Positions 1-64,000 of a DNA stretch of 64,000 nucleotides are shown here, piece by piece (the stretch's first letter is position 1; each line of letters opens with the position of its first letter). The DNA is from an uncultured Gammaproteobacteria bacterium (GTDB lineage Bacteria; Pseudomonadota; Gammaproteobacteria; JAADHQ01). A program made the position numbers and the translations under genes. The stretch is from positions 143,242 through 207,241 of the forward strand of contig CAMYJD010000001.1 in the NCBI GenBank assembly GCA_947258655.1, given 5' to 3'. Under the pieces are notes generated by a model, which was not told where the DNA came from, ran no database searches, and saw only the letters and a program-made list of their open reading frames with translations.

Positions 1-808
1 CCAGCAATGCCAGTGAAAAGCCATGGATCACCTCTCCACCAAGGAAAAACAGTGCCAGCAAAACCAGCAAGGTCGTCAAGGATGTAACAAAGGTACGCGC
101 CAGGGTGTGATTGATTGATGTATTGATGACCTCGATCGGGGTGCCTTTGCGCATCTTGCGAAAATTTTCGCGGATTCGGTCATAGACAACGATCGTATCA
201 TTAAGCGAATAACCGATCACGGCAAGCAACGCGGCCAGAACGGTCAGGTCAAAACCTATCTGGGTTATCGAAAAGAAACCCAGCGTTAGCAGTACATCAT
301 GCACAAGTGCTGATACCGAACCGATAGAGAAGCGGTATTCGAAACGCAGGGTCACATAAATCAGGATGCCGATCAATGCATACAGCATGGCCAGGCCGCC
401 TTTCTCGGTCAATTCCTCGCCAATCTGCGGACCAACATACTCACTGCGTCGCAGCTCGACATCCGCCTCAACCTGTTTCAGCGCATCAAGAACACCCTTG
501 CTGATATCATTTTGGGAAACACCCTCGCGCGGCGCTATACGAATCAGGACGTCCTTACTGGTTCCGAAGTGTTGAATGATAGGATTGTCAAAACCCTTGG
601 CAGCCAGAGCCTCCTCAACATCGGCCAGATCGACACTGTCGGGATAACCGACTTCGACCAGCGTTCCGCCGGTAAAGTCTATGCCGAAATTGAGACCGTT
701 AACTACCAGAGAGCCGATCGATAGCAGTAGTAAAATACCGGAAAAACCCATCGCCAGGCGACGCTTTGACATGAAATCAATATGACTGTTTTTAATAAAT
801 CCGAACAT
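1..808 (-). CDS. secF: Protein translocase subunit SecF (3' end beyond window)
   Basis: SecF is an inner-membrane RND-type partner of SecD that uses the proton motive force to help SecYEG release exported proteins. The ATG at 808 opens MFGFINKSHIDFM, followed by a first membrane segment and the conserved NFGIDFTGGTL motif. A later membrane section carries VIGYSLNDTIVVYDRIREN, the SecD/SecF family signature. About 269 codons are present; the C-terminal last membrane segments lie left of the window. It sits 27 bp downstream of secD, as in the standard secDF operon. The identification is clear; only its 3' end is unseen. Confidence 0.95.
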   Translation of the reverse strand, partial: MFGFIKNSHIDFMSKRRLAMGFSGILLLLSIGSLVVNGLNFGIDFTGGTLVEVGYPDSVDLADVEEALAAKGFDNPIIQHFGTSKDVLIRIAPREGVSQNDISKGVLDALKQVEADVELRRSEYVGPQIGEELTEKGGLAMLYALIGILIYVTLRFEYRFSIGSVSALVHDVLLTLGFFSITQIGFDLTVLAALLAVIGYSLNDTIVVYDRIRENFRKMRKGTPIEVINTSINHTLARTFVTSLTTLLVLLALFFLGGEVIHGFSLALL

Positions 809-835
809 GATAATTCCCGTTTGTCCTGTATTGGA

Positions 836-2695
836 TCAGATCGACAACTTACTGACTTTTTTTCCACCATACATCAGGTTAATCACCGACCTGGTACCCA
901 TAATCGCAGTAAACATCGAGGCCAGGATACCCAGCGACAGGGTCACCGCAAATCCCTTGATCGGCCCGCTGCCAAAACTGAATAACACAATAGCCGCTAT
1001 CAGGGTAGTAACATTAGCATCTGCTATCGTCGAGAGGGCCTTCTCATAACCGGAATGTATACTCGCCTGCGGACTGTTGCCGATACGGATCTCTTCACGG
1101 ATACGCTCAAAGATCAGAACATTGGCATCCACAGCCATTCCCACTGTCAGCACAATACCGGCGATGCCCGGCAAGGTCAGCGTCGCCTGCATCACTGACA
1201 ATAACGCGACCACGATAACCAGATTCATGAATAGCGCCAGGTTGGCAATCAGACCGAAAAACCTGTAGTAGACGGCCATAAAGATCAGCACCAGGACAAA
1301 ACCGATAACCACAGAATTAAAGCCCTGATCTATATTATCCTGCCCGAGACTCGGGCCAATGGTCCTTTCCTCGATAATCTCGATCGGTGCCGCCAGTGCG
1401 CCTGCCCGCAACAGGATGGCGAGGTTTCTGGCCTCGTTAGGCGTATCCAGACCGGTAATCTGGAAGCGACGCCCAAGACGTTCCTGGATGACCGCAACAT
1501 TGATGACCTCTTCGATCTTGTCCTTGACCTTGACCGGCTTGCCATCCACCAGACGGGTTTTGACCTTAGTCTCGATATATACAACCGCCAGTGAATCCTT
1601 GACATGGTCCTTGGTGAAATTATCAAAGCGACTGCCACCACGACTGTCCAGGTTGATTGTCACGGAAGGCTGATTATTGCGTGAATCAAATCCCGATGAT
1701 GCATGCGTGATGCTTTCACCGGTCAGAACCACTTGTTTACGCAGCAATACCGGTATGCCCTTGCGGTCATAGTAAATGCGCGTTCCTGGAGGCGCCCGCC
1801 CCCTTTCAACAAAATCCTGCACACTGAGATTTCGTTCATCGACCAGATGCACCTGGAGTGTGGCAGTTGCCCCAAGGATATCCTTGGCTTCGTCAGGGTT
1901 CTGTACACCAGGCAACTGGACTATAATTCTGCGATCGCCATTTTGCTGAATCACCGGTCCAGCAACACCGAGTTCATTGACACGATTACGCAGGGTTGTG
2001 ATATTTTGTGTCAACGCGGCCTTGCGCACCTGTACGGCAGCGTCCTCGCGCAGTTCGGCCTTCAGATAGGGCTCACCATTACTCTCGATCTCGCTGAACT
2101 CCAGCTCACGCAAGTTGCTCGACAATAGTGCAAGGGCCTTGTCCCGGGCTTCGGTATCGCGAAAACGGATGGTAATATCCTGCTCCAGCGTGACGCCGGC
2201 ATGGCGAATGGTCTTGTCACGAAGGCGGGTCTTTATCTCACCCACATAACGCTGCTTTTCCTTGTCGACGGCCGCATCCATATCGACTTCCATCAGAAAA
2301 TGGATACCACCCTGCAGGTCCAGACCCAGGTACATGGGTTTGCCGTAGATGGCACGTAACCAGTCGGGCGTTGACGGCGTCAGCGTCTGCGCAACAATAA
2401 ACTGGTTCTCCAGCAACTGGTTGAGTTTGTCTGTGGCCTTCAGCTGGCTTTCTGTATTGGGAAAACGTATCTGCAGCTTTTCACCGATGCGCTCAACGTC
2501 ACTGTATTGAATACTGGCCTGCTCCAGTGATTGCTTGATGCGCTCCATCTCTTCCTTGTTCATTTCATTGGCGCGCAGCGGTGAAATGATAAGCGCCGGG
2601 TCCTTGCCATAAAAATTCGGCAGGCTATACAAGGCCCCGAATATCAAAACAGCGAGAATGAGCAGATACTTCCAGGCGGGATATTTATTTAGCAT
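836..2695 (-). CDS. secD: Protein translocase subunit SecD
   Basis: 619 aa, the usual length for proteobacterial SecD. It pairs with SecF to pull or release exported proteins on the periplasmic side. Visible features: an N-terminal membrane segment (about residues 8-25), the P1 motif GLDLQGGIHFLMEVD, a long periplasmic domain, then five closely spaced C-terminal membrane segments with TVGMAVDANVLIFERIREE. It lies between yajC and secF in the order yajC-secD-secF, 37 bp after yajC, so the three are probably one transcript. Confidence 0.97.
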   Translation of the reverse strand: MLNKYPAWKYLLILAVLIFGALYSLPNFYGKDPALIISPLRANEMNKEEMERIKQSLEQASIQYSDVERIGEKLQIRFPNTESQLKATDKLNQLLENQFIVAQTLTPSTPDWLRAIYGKPMYLGLDLQGGIHFLMEVDMDAAVDKEKQRYVGEIKTRLRDKTIRHAGVTLEQDITIRFRDTEARDKALALLSSNLRELEFSEIESNGEPYLKAELREDAAVQVRKAALTQNITTLRNRVNELGVAGPVIQQNGDRRIIVQLPGVQNPDEAKDILGATATLQVHLVDERNLSVQDFVERGRAPPGTRIYYDRKGIPVLLRKQVVLTGESITHASSGFDSRNNQPSVTINLDSRGGSRFDNFTKDHVKDSLAVVYIETKVKTRLVDGKPVKVKDKIEEVINVAVIQERLGRRFQITGLDTPNEARNLAILLRAGALAAPIEIIEERTIGPSLGQDNIDQGFNSVVIGFVLVLIFMAVYYRFFGLIANLALFMNLVIVVALLSVMQATLTLPGIAGIVLTVGMAVDANVLIFERIREEIRIGNSPQASIHSGYEKALSTIADANVTTLIAAIVLFSFGSGPIKGFAVTLSLGILASMFTAIMGTRSVINLMYGGKKVSKLSI

Positions 2696-2732
2696 TAAAC
2701 TACCCTGTTCTTGTTTTTACATGAAATTTTAT

Positions 2733-3074
2733 TTAGCTGCTTTTGATCGTGCCCTTGGGAACCAGCGTGGAGATTGCCGGGCGCTGCACCTTAATTTCGA
2801 CATTATCGGCGATTTTCAGCGTAGCATAGCTGTCGTCGAGTTCTGTTATCGTACCCAGGATACCGCCATTGGTAACAACCTCGTCGCCCTTGGCCAGGTT
2901 GGCAACCATATTCTTGTGTTCCTTGGCGCGCTTGCTTTGCGGGCGTATTAGCAGAAAATAAAACACCGCGAACAGGATAATTAATGGCAAAAAGCTGGCC
3001 AGCCCGCCCGCTTGTTGACCTGCAGCAGCAGCTTCCGGCGCAGCGGCCATGGCTTCGGATATAAAGAAACTCAT
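2733..3074 (-). CDS. yajC: Sec translocon accessory protein YajC
   Basis: 113 aa with one membrane helix (about residues 27-43, LPLIILFAVFYFLLIRPQ), followed by the family motif RPQSKRAKEHKNM and a small soluble domain with KGDEVVTNGGILGTI. YajC binds SecDF in the inner membrane. Position just upstream of secD is the conserved arrangement. The 243-bp gap to tgt is larger than the other gaps in the block, so yajC-secDF may have its own promoter. Confidence 0.96.
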   Translation of the reverse strand: MSFFISEAMAAAPEAAAAGQQAGGLASFLPLIILFAVFYFLLIRPQSKRAKEHKNMVANLAKGDEVVTNGGILGTITELDDSYATLKIADNVEIKVQRPAISTLVPKGTIKSS

Positions 3075-3317
3075 GATATTCTCTCAACTTCTTGTTTATT
3101 AGATTAAAAAATTCAGTTTGCACTACAGGTCCGGCGATACGGCCCCTCAGGCGAGGCACATTATGACATATAAAGTCGATAATTTCATAAAGCTTATCTG
3201 GCATATGTCGTCTGCAAACGAATCCGTGCCGGCACTGCCCATTATCCGAGATAAATGATTTATTTATTTAATTTTCAATAAGTTGATCACTACATCGCGG
3301 CCTGAAGGAAATGATTA

Positions 3318-4478
<1,161 letters not shown>

Positions 4479-4484
4479 TCACTT

Positions 4485-5531
4485 TTATCTTTCCTCTTTC
4501 CTCTTTTCCCTGCCACTAATAAACATCGCATCACCATAGCTGAAAAAACGGTATTGATGCTGCACGGCATGGCGATAGGCGCGCATGGTATTGTCATAAC
4601 CGGCAAACGCGCACACCAGCATCAATAATGTTGATTCCGGCAAATGGAAATTGGTAATCATCGCATCTACTGTTTTAAATGTATAACCCGGATAGATAAA
4701 AATATCGGTATCACCCGAAAATGCGACTATTTCTCCTGAACCCGATGCGGATTCCAGCGCCCTGACTGCGGTCGTACCTACGGCAATAACGCGTCCACCG
4801 GACTTGCGCGTCTGCTTTATCCTGTCACAGACCTCGGCCGTGACCTGCAGCCATTCACTGTGCATATGATGATCAGCTATATTGTCAACACGAACCGGTT
4901 GAAAAGTCCCCGCGCCAACATGCAAGGTTACATAGGCCTGGTCGACGCCCTGTTTTTCCAGCTGCTCGAGTATATGCTGGTCAAAGTGCAGTCCGGCCGT
5001 CGGTGCGGCGACAGCACCGGGAACCGATGAGTACACGGTCTGGTAACGCTCCCTGTCCTCACCGTCATCCTGACGCTGGATATAGGGCGGCAAGGGCATA
5101 TGTCCGATTGCATCCAGCAGCGTTAACACCGGCTGCTGTGTTTCAAAATACAGATGAAACAGATCGCCCTTGCGCCCCTGCACCCTGACGAGTGTACCGT
5201 CTTCGAGAATCATCGCAGTACCGGGACCAGGTGATTTGCTCGCCCTGACATGGGCAAGGGCCTGATGCTCATCCAACAATCTTTCAATCAGAATCTCGGT
5301 GCGACCCCCGGTTTCCTTACGTGCAAATAAACGCGCCGGGATAACACGGGTGTTATTGAATACCAGCAGGTCGCCAGCCCGCAGAACTTCAGGCAATTGC
5401 CTGAACATCCTGTCGTCAATCGCACCCGTGGCAGGATCAAGACACAGCAGGCGGCTATCAGCCCTGTTCGTGGCCGGAAACTGGGCTATCAATGCCTCGG
5501 GAAGATCAAAATGGAAGTCCTGGCGTTGCAT
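4485..5531 (-). CDS. queA: S-adenosylmethionine:tRNA ribosyltransferase-isomerase QueA
   Basis: Transfers and isomerises the ribosyl part of SAM onto preQ1-tRNA to give epoxyqueuosine, the step after Tgt. From the start chosen here ([19 protein letters not shown]) it is 348 aa, close to the family norm. An in-frame start 36 bases earlier (5567) adds a non-conserved [12 protein letters not shown]. Motifs include [24 protein letters not shown] and [18 protein letters not shown], all typical of QueA. First gene of the queA-tgt unit. Confidence 0.96.
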
Positions 5532-5841
5532 GGCGGCGATGTTACCAGTTGAGTCAGGTAAATGCATCCGTCACTGGTATTTGCCCTGGCGCCAGAAACC
5601 TATATACTATGCGACCTAGCCCGCAGTTCTTACCAGGGGGCGAGATGATCGCGATGAGATTTGATTCTACATTCGATTTTCTGAGGGAGAGGAATACGAC
5701 CTGTATTTCCGACAGAAGACCTCGGTACCTCCATGAGGGGTGAAATCGAATGTAGAATTAAAGATCAAGCGAGGGATCGTCATCCCAAAGGGCCATACTT
5801 AAAAAAGTATTATGTCGGCCTGGTGAGAAATGCGGGCTTAA
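5532..5841. other. Divergent intergenic region between queA and tRNA-Leu
   Basis: 310 bases with no convincing protein gene. It must hold the promoters of queA (minus) and tRNA-Leu (plus), but I find no textbook -35/-10 pair. Its main content is a perfect 16-bp inverted repeat (5664-5679 with 5743-5758) and a small AT hairpin, ATACTT/AAGTAT, at 5795-5810. Two short plus-strand open frames crossing it have no plausible product. Confidence 0.6.
5664..5758. repeat. Perfect 16-bp inverted repeat enclosing 63 bases
   Basis: ATTCTACATTCGATTT at 5664-5679 is exactly complementary to 5743-5758. The 63 bases between also contain smaller pairings such as GGAATAC (about 5691-5697) with GTATTTCC. As RNA on either strand it would form a long closed stem with a branched interior. 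It does not match tRNA, SRP RNA or any riboswitch I can recognise. It could be a leader or attenuator for queA, a small RNA, or a mobile-repeat remnant. Confidence 0.6.
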
Positions 5842-5928
5842 GCCGGGGTGGCGGAACTGGTAGACGCAGCGGATTCAAAATCCGCCGGTGGCAACACCTT
5901 GAGAGTTCGAGTCTCTCCCTCGGTACCA
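5842..5928 (+). tRNA. tRNA-Leu, anticodon CAA
   Basis: 87-nt class II tRNA read from the sequence. The acceptor stem GCCGGGG pairs with CCTCGGT (two G-U pairs), and the D-loop region is GGCGGAACTGGTAGACGC. The anticodon stem GCGGA/TCCGC closes the loop TTCAAAA with anticodon CAA at 5876-5878. There is a long variable arm, a T-arm with GTTCGAGTC, and an encoded CCA end at 5926-5928. It decodes UUG. It is the only RNA gene found and lies alone on the plus strand. Confidence 0.97.
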
Positions 5929-5992
5929 ATTATTTTGAAGCACAACATCCGTCAGCAGTCGAATTCCATCCGCCAGGACTGTGGCAGCACTA

Positions 5993-6574
5993 TCAGGTTA
6001 TTGTTTGCGCGTCGGGCAGATTGTTATAGACATCCAGATAGGTTTTACTGCTGCTCAGTACATCAACGACTGCCGCCAGAGGTTGTGCCAGGATTTCCTC
6101 AAAATCAATTTCGTTTTCATCTACTGTAGCAAAGGCCAGCTGTTCTTGTGGCGGGCAAAAACGCGCATCTATTCCCTCCTTGTTACCTCTTGCATCGATA
6201 CGGTACCAGCCGATGTCTGCCAGATACACTGTGTTCAGGCCATGCAGGCAATAGGGTGCGCCATTATCATTCACACTCAGGCGTTGATAACACAATCCGG
6301 CCGGTATCTGATTGGCGCGCAACAATGCTGCAAGTAAATGACTTTTTGCATAACAATAGCCAGTACGGTGTTGCAGTACGTCAGAGGCTTTACAGGTAAC
6401 CGGGTTCATACGGTAATCCATACTGTGCATGATATTGTCGCGCACCCATACAAAACAGTTGTGTGCGATCTGCTGGTCGTTATCGCTATTTGCACGTAAC
6501 TGTCTGGACAGCGCCATTATATCCGGGTCATTACAATTGATAATGTCAGAGTCCTGCAGATATTCCTGCATCAC
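5993..6574 (-). CDS. Transglutaminase-like family protein
   Basis: 193 aa, no signal peptide, so probably cytoplasmic. It has the transglutaminase-like core arrangement: Cys74 in RTGYCYAKSHLLAALLR, His111 in YCLHGLNTVYL and Asp127 in RIDARGNKEG, the expected Cys-His-Asp triad. Members act as proteases, amidases or transamidases; the substrate cannot be told from sequence. It follows tRNA-Leu in convergent orientation, and the next minus-strand gene ends at 6668, so it is probably transcribed alone. Confidence 0.8.
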   Translation of the reverse strand: MMQEYLQDSDIINCNDPDIMALSRQLRANSDNDQQIAHNCFVWVRDNIMHSMDYRMNPVTCKASDVLQHRTGYCYAKSHLLAALLRANQIPAGLCYQRLSVNDNGAPYCLHGLNTVYLADIGWYRIDARGNKEGIDARFCPPQEQLAFATVDENEIDFEEILAQPLAAVVDVLSSSKTYLDVYNNLPDAQTIT

Positions 6575-6667
6575 ATATGATCTCTCGTGTCGTTAACGAA
6601 AGTAATATGCTGAACAAGGCCGCCAGCCTTGTCAAGACTATGACAGGTCATGAGCAAACCATTGTTT

Positions 6668-8308
6668 TTAATCCTTGACAGCATTTATCGAAGGATCATA
6701 CATCAGGATACTGATGCCAGTATATTTGGCCTTGTACATGGCCAGGTCGGCATGACGCATCAGTTCTTCACTACTTTTTCCATGCTCCGGATACACTGCA
6801 AAACCGATGCTGACACCCAGCGTGCAATTATGCCCACTCACCGACACCGGCTCATGCAATACATCGACAAGTTTTTGTACGATTGCACTGACATTTGCGC
6901 CACGCCCCAGGCCCTGCATCAACAACACAAACTCGTCGCCTCCGAGACGAGCCAGTGTATCTGTGTTTCTAACCACTTCGAAAAAACGCTCAGACACCTG
7001 TTTAAGCACCTTGTCACCCATCTCATGACCCAGCGTATCATTAATACGCTTGAACTGATCGAGGTCTATGATAGCCACGGCAAGTGGCTCCCCGCTTCTG
7101 GCGCTGTTGTTGATGGCCTGGCGCATACGATCCAGTAGCAGGCTACGGTTCGGCAGCCCGGTCAGGATATCGTGCATGGCCTGGTACCTGAGCCTCCCCT
7201 GCAACTCTTCCCTGACGATTATTTCACGTTCCAGTTGCTTGTTGGAAAACAGCAGACGACGATTACGCCCGATAACATATGAACTGAGAACAGTGAGGAT
7301 AAATAATGTCAGTACGACATATAGCAGCCAGTACCAGTAGTGCGCGATAATATCCGTAAGACTGATTGCACCATAATTCTCATAATTGCCGACCCGGAGT
7401 TCTTTCATCAGGTCGTCCACCGGCTGGTAGTCGAGTGGCGCCGTCCATCCTCCAATCAGTGCCGAGCGCGTCGCATGGTGATCTTCTGGGATGCGCAGCA
7501 GGGCCAGGGCCACGTCCTGCGCCAGTTTGACCGGCACATTTTTTGTCGCTGCGAAAGGCCATTCCGGATAAAGTCGGGTGCTCAGTTGCTGCGGAAAATA
7601 ATGATAGTGCTGCGGATTCAGTATCTTGAACTGGTGCATATCGATCAGCCCGTCATGGTTCATACGTTCCAGCAGACTGGTACGTACCGTTCCTGCATCG
7701 ACTTCCTTGTTGAGTACCGCATAGACAATCTTGTCCTGGGGAAAACTGGAAAACCTCAATTGCTGAAAATCCTGCTGTGGATCGAGCCCGTAGCGCTTGA
7801 TTTCGCGCTTGGCCATCCACCATCCGCCAAAGGCATTGCGATGTACAGCCATGAAACGCTTACCCTTCAGGTCTTCAATGCCCTGGATATCGCTGCGATC
7901 CGTGCGGGTAAAAATGACCGCACCAAATTCAGTCGAGGTACCACCATTGGACCTGTTTAATAACGTTGCCAATCGCCTGACTTGATAGCGTTTCTCAAGC
8001 ATGGAATAGGAAGCAGGATTCGATAATACAAAATCTATCTTTCCTTGCTCGACCAGGGATTCAATATTGTCATTATTTACCGGAATAATTGTGAAATGAT
8101 AAGGCGATATTTGCTCAGACAAATACTCCGCCATCGGTTGCCAGCGCTGACGTGTAATCTGCCCTCCTCTGAAGGCCAACACAGCTATGCTGACATTTTT
8201 TTCATTGGCAGTTTTTTCGACAGCAATTGACTCTGAATGAGCCACCATTAAGACAGTGGCAATCATTACTGCAAGCAACATCCCTGACAGATAGCGCATG
8301 TCAATCAC
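6668..8308 (-). CDS. PhnD-type periplasmic sensor fused to GGDEF diguanylate cyclase
   Basis: 546 aa. An N-terminal signal-like helix (8-24) is followed by a periplasmic binding domain of the phosphate/phosphonate PhnD class (about 35-305, with VLSNPASY and LKGKRFMAVHRNAFGGWW). A membrane helix at 326-346, a short coiled linker and a GGDEF domain follow. The active site GGDEF is intact (456-460), and the RxxD inhibitory site (RNTD, 447-450) lies five residues before it. This predicts an active, product-inhibited cyclic-di-GMP synthase controlled by a periplasmic ligand. The ligand is unknown. Confidence 0.9.
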   Translation of the reverse strand: MIDMRYLSGMLLAVMIATVLMVAHSESIAVEKTANEKNVSIAVLAFRGGQITRQRWQPMAEYLSEQISPYHFTIIPVNNDNIESLVEQGKIDFVLSNPASYSMLEKRYQVRRLATLLNRSNGGTSTEFGAVIFTRTDRSDIQGIEDLKGKRFMAVHRNAFGGWWMAKREIKRYGLDPQQDFQQLRFSSFPQDKIVYAVLNKEVDAGTVRTSLLERMNHDGLIDMHQFKILNPQHYHYFPQQLSTRLYPEWPFAATKNVPVKLAQDVALALLRIPEDHHATRSALIGGWTAPLDYQPVDDLMKELRVGNYENYGAISLTDIIAHYWYWLLYVVLTLFILTVLSSYVIGRNRRLLFSNKQLEREIIVREELQGRLRYQAMHDILTGLPNRSLLLDRMRQAINNSARSGEPLAVAIIDLDQFKRINDTLGHEMGDKVLKQVSERFFEVVRNTDTLARLGGDEFVLLMQGLGRGANVSAIVQKLVDVLHEPVSVSGHNCTLGVSIGFAVYPEHGKSSEELMRHADLAMYKAKYTGISILMYDPSINAVKD

Positions 8309-8661
8309 CTTGTATTAAGACATAATTTTTTATTATTTAATATTATTAACTACGCCATAATATCGGATACGTCAATCCGTCAAATCAAATACTGTGAATC
8401 TATTCGCTGTTAATGATTAAAACATTACAGCATGCGCGGTTATACGTCGGGGTAAACACCATCTATTTATTCACTCCGATCTAACATCATTAACCAATCA
8501 GTAAATTCTAACTACTAATTTTCAATGTCGTTTAAATAATAATCTATCTGGTAGATATGACACCTGCTAATGGAATGCCGACAAATACGACCTGCATCCG
8601 CATTTAAATTACATGGAGGTTGTAATTTCACGGGACGGATGAACATCCGTGCACAGCCAAG
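8309..8661. other. AT-rich intergenic region
   Basis: 353 bases without a credible gene, between the start of the PhnD-GGDEF gene and the end of the histidine kinase gene. It should carry the promoter of the GGDEF gene near 8320-8420, but I see no clear consensus. A hairpin, ACGGAT/ATCCGT at 8635-8650, lies 12 bases after the kinase stop and could help end that transcript, though no U-run follows it. Confidence 0.5.
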
Positions 8662-10200
8662 TTATGCTAGTGGCAATTCGATATAGAATGTGGAGCCCTG
8701 GCCTTCAGTTGTTTCAAAACCAGCGTGCCCACCCTGCCTTTCAATCAGGTCTTTTACGATACTCAGGCCCAGACCGGTACCCTGGGCATGCGTGCTCGTT
8801 CTCTTGCCTAGCTGAGAAAACCTGCTGAAAACACGGTGTTGCTCGGATTCAGGTATACCCTGCCCATGATCCGTCACGCTGACACGTGCACATTCCCCGT
8901 CACGCTCGATCGATACCAGAATATTGTCCTGTTGCGCGCCGTACTTGATCGCGTTCGACAGCAGGTTGGAAAGTACCTGTTCGAAACGGGACGGATCGAC
9001 ATCGACAAGGATATCATCAGCATCTGTATGCAGGCTTATACTGGCATCATACAGGTCGCAATAACCCTTGTTATTTTCAATGCATGCGCTGACGAGCTGT
9101 TTCAGGTTTTTGCGTTTGATATCGAACGTCATCTTGCCGGCCTCGATCTTTTGCAGGTCCAGCAAGTCATCGATCAACAACGACATACGATCGCAATTAT
9201 TGATACTAATGCCGATGTATTGATTCATGTCTGCCGTTGCTTTGCCCTCACATTCGGATTCTATCAGTGACAGGAAGCCGCGAATGGCGGTGATGGGTGA
9301 GCGTAGCTCATGGCTGACAACGGCAAGAAATTCATCCTTGTTGCGCTCGGCCCTGATTCGCAAACGCTCTTCCCGACGCACGATGATATACATAATAACA
9401 CTGGCGACCATGAACAGCACGGCTATCAGTATCGAATAGAATAATAATTTATTTCTGAAATCAGCAAATAAACCGGACAGGTTCAGATCGACAACATCCC
9501 ACACCGTATCGGAAACCTTGTTGGCATACAGGACTCTGTTTGTCTCATCAGCCGTTAGCCGATAATCATCACGCTCCCAATTAATCCTGGCACCATCGGC
9601 CGTGACTTCGATCAAGTTAAGCGCAGGGTCGATCAACATCAGCTGATGACCCGGTGATTGCGCATTACGCAAGACATTGCCGAGTATATCGGCATGAAAA
9701 CTGATAAACAGCGTCCCCGCTCCAGGTCCCGATGACAGCGGCGCCATGATATCGAAGTGATAGACTTCATGATGAGGATGAATGCGTGGCGACTGTTTGC
9801 CATGCTCTGCAAATTTCCTCAGATCACCCTTGCACAGCTCACCAACATAGCCCTCAAAATCCTCCCTGAGCGGTTCGCCACTGGTATCGGCTACAGTGAA
9901 GGTGAAAAAGTCGGGGAAATAAGTGGCAATAGTGCTACTAACTTGCTCGTACAACTCATCGTTATCGGGGCCGTGCATGAACTGCTGGATCAATTCCATA
10001 TAATCCCTGGCAAATAATGCCACCTGGCGTTTTTTTTCTGCGATAAATGCAGCAATTGCCCGCGCCGCTGAAGCAGTGGCTTCCTCGGCAATCGAGTTAT
10101 GATAGGACCTGAAATCCTGATAGCGCTCATGTCCCGTCCAGGCCAGCAGGCCCACGACCAAAACATTGACGAATATCAGATAGACGGTATATTTACGCAT
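8662..10200 (-). CDS. Membrane sensor histidine kinase
   Basis: 512 aa. Membrane helices at about 7-21 and 253-274 flank a roughly 230-residue periplasmic sensor domain that looks Cache/PAS-like. The cytoplasmic part has a HisKA box with the phospho-acceptor His297 (SHELRSP), an N box (NLLSNAIKYG), and G boxes (DHGQGIP and GTGLGLSIV). There is no receiver domain and no adjacent response regulator, so its partner is elsewhere. The small ORF 10221-10484 is 20 bases upstream and probably co-transcribed. Confidence 0.9.
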   Translation of the reverse strand: MRKYTVYLIFVNVLVVGLLAWTGHERYQDFRSYHNSIAEEATASAARAIAAFIAEKKRQVALFARDYMELIQQFMHGPDNDELYEQVSSTIATYFPDFFTFTVADTSGEPLREDFEGYVGELCKGDLRKFAEHGKQSPRIHPHHEVYHFDIMAPLSSGPGAGTLFISFHADILGNVLRNAQSPGHQLMLIDPALNLIEVTADGARINWERDDYRLTADETNRVLYANKVSDTVWDVVDLNLSGLFADFRNKLLFYSILIAVLFMVASVIMYIIVRREERLRIRAERNKDEFLAVVSHELRSPITAIRGFLSLIESECEGKATADMNQYIGISINNCDRMSLLIDDLLDLQKIEAGKMTFDIKRKNLKQLVSACIENNKGYCDLYDASISLHTDADDILVDVDPSRFEQVLSNLLSNAIKYGAQQDNILVSIERDGECARVSVTDHGQGIPESEQHRVFSRFSQLGKRTSTHAQGTGLGLSIVKDLIERQGGHAGFETTEGQGSTFYIELPLA

Positions 10201-10220
10201 ATTGTCGCATGTAAAATAAT

Positions 10221-10484
10221 TTATTTGATTCTTTGCCAGGTGCTTTCAACCAGTTCCACTTCATAACGCACCTTGTTGCTAAAGTCCTCGAGGGCCAACG
10301 ATTTATATTTGCGACGGTTTTTTCCGACCAGGACCCGAAAATGAACAACGTGCTGCGCTGACCCTGATGCGCTATCGCCGGGCTCAATGCGAATCTCTGT
10401 AACCTGCCAAACGGTCCATTTCTGGCCGAACTCGCCATTACTGTAACAGGCTCCCTGGCGTATATTTGCTATGTGAACTGCCAT
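10221..10484 (-). CDS. Small conserved-looking protein of unknown function
   Basis: 87 aa (MAVHIANIRQGACYSNGEFG...), no signal peptide, membrane segment or recognisable motif. Composition is that of a soluble beta-rich domain, with alternating hydrophobic and charged residues around VVHFRVLVGKNRRKYKSL. It is chosen over a 10193-10438 frame because the latter overlaps the kinase start and has an implausible composition. It sits 20 bases before the histidine kinase and 41 bases after mog, so it may belong to a mog-ORF-kinase transcript. Confidence 0.65.
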   Translation of the reverse strand: MAVHIANIRQGACYSNGEFGQKWTVWQVTEIRIEPGDSASGSAQHVVHFRVLVGKNRRKYKSLALEDFSNKVRYEVELVESTWQRIK

Positions 10485-10525
10485 AAGCGATCACACAATC
10501 CGGAAAGTCCTGTTAGCCGCTAAAA

Positions 10526-11068
10526 TCATTTTTTTGCCTTGGGACGGAAAACCTTGATAAACGCCTCATTGGCAAGCAAGTAAGGGCCTTCTATCAGGTC
10601 TATGCAATATGGGATCGCCGGGAACACGGCATTCAGACAATCGGCGATAGCCGACGGCTTGCCGGGTAAATTGACAATCAGGCTATTGCCGCGAATGACT
10701 GCAATCTGCCTGGACAGGATAGCAGTAGGAACATACTGCAGTGACACCGATCGCATCAGTTCACCGAAGCCATCCATGATCTTGTCGGCAACGGCCGTGG
10801 TGGCCTCGGGGGTAATATCACGCCTGGCCGGCCCGGTACCACCGGTGGTGACGACCAGGCAACATCCCTGCTGATCACACAATTCCTTCAGTGTATTCTC
10901 TACCTGATCCTGCTCATCCGGAATAACTCGCGCTACGGCCTGCCAGGGTGAGCTCAATGCATTATCCAGCCATTCCTGGATTGCTGGTCCCCCAAGGTCC
11001 TCATATTCACCGCGACTGGCGCGGTCAGAAACGGTAACAATACCGATGCGGGCGATATCCTGACTCAT
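10526..11068 (-). CDS. mog: Molybdopterin adenylyltransferase Mog
   Basis: 180 aa. Activates molybdopterin with ATP to adenylyl-molybdopterin before molybdenum insertion. Seen: the N-terminal GIVTVSDRASRGEYEDLGGP, the active-site motif TGGTGPARRDITPEAT (75-90), and NLPGKPSAI near the C-terminus. The GPARRD variant fits Mog better than MoaB. It stands alone without other moa or moe genes in the window. Confidence 0.92.
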   Translation of the reverse strand: MSQDIARIGIVTVSDRASRGEYEDLGGPAIQEWLDNALSSPWQAVARVIPDEQDQVENTLKELCDQQGCCLVVTTGGTGPARRDITPEATTAVADKIMDGFGELMRSVSLQYVPTAILSRQIAVIRGNSLIVNLPGKPSAIADCLNAVFPAIPYCIDLIEGPYLLANEAFIKVFRPKAKK

Positions 11069-11183
11069 AAATGCTGACCTTTAATTACTAATATTGTTAA
11101 TTATTAATTAACGATGGTGAAGTTTAACGCATTGCGAGACAATGCGAAACCAGCCTGTTAAAAATTGCGGGAAGTATTGCCGA

Positions 11184-12035
11184 CTATGCCGCCGACATCA
11201 ACATGCGCGTCATCGCATTGATCTCTTCGCGGGCCTCGTACAGCAATTCGATACTGGCATCGGGGCCAATCCGGAACAATGGCAATTTCCTGAATGAGGC
11301 GACTTCGTGTAACACCGGCCTGTCCTCGCCTTCCTTTCCGAACTGACTATGCATATTGGCAACGATCGCCAGATCAACGTAATCGGCCTCCTGATCCGCT
11401 GCATAGTTATGATTATCAATCTGCTGCGGCACCGCGACCAGTTCACTATCAAACGACCATTGCCTCAGCACCAGGCTCCCCAATTGTTGCGCCAGGCGCT
11501 GGATCAGATCATTAATCAAAATCCTGTTTTTCTTCAGCTCCGGGTAATCTGCCGCATAGCGTAAGATCGGTATCGCACCTATATTATGCACCAGGCCTGC
11601 GAGCAGGGCCCGGTCGGGTACCATACCCATCGTGACCCTGGCCAACACATAACTGATCGCGGCCACTTCGCTGCTTTTATTCCATGTGCTGCGGGCAATA
11701 TCGCGCACAATCGCCGAACCTATCTGGAAACTCTGACGCAACGCAAAACTCATGACCAGATTACGGGTTGTGTTCATGCCCAGACGTGCTACCGCGGTAC
11801 GGCAATCGTCCACACTCCCATGATGTGCATATAGCGCGCTGTTGGCCACCTGGACCAGCTTTGCTGCCAGCGCCGGATCCATCTGAATGACTTTTGCCAT
11901 ATTGACAATATTGGCATCGGGATCACCAACATACCTGTTAATATTGATCGCCACTTCCGGTAGACTCGGCACCTTCAATCTGCCGGCCTTGAAATCCTCC
12001 TGGATCCTGTTGACCAATTCCTGAACTTGTTGCAC
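11184..12035 (-). CDS. HDOD domain signalling protein
   Basis: 283 aa covered almost entirely by one HDOD domain: LPSLPEVAININRYVGDPDANI, then LAAKLVQVANSALY and GLVHNIGAIPIL. HDOD proteins are degenerate relatives of HD-GYP phosphodiesterases and lack the metal-binding HD pair. They are regulatory proteins in many motile bacteria, with mostly unknown partners. No receiver or EAL domain is attached. It stands alone; the upstream 139 bases are very AT-rich. Confidence 0.9.
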   Translation of the reverse strand: MQQVQELVNRIQEDFKAGRLKVPSLPEVAININRYVGDPDANIVNMAKVIQMDPALAAKLVQVANSALYAHHGSVDDCRTAVARLGMNTTRNLVMSFALRQSFQIGSAIVRDIARSTWNKSSEVAAISYVLARVTMGMVPDRALLAGLVHNIGAIPILRYAADYPELKKNRILINDLIQRLAQQLGSLVLRQWSFDSELVAVPQQIDNHNYAADQEADYVDLAIVANMHSQFGKEGEDRPVLHEVASFRKLPLFRIGPDASIELLYEAREEINAMTRMLMSAA

Positions 12036-12174
12036 GCCTTACTCCTTTTTATTACCGGTACATAGTAGATCGGTCAGCGCTGACATTCATTTAATCCTGG
12101 AGTCTGGAATATAATTAATAATAACATTAACAATATTATATATAGTATTGTTTTTTATTTATATTTTAAGCTAA

Positions 12175-13266
12175 TCAGGCGTGATGCTTGAGGTAAACCG
12201 GCAGTCTTTTTGCACCCCAGTCACCGGGCCTGGCCTCGAAAACACCGGCACAGGGAGTACCACAATTTTTACAGTTACCCTGCTCGTCAAGATTCCAGTC
12301 TGACAATACATACCAGTCGCGACCGATCAGGCGCGTGTTGCACTGATGACAATAGGTACTCTCCCCCGCCTTGTCATGGACATTACCGGTATAGACATAA
12401 TGCAGTCCATTGGCCACGGCGATCTCACGCGCCCGCGTCAGGGTCTGTGGCGGCGTCGGTGGTACATCCATCATCTTCCAGTCGGGATGAAACGCGGTAA
12501 AATGCAACGGTACATCGGCACCCAGATTGTCCATGATCCAGCGGCTCATGTCGTCCACTTCCTGTTCGGAATCATTGTGACCGGGGATCAACAAGGTTGT
12601 GATTTCGAGCCATACATCCGTTTCATGCTTGATGTATTGCAATGTATCCAGCACCGGCTGTAGATGACCACCGGTCAGTTTCCAGTAAAATTCTTCCGTA
12701 AATGCCTTCAGGTCAACATTGGCCGCATCCATGTATTTAAAAAATTCCCTGCGTGGTTCCTCACTGATATAACCCGCCGTGACGGCGACCGATTTGATAT
12801 CACGTTCGGCGCATGCCTTGGCCACATCGATTGCATATTCAAGAAATATCACCGGGTCATTGTAGGTATAGGCAACACTCCTGCAACCCAGTTCCTGGGC
12901 CACTCTGGCAATCTTGTCGGGAGAGGCCTGATCGGCGAGCGTGTCAATTTCTTTCGATTTACTGATATCCCAATTCTGGCAGAATTTGCAGGCAAGATTG
13001 CAGCCTGCCGTACCGAAGGACAGTACCGGGGTGCCCGGCAGAAAATGATTCAACGGCTTCTTTTCAACCGGATCGACACAAAAGCCGCTGGAACGACCGT
13101 ATGTTGTCAGTACAATCTTCCCATCCTGGTTGGCGCGCACAAAACACAGGCCCCGCTGACCTTCATGTAACTTGCATTCACGCGGGCAAAGATCACACTG
13201 CACCCTGTCATCGTCCAGTTTATGCCAGTACTGGGTTGGATATGTATCCTGCAAGGTCTCGGTCAT
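12175..13266 (-). CDS. amrS: AmmeMemoRadiSam system radical SAM enzyme
   Basis: 363 aa from the ATG at 13266, chosen because the upstream GTG at 13275 overlaps the ribosome-binding site GAGGTG. The radical SAM cluster motif is CNLACKFC. An N-terminal cysteine set (CDLCPRECKLHEGQRGLC) and a C-terminal zinc-ribbon-like segment (CHQC...CKNC) frame it. This is the AmrS/PflA-like family found with Memo and AMMECR1 homologues, whose reaction is not established. It is divergent from amrB, with 163 bases between. Confidence 0.9.
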   Translation of the reverse strand: MTETLQDTYPTQYWHKLDDDRVQCDLCPRECKLHEGQRGLCFVRANQDGKIVLTTYGRSSGFCVDPVEKKPLNHFLPGTPVLSFGTAGCNLACKFCQNWDISKSKEIDTLADQASPDKIARVAQELGCRSVAYTYNDPVIFLEYAIDVAKACAERDIKSVAVTAGYISEEPRREFFKYMDAANVDLKAFTEEFYWKLTGGHLQPVLDTLQYIKHETDVWLEITTLLIPGHNDSEQEVDDMSRWIMDNLGADVPLHFTAFHPDWKMMDVPPTPPQTLTRAREIAVANGLHYVYTGNVHDKAGESTYCHQCNTRLIGRDWYVLSDWNLDEQGNCKNCGTPCAGVFEARPGDWGAKRLPVYLKHHA

Positions 13267-13429
13267 GTTGATCACCTCAATTCCTGAACTGTTCCTGCTG
13301 GTAAAATTATCAAGTCAATCCTTGCCACAACGACGGCCAGTAACTATATATCACTGAAATTCACTGTTGCAAAAACGAATGAATGCCTATAATTAATAAT
13401 AACATCTTAGAGAAAAATGGGTGAATATC

Positions 13430-14215
13430 ATGCAAGATCGACAACCTGCGGTAGCCGGCATGTTTTACCCGGATAATCCCGGCGAACTGGCAGCTACTGT
13501 CAAACACTATCTGCAGTCCGCGCCTGAAATTTCGGGAACGCCCAAGGCGATTATCGTCCCGCATGCAGGCTATGTGTACTCAGGGCCGGTCGCGGCCAGC
13601 GCCTATGCCAGCCTGATCCCGTTAAAGGACAGGATTACACGTGTCGTGTTACTGGGCCCGAGTCACCGTGTACCGTTACTGGGTATGGCCAGCACCAGTG
13701 CCGACCGTTTTTTGACACCACTGGGAGCCATAGCGATTGACAGGGAGGCCATAAACAGCATTTTACAATATCCGCAAGTGCATACCATGAATGAGGCACA
13801 TACGCTGGAGCATAGCCTGGAAGTGCAACTGCCGTTCCTGCAACTGACCCTTGGAGATTTCAAGCTTGTGCCTGTTGTCGTTGGCGAGGCATCGGCCGAT
13901 GAAGTCGCAACCGTACTGAACGCACTGTGGGGTGGGGATGAGACCCTGATCGTCATCAGTTCCGATCTGAGTCATTACCATGATTACGATACAGCGCGGA
14001 AAATGGACAGCAGGACATCTGCCGCGATAGAAGCACTGAGCCCCGAAAAAATACATGACGATGATGCCTGCGGACGAAACCCGGTGAAGGGTCTGCTGGA
14101 AGTCGCCCGTCAACGGCATTTACATGCGCGCACCGTCGATCTACGCAATTCGGGTGATACTGCAGGACCCAGAGACCAGGTCGTCGGATATGGCGCATAC
14201 CTGTTTTGTCAGTGA
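13430..14215 (+). CDS. amrB: AmmeMemoRadiSam system protein B (Memo-like)
   Basis: 261 aa from the ATG at 13430 (MQDRQPAVAGMFYPDNPG), preceded by GGGTG six bases upstream; a GTG at 13421 is also in frame. The Memo/LigB-like fold is indicated by VPHAGYVYSGPVAASAYASL, LGPSHRVPL, HSLEVQLPFLQ and SSDLSHYHDY, which supply the histidines of a likely metal site. The family is related to extradiol dioxygenases, but its bacterial substrate is unknown. Its stop overlaps the start of amrA. Confidence 0.9.
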   Translation: MQDRQPAVAGMFYPDNPGELAATVKHYLQSAPEISGTPKAIIVPHAGYVYSGPVAASAYASLIPLKDRITRVVLLGPSHRVPLLGMASTSADRFLTPLGAIAIDREAINSILQYPQVHTMNEAHTLEHSLEVQLPFLQLTLGDFKLVPVVVGEASADEVATVLNALWGGDETLIVISSDLSHYHDYDTARKMDSRTSAAIEALSPEKIHDDDACGRNPVKGLLEVARQRHLHARTVDLRNSGDTAGPRDQVVGYGAYLFCQ

Positions 14216-14217
14216 GT

Positions 14218-14769
14218 ATGCAGCAATACAAACAGATCATTCTGGAAACAGCGCGCAAATCGATCGCACATGGTCTGCAATATCACAAACCGCTCACGGT
14301 GGAGCTCGATGACATTCCTGAAGCCCTGCAGAATCCGGGGGCGTGTTTCGTCACGCTGGAAATCAACCAGCGTCTGCGCGGCTGTATCGGCAGTCTCGAG
14401 ACACGCCGCCCCCTGATTATTGATATCGCACACAATGCCTTTGCCGCTGCCTTTTCCGATCCCCGCTTCCCGCCACTCGACAGCAATGAACTTGAACAGC
14501 TCGAGATAGAGGTTTCGATTCTGACGCCGAGTGAAGAAATGCTTTTCAAGGATGAAGAGGATCTACTACGGCAAATACAAACAGGGATTGATGGACTGAT
14601 CATAGAGGACTGTGGCCGGCGCGGGACCTTTCTTCCATCGGTGTGGGAATCGCTGCCTGACAAACAGGACTTTCTCCGCCATCTCAAACTGAAGGCCGGC
14701 CTGGCGGAAAACCACTGGTCAGACAGCCTCAAGGTCTTTCGTTATACCACCGAAATGATCAAGGCATAA
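14218..14769 (+). CDS. amrA: AmmeMemoRadiSam system protein A (AMMECR1 family)
   Basis: 183 aa from the ATG at 14218; a GTG at 14212, which overlaps the amrB stop, is an equally possible start. AMMECR1 hallmarks: CFVTLEINQRLRGCIGSLE, AAAFSDPRFPPL, LEIEVSILTP and QDFLRHLKLKAGL. The invariant LRGCIG motif is intact. The function of the family is unresolved. Tight coupling to amrB and divergence from amrS make the complete three-gene system. Confidence 0.92.
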   Translation: MQQYKQIILETARKSIAHGLQYHKPLTVELDDIPEALQNPGACFVTLEINQRLRGCIGSLETRRPLIIDIAHNAFAAAFSDPRFPPLDSNELEQLEIEVSILTPSEEMLFKDEEDLLRQIQTGIDGLIIEDCGRRGTFLPSVWESLPDKQDFLRHLKLKAGLAENHWSDSLKVFRYTTEMIKA

Positions 14770-14848
14770 GCGCTTACTGCTGACACGCCAGCACCGTTAT
14801 AAAAGTTAATTGGCTGTGCATATACCCGACACTGACGTCATGCGCTCA

Positions 14849-15754
14849 TCACTTCAGGCAACGCCCAACGGATTCAGGCAGGCATACCTCTCCATCGATC
14901 CAGATCGTCTTGTACAGTATCGCATCCTTGAATATCGCGCCGTCAATATCGGCGTTGCTCAGATCAGCATAGGACAGGTCACTCGCGCTAAAATTGCTCC
15001 GGCGTAAATCGGCATTGCGCAGATTTGTACCTTTGAGGCTTGCCTGCTGCAGGTCTGCCTGCTGTAGGTCTGCCAGTGCCAAATTCGCATAAGCCAGATC
15101 CGCATTCATTAAACGTGAATTACTGAGCCTGGCTGCAGTCAGATTGGTGTTGTTGAAGCGTGCGTCGTGCAGATCCCTGCTGCTCAACTGTACCCCTTCC
15201 ATCTGACAATGACTCCAGTTGACCGCGGGTCCCGGTTGACTATTACAATCCGGGGATTGTGGCCCCAGCTTTGCCGTCTCGATATAGACAAAGATACCCA
15301 CGATCATCAGGCCTATCAGCAATAATGCGCCGATGAACATTGGCAGTGTATTCCTGCTATCCTGGACATAGTTTTCCTGAGTTTGGTTCTTGATTTCGCG
15401 ATGAATACGGACATTGAGATCTTCAAGCTGACGTCGGTCTTTTTTATTGCGACGCCCCTGAAACTCACTCAACTCCGAACGCCGTCTGTCTTTCAGCCGT
15501 TCATCCTCCCGAAGACGTGCCTGCAGCAAGCGCTGCTGATCTTCATCACTGCGGATATCACGCATTTCTTCCGGGATGACCTCGGGAGTGTTTCTGACCA
15601 CCGTCCAGGCTTTCTTGTCACGACTGACTTCATCATCCTGAGCCAATCTGCCTATCAGTACAAATCGTTGCACCATGCCGATAGTAAAGGGGCCTTTTAC
15701 CCCATTATTGTTACGGGTATACCACAGATAATTCGTTGTCTCTTTGTTGCGCAT
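14849..15754 (-). CDS. GYF-like, single-TM, pentapeptide-repeat membrane protein
   Basis: 301 aa from the ATG at 15754 (MRNKETTNYLWY). The frame is open to 16117, but that part runs antisense to the FliK-like gene and is not used. Order: a GYF_2-like domain (9-54, LWYTRNNNGVKGPFTIGMVQ), a long charged coiled segment (60-130), one membrane helix (about 138-158), then an outside part with about 18 pentapeptide units (A(D/N)LxX, 186-282) and two cysteines near the end. Pentapeptide repeats form a right-handed beta-helix. The function is unknown. Confidence 0.75.
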   Translation of the reverse strand: MRNKETTNYLWYTRNNNGVKGPFTIGMVQRFVLIGRLAQDDEVSRDKKAWTVVRNTPEVIPEEMRDIRSDEDQQRLLQARLREDERLKDRRRSELSEFQGRRNKKDRRQLEDLNVRIHREIKNQTQENYVQDSRNTLPMFIGALLLIGLMIVGIFVYIETAKLGPQSPDCNSQPGPAVNWSHCQMEGVQLSSRDLHDARFNNTNLTAARLSNSRLMNADLAYANLALADLQQADLQQASLKGTNLRNADLRRSNFSASDLSYADLSNADIDGAIFKDAILYKTIWIDGEVCLPESVGRCLK

Positions 15755-15758
15755 GGGT

Positions 15759-15785
15759 TCAATAATGCAGTTATTATGCCGATAA
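15759..15785 (+). promoter_or_regulatory. Sigma-28 (FliA) promoter candidate for the FliK-like/FlhB-like pair
   Basis: The -10 element GCCGATAA at 15778-15785 is an exact match to the FliA consensus. Eleven bases upstream, 15759-15766 reads TCAATAAT, matching the TCAA start of the -35 element only partly. It points at the gene starting at 15870, with a leader of about 75 bases. The flagellar identity of that gene supports the call. Confidence 0.5.
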
Positions 15786-15869
15786 TGGACTATGGAACAA
15801 GTATATGCATATCTACGATGTATACTATGAAAATGACACAGATATCTGCCCACGGTTAACATTCGATCG

Positions 15870-17450
15870 ATGAAAATCCCGTCTTCGAACTCGCTTTTCC
15901 AGTCTCTGGTGGTCACCCGGGCATCCGCAGACATCCGTAACTGGCAGCCCGGGCAACAACTCCAGGCTACGGTCACATCGAGGCTGGAGAACGGCCTTGT
16001 AAACCTGCGCATCGGCGCCACAATTCTGACAGCTGAACTGCAAGCCGACGTCAAAATCGGTGAAAAATTGCTGCTTGAAGTCGTATCAGGCGGAGACAAA
16101 CCCGTCTTGCGCGGCATCAGAAATGACAGCCTGCAGCAATTACTCGAATCCGCTATCCGCCAGACCTTACCAAAACAGCAGAGTCATGCCCAGCTGCTCA
16201 GTGATATAGAGTTCTTGCTCAAACAGAAACAACTTTCCGTATTACCGGAAAAAGTGCAACAGGCATTGCGCCAACTACAGCAATCCTTTACCGACAGAAA
16301 CGCTATCAGCAACGCGGATGGAGTCAGACAGGCCATCAGGCAATCCGGGCTGTTTATGGAAGCGCGATTGATCGACAGCGCTGCTACCGGCAGCATCAAT
16401 CTCGAACATGATCTGAAGGCAGGTCTGTTACGTTTGCAACGGGCAATACAGCAGCAATTAACTGCCACACAGGGCGGGCAACGTCCTGTAGATGGGGCCG
16501 ACAAGGTCTACTCTCCAGCACCCGGGCGCACATTTACGCCGGGACAGGCAAACGTGAATCCGTTACGCCCGGCGCAATTCGATACTGCCGCAAGGCTGCC
16601 CGGTACCCAGGTGCAGCAACAGAACGCGGTAAATCCGTCTGCTGCAACGACAACAACTAACACGGGTCCTGTCAGTGGTGCGAATAATCCTGCAGGCAGC
16701 AGTACACGCGTGAGCGGCGAGCATATTCCGATACTGCCAGGAAGTACAAACCCGCAGGCAGGCAGGGCGACGCCTGCTTTAAATACATCGCCGCCGGGCC
16801 AGGGCAACACTACCGGACTGCCCCTGCATCTATCCTTAAGCCATCGAGGTGATCCTTCTCAGGTCAGTAAAATTCAGGCACCCTTTATCTACGCGGGCAG
16901 TGTTCCTTTCAAGTTAAGCGCAGATATCGATAACAGCCGTCCATCTGCACGGTTTTCGAAACTCGACAACCTGACAAAAATCCTGGCAATGTTTCTTAAG
17001 GACGCGGATTCCTCGCTAGCACGAATCCAGCTTAATCAATTAACACAGCTTCACACCGAACCGGAACAGAAACCGGCATGGCTATTCGAGGTCCCTGTCA
17101 GACACAAGGACTCGATTGACCTGTTCCAGTTTAAAATTGAAAAGGACGGCGACAGGAACCAGGATGGAGCGGAAGATAAGGAAACCGGCTGGACGGTACA
17201 TATTGCCTTCAATATCGAACAACTGGGACAGGTACATAGCAAGGTCAGCATACATCAGAAACAGGTCTCTATTATTTTCTGGACCGAACAACAACAGACA
17301 ACCACTACCTTCCTCGATCACATGCAAACCCTGCAACAGGAACTGGAGGATTCAGGCCTGGTAGTGAGCCATCTGAACTGCATCCAGGGCAAGCCACCGG
17401 AGTCGCCCGGCACCCGGATCAACAATGGTATGGTGGACGAAAAGGCATGA
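15870..17450 (+). CDS. FliK-like hook-length-control domain protein
   Basis: 526 aa. The first ~80 residues contain an OB-like stretch (WQPGQQLQATVTSRLENGLVNLRIG). Residues about 200-330 are a low-complexity Pro/Thr/Asn/Gly-rich linker. The C-terminal ~150 residues resemble the Flg_hook domain, with WLFEVPVRHKDSIDLFQFKIE and TGWTVHIAFNIEQLGQVHSKVSI. It is a second FliK-type protein beside the canonical fliK at 38116-39375. The next gene, an FlhB C-terminal-domain protein, overlaps it by four bases, so the two probably act together on export control. Confidence 0.82.
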   Translation: MKIPSSNSLFQSLVVTRASADIRNWQPGQQLQATVTSRLENGLVNLRIGATILTAELQADVKIGEKLLLEVVSGGDKPVLRGIRNDSLQQLLESAIRQTLPKQQSHAQLLSDIEFLLKQKQLSVLPEKVQQALRQLQQSFTDRNAISNADGVRQAIRQSGLFMEARLIDSAATGSINLEHDLKAGLLRLQRAIQQQLTATQGGQRPVDGADKVYSPAPGRTFTPGQANVNPLRPAQFDTAARLPGTQVQQQNAVNPSAATTTTNTGPVSGANNPAGSSTRVSGEHIPILPGSTNPQAGRATPALNTSPPGQGNTTGLPLHLSLSHRGDPSQVSKIQAPFIYAGSVPFKLSADIDNSRPSARFSKLDNLTKILAMFLKDADSSLARIQLNQLTQLHTEPEQKPAWLFEVPVRHKDSIDLFQFKIEKDGDRNQDGAEDKETGWTVHIAFNIEQLGQVHSKVSIHQKQVSIIFWTEQQQTTTTFLDHMQTLQQELEDSGLVVSHLNCIQGKPPESPGTRINNGMVDEKA

Positions 17451-17800
17451 ACACCAGTAAAGACAACAAGGCAGATATCGCAGTCACGCTGCAATACGAC
17501 GGCAAGAATGCTCCGCGTGTAACGGCCAAGGGTGAAGATGAAATCGCCAGGCAAATCCGGGAAATTGCACAACAGCACAATATTCCGATGTATGAGGACA
17601 TCATCCTCGCCCAGGTGTTGTCTCAAATCGACCTTGGTGAAGAAATACCTCGCAGTCTGTACGTCACGGTTGCACAGGTTATTGCTTTTTCCTATCTGAT
17701 GGCGGATCGCATCTGTCCACTACCGCAGCAGCGCGAGACGGCTGCAAGCCCACCTGCATTACTGATGCAACCAAAAAAAAAGGGGTCTGACGACCCCTGA
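17447..17800 (+). CDS. FlhB C-terminal-domain-like protein
   Basis: 117 aa, soluble, matching only the cytoplasmic switch domain of FlhB/YscU: AVTLQYDGKNAPRVTAKGEDEIARQIREIAQQHNIPMYED and IPRSLYVTVAQVIAF. The autocleavage NPTH motif of true FlhB is absent. Such stand-alone domains occur in many flagellated gammaproteobacteria next to FliK-like genes. Its ATG overlaps the upstream stop. The last codons (KKKGSDDP) and stop fall inside the terminator of the convergent operon. Confidence 0.85.
   Translation: MNTSKDNKADIAVTLQYDGKNAPRVTAKGEDEIARQIREIAQQHNIPMYEDIILAQVLSQIDLGEEIPRSLYVTVAQVIAFSYLMADRICPLPQQRETAASPPALLMQPKKKGSDDP
17773..17798 (-). terminator. Intrinsic terminator of the chemotaxis operon
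   Basis: Read on the minus strand: a 7-bp GC-rich stem AGGGGTC/GACCCCT with a 4-base loop (17781-17798), followed directly by a run of nine T (17781-17773, the first one shared with the stem base). It lies 25 bases after the stop of the DUF2802 gene, the last gene of the minus-strand flagellar/chemotaxis run. It overlaps the 3' codons of the plus-strand FlhB-like gene. Confidence 0.9.
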
Positions 17801-17822
17801 ACTTGAGGAATTAAATTAATGC

Positions 17823-18239
17823 TTAGTGATACTGACCGGATGAATCGCTGTCCGACTGCTCCTTGCCATGCACCATCATAATAAGATCGGCTTCACCACG
17901 ACTGAGTTTACAAACCGCCATCAGGTCCTCAACCTTGGAACCCTGATGGACCATACGGATGGCCTGCTCATAAGGTCTCTCGGCATGCTTGCTGTTTTCC
18001 AGTTGCTCCTGTCTTTCAACAATCCTGCGCGTACGTGTTTCCAGCCTGTGAATGCGGGAATCCCCGCCAACTGCACCAGCGAACAGCCCGTTTATGTCGT
18101 TCTTCAATGTATCAAGCTGTTTAACTTGTGCTTCCAGGCTTCGTCGCATTTGCATGAGCCTGATCTGTGCGCTGACGATCATAACCAGCAACAGGATAGA
18201 AGTCGCCAGTAGAACCATACTCTGAATATTTTCCAACAT
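17823..18239 (-). CDS. DUF2802 family protein of flagellar/chemotaxis operons
   Basis: 138 aa. An N-terminal membrane helix (about 8-25) is followed by a coiled-coil stretch (30-85), then the DUF2802-type C-terminal segment YEQAIRMVHQGSKVEDLMAVCKLSRGEADLIMMVHG, which looks like a small helix-turn-helix-like unit. Homologues typically close the chemotaxis operons of polar flagellates; their role is unknown. It is the last gene before the terminator. Confidence 0.85.
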   Translation of the reverse strand: MLENIQSMVLLATSILLLVMIVSAQIRLMQMRRSLEAQVKQLDTLKNDINGLFAGAVGGDSRIHRLETRTRRIVERQEQLENSKHAERPYEQAIRMVHQGSKVEDLMAVCKLSRGEADLIMMVHGKEQSDSDSSGQYH

Positions 18240-18250
18240 CGCTCTACCCT

Positions 18251-18433
18251 CTACACGTATTCGTCAATCTGACCATCATGGTCACTTTTTCGCGGTTTTT
18301 CCTTTTCCTTATCCGGTTTGTCCTGCTTGCGATTCTGCTCCTCTGCTTCATCGCGTTCCTGTTTCGGATTGCGCTCATCTGGCCGCGTTGGCCACAAAGG
18401 CTTTACCGGGTTGATATTGGGCACATCATCCAT
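18251..18433 (-). CDS. Small highly charged protein between cheW and the DUF2802 gene
   Basis: 60 aa, very rich in Lys, Glu, Asp, Arg and Pro (MDDVPNINPVKPLWPTRPDERNPKQ...), with no hydrophobic core, so probably disordered. Spacing is right for a real operon gene (11 bases to the DUF2802 gene, 15 bases after cheW). Small ORFs of this kind recur at this place in related operons, as far as I recall. No function is assignable, and it could still be a chance frame. Confidence 0.55.
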   Translation of the reverse strand: MDDVPNINPVKPLWPTRPDERNPKQERDEAEEQNRKQDKPDKEKEKPRKSDHDGQIDEYV

Positions 18434-18448
18434 TCACACATTACCCTG

Positions 18449-18925
18449 TTAATAGCTTTCCAGCTCCTGCCATTCATCTTCAGACAGCAGCTTGTTAATA
18501 TCAATCAGTATCAACAGCTCACCTTCGAGCGTGGCCACGCCTTCAATGTATTTCGAACTTTCGTCATTTCCTACATTGGGCGAGGTCTCGACCTGGTCGC
18601 GTTTCAAATCCACCACTTCGGCAACGCTGTCGACAAGAATACCGACAACATTGTCATCAGACTCGAGTATGACAATACGCGTCGAATCGTCGTTTTCCGT
18701 CAGTGGCAGGCCAAAACGTGAGCGCGTGTTAATCACCGTGACGACATTACCACGCAAGTTGATAATACCCATAACATAATCAGGTGCACCCGGAACTGGT
18801 GCAATTTCTGAAACGCGCAGTACCTCTTGTACCTGCATTACCCGAATACCATAGGTCTCATTATCCAGTTTAAATGTAACCCATTGAATTACAGGGTCAA
18901 ATCCAGTGTCCACAGCCTGACTCAT
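18449..18925 (-). CDS. cheW: Chemotaxis coupling protein CheW
   Basis: 158 aa, a single CheW domain linking chemoreceptors to CheA. Seen: QWVTFKLDNETYGIRVMQVQEVLRV, PGAPDYVMGIINLRGNVVTVINTRSRFGL and GILVDSVAEVVDL, all family hallmarks. It lies downstream of the CheW-like gene and parA. A 159-base gap before it carries a sigma-54 promoter candidate, so it can be expressed independently of the rest of the che operon. Confidence 0.96.
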   Translation of the reverse strand: MSQAVDTGFDPVIQWVTFKLDNETYGIRVMQVQEVLRVSEIAPVPGAPDYVMGIINLRGNVVTVINTRSRFGLPLTENDDSTRIVILESDDNVVGILVDSVAEVVDLKRDQVETSPNVGNDESSKYIEGVATLEGELLILIDINKLLSEDEWQELESY

Positions 18926-18997
18926 AAGTCTATCCTCATCTTACATCAGTAATAACGATGTTGGATTTCGTCATGGCCAATAAACTGCCTCGTCAAA

Positions 18998-19019
18998 ATC
19001 CGGTCACCGTGATCGGTTA
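18998..19019 (-). other. Imperfect hairpin upstream of cheW
   Basis: On the minus strand, CCGATCA and TGACCGG (one mismatch) flank CGG and are followed by ATTTTG. It resembles a weak terminator. It sits just downstream of the sigma-54 promoter candidate and could reduce read-through from parA into cheW, or act as leader structure. Confidence 0.3.
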
Positions 19020-19029
19020 AAATAATATT

Positions 19030-19047
19030 ATGCAGATTCCATGCCAG
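19030..19047 (-). promoter_or_regulatory. Sigma-54 promoter candidate for cheW
   Basis: On the minus strand CTGGCATGGAATCTGCAT has the invariant GG and GC dinucleotides exactly 10 bases apart, and it matches the TGGCAC-N5-TTGC consensus except at two positions. It lies about 105 bases upstream of the cheW start, in a non-coding gap. Confidence 0.6.
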
Positions 19048-19084
19048 CGCATGCTAATCGCCATCAGATCGATCCATTCAATCG

Positions 19085-19807
19085 TTACGAACCTTGTGTC
19101 AACATCCGTGCAAGTGCATCGGTATCCAGGAGCGCGCACAGACGTTCCGAAATCGTTCCCGCCAGCCATGGGCGCCTGCCGGCCTCGGATCGCCAACGGA
19201 CATCATTCGGCTGTAATGTAATGACCTCACCAATATCATCACAAGCCAGCCCCCAACGCCCCTCATCCATAAGGATTATTTTATGTATACGTTCTTGCTC
19301 CGCCGCAACCTGCTGCATTTGCGCCGCCGGCAGGATGACCCGGGCGGTATCCATGATCTTCACGTTTTTATCCAGGTGTCGCAGCAGCCCCAGAAATGCA
19401 TCACTATGCCCGGGCATCGGTGTCAGATTGTCACTCCAGGGAATAACCCCGTTCAGTTTCATCAATGGCACAGCCAGACTGATACCGACCACATTGAACA
19501 TCAGGCATTGAAATTCCTGTTCGGCCCAGGTTGGCGCATCTTGCACCTGCAACGAGTCCTGCTGCTCGGCACTCGCCTCGCTGTGCGTTTCCGTTACCGG
19601 AGCCTGCTGTTGAACTGGAGCCTCTACTTGCACGTTTTCCTGTTGCTTTTCTTCTGTACGTACATGGCGGGGAAAGACCGTGACAACATTATCCGGCACC
19701 TCATCAGGTACTGTCTCAGGCACCTCATGCAACAGATCCTCGAGATAGGACATCACCGCGCTTTGCTGCTCCATCAGTTTGGTGTCTTTGTTATCTGCGC
19801 GACTCAT
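19085..19807 (-). CDS. Second CheW-like domain protein
   Basis: 240 aa. The N-terminal ~100 residues are a Gln/Glu-rich linker-like segment; the C-terminal half is a CheW-like domain (EFQCLMFNVVGISLAVPLMKLNGVI...MPGHSDAFLGLLRHLDKNVKIMDTARVILP). Its start overlaps the parA stop (ATGA). The pair with a ParA ATPase recalls the ParC/ParP-type partners that place chemotaxis arrays at the cell pole in Vibrio. The assignment to that role is inference from context. Confidence 0.82.
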   Translation of the reverse strand: MSRADNKDTKLMEQQSAVMSYLEDLLHEVPETVPDEVPDNVVTVFPRHVRTEEKQQENVQVEAPVQQQAPVTETHSEASAEQQDSLQVQDAPTWAEQEFQCLMFNVVGISLAVPLMKLNGVIPWSDNLTPMPGHSDAFLGLLRHLDKNVKIMDTARVILPAAQMQQVAAEQERIHKIILMDEGRWGLACDDIGEVITLQPNDVRWRSEAGRRPWLAGTISERLCALLDTDALARMLTQGS

Positions 19808-20598
19808 ACTCTCACCGCCTTTTTCTCTACAGTTTTACCTTGAAGGATATCGTCCAGTAATAGCGAGTAGGCACGCGCACCGCGGGTACTGACACGGAAG
19901 TGACTTATCGGCTTGCCCTCGCGACTGGATTCACGGAAACGGGTGTCGATCGGTATCATTGAATTCCATAAATGCTCTGCATAGTTATCGCGCAAGTATT
20001 GCAGGCTTTCCACGGAAGCGCGCGTTCGTTTGTCATACATTGTCGGAACAATTGTATAGGCGATGTCTATCGACTTCGCCCGTTCGATCATATGCAGTGT
20101 GTTCAGCATTCTTTCCAGTCCCTTCATTGCCAGGAACTCGGTTTGTACCGGTATGATCAGATGATCACATGCTGCCAGGGCGTTGACCATCAACACACCC
20201 AGCATCGGCGGGCAATCAATAAAGACATGATCGTAATCATCGCTTAAATGACTGATCGCTTTGACCACGGCCAGACCCATGCCACTCTTCGCACCTAGTT
20301 GTTTATCTAGTGTGGCGATCGCCGTCGAAGCCGGCAGTATATGCAGATTTTTCAGTTTGGTGTGGCGAATAATCGATTTTGTGAAACGCGTATCAATCTC
20401 GCCAACCTGGAATATATCGTACAGGCTGGGCTGGATGCTTTCCGGATCAAAGCCGAAATAGGAGGTCATCGAACCATGCGGGTCCATATCGACCACCAGG
20501 GTCCTGGCTCCATGTAATTCGCATAGACCGGCAAGAGAAACAGCTGTCGTCGTTTTACCGACCCCACCCTTTTGATTGGCAACGCTCCACACTTTCAT
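19804..20598 (-). CDS. ParA/Soj-type ATPase of the chemotaxis operon
   Basis: 264 aa. The deviant Walker A motif KGGVGKTT (10-17) lies in NQKGGVGKTTTAVSLAGL. FIDCPPMLGVLMVNALAACDHLIIPV and VPTMYDKRTRAS also match the ParA family. It is a chromosome- and plasmid-partition relative, here in a che operon between motD and the CheW-like gene (both overlaps are ATGA). That is the arrangement of ParC-type proteins that localise chemoreceptor arrays to poles. A dedicated partition role is unlikely without parB. Confidence 0.9.
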   Translation of the reverse strand: MKVWSVANQKGGVGKTTTAVSLAGLCELHGARTLVVDMDPHGSMTSYFGFDPESIQPSLYDIFQVGEIDTRFTKSIIRHTKLKNLHILPASTAIATLDKQLGAKSGMGLAVVKAISHLSDDYDHVFIDCPPMLGVLMVNALAACDHLIIPVQTEFLAMKGLERMLNTLHMIERAKSIDIAYTIVPTMYDKRTRASVESLQYLRDNYAEHLWNSMIPIDTRFRESSREGKPISHFRVSTRGARAYSLLLDDILQGKTVEKKAVRV

Positions 20599-21743
20599 CG
20601 GCTTACCTCTTCAACAAGGACACCAGGAACAAGTTGGCCCTCTATCGGTTCGCGGCCAATATGACGATCACCACTTCCGACGCCGACGTCCTGCTGTGCC
20701 GCATCAGGTGTGGATCCGGCTACCGCTGCTGGCAAACTCGCTGGTGATTGCTGAATACCACTGCTTCCGCCTGACACAGGTGTCGGCGCATTGAAAAACC
20801 TGTTTTCACTAGCCGGTGATTCGACAATACGTGCTGGCCTTTCGCTGATATCGCTGCGTATGCCTTCACTGCTTTCCGGAAGTGCCGGCTGATCAAATGG
20901 AATTCCTCGATTCAAACTGGCACCGAGTTGTTTGATAGCATCCAGTACACGGGCCTTATCCCGTAATGCGGGTACGAATATCACCACACGCCGGTTCGCC
21001 TGACGTCCCTGTGCAGTCGCATTATCTGCCGCGGGACGAAATTCGCCAAATCCCGTTGCTGATAGACGTCTGGCATCAATACCGAACTGACTGAATAACT
21101 GTACGACACTGGCAGCACGCGCAGCGGAAAGCTGCCAGTTGGACGGATAAACATTACTCTTTATCGGCACATTATCAGTATATCCCTGGACATTGATTTC
21201 GTGCGGAAAAGGCTTGAGCACATCAGCCAGTTTCTTCATGACCGGTTCTGCTTTCGCTGATAATACCGCCTCACCACTGGCAAAAAGAATGCTGGTGCTG
21301 ATTTCGATTTCAATACCAAATTCATTGGTATTGACCTTGACCATACCCTTGTCTGTTATTTCAGCTACTGCAGCACGCACGCCCTCAAACAACACCTGCA
21401 ATGGCTTGTCACCAGCTTCCTTGACCTCTCCGGTGCGCGGCTTGGGAACGGGCGCGGGTGTATCCGAACGGTCAATAACCACAGGTCGCTTGATAAACTC
21501 GATCGACCTCGGATCGCCACTGCGCTTGATCTCACCTATCTGAATCGGCTCCAGGGTTTTAGCTGTGATGCTAAAGGCTTGCGATAAGGATTCGGATAAC
21601 ACCCGGTATTTACCTTCATTAACAGACGACACGGCATACATGACTACAAAAAAAGCAAACAACAGAGTGATAAAATCCGCATAGGACACCATCCATCGTT
21701 CCTGGTTGTCTGCTGTACTCATCTGTGTGCGCTTGCGTACCAT
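20595..21743 (-). CDS. motD: Flagellar stator protein MotD (MotB family)
   Basis: 382 aa. A single N-terminal membrane helix with the proton-binding aspartate is seen in RWMVSYADFITLLFAFFVVMYAVSSVN. An OmpA-like peptidoglycan-binding domain follows (INVQGYTDNVPIKSNVYPSNWQLSAARAASVV and NRRVVIFV). Beyond it is a ~120-residue Pro/Ser-rich tail that typical MotB proteins lack. It forms the ion-conducting stator with MotC, which lies 26 bases upstream. Confidence 0.93.
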   Translation of the reverse strand: MVRKRTQMSTADNQERWMVSYADFITLLFAFFVVMYAVSSVNEGKYRVLSESLSQAFSITAKTLEPIQIGEIKRSGDPRSIEFIKRPVVIDRSDTPAPVPKPRTGEVKEAGDKPLQVLFEGVRAAVAEITDKGMVKVNTNEFGIEIEISTSILFASGEAVLSAKAEPVMKKLADVLKPFPHEINVQGYTDNVPIKSNVYPSNWQLSAARAASVVQLFSQFGIDARRLSATGFGEFRPAADNATAQGRQANRRVVIFVPALRDKARVLDAIKQLGASLNRGIPFDQPALPESSEGIRSDISERPARIVESPASENRFFNAPTPVSGGSSGIQQSPASLPAAVAGSTPDAAQQDVGVGSGDRHIGREPIEGQLVPGVLVEEVSR

Positions 21744-21769
21744 TGTTGTGCATTTCCATCGATCACCAA

Positions 21770-22522
21770 TTACAGCAAATAACCCTGTAACTTGGTCTCG
21801 ATATTCCTCGGATTTTCACCTTCAGCAATTGAACTGATACCATCCATGACCATTTCATGATATCGAGTCTGGCTGGTAACCAGTGACTTCAATTTATTCG
21901 AAATCGGCAGAAAAAACAGGTTTGCCAGACCAACACCATATATAGTTGCGACAAACGCAACGGCAATACCTGCGCCAAGCGCTGCGGGATCGGCGAGATT
22001 ATTCATCACATGTATCAAACCCATAACCGCGCCAATGATTCCAATCGTGGGCGCATAACCGCCCATGGACTCGTATACCTGTGCCGCATTCATTTGTGAT
22101 TCTTCAAGGCTGTTGATATCCACTTCCAATATATTACGTATTGTTTCCGGCTCGCTGCCATCTACCAGCAGTTGCAATGCCTTTCTGGAAAAATCATGCT
22201 TCTCATTGTCGGCAATGTTTTCCAGTCCAAGCAAACCTTCCTTGCGTGCTGTCTGGCTCCAGCCGACAATCTTCCTGATCGTACCCGCGGCATCGACTAC
22301 CGGTGGTGAAAAAACCCAGGAAAACATACGCATTGCACGATAAAAAGTTGGGCGTTGCGTCTGCACCATAATGGCTCCGAGAGTGCCACCCAGCACAATA
22401 ACCAGCGCAGTCAACTGCACCAGTGTCTGGGTCTTGCCACCCTCGAGTATATTACCGCCAATGATGGCCGCCAGTGCGACCAGTAAACCCAACAGCGTCA
22501 ATGTATCCAGGGATTTAAACAT
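21770..22522 (-). CDS. motC: Flagellar stator protein MotC (MotA family)
   Basis: 250 aa with four membrane helices (about 8-22, 34-52, 147-165, 182-203). The MotA/ExbB signature GGYAPTIGIIGAVMGLIHVMNNL is followed by AVAFVATIYGVGLANLFFLPI. It is the ring-forming subunit of the stator with MotD. It overlaps the cheB stop by eight bases and is part of the che operon. No separate motAB pair is in the window. Confidence 0.93.
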   Translation of the reverse strand: MFKSLDTLTLLGLLVALAAIIGGNILEGGKTQTLVQLTALVIVLGGTLGAIMVQTQRPTFYRAMRMFSWVFSPPVVDAAGTIRKIVGWSQTARKEGLLGLENIADNEKHDFSRKALQLLVDGSEPETIRNILEVDINSLEESQMNAAQVYESMGGYAPTIGIIGAVMGLIHVMNNLADPAALGAGIAVAFVATIYGVGLANLFFLPISNKLKSLVTSQTRYHEMVMDGISSIAEGENPRNIETKLQGYLL

Positions 22523-23618
22523 GACTCACTATCTGTTTGCTGATGTCCTGTAATGGCAGGGTCTTTTCGGCCAACCCGGCTTCCACGATTGCCATTGGCA
22601 TTCCGTATATGACACTGGTGGCTTCATCCTGCGCCCAGATGGTTGATCCTCCCTGTTTCAGCAGCCTGGCACCTTCGCGTCCATCAGCCCCCATACCGGT
22701 CAGAATAATCGCCAGTGTATTTGCCGGCATGACCTTGGAAATGGAAGTAAAAGTAACATCGACGCAGGGCTTGTAGCTCTGACCTGCTTCACTCTCGTGT
22801 ATGTGTACGCGCATGACATCACCACGACCATCAACCGTCATCTGTTTACCACCCGGGGCCAATAGGGCCAGGCCGGGTTCTAGTAGATCGCCATCATTGG
22901 CCTCACGAATTTTGATCTTGCTCATTTGATCGAGGCGCTTGGCAAAGGCTTCGGTAAATGATCCTGGCATATGCTGCACAACAACAATCGGCAATGGAAA
23001 ACTGCCAGGAAGGTTAGTCAATACTTCCTGCAATGCGACTGGCCCTCCGGTTGAGGCACCTATGGCGACAAGCTTGCTACGGGCCTTGCCGCCTGCCACA
23101 GCAGGCTGCGCCTTTACCGGCGCAGCGACAGTACTGCGCTGCGCAGTAGTACGAGCACTGGAGCGTGTTGTTGCGCTTTTCCTGTCATTGACAGAGGCTG
23201 AAGGTTTGTTCGAAGCCAGGCCACGGATGCCGATAGACCAGACCCGTGAACAAAGTATTTTGGCGACCTCTTCTCGCTTGTTAGATAACTCATCAAAGTT
23301 TTTCGGCAGGAAATCGACCGCTCCCGCATCGAGCGCATCAAATGTTGATTGCGCACCTTCATGCGTCAGTGAAGAAAACATCAGGATGGGTGTCGGTATA
23401 ATCGACATGATACGACGCACTGCTGTAATGCCATCCATAACAGGCATTTCGATGTCCATGGTTATGACATCGGGTTTCAGTTCCTGTGTTTGCCTGATGG
23501 CCTCACGACCATTGGCTGCACTACCGACAACCTCGATGCGTGCATCGACCTTCAACATCTCTGTCACGCGACGTCGAAAAAAACCCGAATCGTCTACAAC
23601 CAGAACACGTACTGACAT
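22515..23618 (-). CDS. cheB: Chemotaxis response regulator / protein-glutamate methylesterase CheB
   Basis: 367 aa. Receiver domain (1-120) with the acidic pair Asp10/Asp11 and phospho-acceptor Asp55 (VITMDIEMPVMDG). A Ser/Thr/Ala-rich linker follows, then the methylesterase domain with the catalytic Ser in IGASTGGPVALQ, His in VVQHMPGSF and Asp in TGMGADGREGA. It removes receptor methyl groups for adaptation. The partner methyltransferase CheR is not in the window. Confidence 0.96.
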   Translation of the reverse strand: MSVRVLVVDDSGFFRRRVTEMLKVDARIEVVGSAANGREAIRQTQELKPDVITMDIEMPVMDGITAVRRIMSIIPTPILMFSSLTHEGAQSTFDALDAGAVDFLPKNFDELSNKREEVAKILCSRVWSIGIRGLASNKPSASVNDRKSATTRSSARTTAQRSTVAAPVKAQPAVAGGKARSKLVAIGASTGGPVALQEVLTNLPGSFPLPIVVVQHMPGSFTEAFAKRLDQMSKIKIREANDGDLLEPGLALLAPGGKQMTVDGRGDVMRVHIHESEAGQSYKPCVDVTFTSISKVMPANTLAIILTGMGADGREGARLLKQGGSTIWAQDEATSVIYGMPMAIVEAGLAEKTLPLQDISKQIVSHV

Positions 23619-23629
23619 TCACATTTTCC

Positions 23630-25753
23630 CTATCGATGTGTATGTGCCCGCATCAGGCTTGGTACATCCAGTATCAGCGCAATACGGCCATCACCGGTGA
23701 TAGTGGCACCGGCAAATCCATCCAGACCATGTAACAAGTGACCCAGTGGTTTGATCACAACCTCTTCCTGACCGATAACCTGGGATACTACAAAGCCGAT
23801 TCTCTGACTGCCCAGATGCGTTACGACAACTTGCTCTTCGACTTCGCCAAGATCTTCTTTTTCATCCACATTGGTAACGAGCCATTCATTCAGATAGAAC
23901 AGCGGCATCGCCTTGTCCCTGACCATGACAGTCAACTGCCCATCAACGACATTGGTCTTGAATGATTCGAGGTGAAAGATCTCGTTAACGCTGGATAGCG
24001 GCAAGGCAAAATTACGCGCACCGACCTTGACCATCAAGGTTGGCAAAATAGCCAGGGTCAATGGCAATTTAATACTCAGTGTCGTACCCTTACCGAGTAT
24101 GGAATCTATTTCAATCGAACCGTTCAACTGTGCGATACGTGTCTTGACCACATCCATACCTACACCCCGGCCCGACACATCTGAAATTTCTGTTTTGGTC
24201 GAGAAACCGGGATGGAATATCAATTCATAGCACTCCCTGTCTTCCAGACGTGCCGCACTTTCACTATCCATCAAACCTTTTTCGACTGCCTTTTCCCTCA
24301 GTACGTCCGAATCCATGCCCGCACCATCATCGGTTATCATCAACAGGATATGGTCACCCTCTTGTGCTGCAGACAGTACCACTGTGCCTGCTCGGGGTTT
24401 GCCGTTAGCCACCCTGGCGTCGGGCATTTCGATACCATGATCGACCGAGTTACGAACCAGATGAACGAGCGGGTCTGCCAATGCCTCGACCAGGTTCTTG
24501 TCCAGATCGGTATCTTCACCAACCAGCTCAAGATTGACTTCCTTTTTCAAGCTGCGTGCTAGGTCGCGCACAACACGTGGAAAACGCCCAAATACCTTCT
24601 TGATCGGCTGCATACGTGTCTTCATGACTGCTGACTGCAGGTCTGAAGTAACGATATCGAGGTTGGAAACGGCCTTGGAAACCTGCTCGTCATTCATCGC
24701 TTCTTTCAATGTATGCAGGCGGTTACGTACCAGGACCAACTCACCGACCATATTCATGATGTCATCGAGTCGACGTGTATCCACACGCACTGTTGCTTCG
24801 GCGACCGGTTTTGCCGGTTGCTTGGCAGCAGTCTCTTTTGCCTCTGCCTTGCTGGCAGCCTTTTTGACCGGCTGTTTTTGCTCACTCTTGCTAGGCTCGA
24901 CTACTGGCTCGGTCTTGGTTGCAGGTGCGGGCTTGGATTCCGCGGCAGCAGCAGCGGGTGCCTTACTGGTAGGTCCCTTGCCACCACCATGCAATTCATC
25001 GAGTATATCTTCAAACTCTTCATCAGTGATCTCATCTGATCCCGATGCCTTGTTAGCGGATTTTTTATCGGTTTCGACAGGCTCTTTTCCATCACCGTGA
25101 AGTTGGTCCAGGAGAGCCTCAAATTCATCATCGGTGATTTCATCAGATCCACTAGATACCTGCTCGACCTTGTCGTTGTTTGTTTGTTTTTCAGTGCTCA
25201 CACCTGCCTGAGTGGTTTTTCCATCCGCCTGCATAGTATCGAGCAAGGCTTCAAATTCATCATCGGTGATATCACCCTCGGATGAGGCATCAGAACTTTC
25301 TGCCTGCGCCTGCTCCTGTACGGGCTGCTCCGGAGCAACTTCCTCTGCGACTTCCTCAGCTCCTGCTTCATTTGTCATTTTCTCGAGCGCAACCAGTAGT
25401 TCATCATCGGCTGCGGTAGGCTCCTCACCTGAAGTTATTTCTTCGAACTGGCTGTTAAGAATATCAAGGACCTCAAGGAAACGATCCATCATAGTTGCAT
25501 TCAGGACTGTTTCCCCGGTACGCAGCACATTGAATACATCTTCGGCCCTGTGACATACTGCAACCATCGGTTCCAGTCCTAGAAATCCTGCGCCGCCCTT
25601 GATGGTATGAAATCCGCGGAAGACGGCATTGATCATATCCAGGTCTTCCGCATTTCGCTCGAGCTCCACGAGTTGCTCATTGAGCTGCTCAAGAATCTCC
25701 CCGGCTTCTACCAGGAAGTCTTGTAATATTTCATCATCCGCTTCAATTGCCAC
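23630..25753 (-). CDS. cheA: Chemotaxis histidine kinase CheA
   Basis: 707 aa. HPt (P1) domain with the phospho-acceptor His49 in FRGFHTIKGGAGFLG. Residues 150-320 form a long acidic and Ala/Lys-rich region in place of a recognisable globular P2. It carries three copies of an ITD(D/E)EFE-(A/D)-(L/I)LD motif at about 160-179, 204-223 and 240-259. Then follow P3 (NMVGELVLVRNRL), the ATPase domain (LVRNSVDHGIE, DDGAGMD, GRGVGMDVVK) and a CheW-like P5. It phosphorylates CheY and CheB. Confidence 0.96.
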   Translation of the reverse strand: MAIEADDEILQDFLVEAGEILEQLNEQLVELERNAEDLDMINAVFRGFHTIKGGAGFLGLEPMVAVCHRAEDVFNVLRTGETVLNATMMDRFLEVLDILNSQFEEITSGEEPTAADDELLVALEKMTNEAGAEEVAEEVAPEQPVQEQAQAESSDASSEGDITDDEFEALLDTMQADGKTTQAGVSTEKQTNNDKVEQVSSGSDEITDDEFEALLDQLHGDGKEPVETDKKSANKASGSDEITDEEFEDILDELHGGGKGPTSKAPAAAAAESKPAPATKTEPVVEPSKSEQKQPVKKAASKAEAKETAAKQPAKPVAEATVRVDTRRLDDIMNMVGELVLVRNRLHTLKEAMNDEQVSKAVSNLDIVTSDLQSAVMKTRMQPIKKVFGRFPRVVRDLARSLKKEVNLELVGEDTDLDKNLVEALADPLVHLVRNSVDHGIEMPDARVANGKPRAGTVVLSAAQEGDHILLMITDDGAGMDSDVLREKAVEKGLMDSESAARLEDRECYELIFHPGFSTKTEISDVSGRGVGMDVVKTRIAQLNGSIEIDSILGKGTTLSIKLPLTLAILPTLMVKVGARNFALPLSSVNEIFHLESFKTNVVDGQLTVMVRDKAMPLFYLNEWLVTNVDEKEDLGEVEEQVVVTHLGSQRIGFVVSQVIGQEEVVIKPLGHLLHGLDGFAGATITGDGRIALILDVPSLMRAHTHR
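24977..25276 (-). repeat. Three-copy acidic peptide repeat inside cheA
   Basis: Codons for residues 160-179, 204-223 and 240-259 of CheA encode closely similar 20-residue units with the core ITDDEFEALLDQL and a trailing DGK/GGK. Spacers are 24 and 16 residues and differ in sequence. The repeats lie in the segment normally occupied by the CheY-binding P2 domain. Confidence 0.85.
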
Positions 25754-25764
25754 TGATCATCCCC

Positions 25765-26523
25765 TTAAAATCCCAGGCTTGACAACAGGTCGTCCACATC
25801 GTCCTGCCCGTCTACTGTTTCACTCGCATGCGCCACCCCTGGCACAACTGGTCCCTCAGCCACAATATCCCTTTCATTCCCGCTATCGTTTTTAGTCTTG
25901 TCATCAGCCTTGACCTGGGCACCCGACATTTTAATTAAATCAACAAGCCCTTCTTCGACATCATGAACAAGTGTAATGACCGTCCTTATAATCTGACCTG
26001 TCAGATCCTGGAAGCCTTGCGCCATGAGTATGTCATTTAACCTCTGATGCAGGACCACAGTACCATCAGATATTTTCGGGAAAAACTCATCCAGATCCCT
26101 GGAGAGTTCACGAAATTCTTCCGCACTCAGTTTTCTATTCTTGAACTTGTCCCAGCGTGACTGTAATTCAAGCGCTGAATCCTTGATATCATCAGACAGA
26201 GGAATGGCTTCTTCGACAGCACTTAGTGTTTTTTCTGCTGCCTCCTCTGTCATGGTAATTACATGATTGAGGCGTTCCTTGGCATCCGGTATTTCACTCT
26301 CAGCCAGACCCGCCATCTTCGAATCCAGCTTAAAGTTATTTAAGGAATCATGCAGTTCTCGGGTCAATTTTCCCATTTCACAAAAAAGGTCCATTTCGCG
26401 AAGGCTTGCCAGCTCATCCATTATTGCCCGTGCATTGAGCTCATCACCTGATTCAATGCTATCGATCAATTTGTGTGCATGCTCGAGCGTTACGTCACTT
26501 ATCACTGAGTTCGAGTCACTCAT
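25765..26523 (-). CDS. cheZ: CheY-P phosphatase CheZ
   Basis: 252 aa, mainly long helices. The catalytic region AQGFQDLTGQIIRTVITLV holds the Gln that positions water on CheY-P. The C-terminal tail DDVDDLLSSLGF is the CheY-binding peptide. It lies between cheY and cheA, 21 bases from cheY, and ends CheY signalling. Confidence 0.95.
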   Translation of the reverse strand: MSDSNSVISDVTLEHAHKLIDSIESGDELNARAIMDELASLREMDLFCEMGKLTRELHDSLNNFKLDSKMAGLAESEIPDAKERLNHVITMTEEAAEKTLSAVEEAIPLSDDIKDSALELQSRWDKFKNRKLSAEEFRELSRDLDEFFPKISDGTVVLHQRLNDILMAQGFQDLTGQIIRTVITLVHDVEEGLVDLIKMSGAQVKADDKTKNDSGNERDIVAEGPVVPGVAHASETVDGQDDVDDLLSSLGF

Positions 26524-26543
26524 TCAATATTCCCCTGCTGGTT

Positions 26544-26933
26544 TTATGCGCTCTCAAGTCGCTCAAAAATCTTGTCGATTTTTTCTTTGAGCGTGGCTGC
26601 TGTAAATGGCTTAACTATATAGCCATTGACACCAGCTTGTGCTGCCTCGACTATTTGATCGCGCTTCTGCTCTGCAGTCACCATCAGTACCGGCAAGGAA
26701 GAAAGCTTTTCATCGGCACGCACTGCCTTGAGCAGTTCAATACCAGTCATGCCCGGCATATTCCAGTCGGTCACCAGAAAGTCAAATTCATTGGCCTGTA
26801 GAATTGGCAATGCTGTCTTGCCATCATCTGCCTCTTGTGTATTGTTAAACCCAAGATCTCGTAACAGATTTTTAATAATGCGACGCATTGTTGAAAAATC
26901 ATCAACGATCAGGATTTTCATATTCGTGTCCAA
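26544..26933 (-). CDS. cheY: Chemotaxis response regulator CheY
   Basis: 129 aa, receiver domain only. Acidic pair Asp11/Asp12, phospho-acceptor Asp56 ([11 protein letters not shown]), Thr86 and Lys108 (YIVKPF) are all in place. CheY-P binds FliM/FliN at the motor switch. The start used has GGAGG upstream; Met5 is an alternative. First che gene after fliA, 63 bases after its stop. Confidence 0.97.
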
Positions 26934-26981
26934 AACAACCTCCTAACAAGGATTCCTAATAGCTCATAAACCATTTCTTGT

Positions 26982-26996
26982 GATACCGCTGGTATC
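26982..26996. other. Short hairpin between fliA and cheY
   Basis: GATACC and GGTATC pair around a 3-base loop immediately after the fliA stop codon. No U-run follows on the minus strand, so it is more likely an mRNA stability or processing element than a full terminator. Confidence 0.35.
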
Positions 26997-27740
26997 TTAA
27001 TCCCTGGATTTCGGGAAAAACTCGTTCATCCGTGCACGCAGTCTAATCAAGGCCTGGCCATGTATCTGACAGACCCTTGATTCGCTTACTCCCAAAACCT
27101 CTCCAATCTCTCTTAAATTCAGTTCTTCGTCATAATACAGCGACATCACCAGTCGCTCTCTCTCGGGCAGGCCGGAGATGGAATCCGACAATCCCTGCTG
27201 GAAATCCTCATTCTGGAGCACTTCCATTGGACCCTGTTGCTTGGTTTCAGCGACGTTCTCACTACCGCCATCCTCGCCAAAAAACCCCGGGTCCTCGAAG
27301 CTGAATACTCGGCATCCCGCCGCATCCTGCAGAATCTGGTGATACTCATTGATATCCATATCCAGTTGCTCTGCCACTTCATGGTCGCGGGCATCACGGC
27401 CCATTTCGTTTTCGATCTGCCTGACCGCATCGGCCACCATTCTGACCTTGCGATGTACAGATCTGGGGGTCCAGTCCGAACGCCTGATCTCATCGAGCAT
27501 CGAGCCGCGTATACGTATCCCCGCATAGGTCTCGAAACTGGCCCCCTGCTGCGGGTTATAGTTACGCGAAGCTTCGAGTAAACCTATCATTCCGGCCTGG
27601 ATAAGGTCCTCCACCTGTACACTGGGCGGTAGACGGCTAACCAGGTGATAGGCAATACGCTTCACCAGTCCTACGTGCTTCTCGACCAGGTCGTGTTGTT
27701 CCGATGGATCCTTAGTTACAAACATAGCGTATCCATTCAT
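26997..27740 (-). CDS. fliA: Flagellar sigma factor FliA (sigma-28)
   Basis: 247 aa from the ATG at 27740, whose ATGA overlaps the fleN stop; the frame extends to 27830 but only inside fleN. Region 2 reads VEKHVGLVKRIAYHLVSRLPPSVQVEDLIQAGMIGLLEA, and region 4 ends LREIGEVLGVSESRVCQIHGQALIRLRARM. It directs the last class of flagellar genes (fliC and others). Its antagonist FlgM is not in the window. Confidence 0.96.
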   Translation of the reverse strand: MNGYAMFVTKDPSEQHDLVEKHVGLVKRIAYHLVSRLPPSVQVEDLIQAGMIGLLEASRNYNPQQGASFETYAGIRIRGSMLDEIRRSDWTPRSVHRKVRMVADAVRQIENEMGRDARDHEVAEQLDMDINEYHQILQDAAGCRVFSFEDPGFFGEDGGSENVAETKQQGPMEVLQNEDFQQGLSDSISGLPERERLVMSLYYDEELNLREIGEVLGVSESRVCQIHGQALIRLRARMNEFFPKSRD

Positions 27741-28624
27741 ATCCTTGACTCCGTTTTTAACTGCTGTGAACGTATGAGTCGTTCTACGAAAAATTCCAGA
27801 TGTCCTGCTGCTGCATCGGGTCTTGGCCACTTATCGGCCTTTTGTGCCAGATTCTTGAATGCCATGGCTGATCTACTCCTCGGGTAGGCATCTACGACCG
27901 ACTTTTGCTTCTTAATAGCCTTGCGTAGATAGTCATCATAAGGGACGGTGCCCATATTGATTAAAGTTGCATCCAGGTAACGATCGGTGACCGCCACCAG
28001 TTTGTTGTATAACTCCCTCGCCTCCTGCGCCGAGTGAGTCATATTCGATAAAATCCTGAATTTTTGTACGCCATAATCCATATTCAGGACCTTGATCAAT
28101 GCATAGGCATCGGTCAGGGAAGCCGGTTCGTCGCAGACCACGACGACCACTTCCTGAGAAGCCTTTGCAAAAGCGATGACGCTGTCAGAAATACCTGCGG
28201 CGGTATCGATTATCAGTACATCAACGTCATTACTAATCTCGCTGAAAGCCCGAATCACACCGGCATTTTCCATCGGTGTCAGTTCAGACATCTGTTTTAT
28301 ACCCGAGGCCGCGGGGATTATCTTGACACCCCCAGGACCGTCAACAATGACCTCTTCCAGCGTGCGTTCACCCTGGAGGACATGGTACAGGTTATGCTCA
28401 GGCTTCAGGCCCAGCATGATATCGACATTGGCAAGGCCAAGATCGGCATCCATTATCATTACTTTTTTACCGGTAGCGGCAATGGCCAGCGCCATGTTGA
28501 CGGACACATTGGTTTTGCCCACACCACCCTTGCCACTGGAAACGGCAATCACCTGGACCGGTTTGGGTTGGGCAATGCGGCGCAGTCCTGCTGCCTGGTC
28601 CATTATTTTTTCAGACATTAGCAT
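27737..28624 (-). CDS. fleN: Flagellar number regulator FleN (FlhG), MinD-like ATPase
   Basis: 295 aa. Walker A GKGGVGKT (31-38), then NVSVNMALAIAATGKKVMIMDADLGLANVDIML and DTAAGISDSVIAFAKAS, all of the MinD/FlhG type. FleN restrains FleQ and FlhF so that a polar flagellum stays single. It overlaps flhF by 14 bases and fliA by 4. Met1 (28624) and Met3 (28618) are both possible starts. Confidence 0.95.
   Translation of the reverse strand: MLMSEKIMDQAAGLRRIAQPKPVQVIAVSSGKGGVGKTNVSVNMALAIAATGKKVMIMDADLGLANVDIMLGLKPEHNLYHVLQGERTLEEVIVDGPGGVKIIPAASGIKQMSELTPMENAGVIRAFSEISNDVDVLIIDTAAGISDSVIAFAKASQEVVVVVCDEPASLTDAYALIKVLNMDYGVQKFRILSNMTHSAQEARELYNKLVAVTDRYLDATLINMGTVPYDDYLRKAIKKQKSVVDAYPRSRSAMAFKNLAQKADKWPRPDAAAGHLEFFVERLIRSQQLKTESRI
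27831..27858 (-). promoter_or_regulatory. Sigma-28 promoter candidate for fliA, inside fleN
   Basis: On the minus strand, TCAAGAAT (27858-27851), 12 bases, then GCCGATAA (27838-27831), a perfect FliA -10 element. It is about 90 bases upstream of the fliA ATG, within fleN codons. It would give FliA auto-activation and extra transcription of cheY onward. Because it lies in coding DNA, the match could be chance. Confidence 0.4.
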
Positions 28625-29846
28625 TCGCCATTTTCCTATTAATAATCGTTGGGTTAGGTGATCTTTCTGATATCATTTCTTGCTCTTGCATCATACTGAG
28701 CGCACGGCTGACCAGGGTATGCGCCCTGGCAGGATGCATATCCTCAGGCACACGTTGACCGTCACTCAAATAGGCAACGGGCAATTGATAACGAACGACC
28801 GTAGACAACGCCCCTCCCAGGCTCGTGGTCTCATCAATCTTGGTCAGGATACAACCCTCAAGGTTGGCCTTGTTAAACGAGCGCATGACATCCTGCAGCG
28901 TGCTGGACTGGGTATTCGCAGCCATGACCAGGTAAGTCCTGATCTGGTTACTGCTGTCATTCAGGGTTTGCAGCTGTTCACTGAGATGGATATCGCGTTG
29001 ACTCATGCCGGCGGTATCGATCAGGACCAGGCGCTTGTCAGCCAGATCACGCAGTCGTTCGGACAATTCGGTTGCATCATTGACGGCATAGGTCGGCACA
29101 TCAAGAATACGGCCGAAATTCAGTAGCTGTTCCTGCGCACCGATGCGATAACTGTCGGTCGAGATCAGCGCAACCTGACGATTGCCATGACGCAGGCTGT
29201 AACGCGCAGCCAGTTTGGCAACACTGGTGGTCTTGCCAACTCCTGTCGGACCGACCAGCGCAACAACACCGCCGCGACTGAGGATATCGTCATCCGTCAC
29301 ATCGATCTGCTGAGATATCAAACCCAGTGACTGTCGCCAGCCCTGTTCGGTATCGAGGCCCGCTGGCAGCATAGCAGCGAATTCCTGGCTCAGATCCGAG
29401 TCAATGCCCAATTGTTCGAGCTTGTGGATTGTGGCGGCTCTGGCCGGGTCACGGCGCTGCAGATCAGACTGACTGAACTGCGATAATTGATTCTCCAATA
29501 CGCCGCGCAGCTGTTTGAGCTCCTGTTTCATCTGAATCAGCATCGGATCTTCCATCCATTCCGCCTGTTCAGGCGTTACGGAAGGGCTTACTGCAGCCGC
29601 GTCGTTAAAATCAGTTTGTTCCGCCACGCTTTGCTGAAGTGATGGCGTCGCAGTCTCCTGGCGGTTACGTTCGGACGCAGTACTCATATTCGAGAACAGG
29701 GATTCGTCGTAGTCAATCGCGGAGACAATTTCGATACCGCCATTGAGCTTGCGGTTCGACAAGATAACCGCATCGGGCCCCAATTCCTCGCGTACATTTC
29801 GGATTGCCTGTCGCATGTCCTTGGCAAAAAAACGCTTGATCTTCAT
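28611..29846 (-). CDS. flhF: Flagellar SRP-like GTPase FlhF
   Basis: 411 aa. The N-terminal basic region MKIKRFFAKDMRQAIRNVREELGPDAVILSNRKL is typical. A variable middle and then an NG domain follow, with Walker A GPTGVGKT (199-206), DSYRIGAQEQL, DTAGM and TKIDE motifs. FlhF places the flagellum at the cell pole and recruits FliF. It is located between flhA and fleN as in Pseudomonas and Vibrio. Confidence 0.96.
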   Translation of the reverse strand: MKIKRFFAKDMRQAIRNVREELGPDAVILSNRKLNGGIEIVSAIDYDESLFSNMSTASERNRQETATPSLQQSVAEQTDFNDAAAVSPSVTPEQAEWMEDPMLIQMKQELKQLRGVLENQLSQFSQSDLQRRDPARAATIHKLEQLGIDSDLSQEFAAMLPAGLDTEQGWRQSLGLISQQIDVTDDDILSRGGVVALVGPTGVGKTTSVAKLAARYSLRHGNRQVALISTDSYRIGAQEQLLNFGRILDVPTYAVNDATELSERLRDLADKRLVLIDTAGMSQRDIHLSEQLQTLNDSSNQIRTYLVMAANTQSSTLQDVMRSFNKANLEGCILTKIDETTSLGGALSTVVRYQLPVAYLSDGQRVPEDMHPARAHTLVSRALSMMQEQEMISERSPNPTIINRKMANANV

Positions 29847-29912
29847 ACGACTATTAAACCTCTTCTGCTTATGGCAATGGATTGCCTTTGATTCGCTTGC
29901 AACGCGCTTGGC

Positions 29913-32006
29913 TTATGCCGCCGGCAATGCCTCGCCCAGTGTTGCAACCACCTTAATCTGTTTGTCATCCGGCACTTCGTGATATGACAGTACATGCAAT
30001 GTCGGAATCGAATGCTTGACCAGCTTGGCCAGCCATTCGCGCAATACCGGTGAAACAATCAGTACTGCCGGCTTGCCGCTAACTTCCACCTGTTGCACAT
30101 TATTTTTCAGGGATTGAAACAGGGTATCTGCCAGCCCCGGTTCTATTCCTGCATCACCACCATCGGTGCCCTGTATAGACTGTAGCAATAACTGTTCCAA
30201 TCCTGGATCCAGGGTCATGACGGCCAATTCCGCTTCCATGCCATTGATATTCTGTACAATTGCCTGCTTCAGTGCCGTGCGCACAGCCATCGTCAACATG
30301 ACGGGGTCTTGACTCTTGGTCGCCTGGGCCGCCAAGGTCTCGGCAATCGTGCGCATATCCCGGATCGGCACCTTCTCTTCGAGCAGGTTCTGCAACACGC
30401 TCAACACGCTGCCCAATGGCAATACCTTCGGCACCAGATCCTCGACCAGTTTGGGTGCCGTTTTGGCCAGTACATCCAGCATTTTCTGCACTTCCTCGTG
30501 ACCGAGTAATTGATGGGCATTGTTCTGAATGATCTGGCTCAGATGTGTGGCTACGACGGTACTGGGATCCACGACCGTATAACCCAGGGTTTGTGCCTGC
30601 TCACGATTGACGGCATCAATCCACACCGCTTCCAGACCAAAGGCCGGATCGATGCTTTTTATCCCGTCTATCTCGCCGTAGACCTGGCCAGGATTGATCG
30701 CAAGGAACAGATCCGGGTAAATTTCGGCCTCACCGGCCATGACGCCATTAATGGCGATACGATAGTTATTCGGTCCAAGGTCCAGGTTGTCGCGGATATG
30801 CACCGGTTGTACCAGAAAGCCCAGTTCCTGGGATAACTTGCGCCGTACACCCTTTATACGATTCATCAATTCGCCATTCTGGTTACGGTCGACCAGTGGG
30901 ATCAGGCGATAGCCGACCTCCAGCCCGATCACATCCACCGGTCTGACGTCATCCCAGGACAGGTCGCGCATTTCTGCCGGTTCTTCCTCCTCCTCGGTAG
31001 CGACTTCCTCTTCTACAGGTTTGCGCTCGGCAACCATCCTGTAGTAACCGAGACCACCGACGGCCGCGGCCAGGGTCAGGAATGCGAAATTGGGCATGCC
31101 GGGGATAACCCCCATCGCTGTCAGGATGCCGCTGGTAATGAACAGGATTTTCGGATTACCGAACAGCTGTCCTACCGCCTGCTTACCCAACTCCTGCTGA
31201 CCCGATACGCGGGTAACGATAATCGCTGCCGATGACGAGATCAGCAACGACGGAATCTGTGCGACCAGACCATCCCCTATGGTCAGCAAGGTATAGTTAC
31301 GCACGGCTTCGGACAATGGCAACTCGTGCTGGACCATACCGATGGTCAGACCACCGATAATATTAATGAATAAAATAAGGATACCGGCCACGGCATCACC
31401 GCGTACGAATTTACTGGCACCGTCCATGGAACCGTAAAAATCGGCCTCCCGGCGTACTTCATCGCGCCGTTCACGCGCCTCTTCCTGTGTCAGCATGCCG
31501 GCGTTCATATCCGCATCAATGGCCATTTGCTTGCCGGGTAACGCATCCAGTGTAAAACGCGCCGTGACTTCGGCGATACGTCCGGCACCCTTGGTCACCA
31601 CAACAAAGTTGATGATCACCAGGATCGAGAACACCACCAGGCCAACGGCATAGTTACCACCGATAACAAATTCACCGAAAGCCTCGATGACCTTACCGGC
31701 CGCACCGGTGCCGGTATGCCCCTCGAGCAGGACAATACGCGTCGAGGCGATGTTCAGAGCTAGCCGGAACAGGGTTGTTACCAGCAGTACCGCCGGGAAA
31801 ATCCCGAAATCGAGGGGACGCAGGACATACACACCTACCAGCAACACGATCAACGACAGGGAAATACTGAAGGAAAAGAAAATGTCGAGCGCCAGGGGAG
31901 GTAACGGGATCACCATCATAGCCAGCAGGACCAGGATCATCGCCGGTACGCCGATGCCCTGTTGACTGACTCGCTGAAAACTTGATGCTATGCTCGCTTC
32001 TGCCAT
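29913..32006 (-). CDS. flhA: Flagellar export apparatus protein FlhA
   Basis: 697 aa, the usual length. The N-terminal half has eight membrane helices. The FHIPEP-type motif region lies in KGAGRIAEVTARFTLDALPGKQMAIDADMNAGMLTQEEARERR. The C-terminal half is the cytoplasmic ring that docks substrates and chaperones. It forms the export gate with FliPQR and FlhB. It starts a new transcription unit behind a sigma-54 promoter candidate. Confidence 0.97.
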   Translation of the reverse strand: MAEASIASSFQRVSQQGIGVPAMILVLLAMMVIPLPPLALDIFFSFSISLSLIVLLVGVYVLRPLDFGIFPAVLLVTTLFRLALNIASTRIVLLEGHTGTGAAGKVIEAFGEFVIGGNYAVGLVVFSILVIINFVVVTKGAGRIAEVTARFTLDALPGKQMAIDADMNAGMLTQEEARERRDEVRREADFYGSMDGASKFVRGDAVAGILILFINIIGGLTIGMVQHELPLSEAVRNYTLLTIGDGLVAQIPSLLISSSAAIIVTRVSGQQELGKQAVGQLFGNPKILFITSGILTAMGVIPGMPNFAFLTLAAAVGGLGYYRMVAERKPVEEEVATEEEEEPAEMRDLSWDDVRPVDVIGLEVGYRLIPLVDRNQNGELMNRIKGVRRKLSQELGFLVQPVHIRDNLDLGPNNYRIAINGVMAGEAEIYPDLFLAINPGQVYGEIDGIKSIDPAFGLEAVWIDAVNREQAQTLGYTVVDPSTVVATHLSQIIQNNAHQLLGHEEVQKMLDVLAKTAPKLVEDLVPKVLPLGSVLSVLQNLLEEKVPIRDMRTIAETLAAQATKSQDPVMLTMAVRTALKQAIVQNINGMEAELAVMTLDPGLEQLLLQSIQGTDGGDAGIEPGLADTLFQSLKNNVQQVEVSGKPAVLIVSPVLREWLAKLVKHSIPTLHVLSYHEVPDDKQIKVVATLGEALPAA

Positions 32007-32103
32007 AAAGACCTCTGATAAGTAATGCTATTTAATCAATCTGTTATACGCTGTATTGTCTGCGTATCTGGAAACCGTCAAAAACCGGTCACTATAGGGA
32101 TGG

Positions 32104-32121
32104 TTGCAAAAACTGTACCGG
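32104..32121 (-). promoter_or_regulatory. Sigma-54 promoter candidate for flhA-flhF-fleN-fliA
   Basis: On the minus strand CCGGTACAGTTTTTGCAA has GG and GC 10 bases apart with GGTAC and TTGCA elements. It lies about 98 bases before the flhA start, in the non-coding gap after flhB. It is immediately downstream of a 7-bp tandem repeat array (32126-32148). Confidence 0.75.
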
Positions 32122-32125
32122 GTAT

Positions 32126-32148
32126 GGCGAGTGGCGAGTGGCGAGTGG
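32126..32148. repeat. 7-bp tandem repeat GGCGAGT, about 3.3 copies
   Basis: Three exact consecutive copies of GGCGAGT plus GG, starting five bases upstream of the flhA sigma-54 element. Simple repeats like this change copy number by replication slippage. Confidence 0.9.
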
Positions 32149-32160
32149 TAGCTTACGAAT

Positions 32161-32202
32161 TATGACCTATGACCTATGACCTATGACCTATGACTTATGA
32201 CT
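32161..32202. repeat. 7-bp tandem repeat TATGACC/T, six copies
   Basis: Four TATGACC units followed by two TATGACT units with no interruptions, 12 bases after the GGCGAGT array and 10 bases before the flhB stop. The unit differs from its neighbour, but the period is also 7 bp. It lies where activator sites of a sigma-54 promoter would be expected. Confidence 0.9.
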
Positions 32203-32211
32203 TACAATTGA

Positions 32212-33360
32212 CTATTTTTTGCCTTTCCCTTTCCACATGTCTTCGGGAACATCTAGATCAGTAGGCATTGCTGGTGCCTGCATACCGGCAGACGTTGCCT
32301 GCTTCAGTTGATAGATATAGGCTAGTATCTGGGCAACGGCCAGATACAGACTGGCCGGTATTTCCTGATCCAGCTCTGTTGAAAAATAGACCGCCCTGGC
32401 CAATGGGGGTGCCGAGACGACGGGGACATTGTTGTCGGCGGCAATTTCACGGATACGGGCTGCAACCAGTTCGGTACCCTTGGCAACCAGTTTCGGCGCA
32501 CCCATGTTTGCATCATCATACTTGAGTGCGACGGAGTAATGGGTCGGATTGGTAATGACCACATCGGCCTTCGGAACCTGTTCCATCATTCGACGCATGG
32601 CAGCTTCCATTTGCAGATTACGTATCTTACTCTTGACCTCCGGACTACCTTCCGTCGTCTTGCGCTCGTCCTTGACTTCTTTTTTGGTCATGCGCTGCTG
32701 TTTTTTATGCTGCCATCTCTGGAACGGGACATCGATGGCGGCAATCAGGATGATGGTCGAACATACTGCAAGGAAATACCAACCTGTCATCTGCGTGCTC
32801 ATGGAATATGCCGTATCGAATTCATAGCGACTGATACGCAGGATATCATCAAATAATTCCATGATGAGAAATGCGCCCAGTCCGCCTACCAGCAATACCT
32901 TCAGTATCGATTTCACCAGTTCCATCAGCCCCTGAAATCCAAACAGCTTTTTCAAACCCTTCAATGGATTCATGTTGGATAACTTGGGTTTGATTTTTTT
33001 ACTGGACATCGTGAAGCCGCCAATCATGATCGGACTGATAAACACGGATATAAACAGTAACGCTATAAACGGTGATATAAGGATTAATGCATCCAGAAAG
33101 GTATCGGCTGCATTTCTCAGCATCATCGCCGGCTCATACATCAGGCGCCGGTCAATCGTCAACGAAGAGCGTAATAATTCTGCCAGGCCATCACCTATAC
33201 CGCGTCCCATCGTCATCAGACCGACTGCCGCCGCCATCAGTATCAGGGTTGTATTCAGTTCCCGTGACCGCGGAACCTCCCCCTTTTCCTTGGACTCCTG
33301 TAGCCGTTTTGCGGTGGGTTCCTCACTTTTTTCTTGACCGTCTTCGCTTTCAGCTGCCAT
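32212..33360 (-). CDS. flhB: Flagellar export switch protein FlhB
   Basis: 382 aa. The N-terminus ESEDGQEKSEEPTAKRLQESKEKGEVPRSREL is followed by four membrane helices. The cytoplasmic domain has the autocleavage motif NPTH in ADVVITNPTHYSVALKYD. Cleavage there switches export from rod/hook to filament substrates. It is the last gene of the fliLMNOPQR-flhB run, and its start lies three bases after the fliR stop. Confidence 0.97.
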   Translation of the reverse strand: MAAESEDGQEKSEEPTAKRLQESKEKGEVPRSRELNTTLILMAAAVGLMTMGRGIGDGLAELLRSSLTIDRRLMYEPAMMLRNAADTFLDALILISPFIALLFISVFISPIMIGGFTMSSKKIKPKLSNMNPLKGLKKLFGFQGLMELVKSILKVLLVGGLGAFLIMELFDDILRISRYEFDTAYSMSTQMTGWYFLAVCSTIILIAAIDVPFQRWQHKKQQRMTKKEVKDERKTTEGSPEVKSKIRNLQMEAAMRRMMEQVPKADVVITNPTHYSVALKYDDANMGAPKLVAKGTELVAARIREIAADNNVPVVSAPPLARAVYFSTELDQEIPASLYLAVAQILAYIYQLKQATSAGMQAPAMPTDLDVPEDMWKGKGKK

Positions 33361-33363
33361 TTA

Positions 33364-34140
33364 TCAGACCCCCACTATCTGGCCAATCGTATCAAAGGCC
33401 TGCTGTATCAGTTCCAGGAACCGCGGTAATACATTAGGCAGGATCATGAATATGACCAGGAATCCTGCCGCCATGGTCGTCGGAAAACCGACCGCAAATA
33501 TATTCAGTTGTGGTGCAGCCTTGGTCATGATGCCAAATGCAATATTGATCAATGTGATAATCATAATGGCGGGCAGTGCAATCAGAATACCGCCCATGAA
33601 GATGCGCCCGCCCCACAAAGCTATCTTCATCAGACTGTCTGAGGACAGACCGACAGGCGCTATTGGCATGCTGGTGAAACTGTCGACTACCACCTGTATT
33701 AGTATCAGATGTGCGTTTACCGACAGGAACAACAATGTACCGAGAATGGTAAACAATGTACTGAGTACCGGAACCTGCACGCCATTGACCGGATCAACCA
33801 TATTGGCGAATCCGAGGCCCATAGGCATTGCAATACTGCTACCTCCGAGTGTCATGGCGGCGAATGCCAGCTGTAATAGAAAACCCATTGCCACGCCGAG
33901 CAGGATCTGTTGCAACATCACCAGTAAGCCGGTTGCACTGAGCGGATCAATATAGGCTACCGGGGGTATTAATGGCACTACTAATGCGGTGATAGCCAGT
34001 GACAATACCAGGCGCACCCTGACCGGCACAATATTGGCTGCGCCAAATATCGGGGCCGCTATCAGCACAGTACTGATACGCACGAAGGGCCAGAAATAAC
34101 TGCTGATGAGATTTACCATTTCTGTGCTGCTTAAGGTCAT
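33364..34140 (-). CDS. fliR: Flagellar export gate protein FliR
   Basis: 258 aa, about six membrane helices and nearly no soluble part. Family motifs include RISTVLIAAPIFGAANIVPVRVRL and GLGFANMVDPVNGVQVPVLSTL. It forms the core of the export gate with FliP and FliQ. It is preceded by fliQ with a 6-base gap. Confidence 0.96.
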   Translation of the reverse strand: MTLSSTEMVNLISSYFWPFVRISTVLIAAPIFGAANIVPVRVRLVLSLAITALVVPLIPPVAYIDPLSATGLLVMLQQILLGVAMGFLLQLAFAAMTLGGSSIAMPMGLGFANMVDPVNGVQVPVLSTLFTILGTLLFLSVNAHLILIQVVVDSFTSMPIAPVGLSSDSLMKIALWGGRIFMGGILIALPAIMIITLINIAFGIMTKAAPQLNIFAVGFPTTMAAGFLVIFMILPNVLPRFLELIQQAFDTIGQIVGV

Positions 34141-34146
34141 GCTGGA

Positions 34147-34416
34147 TCAGCCAATCAGATCGGGTATATCTTCGAAAATCTGGATCATGAAATCGGTAAT
34201 CAGATTCAACATCCACGGCCCGGCAATTGCCAGCACCAGCGCCAGTACGATCAGTTTGGGGATGAAACTCAGGGTCATTTCCTGAATCGATGTTACAGTC
34301 TGAAACATACCGATGATCAGACCGATGACCAGTACAGAAAGCAACATCGGCGCAGACAACAGTGCAGTTACTTTCAGTGCCTGCTGGCCAATCTCGAGAA
34401 CATTATCAGGGGTCAT
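34147..34416 (-). CDS. fliQ: Flagellar export gate protein FliQ
   Basis: 89 aa with two membrane helices (about 16-36 and 50-72). The motif MFQTVTSIQEMTLSFIPKLIVL is typical of FliQ. It sits between fliP and fliR in the standard order, 11 bases after fliP. Confidence 0.96.
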   Translation of the reverse strand: MTPDNVLEIGQQALKVTALLSAPMLLSVLVIGLIIGMFQTVTSIQEMTLSFIPKLIVLALVLAIAGPWMLNLITDFMIQIFEDIPDLIG

Positions 34417-34427
34417 ATCAGGCCTCC

Positions 34428-35168
34428 CTACAACGCAAAACTGGCGACCAGGGTGCCCAGAATCAGGGACCAGCCATCCACCAGCACAAAAAGCATTAAT
34501 TTAAACGGCATGGATATCAACATCGGTGACAACATCATCATACCCATCGACATCAATACACTGGCCACAACCAGATCGATGACAACAAACGGAACGAATA
34601 TCAGAAAACCGATCTGAAACGCCGTTTTCAGTTCACTGGTAACGAACGCCGGTACCAGGATAGACAACGGCACGTCTTCGGGCTGGGCAAAACCCTCCTT
34701 GTTGGCGAAACCACTGAACAAGGCCAGGTCAGACTCGCGCGTCTGCTCCATCATGAATGTTCGTATCGGCGCCTTGACCTTCTCCAGGGCTACTTCACCT
34801 GAAATTTTTTCATCCAGGTATGGCTCAACGGCATCGGTGTAACTCCGCTCCAGAACCGGCATCATAATAAACAGGCTAAGAAACAGCGAAAGACCAATAA
34901 TAATCTGTGACGATGGAACCTGCTGGGTTCCCAGGGCCGTCCTTAATATTGACAGCACAATGACTATTCTTGTAAATGACGTCATCATCATGACCGCGGC
35001 CGGAATGAATGTCAGCATCGTCATCAGGAACAGTATCTTTATCGTTACCGAGTATTCCTGACCACCGGATTCCGTTGGCGCCGATGTCACCAGCGTCAGA
35101 CTCTGTTCCGCCATTACGGCATTACTGGATAACAACAAAAATACAACAAGTAGAAATGATCGCATCAT
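34428..35168 (-). CDS. fliP: Flagellar export gate protein FliP
   Basis: 246 aa. A cleavable signal peptide (about 1-20, ending AVMA) precedes four membrane helices. Family motifs: LTFIPAAVMMMTSFTRIVIVLSILRTALG and FLIFVPFVVIDLVVASVLMSMGMMMLSP. It builds the central pore of the export gate with FliQ and FliR. Confidence 0.97.
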   Translation of the reverse strand: MMRSFLLVVFLLLSSNAVMAEQSLTLVTSAPTESGGQEYSVTIKILFLMTMLTFIPAAVMMMTSFTRIVIVLSILRTALGTQQVPSSQIIIGLSLFLSLFIMMPVLERSYTDAVEPYLDEKISGEVALEKVKAPIRTFMMEQTRESDLALFSGFANKEGFAQPEDVPLSILVPAFVTSELKTAFQIGFLIFVPFVVIDLVVASVLMSMGMMMLSPMLISMPFKLMLFVLVDGWSLILGTLVASFAL

Positions 35169-35169
35169 G

Positions 35170-35661
35170 TCATTTCTCTTTATTCATGATTGTCTTAAGA
35201 CGATCGGAAAAACTGGATGCGGAAATATCAGCGGCAGCTGATGTCTGCAAGGGTTTATCGAGAACATGCAATGTCTGTATTCTTCCCGGGGCGACACCCA
35301 GCAATAGTTGTTCTTCACCGACCTGGATCAACACGACACGTTCACGCGCGCCCATGGACATGCCGCCGACAACCTTCATCATCGCATTTGATCTGGGAGT
35401 TGCCCCACCCATGCGCCGCATGATCCATGCCAGCAAAAAGATGGCCGCAACCACGAGTAACAGTGAAAACACTACACCAAAAACACTCTCACCCGATACC
35501 ACAGATTGTTTTGCCGACGCTGCCTCGGGTAATTTAAGGCCTGGTTCAGATTCTGCAAAGACTAACGGAATATCAATGGCTAACATCAGCAGCATACCCA
35601 CAAGTGAGCTGATTCTGCTTGCATATGAGTTTTTATACGATGTACTTCCGCTTCGTTTCAT
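35170..35661 (-). CDS. fliO: Flagellar biosynthetic protein FliO
   Basis: 163 aa. An N-terminal hydrophobic stretch (about 19-36, probably a signal anchor or peptide) and a second helix (about 62-82, SVFGVVFSLLLVVAAIFLLAWIMRRM) are followed by a small cytoplasmic domain with GARERVVLIQVGEEQLLLGV. FliO helps assemble FliP. Fifty-one bases separate it from fliN; fliP follows directly. Confidence 0.92.
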   Translation of the reverse strand: MKRSGSTSYKNSYASRISSLVGMLLMLAIDIPLVFAESEPGLKLPEAASAKQSVVSGESVFGVVFSLLLVVAAIFLLAWIMRRMGGATPRSNAMMKVVGGMSMGARERVVLIQVGEEQLLLGVAPGRIQTLHVLDKPLQTSAAADISASSFSDRLKTIMNKEK

Positions 35662-35712
35662 GTTTAATCATCCCTATATGTCTATCTTTAACTTCATCAC
35701 ATGTGCATACTG

Positions 35713-36174
35713 TTAACGAAGCTTTTTGACTCTTTCCTGCGGACTGATAATGTCTGTGAGACGAATACCGAATTTTTCATTGACCACAACCACTTCCCCA
35801 TGGGCCACCAAAGTGCCGTTCACCATCACGTCCATCGGCTCACCGGCAAGACGATCCAGTTCGATCACCGAACCCTGATTCAATTGCAACAGATTACGTA
35901 TACTGATCTCGGTCCTGCCGATCTCCATTGATAATGTCACCGGTATTTCCAGGATCACATCCAGATTGACCTCATCGTGGCTTATAACCTCGTCTGCCTG
36001 CAATGGCTGCATATCTGCGGTAGCAACATCCTGCGCCTCGGCATCGGCCTGCTCATTCAGTGCTGCGCCCCAGTCGTCGGCCGCTGCAGATTCGGCATTG
36101 GCCTGCTCGTTAAGGGCATCGCCCCAATCGTCGGCGGCATCCTGTTCCTTGATTTCGTCTACTTCATCACTCAT
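35713..36174 (-). CDS. fliN: Flagellar motor switch protein FliN
   Basis: 153 aa. The C-terminal SpoA domain (about 70-150) is clear: DVILEIPVTLSMEIGRTEISIRNLLQLNQGSVIELDRLAGEPMDVMVNG. The N-terminal ~60 acidic residues contain a tandem duplication, DDWG-x-ALNEQA-x-AE at 15-28 and 33-46. FliN forms the base of the C-ring with FliM and contributes to CheY-P binding and export docking. It follows fliM by 27 bases. Confidence 0.96.
   Translation of the reverse strand: MSDEVDEIKEQDAADDWGDALNEQANAESAAADDWGAALNEQADAEAQDVATADMQPLQADEVISHDEVNLDVILEIPVTLSMEIGRTEISIRNLLQLNQGSVIELDRLAGEPMDVMVNGTLVAHGEVVVVNEKFGIRLTDIISPQERVKKLR
36037..36132 (-). repeat. 54-bp tandem duplication in the 5' part of fliN
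   Basis: The codons for residues 15-28 and 33-46 of FliN are near-identical, with an 18-residue (54-bp) period. The unit encodes ADDWG-x-ALNEQA-x-AE. Confidence 0.85.
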
Positions 36175-36201
36175 TACAATTCTCCTGAATGCTTCTCAGG
36201 T

Positions 36202-37176
36202 TTAACTTACCAGTTTAATTTTCTCGGTAATCTTGACGGCTTTGCTGCCGCGCGATACCCCGAATTTACCCCTGAACAGAGGCATGTCCTTGACACTTAC
36301 CAATACATCATCCGGTGTATCAATCGGTATAATGTCGCCTTCATTGAAATTCAGCACCTGCTGTAAATTGATCTTTTTATCGATCATCGTGGTCGTCAGT
36401 GCGACCTTGGCCTCTTTCATCTCTTCCTGCAGGGATGCCGACCAACGTTCATCAATATCGGAACGGTCACTCTGTACACCCGCATCCAGTTCTTCACGTA
36501 TCGGCTCGATCATGGAATATGGAAAGGCGACATGCATTTCCCCACCACCGCCATCCAGCTCGATATGGAACGTCGTAACAATAACGACTTCGGTCGGACT
36601 GACAATATTGGCGAATTGCGGATTGACTTCTGAGTTCAGATATTCGAACTCTACCGGCATTACAGGCAACCAGGCTTCCTGCAGGTCTTCAAACGACTGC
36701 TTTAACAGCATCATAATGACTCTGTTTTCAGTCGGGGTGAAATCCCTGCCCTCAATCTTTGCATGTCGACCCGAACCGCCAAAAAAGTTGTCCACGAGTA
36801 TGAATACCAGTTTCGGATCGATGACGAATAATCCGGTTCCGCGTAACGGATTGACCTTGACCAGGTTCAGGCTGGTCGGTACGAACAGACTGTGAATATA
36901 TTCACCGAACTTCATCATCTGTACGCCACCAACAGCAATCTCTGCGGTACGGCGTAACATATTAAACAGACTGATGCGAAAATAGCGCGCAAAACGCTCA
37001 TTGATCATTTCCAGTGTTGGCAGACGCCCGCGGACGATGCGGTCCTGGCTATTGAAGTCATACTGAGAAGCGGTACCCTCTTCAATACCCTCATCGCCAC
37101 CGGTTTCGATTTCGTCGCCGCTTACACCATGCAGTAACGCGTCAATCTCGTCCTGTGATAGCAGGTCTGATCCCAT
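36202..37176 (-). CDS. fliM: Flagellar motor switch protein FliM
   Basis: 324 aa. The N-terminal CheY-P-binding peptide LLSQDEIDALLHGV (5-18) is intact. The CheC-like middle domain and C-terminal SpoA domain (VLVSVKDMPLFRGKFGVSRGSKAVKI) follow. FliM couples CheY-P binding to the direction of motor rotation. It starts one base after the fliL stop. Confidence 0.97.
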   Translation of the reverse strand: MGSDLLSQDEIDALLHGVSGDEIETGGDEGIEEGTASQYDFNSQDRIVRGRLPTLEMINERFARYFRISLFNMLRRTAEIAVGGVQMMKFGEYIHSLFVPTSLNLVKVNPLRGTGLFVIDPKLVFILVDNFFGGSGRHAKIEGRDFTPTENRVIMMLLKQSFEDLQEAWLPVMPVEFEYLNSEVNPQFANIVSPTEVVIVTTFHIELDGGGGEMHVAFPYSMIEPIREELDAGVQSDRSDIDERWSASLQEEMKEAKVALTTTMIDKKINLQQVLNFNEGDIIPIDTPDDVLVSVKDMPLFRGKFGVSRGSKAVKITEKIKLVS

Positions 37177-37177
37177 G

Positions 37178-37744
37178 TTATTGCCCTACAATACTGTTGA
37201 AAAAAACGGCCTTGACTACTGGCTTTCCTGCGGCTTCCTGCAACGCATCACGTACTACCTTGAGTGTTTCATCAGTCAGCTTGTTTTTTCCTTCACGATC
37301 ACTGATGTCGTTAAAATCGAGACTGCTGAATAACATGTTCAGGTGATGACGCAATACCGGCATATGGGTTTTAACCGTCTCCAGATCGGCTTCCTGATTC
37401 ACCATGACACTCATGTTGATCTGCAGGTAGCGAATGTCACTTTCCTTGCTATCCAGGTTAACGACGAAGGCCGGACTCAGGTCCATATAGGCGACGCTGT
37501 CCCCGCTTGCAACTGCGGTTTCTTCGCCTTTACCCTCTGCAGTCGTTGCCGCATCTTGCGCCTGCTTGTCGGCTCCGGCAGTTTCTTCCTTGTCACCACC
37601 AAGCAGAACCAGGGTCAGGGTCACACTTAAACCGATCAGTAACAAACCTATGACTGAGAAAATGATAATCGATTTCATTTTCCCGCCACTTTTTTTACCC
37701 CCGGATCCGACATCCAGGTCCAGGTCTTCATCGACATTCGCCAT
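37178..37744 (-). CDS. fliL: Flagellar basal-body-associated protein FliL
   Basis: 188 aa. A short cytoplasmic head, one membrane helix (about 27-49), an acidic/Ala-rich linker and a periplasmic domain with YMDLSPAFVVNLDSKESDIRYLQINMSVMV. FliL surrounds or stabilises the stator. It is the first gene of fliLMNOPQR-flhB, about 40 bases after a sigma-54 promoter. Confidence 0.94.
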   Translation of the reverse strand: MANVDEDLDLDVGSGGKKSGGKMKSIIIFSVIGLLLIGLSVTLTLVLLGGDKEETAGADKQAQDAATTAEGKGEETAVASGDSVAYMDLSPAFVVNLDSKESDIRYLQINMSVMVNQEADLETVKTHMPVLRHHLNMLFSSLDFNDISDREGKNKLTDETLKVVRDALQEAAGKPVVKAVFFNSIVGQ

Positions 37745-38115
37745 CTTGCTTTCCTCGGATCAACTTATTCCTGCAATAGGTTTAGCAAGAGCTATGCCAT
37801 GACGGTATAAATATTTTTATATTACTTTTCAATGAGTTAAAATGGTGATTTTTCATGGTGACGGTGACTTGACGTCTGTTATCGTGTTGTTCGCCGGCTT
37901 ATTGGCAGAATAGCCTGATGAATGAACAAATTGGACGATAAATGCAGTAGTTATCAACCTGTCCTGCGCCGACGAAGATATGCGCTCAGGCAGAAAATCT
38001 GTACAGGATTTCTATAGCGCTTACATCGGTGCCGCTCAATGCATAACATCATTACAAAAAGCGAGGCCGTTCAATATCGACAAGGATCGATACGCACGAC
38101 CATTCAGGTCAGGCG
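37745..38115. other. Intergenic region between fliK and fliL
   Basis: 371 bases with no convincing gene. It contains the fliL sigma-54 promoter at 37784-37799. The remaining ~310 bases upstream of it may hold activator (FleR or FleQ) and IHF sites, but I cannot point to one. A plus-strand open frame starting at 37980 runs antisense into fliK and has no family-like features. No terminator is evident after fliK. Confidence 0.6.
37784..37799 (-). promoter_or_regulatory. Sigma-54 promoter of the fliL operon
   Basis: On the minus strand TGGCATAGCTCTTGCT matches TGGCAC-N5-TTGC(A/T) at all but one core base, with GG and GC 10 bases apart. It ends 40 bases before the fliL ATG. Confidence 0.85.
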
Positions 38116-39375
38116 CTATGCATAGTAATCAACTGCGGAGAGCACACTTTCGTTTTCGCGCGGTATTTCAGTGGCAGCAACCATGTCCTCGTCGTCGCCC
38201 CCTGTGCTGTGATCATCCACAGCAAATTGTGCAGGAGATTTATCGGCCTCGCGCTGTTGTGTATTCGGATTGCTGTCGCCACTCGATACATTGGCCTGCT
38301 CCAGCCTGACCCCGGCCTCCTGCATCATCTCACGCAACCTCGGTAACGATGACTCGATGACATCACGGACGGCACCATGCTGGGACATGAAACTGATATT
38401 GGCCTGGTCATTTTGAATGGAAATCTTCACCTCGATGGTTCCGAGGTGGGCCGGGGTCAGGCGCAACTGCGCGTTTTGTATCCCTTCCTTGCTCATCCAC
38501 ACCAGGCGGCTGCCGAATTCCTGACCCCATTTGGGTTTGTCTATAGGTTGCTGTAATAACAGACTCTCGGATGACTGTCTGACACCATCCAGCGTAGTCC
38601 TGGAAGCGGGCTCGGAGAAAGGTGTATGCGTGGACGATACCATCTCCCTGTTCAACTGTGCCAGGCCCTTTTCGATGATACGGCTAAAATCAGGGCTGTC
38701 TCCCGCGCTCGCCATTCTGGCTTCAGCCAATTTCGTTAACTGGGCCGTTTCTGCCTGACTATTAAAGGACTGTTCACCTGCGCTACCTTGCGCCGAGATA
38801 TTGGCCTGCTGTAATGGCGTCAATGCCTGGCCATTCTCCGCCCCGGGCAAACCCTTGTGATTGATTACTGATATTGTTCTTGGCGAAATCCTGTCCTCAC
38901 CTGTGCCCTGGAACGGTGACGCTATCGTACCAATGCCTCCGCTTTTGCTGTTTGCCGAAACCATTAACGGACTATCTGCGACGGTATCAGATGCTGTAGC
39001 CGGATTTATCGGCAGTGGCTGTAAGATCACGGAAGCGTCTTCTGCGGACGGGACTGTTGCCGGAGCGGGCTCAATGGCCAGGCCATCAGGTAGTTCGGCA
39101 CCTATAGATACCATGTCGCCGAACGGCAAATTATCTCCTGTGAGCGGCAATTCTTGCCCCGAGTCATGCAATCCGATCAGCCGCTTTTGTTGGTCTGTCA
39201 GTACAGGGTTGTCCTGCTTTCCTGCATTCGGGCTGCTATGTTGAGCCACGGAATCCGATAAAATATCAGTGAAATCAGATGATTGCGACCCATCCGATGA
39301 TGACGGAACGTCACTGCCCGAGGCCGATTCCGGCATTGTTGAAGCATTTGTTAGCGCTGTAGGTACAATAGTCAT
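38116..39375 (-). CDS. fliK: Flagellar hook-length control protein FliK
   Basis: 419 aa. A long Ser/Pro/Gln-rich N-terminal ruler region (1-280) is followed by the C-terminal switch domain, with LRLTPAHLGTIEVKISIQNDQANISFMSQHGAVRDVIESSLPRLREMM. FliK measures the hook and triggers FlhB. It has its own sigma-54 promoter, separate from fliEFGHIJ upstream and fliL downstream. A second FliK-like gene is at 15870. Confidence 0.93.
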   Translation of the reverse strand: MTIVPTALTNASTMPESASGSDVPSSSDGSQSSDFTDILSDSVAQHSSPNAGKQDNPVLTDQQKRLIGLHDSGQELPLTGDNLPFGDMVSIGAELPDGLAIEPAPATVPSAEDASVILQPLPINPATASDTVADSPLMVSANSKSGGIGTIASPFQGTGEDRISPRTISVINHKGLPGAENGQALTPLQQANISAQGSAGEQSFNSQAETAQLTKLAEARMASAGDSPDFSRIIEKGLAQLNREMVSSTHTPFSEPASRTTLDGVRQSSESLLLQQPIDKPKWGQEFGSRLVWMSKEGIQNAQLRLTPAHLGTIEVKISIQNDQANISFMSQHGAVRDVIESSLPRLREMMQEAGVRLEQANVSSGDSNPNTQQREADKSPAQFAVDDHSTGGDDEDMVAATEIPRENESVLSAVDYYA

Positions 39376-39413
39376 AAAGGCTCACCCGTCTTGATATGTC
39401 TTGCCAATATCAG

Positions 39414-39431
39414 GAGCAAGTACTATGCCAA
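39414..39431 (-). promoter_or_regulatory. Sigma-54 promoter of fliK
   Basis: TTGGCATAGTACTTGCTC on the minus strand is a near-consensus -24/-12 element (GG and GC 10 bases apart), 39 bases before the fliK start and after the fliJ stop. Confidence 0.85.
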
Positions 39432-39469
39432 TTATCTATTGTGGTGCTGAAATACAGACGGGCAATGCC

Positions 39470-39916
39470 CTAGTCATCGCCTCGGACCAGACCAAGCTGC
39501 ATGGCCCTTTCATCGAGTTCCCGCTGCTCCTGTTGCTCGCGTTTTTTAATTTCCTCATGTTTGCAGCGATCAACGACCTTGTCCATTGCCTTACTATGAA
39601 CGCGACTATTTAGCCAGCTTTCCTGGTAGATCGTGCATTCACCAGTGAACTGGCTGATACGATCGCGCTGTTGCACGATGGCCAGGTTAAGCTTGTCGAG
39701 GAATACACGGTATTCATTCATACGGCGCGCATCCAGACCAAGCCCGCCGTGTGACTGGAAGCGTCGCGTATATTCCTCACGGTAGACGACCAGCTCATCC
39801 AGACGCTGACGCTGCTGCTCGAGTTGCTGGCGCTTCTGGCCGAGAACACGCGCGGCATCCCTTTCCCTGTTCCTGGCAATGTCCGCGACAGACTGCATGC
39901 GTTTACTTCGCTTCAC
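39470..39916 (-). CDS. fliJ: Flagellar export chaperone FliJ
   Basis: 148 aa, a single long antiparallel coiled coil, typically low in conserved motifs (KRMQSVADIARNRERDAARVLGQKRQQLEQQRQRL). FliJ links the FliI ATPase ring to FlhA. Identity rests on length, coiled-coil form and position 49 bases after fliI. Confidence 0.92.
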   Translation of the reverse strand: MKRSKRMQSVADIARNRERDAARVLGQKRQQLEQQRQRLDELVVYREEYTRRFQSHGGLGLDARRMNEYRVFLDKLNLAIVQQRDRISQFTGECTIYQESWLNSRVHSKAMDKVVDRCKHEEIKKREQQEQRELDERAMQLGLVRGDD

Positions 39917-39965
39917 TGTTCACTCCAAATTACACTGATGGCAATTATCGACATTCCTGTCTGTA

Positions 39966-41321
39966 CTACTGCGGTAATAATGCTGCCAACTCATCGAGGC
40001 TGTCCTGTAAATGAATCGGTTGATACATGTCCTGCTGGAGAAAATCCAGTAGACGGGGATGATACTGGATCGCTTCATCGATACGTGGGTCACTACCCTG
40101 CTGGTAAGCACCGACACTGACAAGATCACTGTTCTGCTGGTAAACCGAATAGACCTTTTTGAAACGCCTGGCGATATTCTGATGTTCAACTTCGGTTATG
40201 TCGGTCATCGCACGACTAATTGATGCTTCGATGTCGATAGCGGGATATTGCCCGGATTCGGCAAGCTCACGCGACAAAACGATATGCCCATCGAGGATAG
40301 CTCTGGCAGAGTCGGCAATCGGATCATTCTGATCATCCCCTTCCACCAGTACCGTATAGAATGCGGTTATCGATCCACCGCCCTTGTCGCCATTGCCGGC
40401 ACGTTCTACCAGTTGCGGTATTTTGGCAAATACCGACGGCGGATAGCCCTTGGTCGCCGGTGGTTCACCGATAGCCAGCGCAATTTCACGCTGCGCCTGT
40501 GCATAACGGGTCAGTGAATCCATCAACAGCAACACCTGCTTACCCTGATCACGAAAATATTCGGCGATACTGGTGGCCATCATCGCGCCGTGCAACCTCA
40601 GCAGGGGCGGATTATCTGCCGGCGTGGCGACAACTACCGAGCGTGCCATGCCCTCTTCACCGAGGATCTTTTCGACGAACTCCTTGACTTCACGACCACG
40701 CTCTCCAATCATGCCGACAACAATGACATCGGCGGTTGTATAACGTGTCATCATACCCAGCAGGACACTCTTGCCCACGCCACTACCGGCAAACAGGCCC
40801 ATGCGTTGCCCGCGACCGACCGTCAGTAATGCATTGATGGCGCGCACGCCGACATCGAGGGGTTCCTTTATCGGACTACGTTGCAGGGGATTTATCAGGC
40901 GACCGGTCAATGGTGAGGTCTGTTCGGCCTTCAAGGGTCCCTTGCCATCCAGCGGCTTGCCCGCGCCATCGATAACCCTGCCCAGCAACTGTTTACCGAC
41001 GGGTGCATACGACACTGTATCCACCGGCACGACCTTGGCATTCGGCGTCAGCCCCTGGATGTCTCCGGTCGGCATCAGGTACAACTTTTCACCGGCAAAA
41101 CCGACCACCTCTGCCTCGATATTTTCATTGTCCGGACCGGTTACAATACACCGGGCACCGACGGCTGCCTGGCAGCCAACCGCTTCCAGCGTCAACCCGA
41201 CCATGCGCGTGAGCTTGCCCTGGACGACATGCAGGGGTGTATTATCAATCCTGCCTTTATAGGACCTGACCCTGCTGAGCCACTGCTCGGTGCGATCTAG
41301 ATTCAACTTTGTTTCAGACAA
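39966..41321 (-). CDS. fliI: Flagellum-specific ATPase FliI
   Basis: 451 aa. Walker A GSGVGKS (179-185), the DCCD-like [10 protein letters not shown], the Walker [36 protein letters not shown] and the C-terminal regulatory segment are all present. It is related to the F1-ATPase beta subunit and powers or primes substrate entry to the export gate with FliH and FliJ. Confidence 0.97.
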
Positions 41322-41339
41322 GGATCTGTACCCCGTTTT

Positions 41340-41984
41340 TCATTCTTCTGCATCCTGCTGACGCTCACCAAATACTTGTGCAAATAACTGGCTCAGGCGT
41401 GTTTCCAGTGTCGCATCAACCTGGGTTATGGCGGTGACCACCTTGCATCCGCCCCTGCTGATAAGCGGATCTTCGACGACGTCCCAGGCCAGCTCCTGTT
41501 CACCGATCTTGTAAAATTCATGCACCAGCAATGCATCTTCCGGATGCAATCGTAACTGTAGTTGTCTCGTTGCTACCGGCAGGGATTCAATTGCGTCGCG
41601 AATAACCGCCATGATCTGCCCCGGATCGCTCTTGATTTCCCGACGCACCATTTGTTTGACCAGTGCCTGCACCAGGATCACCAGTTCCTCGTCGACCTGA
41701 TCATCCAGTTGCTCAAAGGGTGCAACCAGTTTGGCCAATGTACGATCGATGACTTCGATGCGCGCCTGGGCTGCCTGTTGCGCAGCATTCAGTCCTTCTT
41801 CCTGTCCGGCCTTGTAGCCTTGCGCATGGCCTTCGGCATAGGCTTCTTCGTATGCCTGTTTTTGCACTGCCTCGATCTGGCTGGCGGTCAGTATATTGTT
41901 ATTACTATCATCGGAATCATTGATGGACGGTAGTATCCAGGATTCGCATTCTTGTGCCTCATTGTTACCGCCGGGATCAGACAT
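41340..41984 (-). CDS. fliH: Flagellar assembly protein FliH
   Basis: 214 aa from the ATG at 41984 (MSDPGGNNEAQE), which overlaps the fliG stop by eight bases; the frame extends to 42023 only inside fliG. It contains the helical AYEEAYAEGHAQGYKAGQEEGLNAAQQAAQA repeat-like segment and a C-terminal V/F-ATPase stalk-like domain (LRLHPEDALLV...DPLISRGGCKV). It regulates FliI. Confidence 0.94.
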   Translation of the reverse strand: MSDPGGNNEAQECESWILPSINDSDDSNNNILTASQIEAVQKQAYEEAYAEGHAQGYKAGQEEGLNAAQQAAQARIEVIDRTLAKLVAPFEQLDDQVDEELVILVQALVKQMVRREIKSDPGQIMAVIRDAIESLPVATRQLQLRLHPEDALLVHEFYKIGEQELAWDVVEDPLISRGGCKVVTAITQVDATLETRLSQLFAQVFGERQQDAEE

Positions 41985-42984
41985 ATTGTTCAGTGCCCTT
42001 ACCACCCAGGACGATCTCACCACTATCGGCCAGTCTTCTCGCTACCGTCAATATTTCTTTTTGTGCCGTTTCAACTTCACTGAGCTTGACCGGGCCTCTT
42101 GACTCGAGGTCATCACGTAACATTTCCGCTGCACGTTTGGACATATTCGCGAAGATTTTTTCTTTGACGCCCTCATCGGCACCTTTCAAGGCAAATACCA
42201 GTGACTCCGTGGATACCTCTCGCAACAGTGCCTGGACACCTGAATTATCCACATCGGCGAGGTTTTCGAATACGAACATCAGGTCCTGGATCTGATCACC
42301 CAGATCGCCGTCTGTTTCACGGATATTCTCCATAATTACTGATTCGGAACTACTGTCCATGAAGTTCAGTATATTGGCCGCAGACTTGATACCGCCCACG
42401 GACGACGACTTCAGATTGCTGTTTCCTGAGAATTGCCTTTCCATGATTTCATCCAGCTCACGCAGGGCCTGCGGCTGGATACCATCCAGTTGTGCGATAC
42501 GCATCAATATATCCGGCTGGGTCTTTTCCGGTAATACGGACAGGATTTCCGATGCCTGATCGGAATCGAGATAGGCCAGCACAATAGCGATAATCTGCGG
42601 ATGTTCGAGACGAATGATTTCAGCAACGGCACGGGGATCCATCCACTTCAATGCCTCGAGTCCCTTGGAGCTCTGCCCCAGTAGTACCCGATCGATCATG
42701 CCGGATGCCTTGTCTTCACCCAAAGCCTGAACCAGCATGTTCTTGATATATTCCTCACTACCTATACCCAGCGCAGTCTGCTCCTCGACAATAGACATGA
42801 AATCATCAAGTACATCACCAACCTGTTGCTTGCTGACATTCTGTAATGTGGCCATAACCTGCCCGATTCGCTGCACTTCCTTCGGACCCATTAATTTTAA
42901 AACCTCGGCAGCGTCCTGCTCACCCAGACTCATCAGCAGGATCGCTGCGCGCTCGGTACCTTGAGAATTAGAATTATCAGCCAT
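41977..42984 (-). CDS. fliG: Flagellar motor switch protein FliG
   Basis: 335 aa from the ATG at 42984, overlapping the fliF stop. The N-terminal FliF-binding domain, middle EHPQ motif (LEHPQIIAIVLAYL) and C-terminal torque domain with charged residues (ILMRIA... and RGPVKLSEVETAQKEIL) are all seen. FliG transmits stator force to the rotor. Confidence 0.97.
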   Translation of the reverse strand: MADNSNSQGTERAAILLMSLGEQDAAEVLKLMGPKEVQRIGQVMATLQNVSKQQVGDVLDDFMSIVEEQTALGIGSEEYIKNMLVQALGEDKASGMIDRVLLGQSSKGLEALKWMDPRAVAEIIRLEHPQIIAIVLAYLDSDQASEILSVLPEKTQPDILMRIAQLDGIQPQALRELDEIMERQFSGNSNLKSSSVGGIKSAANILNFMDSSSESVIMENIRETDGDLGDQIQDLMFVFENLADVDNSGVQALLREVSTESLVFALKGADEGVKEKIFANMSKRAAEMLRDDLESRGPVKLSEVETAQKEILTVARRLADSGEIVLGGKGTEQYV

Positions 42985-44623
42985 CACTAGCCACCCATGT
43001 CTTGACTACCTGCGCCACCTGACCGGGGTCCTGACCGACCATTGTCTTGGCTACCTGCAATTTCTCATCAATCTGATTGGGTGATGCCAGTTTCGGCACC
43101 CCCTCACCTGCTTCGCCTGTGGAAGTTAGCTGTACACTGTCCTCACCCAGTTCATCCACCGGCGTGCCTGTGGCTTCCGCCAGACGCAGTTTCTGTTCAG
43201 ACGTACCCTTCTCTGCCAGACTGCGCAATACTGGTTTCAATACACCGAATATCAGGATTAATACCACCAGACCACCCAATACCTGCTTGATTAGATTATG
43301 TACCCAGGGTTTTTCAAACAGGCCCGGCTCCGGTAGTGCCTCCGCTTTTTCCGGCACATAGAATGATGCATTGACTACATTGACGCTGTCACCACGGTCA
43401 CTGTCAAAACCAACGGCTTCCCTGACCAGGGTCTGTAAGCGTGCCAGCGCGGCGTCGTTTAACGGTGAGCGCGTGACCTTGCCTTCTGCATCGAGTTTCT
43501 GCAGATCATCCACGAGCACGGCCACTGATAATTTACGGATATTACCCACCGATGAACGAGTATGACTGATGGTCTTGTCCAACTCATAGTTGCGTGTGCT
43601 TCTGCTATTACTGTTTATCGTACCAGCATTATTCGCCACCGCATTGGCTTCAGTTTTATTAGTAGTGCCGCCGGCAGGAGGCTGATTGGACAATGCGCCC
43701 GGTATACCAGCGGCAGCGGCACCATTTCCATTAGTACTGGATTCCTTGATCAGCTGCTCACTACGCAATGCCGACTTTTCGGGATTATAGCTTTCCCGTG
43801 TATTTTCCGTCATCGTAAAGTCCAGATCGGCGACGACCTGCGCACGCACGCGTCCCGGCCCGACAATCGGCGAGATCAGGTCTTCAATACGTTTCTTGTA
43901 ACTGTCCTCGAGTTTACGCGTAAATTCGAACTGACTGGCCGAGACCGCCAACATATCGTCCTTGGCGACCCTGGACAACAGGTTACCGCTCTGGTCAACC
44001 AGGGTCACGTTCTCGGGCATTAATCCCGGAACACTGGATGAAACCATATGTACGATGGAGGCTACCTGGCCTTCGGTCAGGCCATGCCCGGCATACAGGT
44101 CAAGAACAACGGACGCGGTCGGTTTGTCCTTCTTGCGCACAAATACGGAACGTTTCGGTATCGCCAGATGGATACGCGCACTCTTGACACTGCGCATAGT
44201 CATGATGGACCTTGCCAGTTCTATTTCGATAGCGTGCTGATAGCGGGCACGTTCAATAAACTTGCTGGTACCCAGTTCCTGCTCCTTGTCAAACAGTTCG
44301 AAGCCAACACCATTGCCTTTTGGTAGACCTTCAGATGCGAGCTTCAAACGCGCATTATGCATCTGCTCGGAGGCCACCATAATGGCGCCACTCTGTTCTT
44401 CAACCTGGTAGGGGATATTCGACTTCTGTAATACCTCGAGTACCTGACTGCTGTCCGTACCAGACAGATTGCCATACAGAAGACTATAGCTGGGTTCCTG
44501 CGACCACATCACGACTGCGACACCGAGGGCGACACTGGCTGCCAGTCCAACCATAAGGCCTAGCTGACGGATTACTGGTAAACCGGTAAATCCCTCTGCA
44601 GTTTCAGCTTTTATTACTGCCAT
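42977..44623 (-). CDS. fliF: Flagellar MS-ring protein FliF
   Basis: 548 aa. Two membrane helices (about 25-44 and 443-462) flank a large periplasmic part with the secretin-like ring domains (SYSLLYGNLSGTDSSQVLEVLQKSNIPYQVE). A C-terminal cytoplasmic tail binds FliG. It is the first structural ring and is directed to the pole by FlhF. Confidence 0.97.
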   Translation of the reverse strand: MAVIKAETAEGFTGLPVIRQLGLMVGLAASVALGVAVVMWSQEPSYSLLYGNLSGTDSSQVLEVLQKSNIPYQVEEQSGAIMVASEQMHNARLKLASEGLPKGNGVGFELFDKEQELGTSKFIERARYQHAIEIELARSIMTMRSVKSARIHLAIPKRSVFVRKKDKPTASVVLDLYAGHGLTEGQVASIVHMVSSSVPGLMPENVTLVDQSGNLLSRVAKDDMLAVSASQFEFTRKLEDSYKKRIEDLISPIVGPGRVRAQVVADLDFTMTENTRESYNPEKSALRSEQLIKESSTNGNGAAAAGIPGALSNQPPAGGTTNKTEANAVANNAGTINSNSRSTRNYELDKTISHTRSSVGNIRKLSVAVLVDDLQKLDAEGKVTRSPLNDAALARLQTLVREAVGFDSDRGDSVNVVNASFYVPEKAEALPEPGLFEKPWVHNLIKQVLGGLVVLILIFGVLKPVLRSLAEKGTSEQKLRLAEATGTPVDELGEDSVQLTSTGEAGEGVPKLASPNQIDEKLQVAKTMVGQDPGQVAQVVKTWVASDG

Positions 44624-44680
44624 AATTTTCTTTCCAGTCTGTTTTTTTATTGACGATACAAAATGTTTACTTAATCAGGA

Positions 44681-45001
44681 TTACACCTGCATACGCATGA
44701 TTTCCTTATAAGCATCCACAAGCTTGCTGCGCACCTGCTTCATCGCTTCAAAGGACACGCTGGCCTTTTGCAATGCAACCATGACCTCGGCGAGGTCCGT
44801 ATTGGGGTCACCCGCCTGAAATGACTCGGCCAGCTGGCCCGCATGTTTTTGTGTCGAGTTAACGGCATTAACGGAATTCTTCAGGATGCTGGAAAAGTCC
44901 GCTCCCTGTGTTGCCTGTGTTTCGGCAGCAGGTACAGCCTTCGCCTGCGAGGCCATTACTCGCATCTGGTTCAGCACCTGGGAGATGTCTATGTCACTCA
45001 T
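44681..45001 (-). CDS. fliE: Flagellar hook-basal body complex protein FliE
   Basis: 106 aa with ADFSSILKNSVNAVNSTQKHAGQLAESFQAGDPNTDLAEVMVALQKASVSFEAMKQVRSKLVDAYKEIMRMQV, the FliE signature. It joins the MS ring to the rod. First gene of fliEFGHIJ, behind a sigma-54 promoter candidate. Confidence 0.95.
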   Translation of the reverse strand: MSDIDISQVLNQMRVMASQAKAVPAAETQATQGADFSSILKNSVNAVNSTQKHAGQLAESFQAGDPNTDLAEVMVALQKASVSFEAMKQVRSKLVDAYKEIMRMQV

Positions 45002-45066
45002 ATTTCCTCCTGTTTATGACCGTGTGACGCGAATACCGGCGTCAAACTTTCATCACTGTATTTTGT

Positions 45067-45084
45067 ATGCATCTTTCGCACCAA
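45067..45084 (-). promoter_or_regulatory. Sigma-54 promoter candidate for fliEFGHIJ
   Basis: TTGGTGCGAAAGATGCAT on the minus strand keeps GG and GC 10 bases apart and the TTGG...TGCAT ends, although GGTGC replaces GGCAC. It lies 66 bases before fliE and reaches to the fleR stop. Confidence 0.6.
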
Positions 45085-46443
45085 CTAGGCCGGTATCTCG
45101 ATGCCGAGATCACGCAACCTGGCCAGCTTGTATCGCAGCGTGCGCGGGCTGATACCGAGTTTTTCCGCAGCATCCTTGCGACTGCCCTTGACCGACTTCA
45201 GTACATCGACGATCAGACGCTGCTCACGGGTTTTCAAATCCTCACCCAATTTAAGGTCTTCATCGCTAATACTGTCATCGTTACTGGCCTGTGAAAAACC
45301 TTGCGTAAGGCTTGCCTCGGTAGCCTCGAAACAGATATCCGCCTCCTCGATGGTGTCGCCGGACATCAGAATCAATGCCCGTTGAATAACATTATCCAGT
45401 TCGCGTACATTGCCCGGCCAGCTATAGGCCAGTAACTTCTGCTGCGCCTGTTCTGACAACACCGGTCGGGGACGCCTGTTTCTGGCCCAACGCGTAATCA
45501 GCTTTTCTGCGATTGGCAGGATGTCATCCTTTCTGCTTGCCAGCGGATGCAGATGCAACGGAAAGACGTTCAGGCGGTAATACAGGTCTTCGCGGAAACG
45601 CCCGGCGCCCACCTCTTCCGCCAGGTTGCGGTTTGAGGTTGCCAGTACGCGCACATCCAGCGGTATGATTTTCTTGCCACCGAGGCGTTCGACTTCACGC
45701 TCCTGTAATACACGTAACAGTTTGGCCTGTAACGGCAGGCTCATTTCTGAGATTTCATCAAGCAGCAGGGTACCCGAGTTGGCTTGCTCGAATTTTCCAG
45801 CTGTCGCGGCATAGGCACCGGTAAAGGCCCCTTTCTCATACCCGAATATCATCGCTTCAAGCATATTTTCCGGTATTGCAGCACAATTAATCGCAATGAA
45901 TGGTCCATCCTTGCGCGCTGAAGATTGATGGATATAACGGGCAAAGACCTCTTTACCACTACCACTCTCGCCGGTAATCATGACAGTCGCTTCACTGTCC
46001 GCAACTCGTTTGGCCAGATCAACCAGGCGTCTGGTCTGATTATCTTCGGCCACCAACGATGAATATTCTGCTTCATCTTCCTCGAACATGTAACGCTTGA
46101 CCAGGTTGAGCAGTGAATCCGAATCAAATGGCTTGACAAGGTAATCAGAGGCACCTTCGCGTATAGCCTCGACCGCCTTCTGGATCGTGCCATAGGCTGT
46201 CATCAACACCACTGGCAGATCGGGGCGGCTGCTTTTGAGTTTTTTCAACAAGCTGAATCCATCCATAGGTTTCATTTGTACATCGCTTACAACCACGCTG
46301 ACCTGTTCCTGGTCGATCAGTGACAGGGCCGCATTGCCGTCGGTGGCGGAAAGCACGGGATAACCGGCTAGCTGCAGGGTATCGCAAAGGGCTTCGCGCA
46401 GTGACAGGTCATCTTCAACAACTAAAACAGAACCTAAAGACAT
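45085..46443 (-). CDS. fleR: Two-component sigma-54 activator FleR (FlrC)
   Basis: 452 aa from the ATG at 46443 (MSLGSVLVVEDD); the frame extends upstream only into fleS. Receiver domain with the phospho-acceptor Asp in VVVSDVQMKPMDG. AAA+ domain with Walker A GESGSGKE and the sigma-54 loop GAFTGA. C-terminal Fis-type helix-turn-helix (RKDAAEKLGISPRTLRYKLARL). Activated by FleS; expected to turn on the basal body and hook operons. Confidence 0.95.
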   Translation of the reverse strand: MSLGSVLVVEDDLSLREALCDTLQLAGYPVLSATDGNAALSLIDQEQVSVVVSDVQMKPMDGFSLLKKLKSSRPDLPVVLMTAYGTIQKAVEAIREGASDYLVKPFDSDSLLNLVKRYMFEEDEAEYSSLVAEDNQTRRLVDLAKRVADSEATVMITGESGSGKEVFARYIHQSSARKDGPFIAINCAAIPENMLEAMIFGYEKGAFTGAYAATAGKFEQANSGTLLLDEISEMSLPLQAKLLRVLQEREVERLGGKKIIPLDVRVLATSNRNLAEEVGAGRFREDLYYRLNVFPLHLHPLASRKDDILPIAEKLITRWARNRRPRPVLSEQAQQKLLAYSWPGNVRELDNVIQRALILMSGDTIEEADICFEATEASLTQGFSQASNDDSISDEDLKLGEDLKTREQRLIVDVLKSVKGSRKDAAEKLGISPRTLRYKLARLRDLGIEIPA

Positions 46444-46459
46444 ACTCTGGTAACCTCTT

Positions 46460-47686
46460 TTATGATCGCATGGATCTTGATCGTTGATATTCTTCATTGA
46501 TATGACTGCTGCCACTCGGCAACATGTCATTGCTGTCCGCCAGTGGCAGGCTGATCACAAATGTAGCGCCCTTGCCTTGTTGCGACAGGTATTTAATTTC
46601 ACCATCATGGGCACGCAGGGTCGCCTGCGCAACAGCCAGACCGAGGCCAGTACCTTCTGAGCGGGTGGTATAAAACGGGGTAAATATTTTTTCTGCTATA
46701 TCCGCTGCTATGCCCGGTCCATTGTCGGCAAACTGAATCGAGACCTTGCCGTTCTCTGTACCCGTCACGCTAATACTGAGCACGGCGTTGCCAGCACAGG
46801 ACTGTAATGCGTTATTGGCAAGGTTAAGAAACACGCCCAGTACGGCCTCGCGGTCGCCGCGCAGTGCAATTGGCTCGCGACTATCAGGCAAGTTCAATGC
46901 AGCGCCCGCCTGCTCAATCTGTGGTTCCATTATCTGTCTGAATTCATTCAGTAAGGCATGCAGGTCAATCGTGGCGGCGACAAAGGAACTGCCTCGGGTA
47001 AAGCGCAGCATGTCGTTGACCATGTGTTCAAGGTGCCTGAGTCGCTCAACAACCTTGACCGACATTCTCTGGCGATCTGCCGTATTCAAATTGTCTTTTT
47101 CAAAATTGGAGGCGTATAACAGGGCCGTCGTCAGGGGAGTGCGGATCTGATGAGCCAGGCTGGCGGCCATTTCCCCCATCGCAGCAAGGCGGTCCTGACG
47201 ATTAAGCATGGCCTTCAGGTCATGCTGGTCACTGACATCCATTAACAATACAATCTGACCAGGCTCGGCATCCAGGGGGCGCATGGAAATCGTGACATGC
47301 TTGCCGTTTTTCAACATCACCTCACCATACTCGGTCAGACGATGGTCAAAATGTTCGGCCATGACGGCCACCCAGTCCTTGCCAGGCAAATCCTGTTCGA
47401 GTAATGCCTCGGCCATCGGGTTGGTCTGGCTAATACAACCATTATCATCCAGAACCAGTACGCCACCCGGCAACAATTCCAGAAGCCGCTCCAGTCGATC
47501 GGCCAGGCGTTCTTTTTCGGCCAGCTGCTGCAGACGCTCACTGCGTGCCGCTGCCAGCTCCTCATTCAACGCACTGACGCGGTTTTCGAGATCACGGTAG
47601 GAGGATTCCAGTTGTACAGACATACGATTGAAGGCAGAGAATGCCTGCTCGAGATTGCGTGCCTGTTCGATACTGTTGTGCGACAT
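46460..47686 (-). CDS. fleS: Cytoplasmic sensor histidine kinase FleS (FlrB)
   Basis: 408 aa without membrane helices. Order: N-terminal coiled coil (20-70), PAS domain (75-180), HisKA box MAASLAHQIRTPLTTALLYASNF with the phospho-acceptor His, ATPase N box NLANNALQSC and G boxes DNGPGIA and GTGLGLAV. It phosphorylates FleR, 17 bases downstream, in response to basal-body assembly. SD GGGAG precedes the ATG. Confidence 0.95.
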   Translation of the reverse strand: MSHNSIEQARNLEQAFSAFNRMSVQLESSYRDLENRVSALNEELAAARSERLQQLAEKERLADRLERLLELLPGGVLVLDDNGCISQTNPMAEALLEQDLPGKDWVAVMAEHFDHRLTEYGEVMLKNGKHVTISMRPLDAEPGQIVLLMDVSDQHDLKAMLNRQDRLAAMGEMAASLAHQIRTPLTTALLYASNFEKDNLNTADRQRMSVKVVERLRHLEHMVNDMLRFTRGSSFVAATIDLHALLNEFRQIMEPQIEQAGAALNLPDSREPIALRGDREAVLGVFLNLANNALQSCAGNAVLSISVTGTENGKVSIQFADNGPGIAADIAEKIFTPFYTTRSEGTGLGLAVAQATLRAHDGEIKYLSQQGKGATFVISLPLADSNDMLPSGSSHINEEYQRSRSMRS

Positions 47687-47728
47687 GGTCGCTCCCGTTT
47701 GTAATCAGTTTAACGTTACAAACTAAGG

Positions 47729-47745
47729 AGCAAGATCCATGCCTA
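47729..47745 (-). promoter_or_regulatory. Sigma-54 promoter of fleSR
   Basis: TAGGCATGGATCTTGCT on the minus strand: GG and GC 10 bases apart with GGCAT and TTGCT. It ends 43 bases before the fleS ATG, in the gap after fleQ. This is the expected FleQ-dependent class II promoter. Confidence 0.8.
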
Positions 47746-47803
47746 AAATATTATTACATTAATAACAATGAGATAGAGATGCTAGTATCTGGAGGGGTCA
47801 AAT

Positions 47804-49225
47804 TTACGACGCTTCGACATTACGGTTAAGCCCGTATTTACGCAGTTTTTCCACCAATGTGGTCCTGCGCATGTTCAATAATTTGGCGGCATGGGCGACA
47901 ACACCATCGGCTTCACTGAGTGCCTGTCGTATCAGGCTTACTTCCATATTGTTGAGGTGTTCCTTCAGATCGATACCATCACGGGGCAGGCGCGCATCAG
48001 TGACCAGGCCTTCGGGAATCGCGGCGACTGCCGCTGCCGTATCGGCATACACCGGGGCCGCGGCAATACCGTTCTCGGGACGGTATTTTTCCGGTAATTC
48101 ATGGACATCGACAAGGCCGAACGGGAACAGGATGGCCAGGCGCTCGATCAGGTTGGCGAGTTCACGGACATTTCCGCCCCACTTGAACTGGCACAACGCC
48201 ATGACCGCGGCCGGCGTCAGCCTGACCGAACCACGTTTTTCATGTTCTATCCTGGAAATCAGCTCGGTTATCAGCAGTGGTATATCTTCGATACGTTCGC
48301 GCAGTGGCGGCATTTCAATCGGGAATACATTGAGGCGATAGTACAGATCTTCACGGAATTTATTGTCGTTGATCTGGTCTTCGAGGTTTCTGTGCGTAGC
48401 CGCGATGACCCTGACATCGATATCAATACTCTTGGTACTACCTACTCGCTCAATTACGCGCTCCTGTAATACACGCAGTAATTTGACCTGCATGGGCAAG
48501 GGCATGTCACCGATTTCATCAAGAAACAGCGTACCACCTTCGGCCATTTCAAAGCGCCCCTGACGTGCACTGATTGCGCCGGTAAAGGCGCCCTTCTCAT
48601 GCCCGAACAGTTCGCTTTCAAGCAACTCGGCCGGGATCGCACCACAGTTAATAGGCACAAATGGCTTATCGCGCCTGTTGGAATAATAATGTATATTTCT
48701 GGCAACCACTTCCTTGCCGGTGCCGGACTCACCCAGGATCAACACTGTGGCATCTGTTTCGGCGACCTGTTCGACAAGACGTCTGATTTCCTGAACCTTG
48801 CGGCTACTGCCGACCAGACTACGGAATAATTCCACCGGTCTCTGCGCCGTTGTTTGTTCCTTGCTTTCACGGTACACCTGGGCATTATGCAGGGCACTGT
48901 TGATATTGGATTGCTTGAACGGGAATGTAATAACGCCGATAACCCCGGGCTCTTCGTGCTTCTCGTCTTCCTTGTCGGAAATGATGAATTTCGGCAGATT
49001 GGCGTCAACAGTGTTGGTGATTTCGAGAATGCCCGCACGTGATTGTGCTGGTGGCAGCTCGCCGATGATCAGGGCATGGAAGGGGCCGGACTGGCTCAAC
49101 AGGTCAGCAGAAAAACCTTGTCCGTCTGTCAACATGACATCATGTTCTATGAAGGACAGTATCTCCCTGAGTTGCTCCCCCCTGGACGAATCGGCATCCA
49201 TGATCAGGATCTTGTTGTTCTGCAT
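47804..49225 (-). CDS. fleQ: Master flagellar activator FleQ (FlrA)
   Basis: 473 aa from the ATG at 49225 ([14 protein letters not shown]); the open frame to 49339 is not family-like. The N-terminal receiver-like FleQ domain is followed by an AAA+ domain with Walker A GESGTGKE, the GAFTGA loop and [14 protein letters not shown]. The C-terminal Fis-type HTH is [24 protein letters not shown]. It activates sigma-54 flagellar promoters; homologues are restrained by FleN and bind cyclic-di-GMP. Confidence 0.95.
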
Positions 49226-49310
49226 AATAATTCTCGCACCCGCTGATATAAATGTCTGACTGCTGGCAAACGTGTTGTTATTGCTGAATACATCCTTGCC
49301 TATATTGCTA

Positions 49311-49339
49311 AGTAAAACACTACTTTGCAGATATGTCAA
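49311..49339 (-). promoter_or_regulatory. Sigma-70 promoter candidate for fleQ
   Basis: Minus strand: TTGACA (49339-49334), 17 bases, then TTTACT (49316-49311). The -35 element is exact and the -10 matches at four of six positions. It gives a leader of roughly 80 bases to the fleQ ATG. Sigma-70 control of the master activator is the known pattern. The rest of the 281-base gap to 49507 is AT-rich with no gene seen. Confidence 0.6.
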
Positions 49340-49506
49340 AATTTTGTCGGAATGACAGGCAGTGTAGTAAGGTTTTTATGTAAATAATTCAAAGAATTGA
49401 TATTTGAGCATGGAAATATGGATTATTAATGCTACCCGGGTGTTAAGCGTGAATTGAACAAGGGTACAGACAGGCGCGCCACGTGATAGCGGAATCGGTT
49501 GTGGAT

Positions 49507-50049
49507 TCAGATGCCTGATGTGGCATTTCGCTTCGCTGCCACCTGGCGGCGATGGTTCAGAAATATGTAGCGTTGCAGCAGTTCCTGCTCCGCTGTATCC
49601 AGTGCATGCAGCTTGACTCTACAGTAGTCCTGCCCTGCTTCACGGATCTCTGCAAACATTTTCAATGGCGATACAGAATATGGATGCAGATACAGCTGCA
49701 GCATGAGTTGCTGTTGTGCGACAAGCCCTGATAGCCCACTTGCAGTCCATTGCAGACTCTCGGTAGTCAGTTTTACATGATATGCCGATGTGGCCTGTTG
49801 CTTGTTGATCATTGATCCCAGCAGGCTCAATAACAGGTCAATTTTTCTTTCCATTCTGCTGTTGTCGCGCAAATCACTGCCAAGGTCATCCTGGCCAGTA
49901 TGGGAGAATTCATCCAGTAGCAGCACCTGTTTCAGGCTTTCGATGTTGTGTTCATGGATATAGCGCAGCATGTCATCGTCAGGCGGGGTATCGATGTGCT
50001 CCCAGTGCAAGGGCAGGAGGCCTTCGTATGTAATCTTACTTTCATCCAT
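49507..50049 (-). CDS. PilZ-like (cyclic-di-GMP-binding type) protein
   Basis: 180 aa, cytoplasmic. N-terminal helical part (MERKIDLLLSLLGSMI), then a beta-barrel-like C-terminal part (LQLYLHPYSVSPLKMFAEIREAGQDYCRVKLHALDTAEQELLQRYIFLNHRRQVAAKR) resembling the divergent PilZ proteins that accompany fliS/fliT in flagellar clusters. The canonical RxxxR motif is not obvious. It lies between the fliT-like gene and fleQ; a link between c-di-GMP and filament assembly is inference. Confidence 0.65.
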   Translation of the reverse strand: MDESKITYEGLLPLHWEHIDTPPDDDMLRYIHEHNIESLKQVLLLDEFSHTGQDDLGSDLRDNSRMERKIDLLLSLLGSMINKQQATSAYHVKLTTESLQWTASGLSGLVAQQQLMLQLYLHPYSVSPLKMFAEIREAGQDYCRVKLHALDTAEQELLQRYIFLNHRRQVAAKRNATSGI

Positions 50050-50105
50050 CCCGGCTTACAGTCCTTATGTATGCACTCAACGAAGGCCCGGCTTGTCTAT
50101 ACGGA

Positions 50106-50426
50106 TCAGGCGAGCTTCTTGTAGGCAAACTGCGCTTTCTTGCCGCGCTGGATGGAATCGAGTTTTTCCCCCAGTTTGTCGATTCCGCTTTTGCCCAATT
50201 GCATGATTTCCCTGTCCGTTTGCATAACTGTTCTGATTCCATCGACAATCCATGCGGCATCTTCAAGCTGCGGCGCTTGGGCGAAGTACTGTTGCATCAA
50301 CGACTGGCGATCGGACTCCAGTGCAATAACGTTATTCCATGCTCCCGATCGTGCATATGAAAGCATGTTATCTGTCAGCTCGACAATCTCCAGCCATGCA
50401 TCCTGTCTGTTGATATTTGCGTGCAT
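50106..50426 (-). CDS. fliT: FliT-like flagellar chaperone
   Basis: 106 aa, all helical (AWLEIVELTDNMLSYARSGAWNNVIALESDRQSLMQQYF). FliT sequences diverge strongly, so the call rests on length, helical pattern, the WxxVxxLExxRQxL segment and position 26 bases after fliS. In other bacteria it is a chaperone for the cap protein FliD. Confidence 0.72.
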   Translation of the reverse strand: MHANINRQDAWLEIVELTDNMLSYARSGAWNNVIALESDRQSLMQQYFAQAPQLEDAAWIVDGIRTVMQTDREIMQLGKSGIDKLGEKLDSIQRGKKAQFAYKKLA

Positions 50427-50452
50427 TATCTGCTCATCCTGGTCCTGGATAT

Positions 50453-50857
50453 CTACAGCTTGTTGGCCTCAGCGGCAATGCCGTCCCAGCCCATCTTGAT
50501 CTCGAGCATCAATGAAGTCACTTCATCCAGTATTGCTACATCATTGTTCAGATTGGCCTCGATCAGACGCCGGGTCATATAATCATAGAGAGCGGCCAGA
50601 TTCTGTGCCAGTTCGCCCCCGGCTTCCATGTCCAGACTGACGGCCAGTCCATCGATAATGGATATGGCCGAACTGATACTCTCGCCCTTTTTGGACATGT
50701 TGTTAAGATTCATAAATCCCTTCGCCATACTGATTCGTTCCAGCACACCTTCCATCAGCATCTGAATCAGTCGATGTGGACTGGCGTCTGCGACAACGCC
50801 ATTGACACCAACTTGACGATATTCATTTAGCACGTTTTGAATATTAGGGACGCTCAT
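50453..50857 (-). CDS. fliS: Flagellin export chaperone FliS
   Basis: 134 aa with NEYRQVGVNGVVADASPHRLIQMLMEGVLERISMAKGFMNLNNMSKKGESISSAISIIDGLAVSLDMEAGGELAQNLAALYDYMTRRL, the FliS signature. It keeps flagellin unfolded for export. SD AAGAGG is present. A sigma-28-like -10 lies in the gap before it. Confidence 0.96.
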   Translation of the reverse strand: MSVPNIQNVLNEYRQVGVNGVVADASPHRLIQMLMEGVLERISMAKGFMNLNNMSKKGESISSAISIIDGLAVSLDMEAGGELAQNLAALYDYMTRRLIEANLNNDVAILDEVTSLMLEIKMGWDGIAAEANKL

Positions 50858-50902
50858 TACTTACCTCTTTATATGCATTATATAGCAGCGTTGTTAATTA
50901 CT

Positions 50903-50910
50903 ATATCGGC
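50903..50910 (-). promoter_or_regulatory. Sigma-28-like -10 element upstream of fliS
   Basis: GCCGATAT on the minus strand (7 of 8 to GCCGATAA), 46 bases before fliS. The bases at the normal -35 distance match poorly, while an exact TAAAGTTT occurs farther upstream at 29 bases spacing, which is too long. The promoter is therefore uncertain. Confidence 0.35.
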
Positions 50911-50988
50911 CTTATTTTATTGCACTGAAGTCAATTTACAAACTTTAACTATTAAAATTTTCAATACAATATTCTGTTTTCAATCAGT

Positions 50989-53055
50989 CTAGTTTGAATT
51001 CGGTTTAAACGATGTTTGCAGGCTGGACAGTTGCTGGGTCAGAAAACTGCTGGTACTGTTGAGCTGGCCGACCAGCGTGTCCAGTGCGGTAAACTGTGAA
51101 CGCAGCCTCTGTTCCTGTGCAATTAATCGTCGCTCGAGTGCCTCGCGTTGTTCATTGATATCCTCAATGCGATCATCCAGGCCATCAGTGCGTAACTTAA
51201 TCAAATCATTTGTTTGCAGAATCTCTGTTAGTGCACTGTTTAACTGGTCTGCATAACCGCGCGAGAATACCAGATCTCCACGATCGCCGGTACTGCCTCC
51301 TGTCACTTCAATCTTGATACCGCTGGTATCACCTATACCGGTCAGGAAACGTCCAGAACCGGTTGCAGCAAAGCCGCCTATCGTTCCTGCGACATCAACA
51401 CCGTCTCCACTATTTCCCGCATCACTGCTATCCAGACCCAGTGTGGCAATTGAAGTACCGGTAATATTCTCAATCTTGGAGGCGCTGCCAAAACGATTCG
51501 ACGTGACCGCCAGTTTATTGGTGGCTGCATCAAATGCAACACTTACGCTGACATCATTATTGATCATTGCCGAATCACCATTAATCCGGCTTTGTAGTTC
51601 CTTGGCCAGATCAGCGCCACTGTAGGTACCAGCCGTCAGGGTCATTGTAGCACTCTGAATGCCATCAACCTTGACAGAGAAAGTATCATTGCTGCCCGCG
51701 GTAATCACGATGCTTGATGGCGCTCCAGTAACTGCCGCCCCCCCGGTGTACTTGCCTTGCGTTGCCAGTGTTGTGATATTGACCGCATGGGTGCCTATCT
51801 TCGATGCATCAGTGGAACTGTCAAACTTTATCAGATTGTCAGTAGGTGTACCGATAGCAGAAAATAGCTTGGCCACGCTGTCAAAATTGTTGTCCAGCAC
51901 TTTCTGGAACTTGGTACTGTCCTTGACAAGCTTGCCATTTGCATCGGTGGTAATGCCTGCGTTTGCCAGTGAGTCGTAGGCACCACCCAGGCCTTCGACC
52001 GGGTCACGCAGGACATTGCGCAACTGGTCAGTGATATTACGCAGCGTTGTATCACCAAGTAAAATTCCGGCCTGCTGGTTTTCGGCATCATAGCTGGACA
52101 GCGAGTTTACCGTATCAATCAATTCATTATATGCTGAAATGAAACCATCAACGGCCTTGGTTGCCGCACTTTGGTCCTGGCTGACAGATAATGTACCTGT
52201 ACCGACTGCAACCAGATCGATCGTCACACCGTCAATGACATCGGCAATGGTATCGGAGGCACTGCTGATGGCAATACCATTAATGGTCAGTGCCGCATCG
52301 GCAGCCGCTGCTGTCTGCTTCAGATGGGTGTAATCATTGGCACCATTGCCATGGAACGCCAGTCGTGACAATCCGGACTGGTCTGTATCAATCGTATCGC
52401 CGCTATCGTCCACCGTAATCTGCAAGCTATTGGCTGCACCCGTGTCGGCAGAAACGAATGCGAGGCGATATTCATCACCATCCTTGACAATAGATGCACT
52501 GACCCCGATATTGGCATCGTTAATCGCATCCTTGACACCTTCGAGGGTATTGTTGGTGGAATCGATGGTAATGCTTTGTGTTGCTTTATCGGCATTTTGT
52601 GTAAAGGTGTAGGCAAACGGACTTTCTGTAAAAGCCGTCGTGCCGAACTTGAAGGTAAGCGTACCTGTGCCTACTACAGCGTTTGGACTGCTAAAGGAAT
52701 AATTGGCATCATCGGCAGGTGTTGCCAATGTGTGTGCGGCCGACAGCCCGGTGACATTGACATTAAAATTACCTGTCGATGCTGTATCCGTTGCTGTAAC
52801 CGTGAATGCATCCTTGTTACTGGAGGAAGATGACCTTGCCTGGAAGCCTGTATTGCTGGCCAGATCCTTGATCGCATCCTGAAAAGTGGACAACGCCCCC
52901 TTCAGTGCACCAAAGGCCGACAATTCGGATTGCAGGCCTGCCTCACGAAAATTGAGACGGTTCTCGACCGGTGCGCGTGTCGAAGCTACCAGTTGTGTGA
53001 CCAGACCTTCCAGATCCAGTCCTGAGCCCGTACCGAGTGACGTGATGGTTGCCAT
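50989..53055 (-). CDS. fliD: Flagellar filament cap protein FliD
   Basis: 688 aa, longer than the ~450-500 aa of many FliD proteins. The N-terminal motif TITSLGTGSGLDLEGLVTQLVASTRAPVENRL and C-terminal coiled coil (IEDINEQREALERRLIAQEQRLRSQFTALDTLVGQLNSTSSFLTQQL) are conserved. The extra length is in the central Thr/Asn/Asp/Ala-rich domains exposed on the cap. It has its own sigma-54 promoter. SD AGAGG precedes the ATG. Confidence 0.95.
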   Translation of the reverse strand: MATITSLGTGSGLDLEGLVTQLVASTRAPVENRLNFREAGLQSELSAFGALKGALSTFQDAIKDLASNTGFQARSSSSSNKDAFTVTATDTASTGNFNVNVTGLSAAHTLATPADDANYSFSSPNAVVGTGTLTFKFGTTAFTESPFAYTFTQNADKATQSITIDSTNNTLEGVKDAINDANIGVSASIVKDGDEYRLAFVSADTGAANSLQITVDDSGDTIDTDQSGLSRLAFHGNGANDYTHLKQTAAAADAALTINGIAISSASDTIADVIDGVTIDLVAVGTGTLSVSQDQSAATKAVDGFISAYNELIDTVNSLSSYDAENQQAGILLGDTTLRNITDQLRNVLRDPVEGLGGAYDSLANAGITTDANGKLVKDSTKFQKVLDNNFDSVAKLFSAIGTPTDNLIKFDSSTDASKIGTHAVNITTLATQGKYTGGAAVTGAPSSIVITAGSNDTFSVKVDGIQSATMTLTAGTYSGADLAKELQSRINGDSAMINNDVSVSVAFDAATNKLAVTSNRFGSASKIENITGTSIATLGLDSSDAGNSGDGVDVAGTIGGFAATGSGRFLTGIGDTSGIKIEVTGGSTGDRGDLVFSRGYADQLNSALTEILQTNDLIKLRTDGLDDRIEDINEQREALERRLIAQEQRLRSQFTALDTLVGQLNSTSSFLTQQLSSLQTSFKPNSN

Positions 53056-53127
53056 AATTCCTCTACAATAAGTCGAAACAATTTATCACCGACTGTTTAG
53101 ATCACATAAGCCGATGATTAAGTAATT

Positions 53128-53145
53128 ATGCAATGACCGTGCCTG
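53128..53145 (-). promoter_or_regulatory. Sigma-54 promoter of fliD
   Basis: CAGGCACGGTCATTGCAT on the minus strand is the best match in the window to TGGCACG-N4-TTGCA (GGCACG and TTGCAT intact). It ends 73 bases before fliD and begins two bases after the flaG stop. Confidence 0.85.
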
Positions 53146-53146
53146 T

Positions 53147-53557
53147 TTACACCTGGTCCGTGATCAACAAACCCGGTTCAACCTCGCCCTGTGTCTGCTC
53201 TTCTTTCAAGTAGCTGATTAAACGCAGGATTTCTTCCGATGGAAACTGGCGAATGGTTTCCTTGGTGTCTGAATCCAGCACCTTGACCACTGCGCGACCA
53301 CTGTCATCATCAATTGAAAATGACAGGCTGCGATTGATGCTCTGTGCATAGTCCTGTAATTGCACAACGACCTCATCGAGTTTTTCCTTTGGAATCAGTT
53401 GATTGCGTTCAAGGTCCTGAACATTGCCGTTGCTACTGACTTTGCCGCTGTTGGCGGCCGGAACTTGCCGTGCAGGAGAGGCTTGACTGGCCTTGGCCAC
53501 CTGTTGCGGTACACTGTCTACATTCGACGTTGCCTGTAAGTTACTGAGGTCATTCAT
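53147..53557 (-). CDS. flaG: FlaG family protein
   Basis: 136 aa. A low-complexity N-terminal half precedes a FlaG domain: LDEVVVQLQDYAQSINRSLSFSIDDDSGRAVVKVLDSDTKETIRQFPSEEILRLISYL. FlaG affects filament length in other bacteria. It is located between fliC and fliD as in Pseudomonas. SD AGGAGA present. Confidence 0.94.
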   Translation of the reverse strand: MNDLSNLQATSNVDSVPQQVAKASQASPARQVPAANSGKVSSNGNVQDLERNQLIPKEKLDEVVVQLQDYAQSINRSLSFSIDDDSGRAVVKVLDSDTKETIRQFPSEEILRLISYLKEEQTQGEVEPGLLITDQV

Positions 53558-53580
53558 CTCAATATCTCCTCTGGGTTTAT

Positions 53581-53621
53581 GTGAAGGAGAACCGTATAAA
53601 TACGGCTCCCCTCCCCTTCAC
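53581..53621. other. Strong hairpin between fliC and flaG
   Basis: Outer arms GTGAAGG (53581-53587) and CCTTCAC (53615-53621) enclose an inner hairpin CCGTAT/ATACGG with a 2-base loop (53592-53605). No U-run follows on the minus strand. It could stabilise the 3' end of the abundant fliC mRNA, cause partial termination, or be a processing site. Confidence 0.6.
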
Positions 53622-53667
53622 ATATTTAGCGACCTAAGTGCTGCCGCCCCCTAGTCTAGCCTCGTGC

Positions 53668-55218
53668 TTACTGCAGCAGCGCCAGTACACTCTGTGGAAG
53701 TGCATTGGCCTGTGACAGTATGGACACACCTGCCTGTTGCAAGATCTGGGCACGGGTCAGATTCGCTGTTTCAGCTGCGAAGTCCGCATCCAGTATACGA
53801 CTACGTGAAGCACTCAGATTCTCGGATGTAGTTTCCAGGTTTGAGATAGTGGATTCAAAACGACTCTGGATCGCACCAAAGCTACTACGCAGGTCACTGA
53901 TACTTCTCAGGGCTGCATCGACACGGTTGATCGCAGTATTGGCGTTGTCAACACTAGTGACAGAAGCCGAGTTAAGCGCAGATGAACCCAATGCCATGGA
54001 CGAGTTGTCGGCATATCCGATATAGGCCTCATTAGCACCGCTTAAGGTGATCGCCTGCGTAGAGGTCAGACGAATAGTACCGCCATACGTTTCAGTGACA
54101 GCAGTGCCGGCTACGGTAGTCAGTGCGGTCTTGGCATCATTTGAGGTGTTGTTCAGGCCAGCACTGGTTGCTGTCAAACCATCACCTACACCGGATGCAC
54201 CGCCTGTCTGACTGACAGTAATATTACGACCATCTGAAGCATTCAGAGTCATACGATTATTGGCACTATCAAATGTTGCCGTTACACCAGAATCTGCAGA
54301 GTTCGCATTGATTGCAGTGGCCACCTGATCACCGGTCAGGCCACCATCAAATGCAGAGTAAATTGTCTGACTGTTAATTGACAGAGTATAATCCGCAGTT
54401 GTAGAAGCAGTTACAGCAGCAAAATCAAATACCGCGGTTGTATCAGCAACGGCTGTCAGATCATTGATACCTGAAGCATTGATCGCCTCTACCTTGGAAT
54501 AGGCGCTACTGGCCGTACGACCGGCATTGCCCGAACCCGTACTGTTATCCACTGATGCAACCACACCAATAGCGGAACCACTACCAACAGCAATCGACAG
54601 ATCACCGGTTGCGAGTCCATTTGCTATATCGACACCAGTACCCTGCTGACCAACTGCAAGCGTGCTGGAATATTGTGATGTTCCGTTGACGTAATCGGCA
54701 GTCTTACCGATTGATATGGTACGTACACTTGTAGATAGACCTACAGTAATCGTCTCACCAACATTGGCGCCGATCTGGAAAGCAGCATCACCAAATGTAC
54801 CATCAAGCACCTTCTGGTTATTGAACGAAGTCTGGGTCGCGATACGTTCGATTTCTGCGAGACGTTGCTGTACTTCCTTGTCAAGGGCAGCTCGGTCAGA
54901 GGCAGAGTTGGTGGCATTCGCAGACTGCACCGCCAGTTCACGGATTCTTTGCAAGTTGTTAGTGACCTCACCCAGTGCACCTTCCGCAGTCTGAGACAGG
55001 GAAATGGCATCGCTGGCATTTCTTGAAGCCTGGTTTAAACCACGAATCTGTGTGGTAAAACGCTCCGAGATAGCCAGACCTGCTGCATCATCCTTGGCGC
55101 TGTTGATACGCAAACCGGAAGACAGGCGTTGCAGTGATGTCTGTAATGATGATTGTGAACGATTAAGGTTACGTTGCGCGGTCAATGACGCTATATTGGT
55201 ATTAATAGTTTGAGCCAT
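53668..55218 (-). CDS. fliC: Flagellin FliC
   Basis: 516 aa. The conserved N-terminal D0/D1 region (INTNIASLTAQRNLNRSQSSLQTSLQRLSSGLRINSAKDDAAGLAIS) and C-terminal D1/D0 region (ISDLRSSFGAIQSRFESTISNLETTSENLSASRSRILDADFA...LLQ) are intact. The central ~200 residues are Ser/Thr/Ala/Asn-rich and exposed, suited to O-glycosylation. SD GGAGAG. It is the only flagellin gene in the window. Confidence 0.97.
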   Translation of the reverse strand: MAQTINTNIASLTAQRNLNRSQSSLQTSLQRLSSGLRINSAKDDAAGLAISERFTTQIRGLNQASRNASDAISLSQTAEGALGEVTNNLQRIRELAVQSANATNSASDRAALDKEVQQRLAEIERIATQTSFNNQKVLDGTFGDAAFQIGANVGETITVGLSTSVRTISIGKTADYVNGTSQYSSTLAVGQQGTGVDIANGLATGDLSIAVGSGSAIGVVASVDNSTGSGNAGRTASSAYSKVEAINASGINDLTAVADTTAVFDFAAVTASTTADYTLSINSQTIYSAFDGGLTGDQVATAINANSADSGVTATFDSANNRMTLNASDGRNITVSQTGGASGVGDGLTATSAGLNNTSNDAKTALTTVAGTAVTETYGGTIRLTSTQAITLSGANEAYIGYADNSSMALGSSALNSASVTSVDNANTAINRVDAALRSISDLRSSFGAIQSRFESTISNLETTSENLSASRSRILDADFAAETANLTRAQILQQAGVSILSQANALPQSVLALLQ

Positions 55219-55630
55219 GATAATCTCTCCAATTCCCTTGCTGAATCAATAGGATAGATAGCAAGGGTCTGGTTAATCTTAACGGATATACTTCATCAGT
55301 ATTGAGAAATATTTACCGTCTCCAGACACTTTAGCGGCAGCGAAACAGCGACCTTTAGTTTTTATTTAACTCAATTTCAAGTAATAACGAACATCAGGTA
55401 TTGCCTGATCAGCACATACACCATACATATTTAATAGTATTTATTTGCACGTATCACCCATGAAATCAGCGATACACCGCTACACATGTATTGGTCAGTA
55501 TTGATATGAGGTGACTGGCGATCATGTAATTACTGTGTAAAGCATGCCATGCGATTTGATTGCCAGCTTAACTAGGTTAATTTTGAGCAAACTAGTTGCT
55601 GGATGACATGTCGAGCAGAATTACAGCCTA
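55219..55630. other. Intergenic region upstream of fliC
   Basis: 412 AT-rich bases without a gene. The fliC promoter (55331-55357) and ~105-base leader occupy the part next to fliC. The remaining ~270 bases up to the stop of the fusion glycosyltransferase gene show nothing I recognise, including no clear terminator for that gene. Confidence 0.6.
55331..55357 (-). promoter_or_regulatory. Sigma-28 (FliA) promoter of fliC
   Basis: On the minus strand TAAAGGTC (55357-55350), 11 bases, GCCGCTAA (55338-55331). This is 6/8 and 7/8 to TAAAGTTT and GCCGATAA at the exact spacing. It lies ~113 bases upstream of the fliC ATG, where a flagellin promoter is expected. Confidence 0.8.
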
Positions 55631-58381
55631 TTAACAATTAGAAATCGCAAGGCCTAGTAATCTTTCCCTTATGTCTTTGTCCAGCAGGCCTCTGGCCGGA
55701 TCTTTCAATAATTGCATTGCATTATCGTATAATACTTCAGACAGCCTGGCTTGATCCGTTGCAACGAATGTATCAATATCCAGCATTGTCAATAATCCTT
55801 CAATTTTCTTTGTATTACTTTCCATTACAATAAAAGGCGTATTGAGAAATGCTGCCGCAATCGTATGATGAAAGCGTCCCGATATAACCAACGCTGCATG
55901 ATCTATTGTAGACAGCCATTCCTGTTCGCTCCACGCATACACCAGCTCACAGAATGTACCTACATGGCGATGCAAGGCTTGCACCAATCGCATATCGTCA
56001 CCTGCAGGATAGGCATTGGCGCCGATTAAAAGGCTTATAGAAAAACCGTTTTTATGGAGCATTTCAATTAGATCACCTATTTGTCTGATCGTCTTAACCC
56101 CCCAAGAAACCGACCCGGCAATCACAATCCTTCCTTTTTCCGTTCGTGTGTCGGCCTGATAATATTGTTCTATATATAGTGGCAGACAATCAAAACTCTG
56201 TGTCACCGTCAGGCCCATGCTGGTTAATAATTTAGCACTGACCACCTCACGAACTGCAATATTGTCCAATTGTTCATACACTTTTCGAAAAATAGTTTGC
56301 GCTTGTGAATCGATAGCAACGTTATTGTCGTCAGGATAGCATGAGTGATTAATAATACTGATCCGTCTGTTCATTCTTGTTTTTGCTATATAGGCAAGAT
56401 ACAACAAACCCAGGGTCGTTTGACTAACACCATGCAAGGTACCTTCACCATTAATATATACCTCCCCGGCATCACGTATTTTTTCTATTATCCACGGATA
56501 AACGTTACAAAACTGTTCAAAAAATTCATTATCATCAAAGTGTTCGATTGTAGTCGGCACAAGATCAAGGTGATTGGTGTTGTAGATAGGAACAGAAACT
56601 ACCGAATCCCACCGTGCACGTAATCGATCATGAATCGCCAGGCTTGTGCAAGTACATCCCCAGTGATACCAGCTTGTTGTATCATTTAATAACAGAGCGT
56701 ATGCCTTTTTGTTTACTCTTGATATAAGCTGGCCTGTTAACTGATTACTCAAAGTATTACTATCACACGCTTCAGTATTTTCTGAAGTATCAGCGATATC
56801 ATCTGCAAGAAGGCTTTCTGTTAGATCTTTTTCTACTACAGCCAAAAGTTTTCGCCGTGCATCAAGGCCTGTTTTCCCGGATCGATACAATTTCACGGAT
56901 GGATACCAGACACTATCTTTACGATCATGCAACCAACGCCAATCCGAAAAGAATGGTAATAGCGCCCATACCGGCGTACCCACAGCGCCGCCTAGATGGA
57001 CCGTGGAATTATCTATAGATATCACCAGATCCAGCACCTTTATCAACGCACAAAAACCATCAATATCGGTCAGGGGATCAAGCCCTTCGAAACAATGTAA
57101 TAATCCGTTACCCTGCTGATGAAAAGTTTCTATTTCATCTGCATGATCGCCATATTGCAGATTAATAAAATTTATATTTTCGAGCTGAAATATATTTTTC
57201 CAGAATTTTAGAGGAATAGATCTGGCCTCACTAGCTCTTTTATCGACGCCCCCATGCCACGAAATACCAATATTCACATTCCCTTCTAATTGCTGTAATT
57301 TGTTTTGCCAACTTTCCATCAACACGGGATCAACTTTCAAATAGCAATTACGTTTAGGGAAATCATCTTCGTTGTGCCTGTAAAAACGCGGCAATTCAGA
57401 CATGGAAATTCTGAAATCGATGCCTTTCATCTCGCGCGTCCAGTAAAAATCGCCTGCTTTATCACCTGGAATAATCATCACACCTGGGAATGAGCGTTGA
57501 TATATGGCTACAAGACGTGGATCACATTCGATAGCCACATAGGCTGCCTGCTCTATTACATCCTGCAAGCAGGACGCGTACATAAGCTCGTCTCCAATAC
57601 CCTGATCAGCATTAATCAATAATCGCTTACCTAGCAATGAAGAACCATCCCACTTGGGGAATGGAATCAATCGAACAGGGTTATTATCAATAAATATTTG
57701 CGCTATATAGGTCCATTGGGATTCTTTCCATCCTGGCAAAAAGTTGCCTTTTGCTAACTGGATTTGCGCCCTTTTACTATGCGCCTCGGCATGCACAGGA
57801 TTACACGATAGCACGCGATCAAGATAGCTGATTGCATCATCTGGCCTGCCTGATTGATTTTGCAGTGTACCCATATTTAGTAATGCAATTTGTGACTGGG
57901 GATTGAGCTTAATTGCCTTCACATAAGCCTGAGCAGCTGCTTGATAATCACCAAAATCCTGCGAGGCAACGCCCAGGTTCTCATAGGCCTCGCCATAATC
58001 CGGTTTTAATCTGACTGCCTTTTTATATTGCTTTATTGCCATATCAAGCTTACTCATCGCCTGATATATTCTCGCCAGATTATAATGGAACTGGGCAATA
58101 CGCGGATTCACCTGGATTGCATGCTTGATTAAATCACAAGCAGTTTCCAAATCGTTATTTAATTCAACAATCAAACCAAGCAAATGAAGAGAATCTGCAT
58201 GATCAGGGTCAACCCCTAGAATCACTTGATAAAGATCGGCTGCTTCCTGTAGATTCCCTTGTTGGTGCAGCTGGAATGCATGTGCGAATACATTCTGAAT
58301 ATCATCAGACAGATCACTCGTAATGACTGCCATTTCATTCGACCCATGCTGCATTTTATTTTTGCTGTTGTTTTTTTCCAT
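55631..58381 (-). CDS. TPR - glycosyltransferase - polysaccharide pyruvyl transferase fusion
   Basis: 916 aa. Residues about 28-220 hold five TPR units (e.g. AQFHYNLARIYQAMSKLDMAIKQYKKAVRLKPDY). Residues ~240-530 resemble the glycosyltransferase domain of TPR-type proteins (NIGISWHGGVDKRASEARSIPL, VISIDNSTVHLGGAVGTPVWALLPFFSDWRW). Residues ~570-916 carry a polysaccharide pyruvyl transferase-like domain (WGCTCTSLAIHDRL; VISGRFHHTIAAAFLNTPFI). Base composition looks more AT-rich than its neighbours. Placement between flgL and fliC, with a sigma-28-like promoter, suggests flagellin glycosylation. Confidence 0.82.
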   Translation of the reverse strand: MEKNNSKNKMQHGSNEMAVITSDLSDDIQNVFAHAFQLHQQGNLQEAADLYQVILGVDPDHADSLHLLGLIVELNNDLETACDLIKHAIQVNPRIAQFHYNLARIYQAMSKLDMAIKQYKKAVRLKPDYGEAYENLGVASQDFGDYQAAAQAYVKAIKLNPQSQIALLNMGTLQNQSGRPDDAISYLDRVLSCNPVHAEAHSKRAQIQLAKGNFLPGWKESQWTYIAQIFIDNNPVRLIPFPKWDGSSLLGKRLLINADQGIGDELMYASCLQDVIEQAAYVAIECDPRLVAIYQRSFPGVMIIPGDKAGDFYWTREMKGIDFRISMSELPRFYRHNEDDFPKRNCYLKVDPVLMESWQNKLQQLEGNVNIGISWHGGVDKRASEARSIPLKFWKNIFQLENINFINLQYGDHADEIETFHQQGNGLLHCFEGLDPLTDIDGFCALIKVLDLVISIDNSTVHLGGAVGTPVWALLPFFSDWRWLHDRKDSVWYPSVKLYRSGKTGLDARRKLLAVVEKDLTESLLADDIADTSENTEACDSNTLSNQLTGQLISRVNKKAYALLLNDTTSWYHWGCTCTSLAIHDRLRARWDSVVSVPIYNTNHLDLVPTTIEHFDDNEFFEQFCNVYPWIIEKIRDAGEVYINGEGTLHGVSQTTLGLLYLAYIAKTRMNRRISIINHSCYPDDNNVAIDSQAQTIFRKVYEQLDNIAVREVVSAKLLTSMGLTVTQSFDCLPLYIEQYYQADTRTEKGRIVIAGSVSWGVKTIRQIGDLIEMLHKNGFSISLLIGANAYPAGDDMRLVQALHRHVGTFCELVYAWSEQEWLSTIDHAALVISGRFHHTIAAAFLNTPFIVMESNTKKIEGLLTMLDIDTFVATDQARLSEVLYDNAMQLLKDPARGLLDKDIRERLLGLAISNC

Positions 58382-58450
58382 TACAAACCCAGGTCAGGAG
58401 TTAAATACCAATCAATATATCACATACAAATAAGGGTAACATGGAGATTA

Positions 58451-58477
58451 GTATCGGCTTAATATATTCAAGCGAGG
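58451..58477 (-). promoter_or_regulatory. Sigma-28 promoter candidate for the glycosyltransferase fusion
   Basis: The -10 GCCGATAC (58458-58451) is 7/8 to consensus. Eleven bases upstream CCTCGCTT matches the -35 only in the last part. It lies in the 103-base gap after flgL, about 70 bases before the ATG. Confidence 0.45.
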
Positions 58478-58484
58478 TATTCAA

Positions 58485-59378
58485 TCAGAGGAAATTAAAT
58501 AATGATAGCCCCTGAACACGCACATAAGATTGCTGTGCGGCCTCAAGACCAACCTGCTGTTGATTCAGCCTGGAAATGGCCTCGGCATAATCGAGGTCCT
58601 GAATTTCGGACAACAGTTTATCGCCCTGAAAAACAACATCCTCATTAATTTTATTCTGGATATCGATTGCGTTCAGACGTGCACCTGTTTTACTCCTGGT
58701 CAGGTTCAGATTATCCATGACCGCATCGATATCGGCGAGTACTGTCGAAGCCAGGGTATCCGCTTCCAACGCAGTGGCTATCTTGTATGCAGCACTAAAG
58801 GCATTCTCGGAGGTATTGGCAATGTCAAAAAACACATCAAAACCATTATCACCATCGGCAACCTTGTTATTGGGTCCGACCTGGACCTGGCGTTGTCCCT
58901 GGTCACCTTGATAGGTATAGGTACCATTACCATCATCAGCAACAGGAACCACGTTACCACTGAAGCCGGAAAAGATATACTCACCTGTGGCATCCTTTGT
59001 TTCGGCCAGGCTTTTCAATTGACCTATCCCCTGGCGCACCTCCTTGGCAATCGAATTAAGATCTTCCTGATTCAGGCTATCATTCAGCCCCTGCACGGTC
59101 AGCTCCCTGATTCGTTGATATACATTCAGAAAGCCTGTTATCGTCGATTCTTCCAGTGATAATCTGGTATTGACAAAATCGGCATTCCTCCGGTATTGCT
59201 CATTCACCGCTACAATCTGGCCGACATCAATCACGCGTGCAGCACCGGATGGATCATCGGAAGGATTTTCGATACGCTTGCCGGAAGCGATCTGTTGCTG
59301 GGTCTGTAACAATCGGGCCTGCTGCTCGAGCATACGATTGACACTTTCAAACTGGAACTGGCTTGTGGATATTCTCAT
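58485..59378 (-). CDS. flgL: Flagellar hook-filament junction protein FlgL
   Basis: 297 aa. The N-terminal RISTSQFQFESVNRMLEQQARLLQTQQQIASGKRIENPSDDPSGAARVIDV and C-terminal EAISRLNQQQVGLEAAQQSYVRVQGLSLFNFL match FlgL. It sits outermost on the hook next to the filament. It starts three bases after the flgK stop; last gene of the flg run. Confidence 0.96.
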   Translation of the reverse strand: MRISTSQFQFESVNRMLEQQARLLQTQQQIASGKRIENPSDDPSGAARVIDVGQIVAVNEQYRRNADFVNTRLSLEESTITGFLNVYQRIRELTVQGLNDSLNQEDLNSIAKEVRQGIGQLKSLAETKDATGEYIFSGFSGNVVPVADDGNGTYTYQGDQGQRQVQVGPNNKVADGDNGFDVFFDIANTSENAFSAAYKIATALEADTLASTVLADIDAVMDNLNLTRSKTGARLNAIDIQNKINEDVVFQGDKLLSEIQDLDYAEAISRLNQQQVGLEAAQQSYVRVQGLSLFNFL

Positions 59379-59381
59379 GGC

Positions 59382-61328
59382 TTACCTCGAAACTGCACCC
59401 AGCAGGGACTGGAACATCTGGTCTGCCGCAGTAATCACGCGCGCGATGGCCTGGTAGGACTGCTGGAATTTGAGCAGGTTGGCCGCTTCCTCATCCAGAT
59501 TCACGCCCGATATTTCCTGCTGTGCCGAAAAGGAACGCTCATACAGTGCCGCACTCGAGTCTCTGCCAAACTCGGCCTGGCGCGTTTTGACACCAACATC
59601 GGTGACCAGCCTGGTATAGGCCTCCTGGTAATCTGCGCTGCCATTATTGAGCTGTTTTGACTGTTGCAGGCCAATCATTGCCAATGCATTCCTGTTATCA
59701 CTGATGCCGTTGGTATTGGTACCCAGACTGAATGCATCACCATTCGCCGGTGTACCGGTGAATGTAAACTGATAGGTACCCAGACCGGCGACATTAACCT
59801 GCAGGGTGTTGCCGCTGTCCGTAGCCGGATCATAGGCAAGCGTGCCACCCGATGACAGATTGAACACATTGGCCGTATTATCGAAAGTCAGGGTAATCGG
59901 CGCCGCAGGCAGTGTGTTACCTGTTCGCTGCACAAGCAGATCCTGACTGATGGCACCATTACCGCTGTTGGCACTGTTCTGTGCGAACCGTAACGGCGAA
60001 GCCGCCGCAATCAGTTTGGGATCATTGATGTCGACGGCAATATCGCGCGCAGCATTCCTGACCGGGCTGATTAAAAAACTGTCACCATTACTGATCGTAG
60101 CTCCGCTTGACAAGGCAATCGTGAAACCTTCACTGGCACTGACTGCAGTCGACAATGCCGCCAGATCCAGCGGCCCTGCGACAACACTGTTGTCATTCAG
60201 GCGCGTCAGTGTATAGTTACCGCCACTGTAGTCCAGACGGTAGTCACTCGCTTGCAGTAAATTGCTGTCAGTCACGCTACTCTGAAATGTCGTGTTGGTT
60301 GTTGCTGCATTAAATGCGCTTTGGCTACTGCTTGCCGTGGTAATATCCTTGAAGAAATTGCCGCCCAACTGACCGTTCAGGTCATAACCCAACTGATGTT
60401 GATCATTGATGTCCTCGGACAGCGCGGTGGCCAACAACCCTATTGTGGTATAGGACTGATTGAGCAGGTTATTACGAAATTCCAGCGCCCCCCCTATTTC
60501 ACCGCCCGTTAACTGCGCAGTGATATTGGTTACGGCATTGCCTGTTTTGATGCCGATATCCACGCGCGCCGGGTCAAATTCGTTCTGGATTACCGATAAT
60601 GAGCGTGCTTCGGTATCGGTAACAAGGCTTTGACCGTTGCCGATAAAAACATTCAACGCACCATTGTCCTGCTCGATGGTTGTGACCTTGACCAGTTCTG
60701 CAAGCCTGTTTATCAGCACCTGGCGCTGGTCGAGCAGGTCATTGGGTGCAAAACTCTGACTACTACCCTGCGCCCTGACTATATCCTTGTTGTAGTTGGC
60801 GATGCCCTGCGCCAGGCTGTTGATCTCATCGACATTGACACTGATATCCCTGTTCAAACCACTTTTTATTGTATCCAGTCGTGTATAGGTGTCGTTAAAG
60901 ACCGATGCCAGTGTCTGCGCCTGACTCAGCAATACCTGGCGGGTCGTGTCCGATGCTGGATCGGTGGAAACATCCTGCACTGCCTTGAAGAAATTTTGTA
61001 ATGTTGGAGAGATACCGATATCGGGATCGGCAAGAAAATTATCCAGCTGGGCCGACAGTGATGCCAGTTTATCCTGCTGCTTGAATAAGGACAGATTATC
61101 GCTGATCTGGCTCACCAGAAACTGGTCATAATTCCGCTTGACCCCCGCTACCTTAACTCCGGCACCAATATACCCGGCTCCGGAAAATTGCGGCTTTTGT
61201 GTTGCCAGGTCGACCGTTTGCCTTGAATAGCCATCGGTATTCGCATTGCTGATATTGTGACTGACTGTCGACAGTGCACGCTGGTATGCCAATAGGCCTG
61301 AAGTACCGATGTTGAGTATACTTGCCAT
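59382..61328 (-). CDS. flgK: Flagellar hook-filament junction protein FlgK
   Basis: 648 aa. The N-terminal ILNIGTSGLLAYQRALSTVSHNISNANTDGYSRQTVDLATQ and C-terminal ISGVNLDEEAANLLKFQQSYQAIARVITAADQMFQSLLGAV are conserved. The middle is a variable surface domain. It joins hook and filament with FlgL. It follows flgJ with 25 bases between. Confidence 0.96.
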   Translation of the reverse strand: MASILNIGTSGLLAYQRALSTVSHNISNANTDGYSRQTVDLATQKPQFSGAGYIGAGVKVAGVKRNYDQFLVSQISDNLSLFKQQDKLASLSAQLDNFLADPDIGISPTLQNFFKAVQDVSTDPASDTTRQVLLSQAQTLASVFNDTYTRLDTIKSGLNRDISVNVDEINSLAQGIANYNKDIVRAQGSSQSFAPNDLLDQRQVLINRLAELVKVTTIEQDNGALNVFIGNGQSLVTDTEARSLSVIQNEFDPARVDIGIKTGNAVTNITAQLTGGEIGGALEFRNNLLNQSYTTIGLLATALSEDINDQHQLGYDLNGQLGGNFFKDITTASSSQSAFNAATTNTTFQSSVTDSNLLQASDYRLDYSGGNYTLTRLNDNSVVAGPLDLAALSTAVSASEGFTIALSSGATISNGDSFLISPVRNAARDIAVDINDPKLIAAASPLRFAQNSANSGNGAISQDLLVQRTGNTLPAAPITLTFDNTANVFNLSSGGTLAYDPATDSGNTLQVNVAGLGTYQFTFTGTPANGDAFSLGTNTNGISDNRNALAMIGLQQSKQLNNGSADYQEAYTRLVTDVGVKTRQAEFGRDSSAALYERSFSAQQEISGVNLDEEAANLLKFQQSYQAIARVITAADQMFQSLLGAVSR

Positions 61329-61353
61329 AATATTTCTCTATACCCGCTACCCG

Positions 61354-62346
61354 TTATACATCCAGGGAGCTGAAGAATTGCGAAAATTCCTTGCCGTTCA
61401 TGATTTTGATGATTTTGCTGGCATATTCAGGGTCGGTTGCATAACCCGCTCTCTGCAACTCGGCCGCATAACGTTCCGGATTGCCCTGCTGTTCGACGGC
61501 GTGACTGTAGCGCTGGTTGTTCTTGATAAAGCTGACATAGTCTTTCACACTTTCCTGCAATGAAGCATATGATCTGAACTGCTCTTGCGACTGCATCATG
61601 ACACCATCCCTGAACTCGAGTGTATTGGCCTTGACCTGCTCGCCATTCCAGGAGCGCCCGGACTTGATGCCAAACAGATTAAAACTGCTGTGGCCATTAC
61701 TGTTTTTGATAATATGCCTGCCCCAGCCTGTTTCCAGCGCGGCCTGGGCGATCACGGCCTTCGGATTGAGCCCGCTCTCTGCAATGACATCGCTGGCCAC
61801 ATTCCATAACTGCTTGATAAACTGCATAGGGCTGTCAAAACGCAACGTCTGCTGCTCCACCTTCTGTTGCGCCTGGACCTGTGGTTTTGTCTCCACCCTT
61901 TCCTCTACATCCGCCTTGGCTTGCGTAGCAAGCGGGTCTTGCACATGACGGCCTTGCATGCGTTCGACAGAGAATTCACGTTGTTGTGGAGACACCGGTG
62001 CTGTTGACGCCTTGGCCTGCAACGACTGACCATCCGCTTTATGCTGTGTCTGATTCACCTGTGCCATCAAAAATCGCGACAGGCCAATACCATGATTATT
62101 AGCCATTTCCATCGCAACCTGTTTGTCGAACAGGTCATAGTACATGGACTTTTCATTGCTGTATTCGTCATTGACCTGAATGGTTTTGCGCATACCGGAT
62201 AACATCATCTGCAGGAAGATGGCTTCAAACTGTTTGGCCACTTCACCGATCGCGTCCTTGTCTCCGGACTTGACCTGCGCCTTCAATGATTGCAGCGAGG
62301 AAATTTCGGTATAGACACTGCTATTATGTGCGGTCAGATCGTTCAT
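61354..62346 (-). CDS. flgJ: Flagellar rod-assembly muramidase FlgJ
   Basis: 330 aa, the two-domain form. The N-terminal rod-binding domain is VAKQFEAIFLQMMLSGMRKTI...YDLFDKQVAMEMA. A Gln-rich linker precedes the C-terminal glucosaminidase domain with the catalytic Glu in AQAALETGWGRHII and FNLFGIKSG. It opens peptidoglycan for the rod. It follows flgI by 22 bases. Confidence 0.96.
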   Translation of the reverse strand: MNDLTAHNSSVYTEISSLQSLKAQVKSGDKDAIGEVAKQFEAIFLQMMLSGMRKTIQVNDEYSNEKSMYYDLFDKQVAMEMANNHGIGLSRFLMAQVNQTQHKADGQSLQAKASTAPVSPQQREFSVERMQGRHVQDPLATQAKADVEERVETKPQVQAQQKVEQQTLRFDSPMQFIKQLWNVASDVIAESGLNPKAVIAQAALETGWGRHIIKNSNGHSSFNLFGIKSGRSWNGEQVKANTLEFRDGVMMQSQEQFRSYASLQESVKDYVSFIKNNQRYSHAVEQQGNPERYAAELQRAGYATDPEYASKIIKIMNGKEFSQFFSSLDV

Positions 62347-62368
62347 GAATAATTATCCTGATACCTTG

Positions 62369-63490
62369 CTAGATCACGATCAGCTCGGCACGCAGTGCAC
62401 CGGCCTGTTTCAGCGCTTCGAGTATCGCGACAAGATCACCGGGGGCCGCTCCTACCTGATTGACCGCCCTGACGATTTCATCGAGTTTAACGCCCGGATT
62501 GAACATAAACATACGGTTTTTATCCTGTCTGATCTGGATGTCGGATTTCGGTACCACTACTGTCTCACCTTCGGAAAAGGGCTCAGGCTGGCTGACTTCT
62601 GCTGTTTCGGTGATCGTGACCGTCAGACTGCCATGGGTAACCGCAGCGGGCATGACCTTGACATGCATGCCTATTACAATCGTGCCGGTGCGCGAATTGA
62701 CAATAATACGCGCAGGCGCCTCGGCTGGCACCACATTAATATTTTCCAGCAGCGACATGAAGGCAACACGTTGCGACATGTCTTTCGGTGAGCTAACCCT
62801 GATCGAAGCGGCATCGATCGGTTTGGCTATACCCGGTCCAACTGTTTTGTTAATGGATGTGGATACCCTGCTGGCCGTAGTGAAGTCGGCCGTCTTCAGA
62901 TTAAGGACGACATAATCGCCCTGCGTGAACGCATTCGGTACTGCGCGCTCGACACTGGCGCCATTGGGTATACGGCCAACACTGGGGACATTCAATGACA
63001 CTCGCGAACCATCGGTGCCGCTGACGCCAAGACCACCAACAATAAGATTCCCCTGGGCAACGGCATACACCTGACCATCGGCGCCTTTTAACGGCGTCAT
63101 CAACAGACTGCCACCGCGCAGACTTTTAGCGTCGCCAAGAGACGAAATCGTGACATCAATTGTCTGTCCCGGTTTCGTGAATGGCGGCAACGATGCATGC
63201 ACGGCAACCGCGGCAACATTTTTCGACTGCAGATTGACATTTGCCGGCACCGTGATGCCAAAGCGGTTGAGCATATTACGCAGGCTTTGCCGGGTAAAGC
63301 GGGTCTTGCCACCGGTGCCATCCAGTCCCACAACCAAACCATAACCCAGTAACTGATTGGAACGCACACCGGCAATCGAGACCAGGTCCTTGATACGCTC
63401 GGCATAGCTATTACTGACGAATATCGCCAGTAGCAGGCCCAGTACATATTTTGTAGATCGTTTTAATAACATGGTATTTGTGCCCGTCAT
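62369..63490 (-). CDS. flgI: Flagellar P-ring protein FlgI
   Basis: 373 aa as given from 63490; Met7 (63472) is an equally likely start. A signal peptide ([23 protein letters not shown]) precedes [32 protein letters not shown], the FlgI signature. It forms the P ring in the peptidoglycan layer. Its start is two bases after the flgH stop. Confidence 0.96.
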
Positions 63491-63492
63491 GC

Positions 63493-64000
63493 CTAGAATG
63501 GCCAGTATTGACTGTTAAAGAAACGTGCCAGCCAGCCCATACGGTTGGCGTCAGACACTGCGCCCTGACCGCTATAGCTGATACGTGCATCGGCCAGTAA
63601 TGTAGAGGGCACGGAATTATTTCTGTCAATATCAAGCGGTCTGACAATGCCGGTAATCTGGATAAATTCCTCTCCCTGGTTCAGCCACATGCGTTTCTGG
63701 CCCTTGACGAACAGATTTCCGTTCGGGTAAACCTCGGCTACGGTCACAGAGATCGTACCGTTCAGGGCATTACTCTGGGCGCTGTCCCCTTCGCCAGTGA
63801 ATTCCTGTGATGATTCGATATTCGCACCGAGTACGTTACGTCCTTTCAGCGTCACGCCACCACCAAACACAGATGGTGTGCCCAGGTCCGTTGTATTTTC
63901 CTTTTTCGTTGATGTCGTGGCTTTTTTTATTGCATTGGTTTTTTCTGACAGCACGATCGTCAAAATATCGCCGACCTGACGCGCCTTCATATCTTCAAAT
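63493..64000 (-). CDS. flgH: Flagellar L-ring protein FlgH (5' end beyond window)
   Basis: The last ~168 codons: [31 protein letters not shown]..., then [73 protein letters not shown], the typical FlgH C-terminus. The lipoprotein signal and first ~60-70 residues lie to the right of the window. The Met at 63990 is internal, not the start. FlgH is the outer-membrane L ring. Confidence 0.95.

Follow-up and report, generated by a model that had tools for sequence, protein, structure and literature searches.

Two heptamer tracts in the flhB-flhA gap

Within the 64-kb window (the whole stretch of DNA that was analysed), flhB and flhA are separated by a gap of 205 bp that contains both heptamer tracts (Table 1). 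In the order of transcription, on the minus strand, the flhB stop codon is followed by (A/GGTCATA)6, (GCCACTC)3, the promoter CGGTACAGTTTTTGCA (32120-32105, with GG-N10-GC spacing), 98 bp and the flhA start. NCBIfam models were matched above cut-off by FlhA, FlhB and FlhF, and downstream of flhA lie flhF, a fleN-like ORF, whose protein matched MinD-family models below cut-off, and a fliA-like ORF named by eye. A FleQ-like activator is encoded within the same window.

Table 1. Positions of the genes, promoter elements and repeat tracts, numbered within the window
Feature	Position	Strand	Basis or remark
flhA	29913..32006	minus	TIGR01398, score above cut-off
flhB	32212..33360	minus	TIGR00328, score above cut-off
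Sigma-54-type promoter of flhA, CGGTACAGTTTTTGCA	32105..32120	minus	GG-N10-GC core kept in 4/4 members of the genus
Candidate activator (FleQ) site TGACCGGTTTTTGAC, downstream of the flhA promoter	32077..32091	minus	Putative, from the TTGAC/GTCAA motif; shared with G003
FleQ-like sigma-54 activator	47804..49339	minus	PF06490 above cut-off; start codon uncertain
First heptamer tract, (GCCACTC)3.4 on the minus strand	32125..32148	minus	Probably what remains (right arm) of a dispersed KAGTRGC element
Second heptamer tract, (A/GGTCATA)6 on the minus strand	32161..32202	minus	Only here in this genome (G000)

Tandem Repeats Finder assigned a period of 7 to both tracts, with 3.4 copies and a 100% match at 32125-32148 (unit TGGCGAG on the plus strand), and 5.9 copies and a 97% match at 32161-32201. 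Direct reading resolved the second tract into four copies of TATGACC followed by two of TATGACT (32161-32202). These are the sole exact arrays with at least three copies and a period of 5-11 in the window, and a simulation of 60 third-order Markov sequences, each 64 kb long, yielded five such arrays in total, none of them of at least 24 bp. The repeat finder, the direct reading and the simulation thus confirm the first-pass annotation, which had described two different 7-bp arrays side by side upstream of the flhA sigma-54 promoter. Its statement that they start five bases from the -24 element was also correct, as by its exact repeat the first tract is separated from the promoter window by some 5 bp, and by 8 bp when the degenerate unit is taken.

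A dispersed KAGTRGC heptamer family

What is new is the KAGTRGC heptamer family itself, found in a gammaproteobacterial genus that we compared through four genomes (G000, to which the window belongs, G001, G002 and G003), one for each species. The first-pass annotation had advised a search for the same 7-mers elsewhere in the genome. The unit of the first tract is dispersed through G000 with 70 matches to the KAGTRGC pair; that of the second is not, as a search of G000 with the TATGACY pair pattern found no site besides the flhB-flhA gap. The KAGTRGC pair had 158 matches in G003, 15 in G002 and 2 in G001, with 0-2 for the reversed-pattern control within the genus and at most five per genome among 52 other genomes of the class. 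A looser KARTRGC triple was present in 12 of 150 Pseudomonadota genomes (its reversed control in one), and G000 ranked highest.

A catalogue of G000 holds 28 sites, mostly intergenic (25 of the 28 overlap no ORF call), and family sites adjoin many unrelated genes; a family dispersed in this way argues against the proposal that the first tract is a control device specific to the flagellum. Some sites (L194, L191 and L215) adjoin what appear by eye to be tmRNA or tRNA genes. A third heptamer of G000, AGGAGTC, is repeated 3.4 times directly after a stop codon (L130, 1087-1110), and some 180 bp further along there is a near-copy in inverted orientation.

Many sites have a short core flanked left and right by the heptamer unit in inverted orientation, and 26 elements have both arms. 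Downstream of a stop codon, inverted arms could fold in the RNA into a hairpin that terminates the upstream message or makes it more stable, which at our locus would part flhB from flhA. Consistent with this, many of the catalogued arrays begin no more than about 20 bp from a stop codon, and gaps between convergent genes account for 8 of 24 classified sites vs 24 of 205 background gaps (p about 0.005, a rough value because relatives share descent). Gap types were assigned by hand for 24 of the 28 sites, and one small flanking ORF at each of L195, L233 and L235 may be spurious. Strong hairpins are also formed at several family sites, and the G003 counterpart of our site folds better than its shuffles (z -12). 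The tract in the window, however, is a single arm that makes no hairpin and folds no better than shuffles (z +1.9), and therefore it cannot act in this way here. We regard a transcript-end role as doubtful.

Comparison of 32 cores (11 from G000 and 21 from G003) gave 107 of 496 pairs with a score of at least 24, vs a shuffle mean of 1.4, and core lengths recurred, being mostly 19, 22 or 34-38 bases. This likeness comes chiefly from G003, where many cores are near-copies nested in REP-like pairs; the best pair within G000 scores 26. The REP-like family of G003, GTAGGAGCGGCC...GGCCGCGA, has 39 matches and often encloses heptamer hairpins (e.g. L003, 3715-4076), and a search of G000 with the same pattern gave 0 matches. 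Two ideas on the origin of the elements were rejected. Faithful inverted copying of the arms is not borne out, since agreement within elements was 0.577 vs a mean of 0.634 for swapped arms, and 285 of 300 swaps reached the real value. RAYT-linked mobilisation of the G000 elements was dismissed as well: the 20-kb stretches containing the two Y1_Tnp genes have no strict pair of KAGTRGC units.

Special recurrence of the unit outside the genus was likewise rejected, as KAGTRGC was found in 80 IMG/VR stretches among the matches listed, vs 25, 51 and 101 for heptamers of equal degeneracy; GAATRGC triples were found in 67. IMG/VR contigs commonly carry triple heptamer repeats of several kinds unrelated in sequence, each pattern giving 25 to 101 stretches, and many of the KAGTRGC stretches listed have an inverted arm close by. 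A text search of a paper library for the heptamer strings returned one unrelated paper.

Tentatively, the genus may carry miniature elements that have not been described, with non-faithful inverted KAGTRGC arms and cores of recurring length bounded by A/T tracts, nested in REP-like pairs in one species. Slippage-prone arrays downstream of genes would then have started from copies of these elements, of which the flhA tract would be a decayed example. If true, this would tie the origin of heptamer microsatellites to mobile hairpins.

The same gap in sister species and the control of flhA

G003, whose FlhA is 91% identical to that of G000, has a flhB-flhA gap of 483 bp, in which GAGTGGC x4.9 runs from the flhB stop codon; next comes an insert that contains a REP-like inverted pair, and TAGTGGC x17.7 then extends to the promoter side. 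The end of the heptamer arm lies 7 bp from the promoter window in G002 and 8 bp from it in both G000 and G003. In G002 the arm is decayed (17 of 21 positions matching), and none of 500 shuffles was as good in each of G002, G000 and G003. An intact or decayed arm is thus found 7-8 bp upstream of the -24 element in three of the four species; none is recognisable in the flhB-flhA gap of G001. The leader motif TGACCGGTTTTTGACG is common to G000 and G003. As judged from sequence, then, membership of the family, the shared position and the difference in copy number between species (3.4 for the first tract in G000 vs 17.7 + 4.9 in G003) are well established, as is the placement of the activator-like motif described below. 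This four-genome comparison indicates that the heptamer arm is old, its position shared and its length greatly changed. Instability of the tracts, as had been suggested, is seen over evolutionary time: the middle that cannot be aligned measures 101 bp here vs 372 bp in G003, the nearest relative compared. The same pattern extends to other sites, for among the stretches compared the length of the middle differs at 12 of 13 matched G000-G003 sites, and 11 of the 13 have strict-unit arrays in G003.

The first-pass annotation had further proposed that changes in copy number would shift the spacing between activator or IHF sites and the promoter. From the flhA loci collected, L001, L006, L028-L031 and L033 were excluded as self-hit, truncated, fragmentary or duplicate, which left 104. 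Of these, 83 passed the looser promoter score and 31 the stricter filter, which asked for a strong promoter score as well as a clear gap. Apart from L006/L033, any duplicates shared by the unnamed and named sets were kept, and p-values are rough owing to shared descent. In an open comparison of pentamers over the 83 upstream regions, GTCAA/TTGAC ranked first for excess downstream over upstream of the promoter (33 vs 6 loci). Of the 31 selected loci, 26 have the motif within 70 bases downstream of the promoter and 5 have it upstream; most positions are 24-26 bases past the promoter window. PMC6120874 mentions a suggestion that FleQ acts near the flhA promoter without looping, and it gives the aeruginosa FleQ consensus as GTCaNTAAAtTGAC while doubting its reliability.

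With the activator site most likely downstream, an upstream tract would leave activator spacing unaltered. The proposed shift in spacing is thus not supported, and upstream-enhancer spacing was rejected after the motif scan. The tract neither overlaps nor separates promoter elements or activator sites; it ends upstream of the promoter window (5 bp away by the exact repeat, 8 bp by the degenerate unit), and the motif lies downstream. A phase-variable rheostat, in which slippage would alter expression of flhA and the genes that follow, either through an upstream activator or IHF site or through the shape of the DNA by the -24 element, could appeal to the seven-base tracts that control hmw1A of Haemophilus influenzae (PMC8262952), and to the large copy-number difference between sister species at this very site. 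The downstream motif, a tract outside the promoter with only 3.4 and 4.9 exact copies here, and a family that adjoins many unrelated genes all weigh against it. No paper on tandem repeats that make flhA phase-variable was among the ten titles listed by a literature search. A motility switch is possible, its sole support being the change between species, but a role of the tracts as such a switch is unlikely.

The (GGTCATA)6 tract, the second of the two, is best read as a local expansion in its own right; no (GGTCATA)n tract was found at the flhA locus of the three sister genomes. It might be read as amplified activator half-sites that add to the control of flhA, since each unit contains GTCA, as does the FleQ consensus quoted above, and in G000 the unit is repeated only at flhA. 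The absence of the tract at the locus in all three sisters, the direct 7-bp spacing where the consensus is inverted, and a downstream motif that is present anyway make this very improbable.

The explanation that we favour, with a probability of roughly 0.7, is that the first tract is a decayed, slippage-prone remnant of a dispersed element behind flhB, near-neutral for flhA, with the second tract a separate expansion and the activator site downstream. The ancestral element would have consisted of tandem (T/G)AGT(A/G)GC heptamers, a short core and the same heptamers inverted. Its insertion into the flhB-flhA gap, with the end 7-8 bp upstream of the -24 element, would predate the split of at least three of the species, and copy number would have drifted since, probably by strand slippage. 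In G000 it would have shrunk to one arm of 3.4 copies, and (GGTCATA)6 would have arisen separately. Because both arrays follow flhB without reaching into the promoter, and the activator site, presumably read by FleQ, is most likely downstream, a change in length would be expected to have little effect on flhA. The alternative already offered by the first-pass annotation, that of neutral intergenic repeats, fits better than a control point. On the other side, G001 has no recognisable arm and the KAGTRGC family does not explain the (GGTCATA)6 tract, and the constant distance of the arm from the -24 element, 7-8 bp, may reflect a role at the promoter rather than chance. A testable account in terms of repeat elements thereby replaces the tempting story of a motility switch: what is left of a dispersed element can take the form of heptamer tracts next to a conserved promoter.

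Comparison with known repeats

The hmw1A repeats of H. influenzae resemble the flhA tract as a seven-base tandem tract near a promoter. As described in PMC8262952, however, the hmw1A tract overlaps the promoter boxes, the constructs named there carry 13 to 24 copies and copy number changes expression. REPINs (PMC3116915) are dispersed inverted pairs that form intergenic hairpins, with singlets viewed as remnants of pairs, and in this the KAGTRGC elements are alike; they differ in stems that are heptamer tandems and in that no element stands beside the two Y1_Tnp genes of G000. The TAACTGA direct repeats of Beggiatoaceae (MacGregor 2015, PMC4679880) are also intergenic heptamers with many sites per genome in Gammaproteobacteria, although they have another unit, are placed immediately before start codons and hardly ever occur in inverted form.

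The closest likeness is to the heptameric GGGAATC repeats of Xanthomonas reported by Rehm et al. 2015 (PMC4692102), together with GGGGA(C/T)T repeats in Nostoc. These are seven-base, dispersed, mostly intergenic units close behind stop codons, as here, with positions that are shared between sister species while lengths change. In Xanthomonas they often form inverted pairs, as do 26 of the KAGTRGC elements though not the single-armed flhA tract. The KAGTRGC family is not of the quadruplex type, since its unit has no GGG run; GGTCATA has none either, and neither unit is of the GGGANTC form. Some KAGTRGC elements also differ from the repeats of PMC4692102 in having cores of recurring length, in G003 inside REP-like pairs. 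Its sequence features place the first tract, as a decayed copy, in a dispersed heptamer family of the kind described in Xanthomonas. The authors of that work thought phase variation unlikely and left the function open, and to this class our results add a heptamer family whose copies can be traced at shared sites in sister species.

Follow-up and report, generated by a model that had tools for sequence, protein, structure and literature searches.

The window, a 64,000-nucleotide stretch from the genome of an uncultured gammaproteobacterium, carries between the flagellar genes flgL and fliC a single gene whose product joins a TPR array, a glycosyltransferase (GT) domain and a domain of the polysaccharide pyruvyl transferase family (PF04230). 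This protein very probably acts in the modification of flagellin, or at least of the filament, and it may well be a self-contained cytoplasmic flagellin O-glycosyltransferase that also attaches pyruvate to the sugar as a ketal.

Domain structure and setting of the fusion gene

The gene, its stop codon counted in, occupies positions 55631-58381 of the minus strand as one open reading frame with an ATG start, which encodes 916 aa and has no internal stops; its identity as a TPR-GT-pyruvyl transferase fusion draws on this uninterrupted frame and on eight other single-chain homologues. Downstream lies fliC (53668-55218, minus strand), coding for a 516-aa flagellin (Flagellin_N 153.4 bits, Flagellin_C 96.8 bits) that is the likely substrate and, apart from flgL, the sole flagellin-type match in the window's genome. 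The upstream neighbor is flgL itself (58485-59378, minus strand; Flagellin_N 79.1 bits). The same-strand genes further comprise flgH, flgI, flgJ and flgK upstream, and flaG, fliD, fliS, a tPilZ protein gene and flrABC-type regulators downstream, with several of these names assigned from sequence and gene order. The sequence-only reading of this locus, in which one 916-aa protein with TPR, glycosyltransferase and PF04230 parts sits between flgL and fliC, directly upstream of flagellin and on its strand, is borne out by the intact frame, the Pfam matches and the positions of the three genes. The tPilZ gene (49507-50049) encodes an atypical PilZ protein, a c-di-GMP receptor, and adjoins flrA; it is found in the same position in locus L028 and in the congener G003 (L042).

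The TPR array, composed of helix pairs and predicted to be the flagellin-binding part, covers residues ~26-232 (57686-58306, minus strand). TPR families score well over threshold in Pfam (TPR_1, 81.6 bits against a cut-off of 27.8), and the AlphaFold model has helices at residues 15-232 with pLDDT mostly above 90. The GT-B domain follows at residues ~245-527 (56801-57649, minus strand). Its match to Glyco_transf_9 (PF01075; residues 412-474) is a marginal pass, with 22.6 bits against a cut-off of 22, and a fold search with this part retrieved the GT9 structure 3tov (Z 18.0, rmsd 3.1, 264 residues). None of the 25 best matches in Pfam (all with E up to 0.009) belongs to GT41, whose profile the sequence-only reading had put forward alongside GT9-like and pyruvyl transferase profiles; the GT family matched is GT9. 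In the model of residues 1-544 (pLDDT 85) a TPR superhelix is joined to the GT-B domain, and the best PDB matches of this part are SPINDLY and OGT (E 2e-16 to 1e-12); superposition over both domains leaves a large rmsd of 11-13 Å, so that the relative orientation of the domains differs or is uncertain. As modeled, the GT domain is GT9-like by sequence and OGT/SPINDLY-like in the way it joins the TPR part, and it probably carries out glycosyl transfer. Sequence searches of the PDB with the GT profile and with the C-terminal profile gave no significant matches.

The C-terminal domain (residues 561-916; 55634-56701, minus strand) passes the PF04230 (PS_pyruv_trans) threshold clearly, with 61.6-63 bits against 25.3 over residues 640-855. 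PF04230 was matched in all 13 homologous C-terminal domains and is the sole family common to them, Glyco_transf_4 being additionally matched by one. The domain is marked by the motifs NDT..WYHWGCTCTS, NGEG.LHG, NHSCYP, VRE..S, FDCLP, SGRFHH and SNT.K. Phosphoenolpyruvate (PEP) is bound in CsaB by R148, R306, H308 and K328 (PMC10435577), and PEP-binding residues have also been described for Pvg1p (PMC4872226). Profile alignments with WcaK and with two PF04230 proteins encoded in the window's genome locate their counterparts: R711 (codon 56249-56251) aligns with the arginine of WcaK LRESVS and corresponds to R148, the R836-F837-H838 codons of SGRFH (55868-55876) align with WcaK GTRLH and supply the counterparts of R306 and H308, and K859 (55805-55807) aligns with the lysine of WcaK EHK and corresponds to K328, all on the minus strand. 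The four PEP-site counterparts, R711, R836, H838 and K859, are invariant in 13/13 diverse C-terminal domains.

The domain aligns with WcaK (hhalign probability 97%, E 1e-10) but is divergent: the first fifth of the PF04230 profile is unmatched, and HWGCTCTS stands where WcaK has N-x-GD. N-terminal motifs unlike those of WcaK would be expected for an enzyme with another acceptor. The model (pLDDT 86) has a clear GT-B fold, common to many enzymes; its closest matches are nucleotide-sugar enzymes, and the Pvg1p structure 5ax7 is not among the matches listed. The fold together with PF04230 membership does not prove PEP as the donor, and it is from the family and the conserved residues that we regard pyruvyl transfer by this domain as reasonably likely.

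The gene is AT-rich, as had been noted from its sequence. Its GC content of 41.7% falls in the bottom 1% of a sample of 288 ORFs of at least 200 aa (50.8 ± 3.5%), drawn from the window and 400 kb of the same genome, and its GC3 is 37.5% as against 55.0% in these ORFs. The TPR, GT and C-terminal domains are alike in this respect (42.6, 41.7 and 41.5% GC), which suggests that the fusion gene came in or evolved as a whole. Relatives do not generally show low GC: in L015 and L029 the GC of the fusion gene is near or above that of the locus.

The sequence-only reading had also placed the gene behind a sigma-28-like promoter, and this part does not stand. The good site, which fits TAAA-N15-GCCGCTAA with one mismatch, lies at 55357-55331 and precedes fliC, not the fusion gene; its sequence is TAAAGGTCGCTGTTTCGCTGCCGCTAA (55331-55357, minus strand; one mismatch to TAAA-N15-GCCGATAA). 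Upstream of the fusion gene there is a lone GCCGATAC at 58458-58451, with no matching -35 element at the correct spacing. A sigma-28 promoter for the fusion gene was sought in the window and in the loci of relatives and rejected, as no credible site, and none of the quality of the fliC site, was found there. At the other fusion loci, sites of similar quality precede fliC in L015, L018 and L029, and a weaker one does so in L014. The 103-bp gap between flgL and the fusion gene, on the same strand, makes read-through into the latter possible.

Homologues, their placement and their divergence with flagellin

Most of the eight further single-chain homologues are 36-41% identical to the window's protein, and they come from Gammaproteobacteria/Proteobacteria and from one Desulfuromusa. 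A scan of genome contigs yielded six loci, namely five full-length fusions (L014 to L018) and L019, from an alphaproteobacterial MAG, in which the enzyme is split near fliS into two overlapping genes, with the TPR-GT gene ending at 1404 and a possible start of the pyruvyl transferase-like gene at 1401 (ATGA overlap). Of 368 other genomes of the class, a further 4 had a match to the C-terminal profile, as did 2 of 398 sampled from the phylum; the phylum to which L014 belongs gave 1 weak match in 394 other genomes. These searches added three fusions (G092, G127 and G222, at loci L028, L029 and L030), and they gave no matches in the plasmids and phages searched. With about 1% of the class carrying it, the fusion family is rare, and its distribution is patchy.

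The arrangement flgL-[fusion]-fliC is seen in 5/9 cases (the window, L014, L015, L018 and L029), the Desulfuromusa locus L014 reading flgL-csrA-fliW-fusion-fliC. Other flagellar genes adjoin in 3/9: the L028 fusion has fliT on one side and tPilZ/flrA on the other, that of L030 is near fliS-fliT with two methyltransferase genes between, and that of L017 is by flgA-flgM-flgN with two small genes between. Flagellin is present in all eight genomes with a flagellar-placed fusion. The remaining full-length homologue, L016, has no flagellar neighbors and comes from a MAG without a detectable flagellin match. If flagellar clusters make up ~2% of such genomes, as we estimate, the chance of eight placements out of nine arising at random is negligible. 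The fusion might, as the sequence-only reading had cautioned, have proved common far from flagellar loci; its single-chain homologues are instead mostly found beside flagellar genes, an outcome that favors flagellin modification.

Several variants of the architecture were seen. The L028 protein (8258-11587, opposite strand, between fliT and the tPilZ gene) has 1109 aa and a fourth, C-terminal methyltransferase-like domain (Methyltransf_23, 27.0 bits). The L030 protein has the order TPR-GT-TPR-GT-C-terminal domain in 1707 aa, and the two genes separating it from fliT-fliS (9344-12023) encode tandem paralogous methyltransferase proteins of ~440 aa. In L035 (5964-9725; G379), the TPR-GT and pyruvyl transferase-like genes are split, and a GT29 (sialyltransferase)-like gene comes after them; this locus lies outside flagellar genes, and its genome has three NeuB and 16 flagellin-type matches. 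In the 1.3-Mb genome G686, the pyruvyl transferase-like domain is N-terminal in a 692-aa protein (L036, 8935-11013); this genome has no flagellin match, and the function of the domain must therefore differ there.

Three loci with similar flanks, L015, L018 and L029 (FlgL 84-88%, FliS 91-93%, FliD 78-86% identity), provide one natural comparison. Between L015 and L018 the fusion is 65% and the FliC center 74% identical; between L015 and L029 the fusion drops to 48%, and the FliC center to 30-31% where L029 is compared. The fusion diverges along with the FliC center, not with FlgL, FliD or FliS, and this sequence comparison points to FliC as its putative partner. Across phyla, FliC of L014 is 51-57% identical to gammaproteobacterial FliCs, as alike as several of those are among themselves, as against 25-37% for its FlgK, FlgL, FliD and FliS. 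These identities are no more than suggestive of movement of a fusion-fliC cassette between phyla, as FliC ends are conserved everywhere and the center has a common Flagellin_IN-type repeat.

Proposed activity and alternatives

For the activity of the fusion we infer flagellin as the substrate, a sugar and its donor, pyruvyl transfer and an order of steps. The TPR superhelix would bind FliC before export, and the GT9-like GT-B domain, with a nucleotide sugar as donor, would glycosylate Ser/Thr in the surface-exposed D2/D3 region of flagellin. The PF04230 domain would then use PEP to place a ketal-linked pyruvate on that sugar, and the outcome would be a filament surface that is negatively charged without any nonulosonic acid pathway. 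Flagellin modification with the TPR part as recognition module, and a possible acidic pyruvyl decoration, had already been proposed from the sequence; the promoter detail has fallen away, and the proposal itself is favored by the 8/9 flagellar placement, the OGT/SPINDLY-like TPR-GT model, the invariant PEP-site residues and the precedent of FlmG (PMC7591256).

If the C-terminal domain were instead a second glycosyltransferase of the GT-B type with a nucleotide-sugar donor, the protein would build a flagellin disaccharide from two sugars, without pyruvate. Its fold, closest to nucleotide-sugar enzymes, would suit such a role, as would the Glyco_transf_4 match in one member and the presence of multi-glycosyltransferases in such slots (2593 aa in L042; two TPR-GT units in L030). 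We nevertheless consider it unlikely, since the four PEP-binding residues of CsaB/Pvg1p are all invariant, PF04230 is shared by every member, and the characterized PF04230 proteins are, to our knowledge, PEP-dependent pyruvyl transferases. Slightly less likely still is a target other than flagellin, such as FlgL, FliD or another axial protein, or a cell-surface polysaccharide, with the placement reflecting shared regulation only. In its favor, some loci have fliS/fliT or flgAMN close by instead of fliC, the setting of L016 is non-flagellar, and the split genes of L035 also lie apart from flagellar genes; yet 5/9 fusions directly precede fliC, divergence follows the FliC center, and TPR and GT parts joined in one chain are how protein O-glycosyltransferases are built, unlike polysaccharide pyruvyl transferases. 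That the gene is a recent, poorly expressed acquisition with no role in this strain is very improbable: its GC content, the lack of its own sigma-28 site and its absence from two congeners that have flagellar genes would fit, but the 916-aa frame is intact with every catalytic residue kept, flgL is 103 bp away on the same strand, and relatives are not generally low in GC.

One of the closest known systems is FlmG of Caulobacter crescentus, which by description likewise has its TPR part N-terminal to a glycosyltransferase domain, is linked to flagellin and is of cytoplasmic type. Flagellins are bound by the TPR half of FlmG, and their modification requires both halves (PMC7591256); Maf-1 likewise recognizes flagellin through TPRs, as cited in PMC13317340. 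A pyruvyl transferase-like domain, present in the fusion, is absent from FlmG as described. O-GlcNAc transferase and SPINDLY (GT41) share the TPR superhelix joined to a GT-B domain and are the best structural matches of residues 1-544, but the fusion has a GT9-like GT domain by sequence, fewer TPRs and the added pyruvyl transferase domain. The latter resembles CsaB, Pvg1p and WcaK in its PF04230 score over the cut-off, its GT-B fold and its counterparts of CsaB R148, R306, H308 and K328. Known PF04230 members, however, are stand-alone proteins with wall polymers, exopolysaccharide or, in fission yeast, Golgi glycans as their targets, whereas here the domain shares a chain with a protein O-glycosyltransferase-like half, is encoded in a flagellar locus and has motifs of its own (HWGCTCTS, NGEG.LHG, NHSCYP). 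On our best reading, the protein is a variant of the already known TPR-type flagellin glycosyltransferases that also has a pyruvyl transferase-like domain.

Flagellin glycosylation normally takes a whole sugar pathway plus a transferase. If the proposal is correct, one chain would recognize and glycosylate flagellin and draw on central metabolism (PEP) to give the glycan its charge, which would make it the simplest such system, and would add a chemistry not found in the flagellin literature searched. It predicts a pyruvyl ketal, about +70 Da and acid-labile, in several sequenced organisms. In the literature searched, mostly outside subscription journals, we found no pyruvyl transferase reported to take part in flagellin modification: papers combining polysaccharide pyruvyl transferase with flagellin did not concern flagellin modification, as judged by title and abstract, and text search of a 2019 review of pyruvylation found "flagell-" only within an algal species name.

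Nonulosonic acid genes and other occupants of the slot

FlmG depends on NeuB-made pseudaminic acid, whereas the window's genome (G000, 98.7% complete) has no match to the NeuB family PF03102. In seven other fusion genomes PF03102 matches are weak (E 1e-8 to 1e-11) or absent, below NeuB strength, and the weak ones look like DAHP synthase-type relatives; a true NeuB occurs among fusion genomes in G222 only. The absence of NeuB makes it unlikely that the GT domain uses a nonulosonic acid donor in these organisms. As NeuB is present in 95/331 genomes of the class (29%), a 0/8 pattern has a chance of about 0.07, is not significant as an anticorrelation and on its own proves nothing. No PF01973 match above the cut-off was found for Maf in fusion genomes, with a model that is named MptE-like, matched only archaea among controls and may miss Maf. 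More tentatively, a one-protein system may make ketal-pyruvylated flagellin in which the pyruvyl sugar is an acidic stand-in for sialic-acid-like nonulosonic acids, the gene having spread between distant bacteria with its flagellin. The pyruvylated galactose of fission yeast has been described as sialylation-like (PMC4872226), and pyruvylated flagellin would, if real, parallel it on a bacterial protein glycan.

Enterobacteriaceae (PMC4875605), Geobacillus (PMC5109656) and Clostridium (PMC13317340) are known to have islands for flagellin ornamentation between fliC and flgL/fliA, and text search found no polysaccharide pyruvyl transferase in these three papers. What the fusion locus has in common with these islands is that modification genes next to the flagellin gene are variable and biased in composition, the fusion amounting to a one-gene island. 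Two congeners of the window's organism, G001 and G003, have flagellar genes and NeuB and lack the fusion. The NeuB gene of G003 belongs to what looks like a nonulosonic acid pathway locus, and the flgL-fliC slot of this genome (L042, 6291-14072, contig C3) is taken by a gene for a single protein of 2593 aa that combines GT4, an FkbM-type methyltransferase, two GT2 domains and TPRs; within one genus, the slot is therefore occupied by different enzymes that presumably modify the filament. The G003 flagellin is only 286 aa long and has no D2/D3. In G001, NeuB is directly 5′ of a TPR-GT gene: on the 5941-bp contig C175 (L043), NeuB and a xylose-isomerase-like TIM barrel share one open frame of 639 aa, followed at once by a long protein (>1341 aa) of repeated TPR-GT units.
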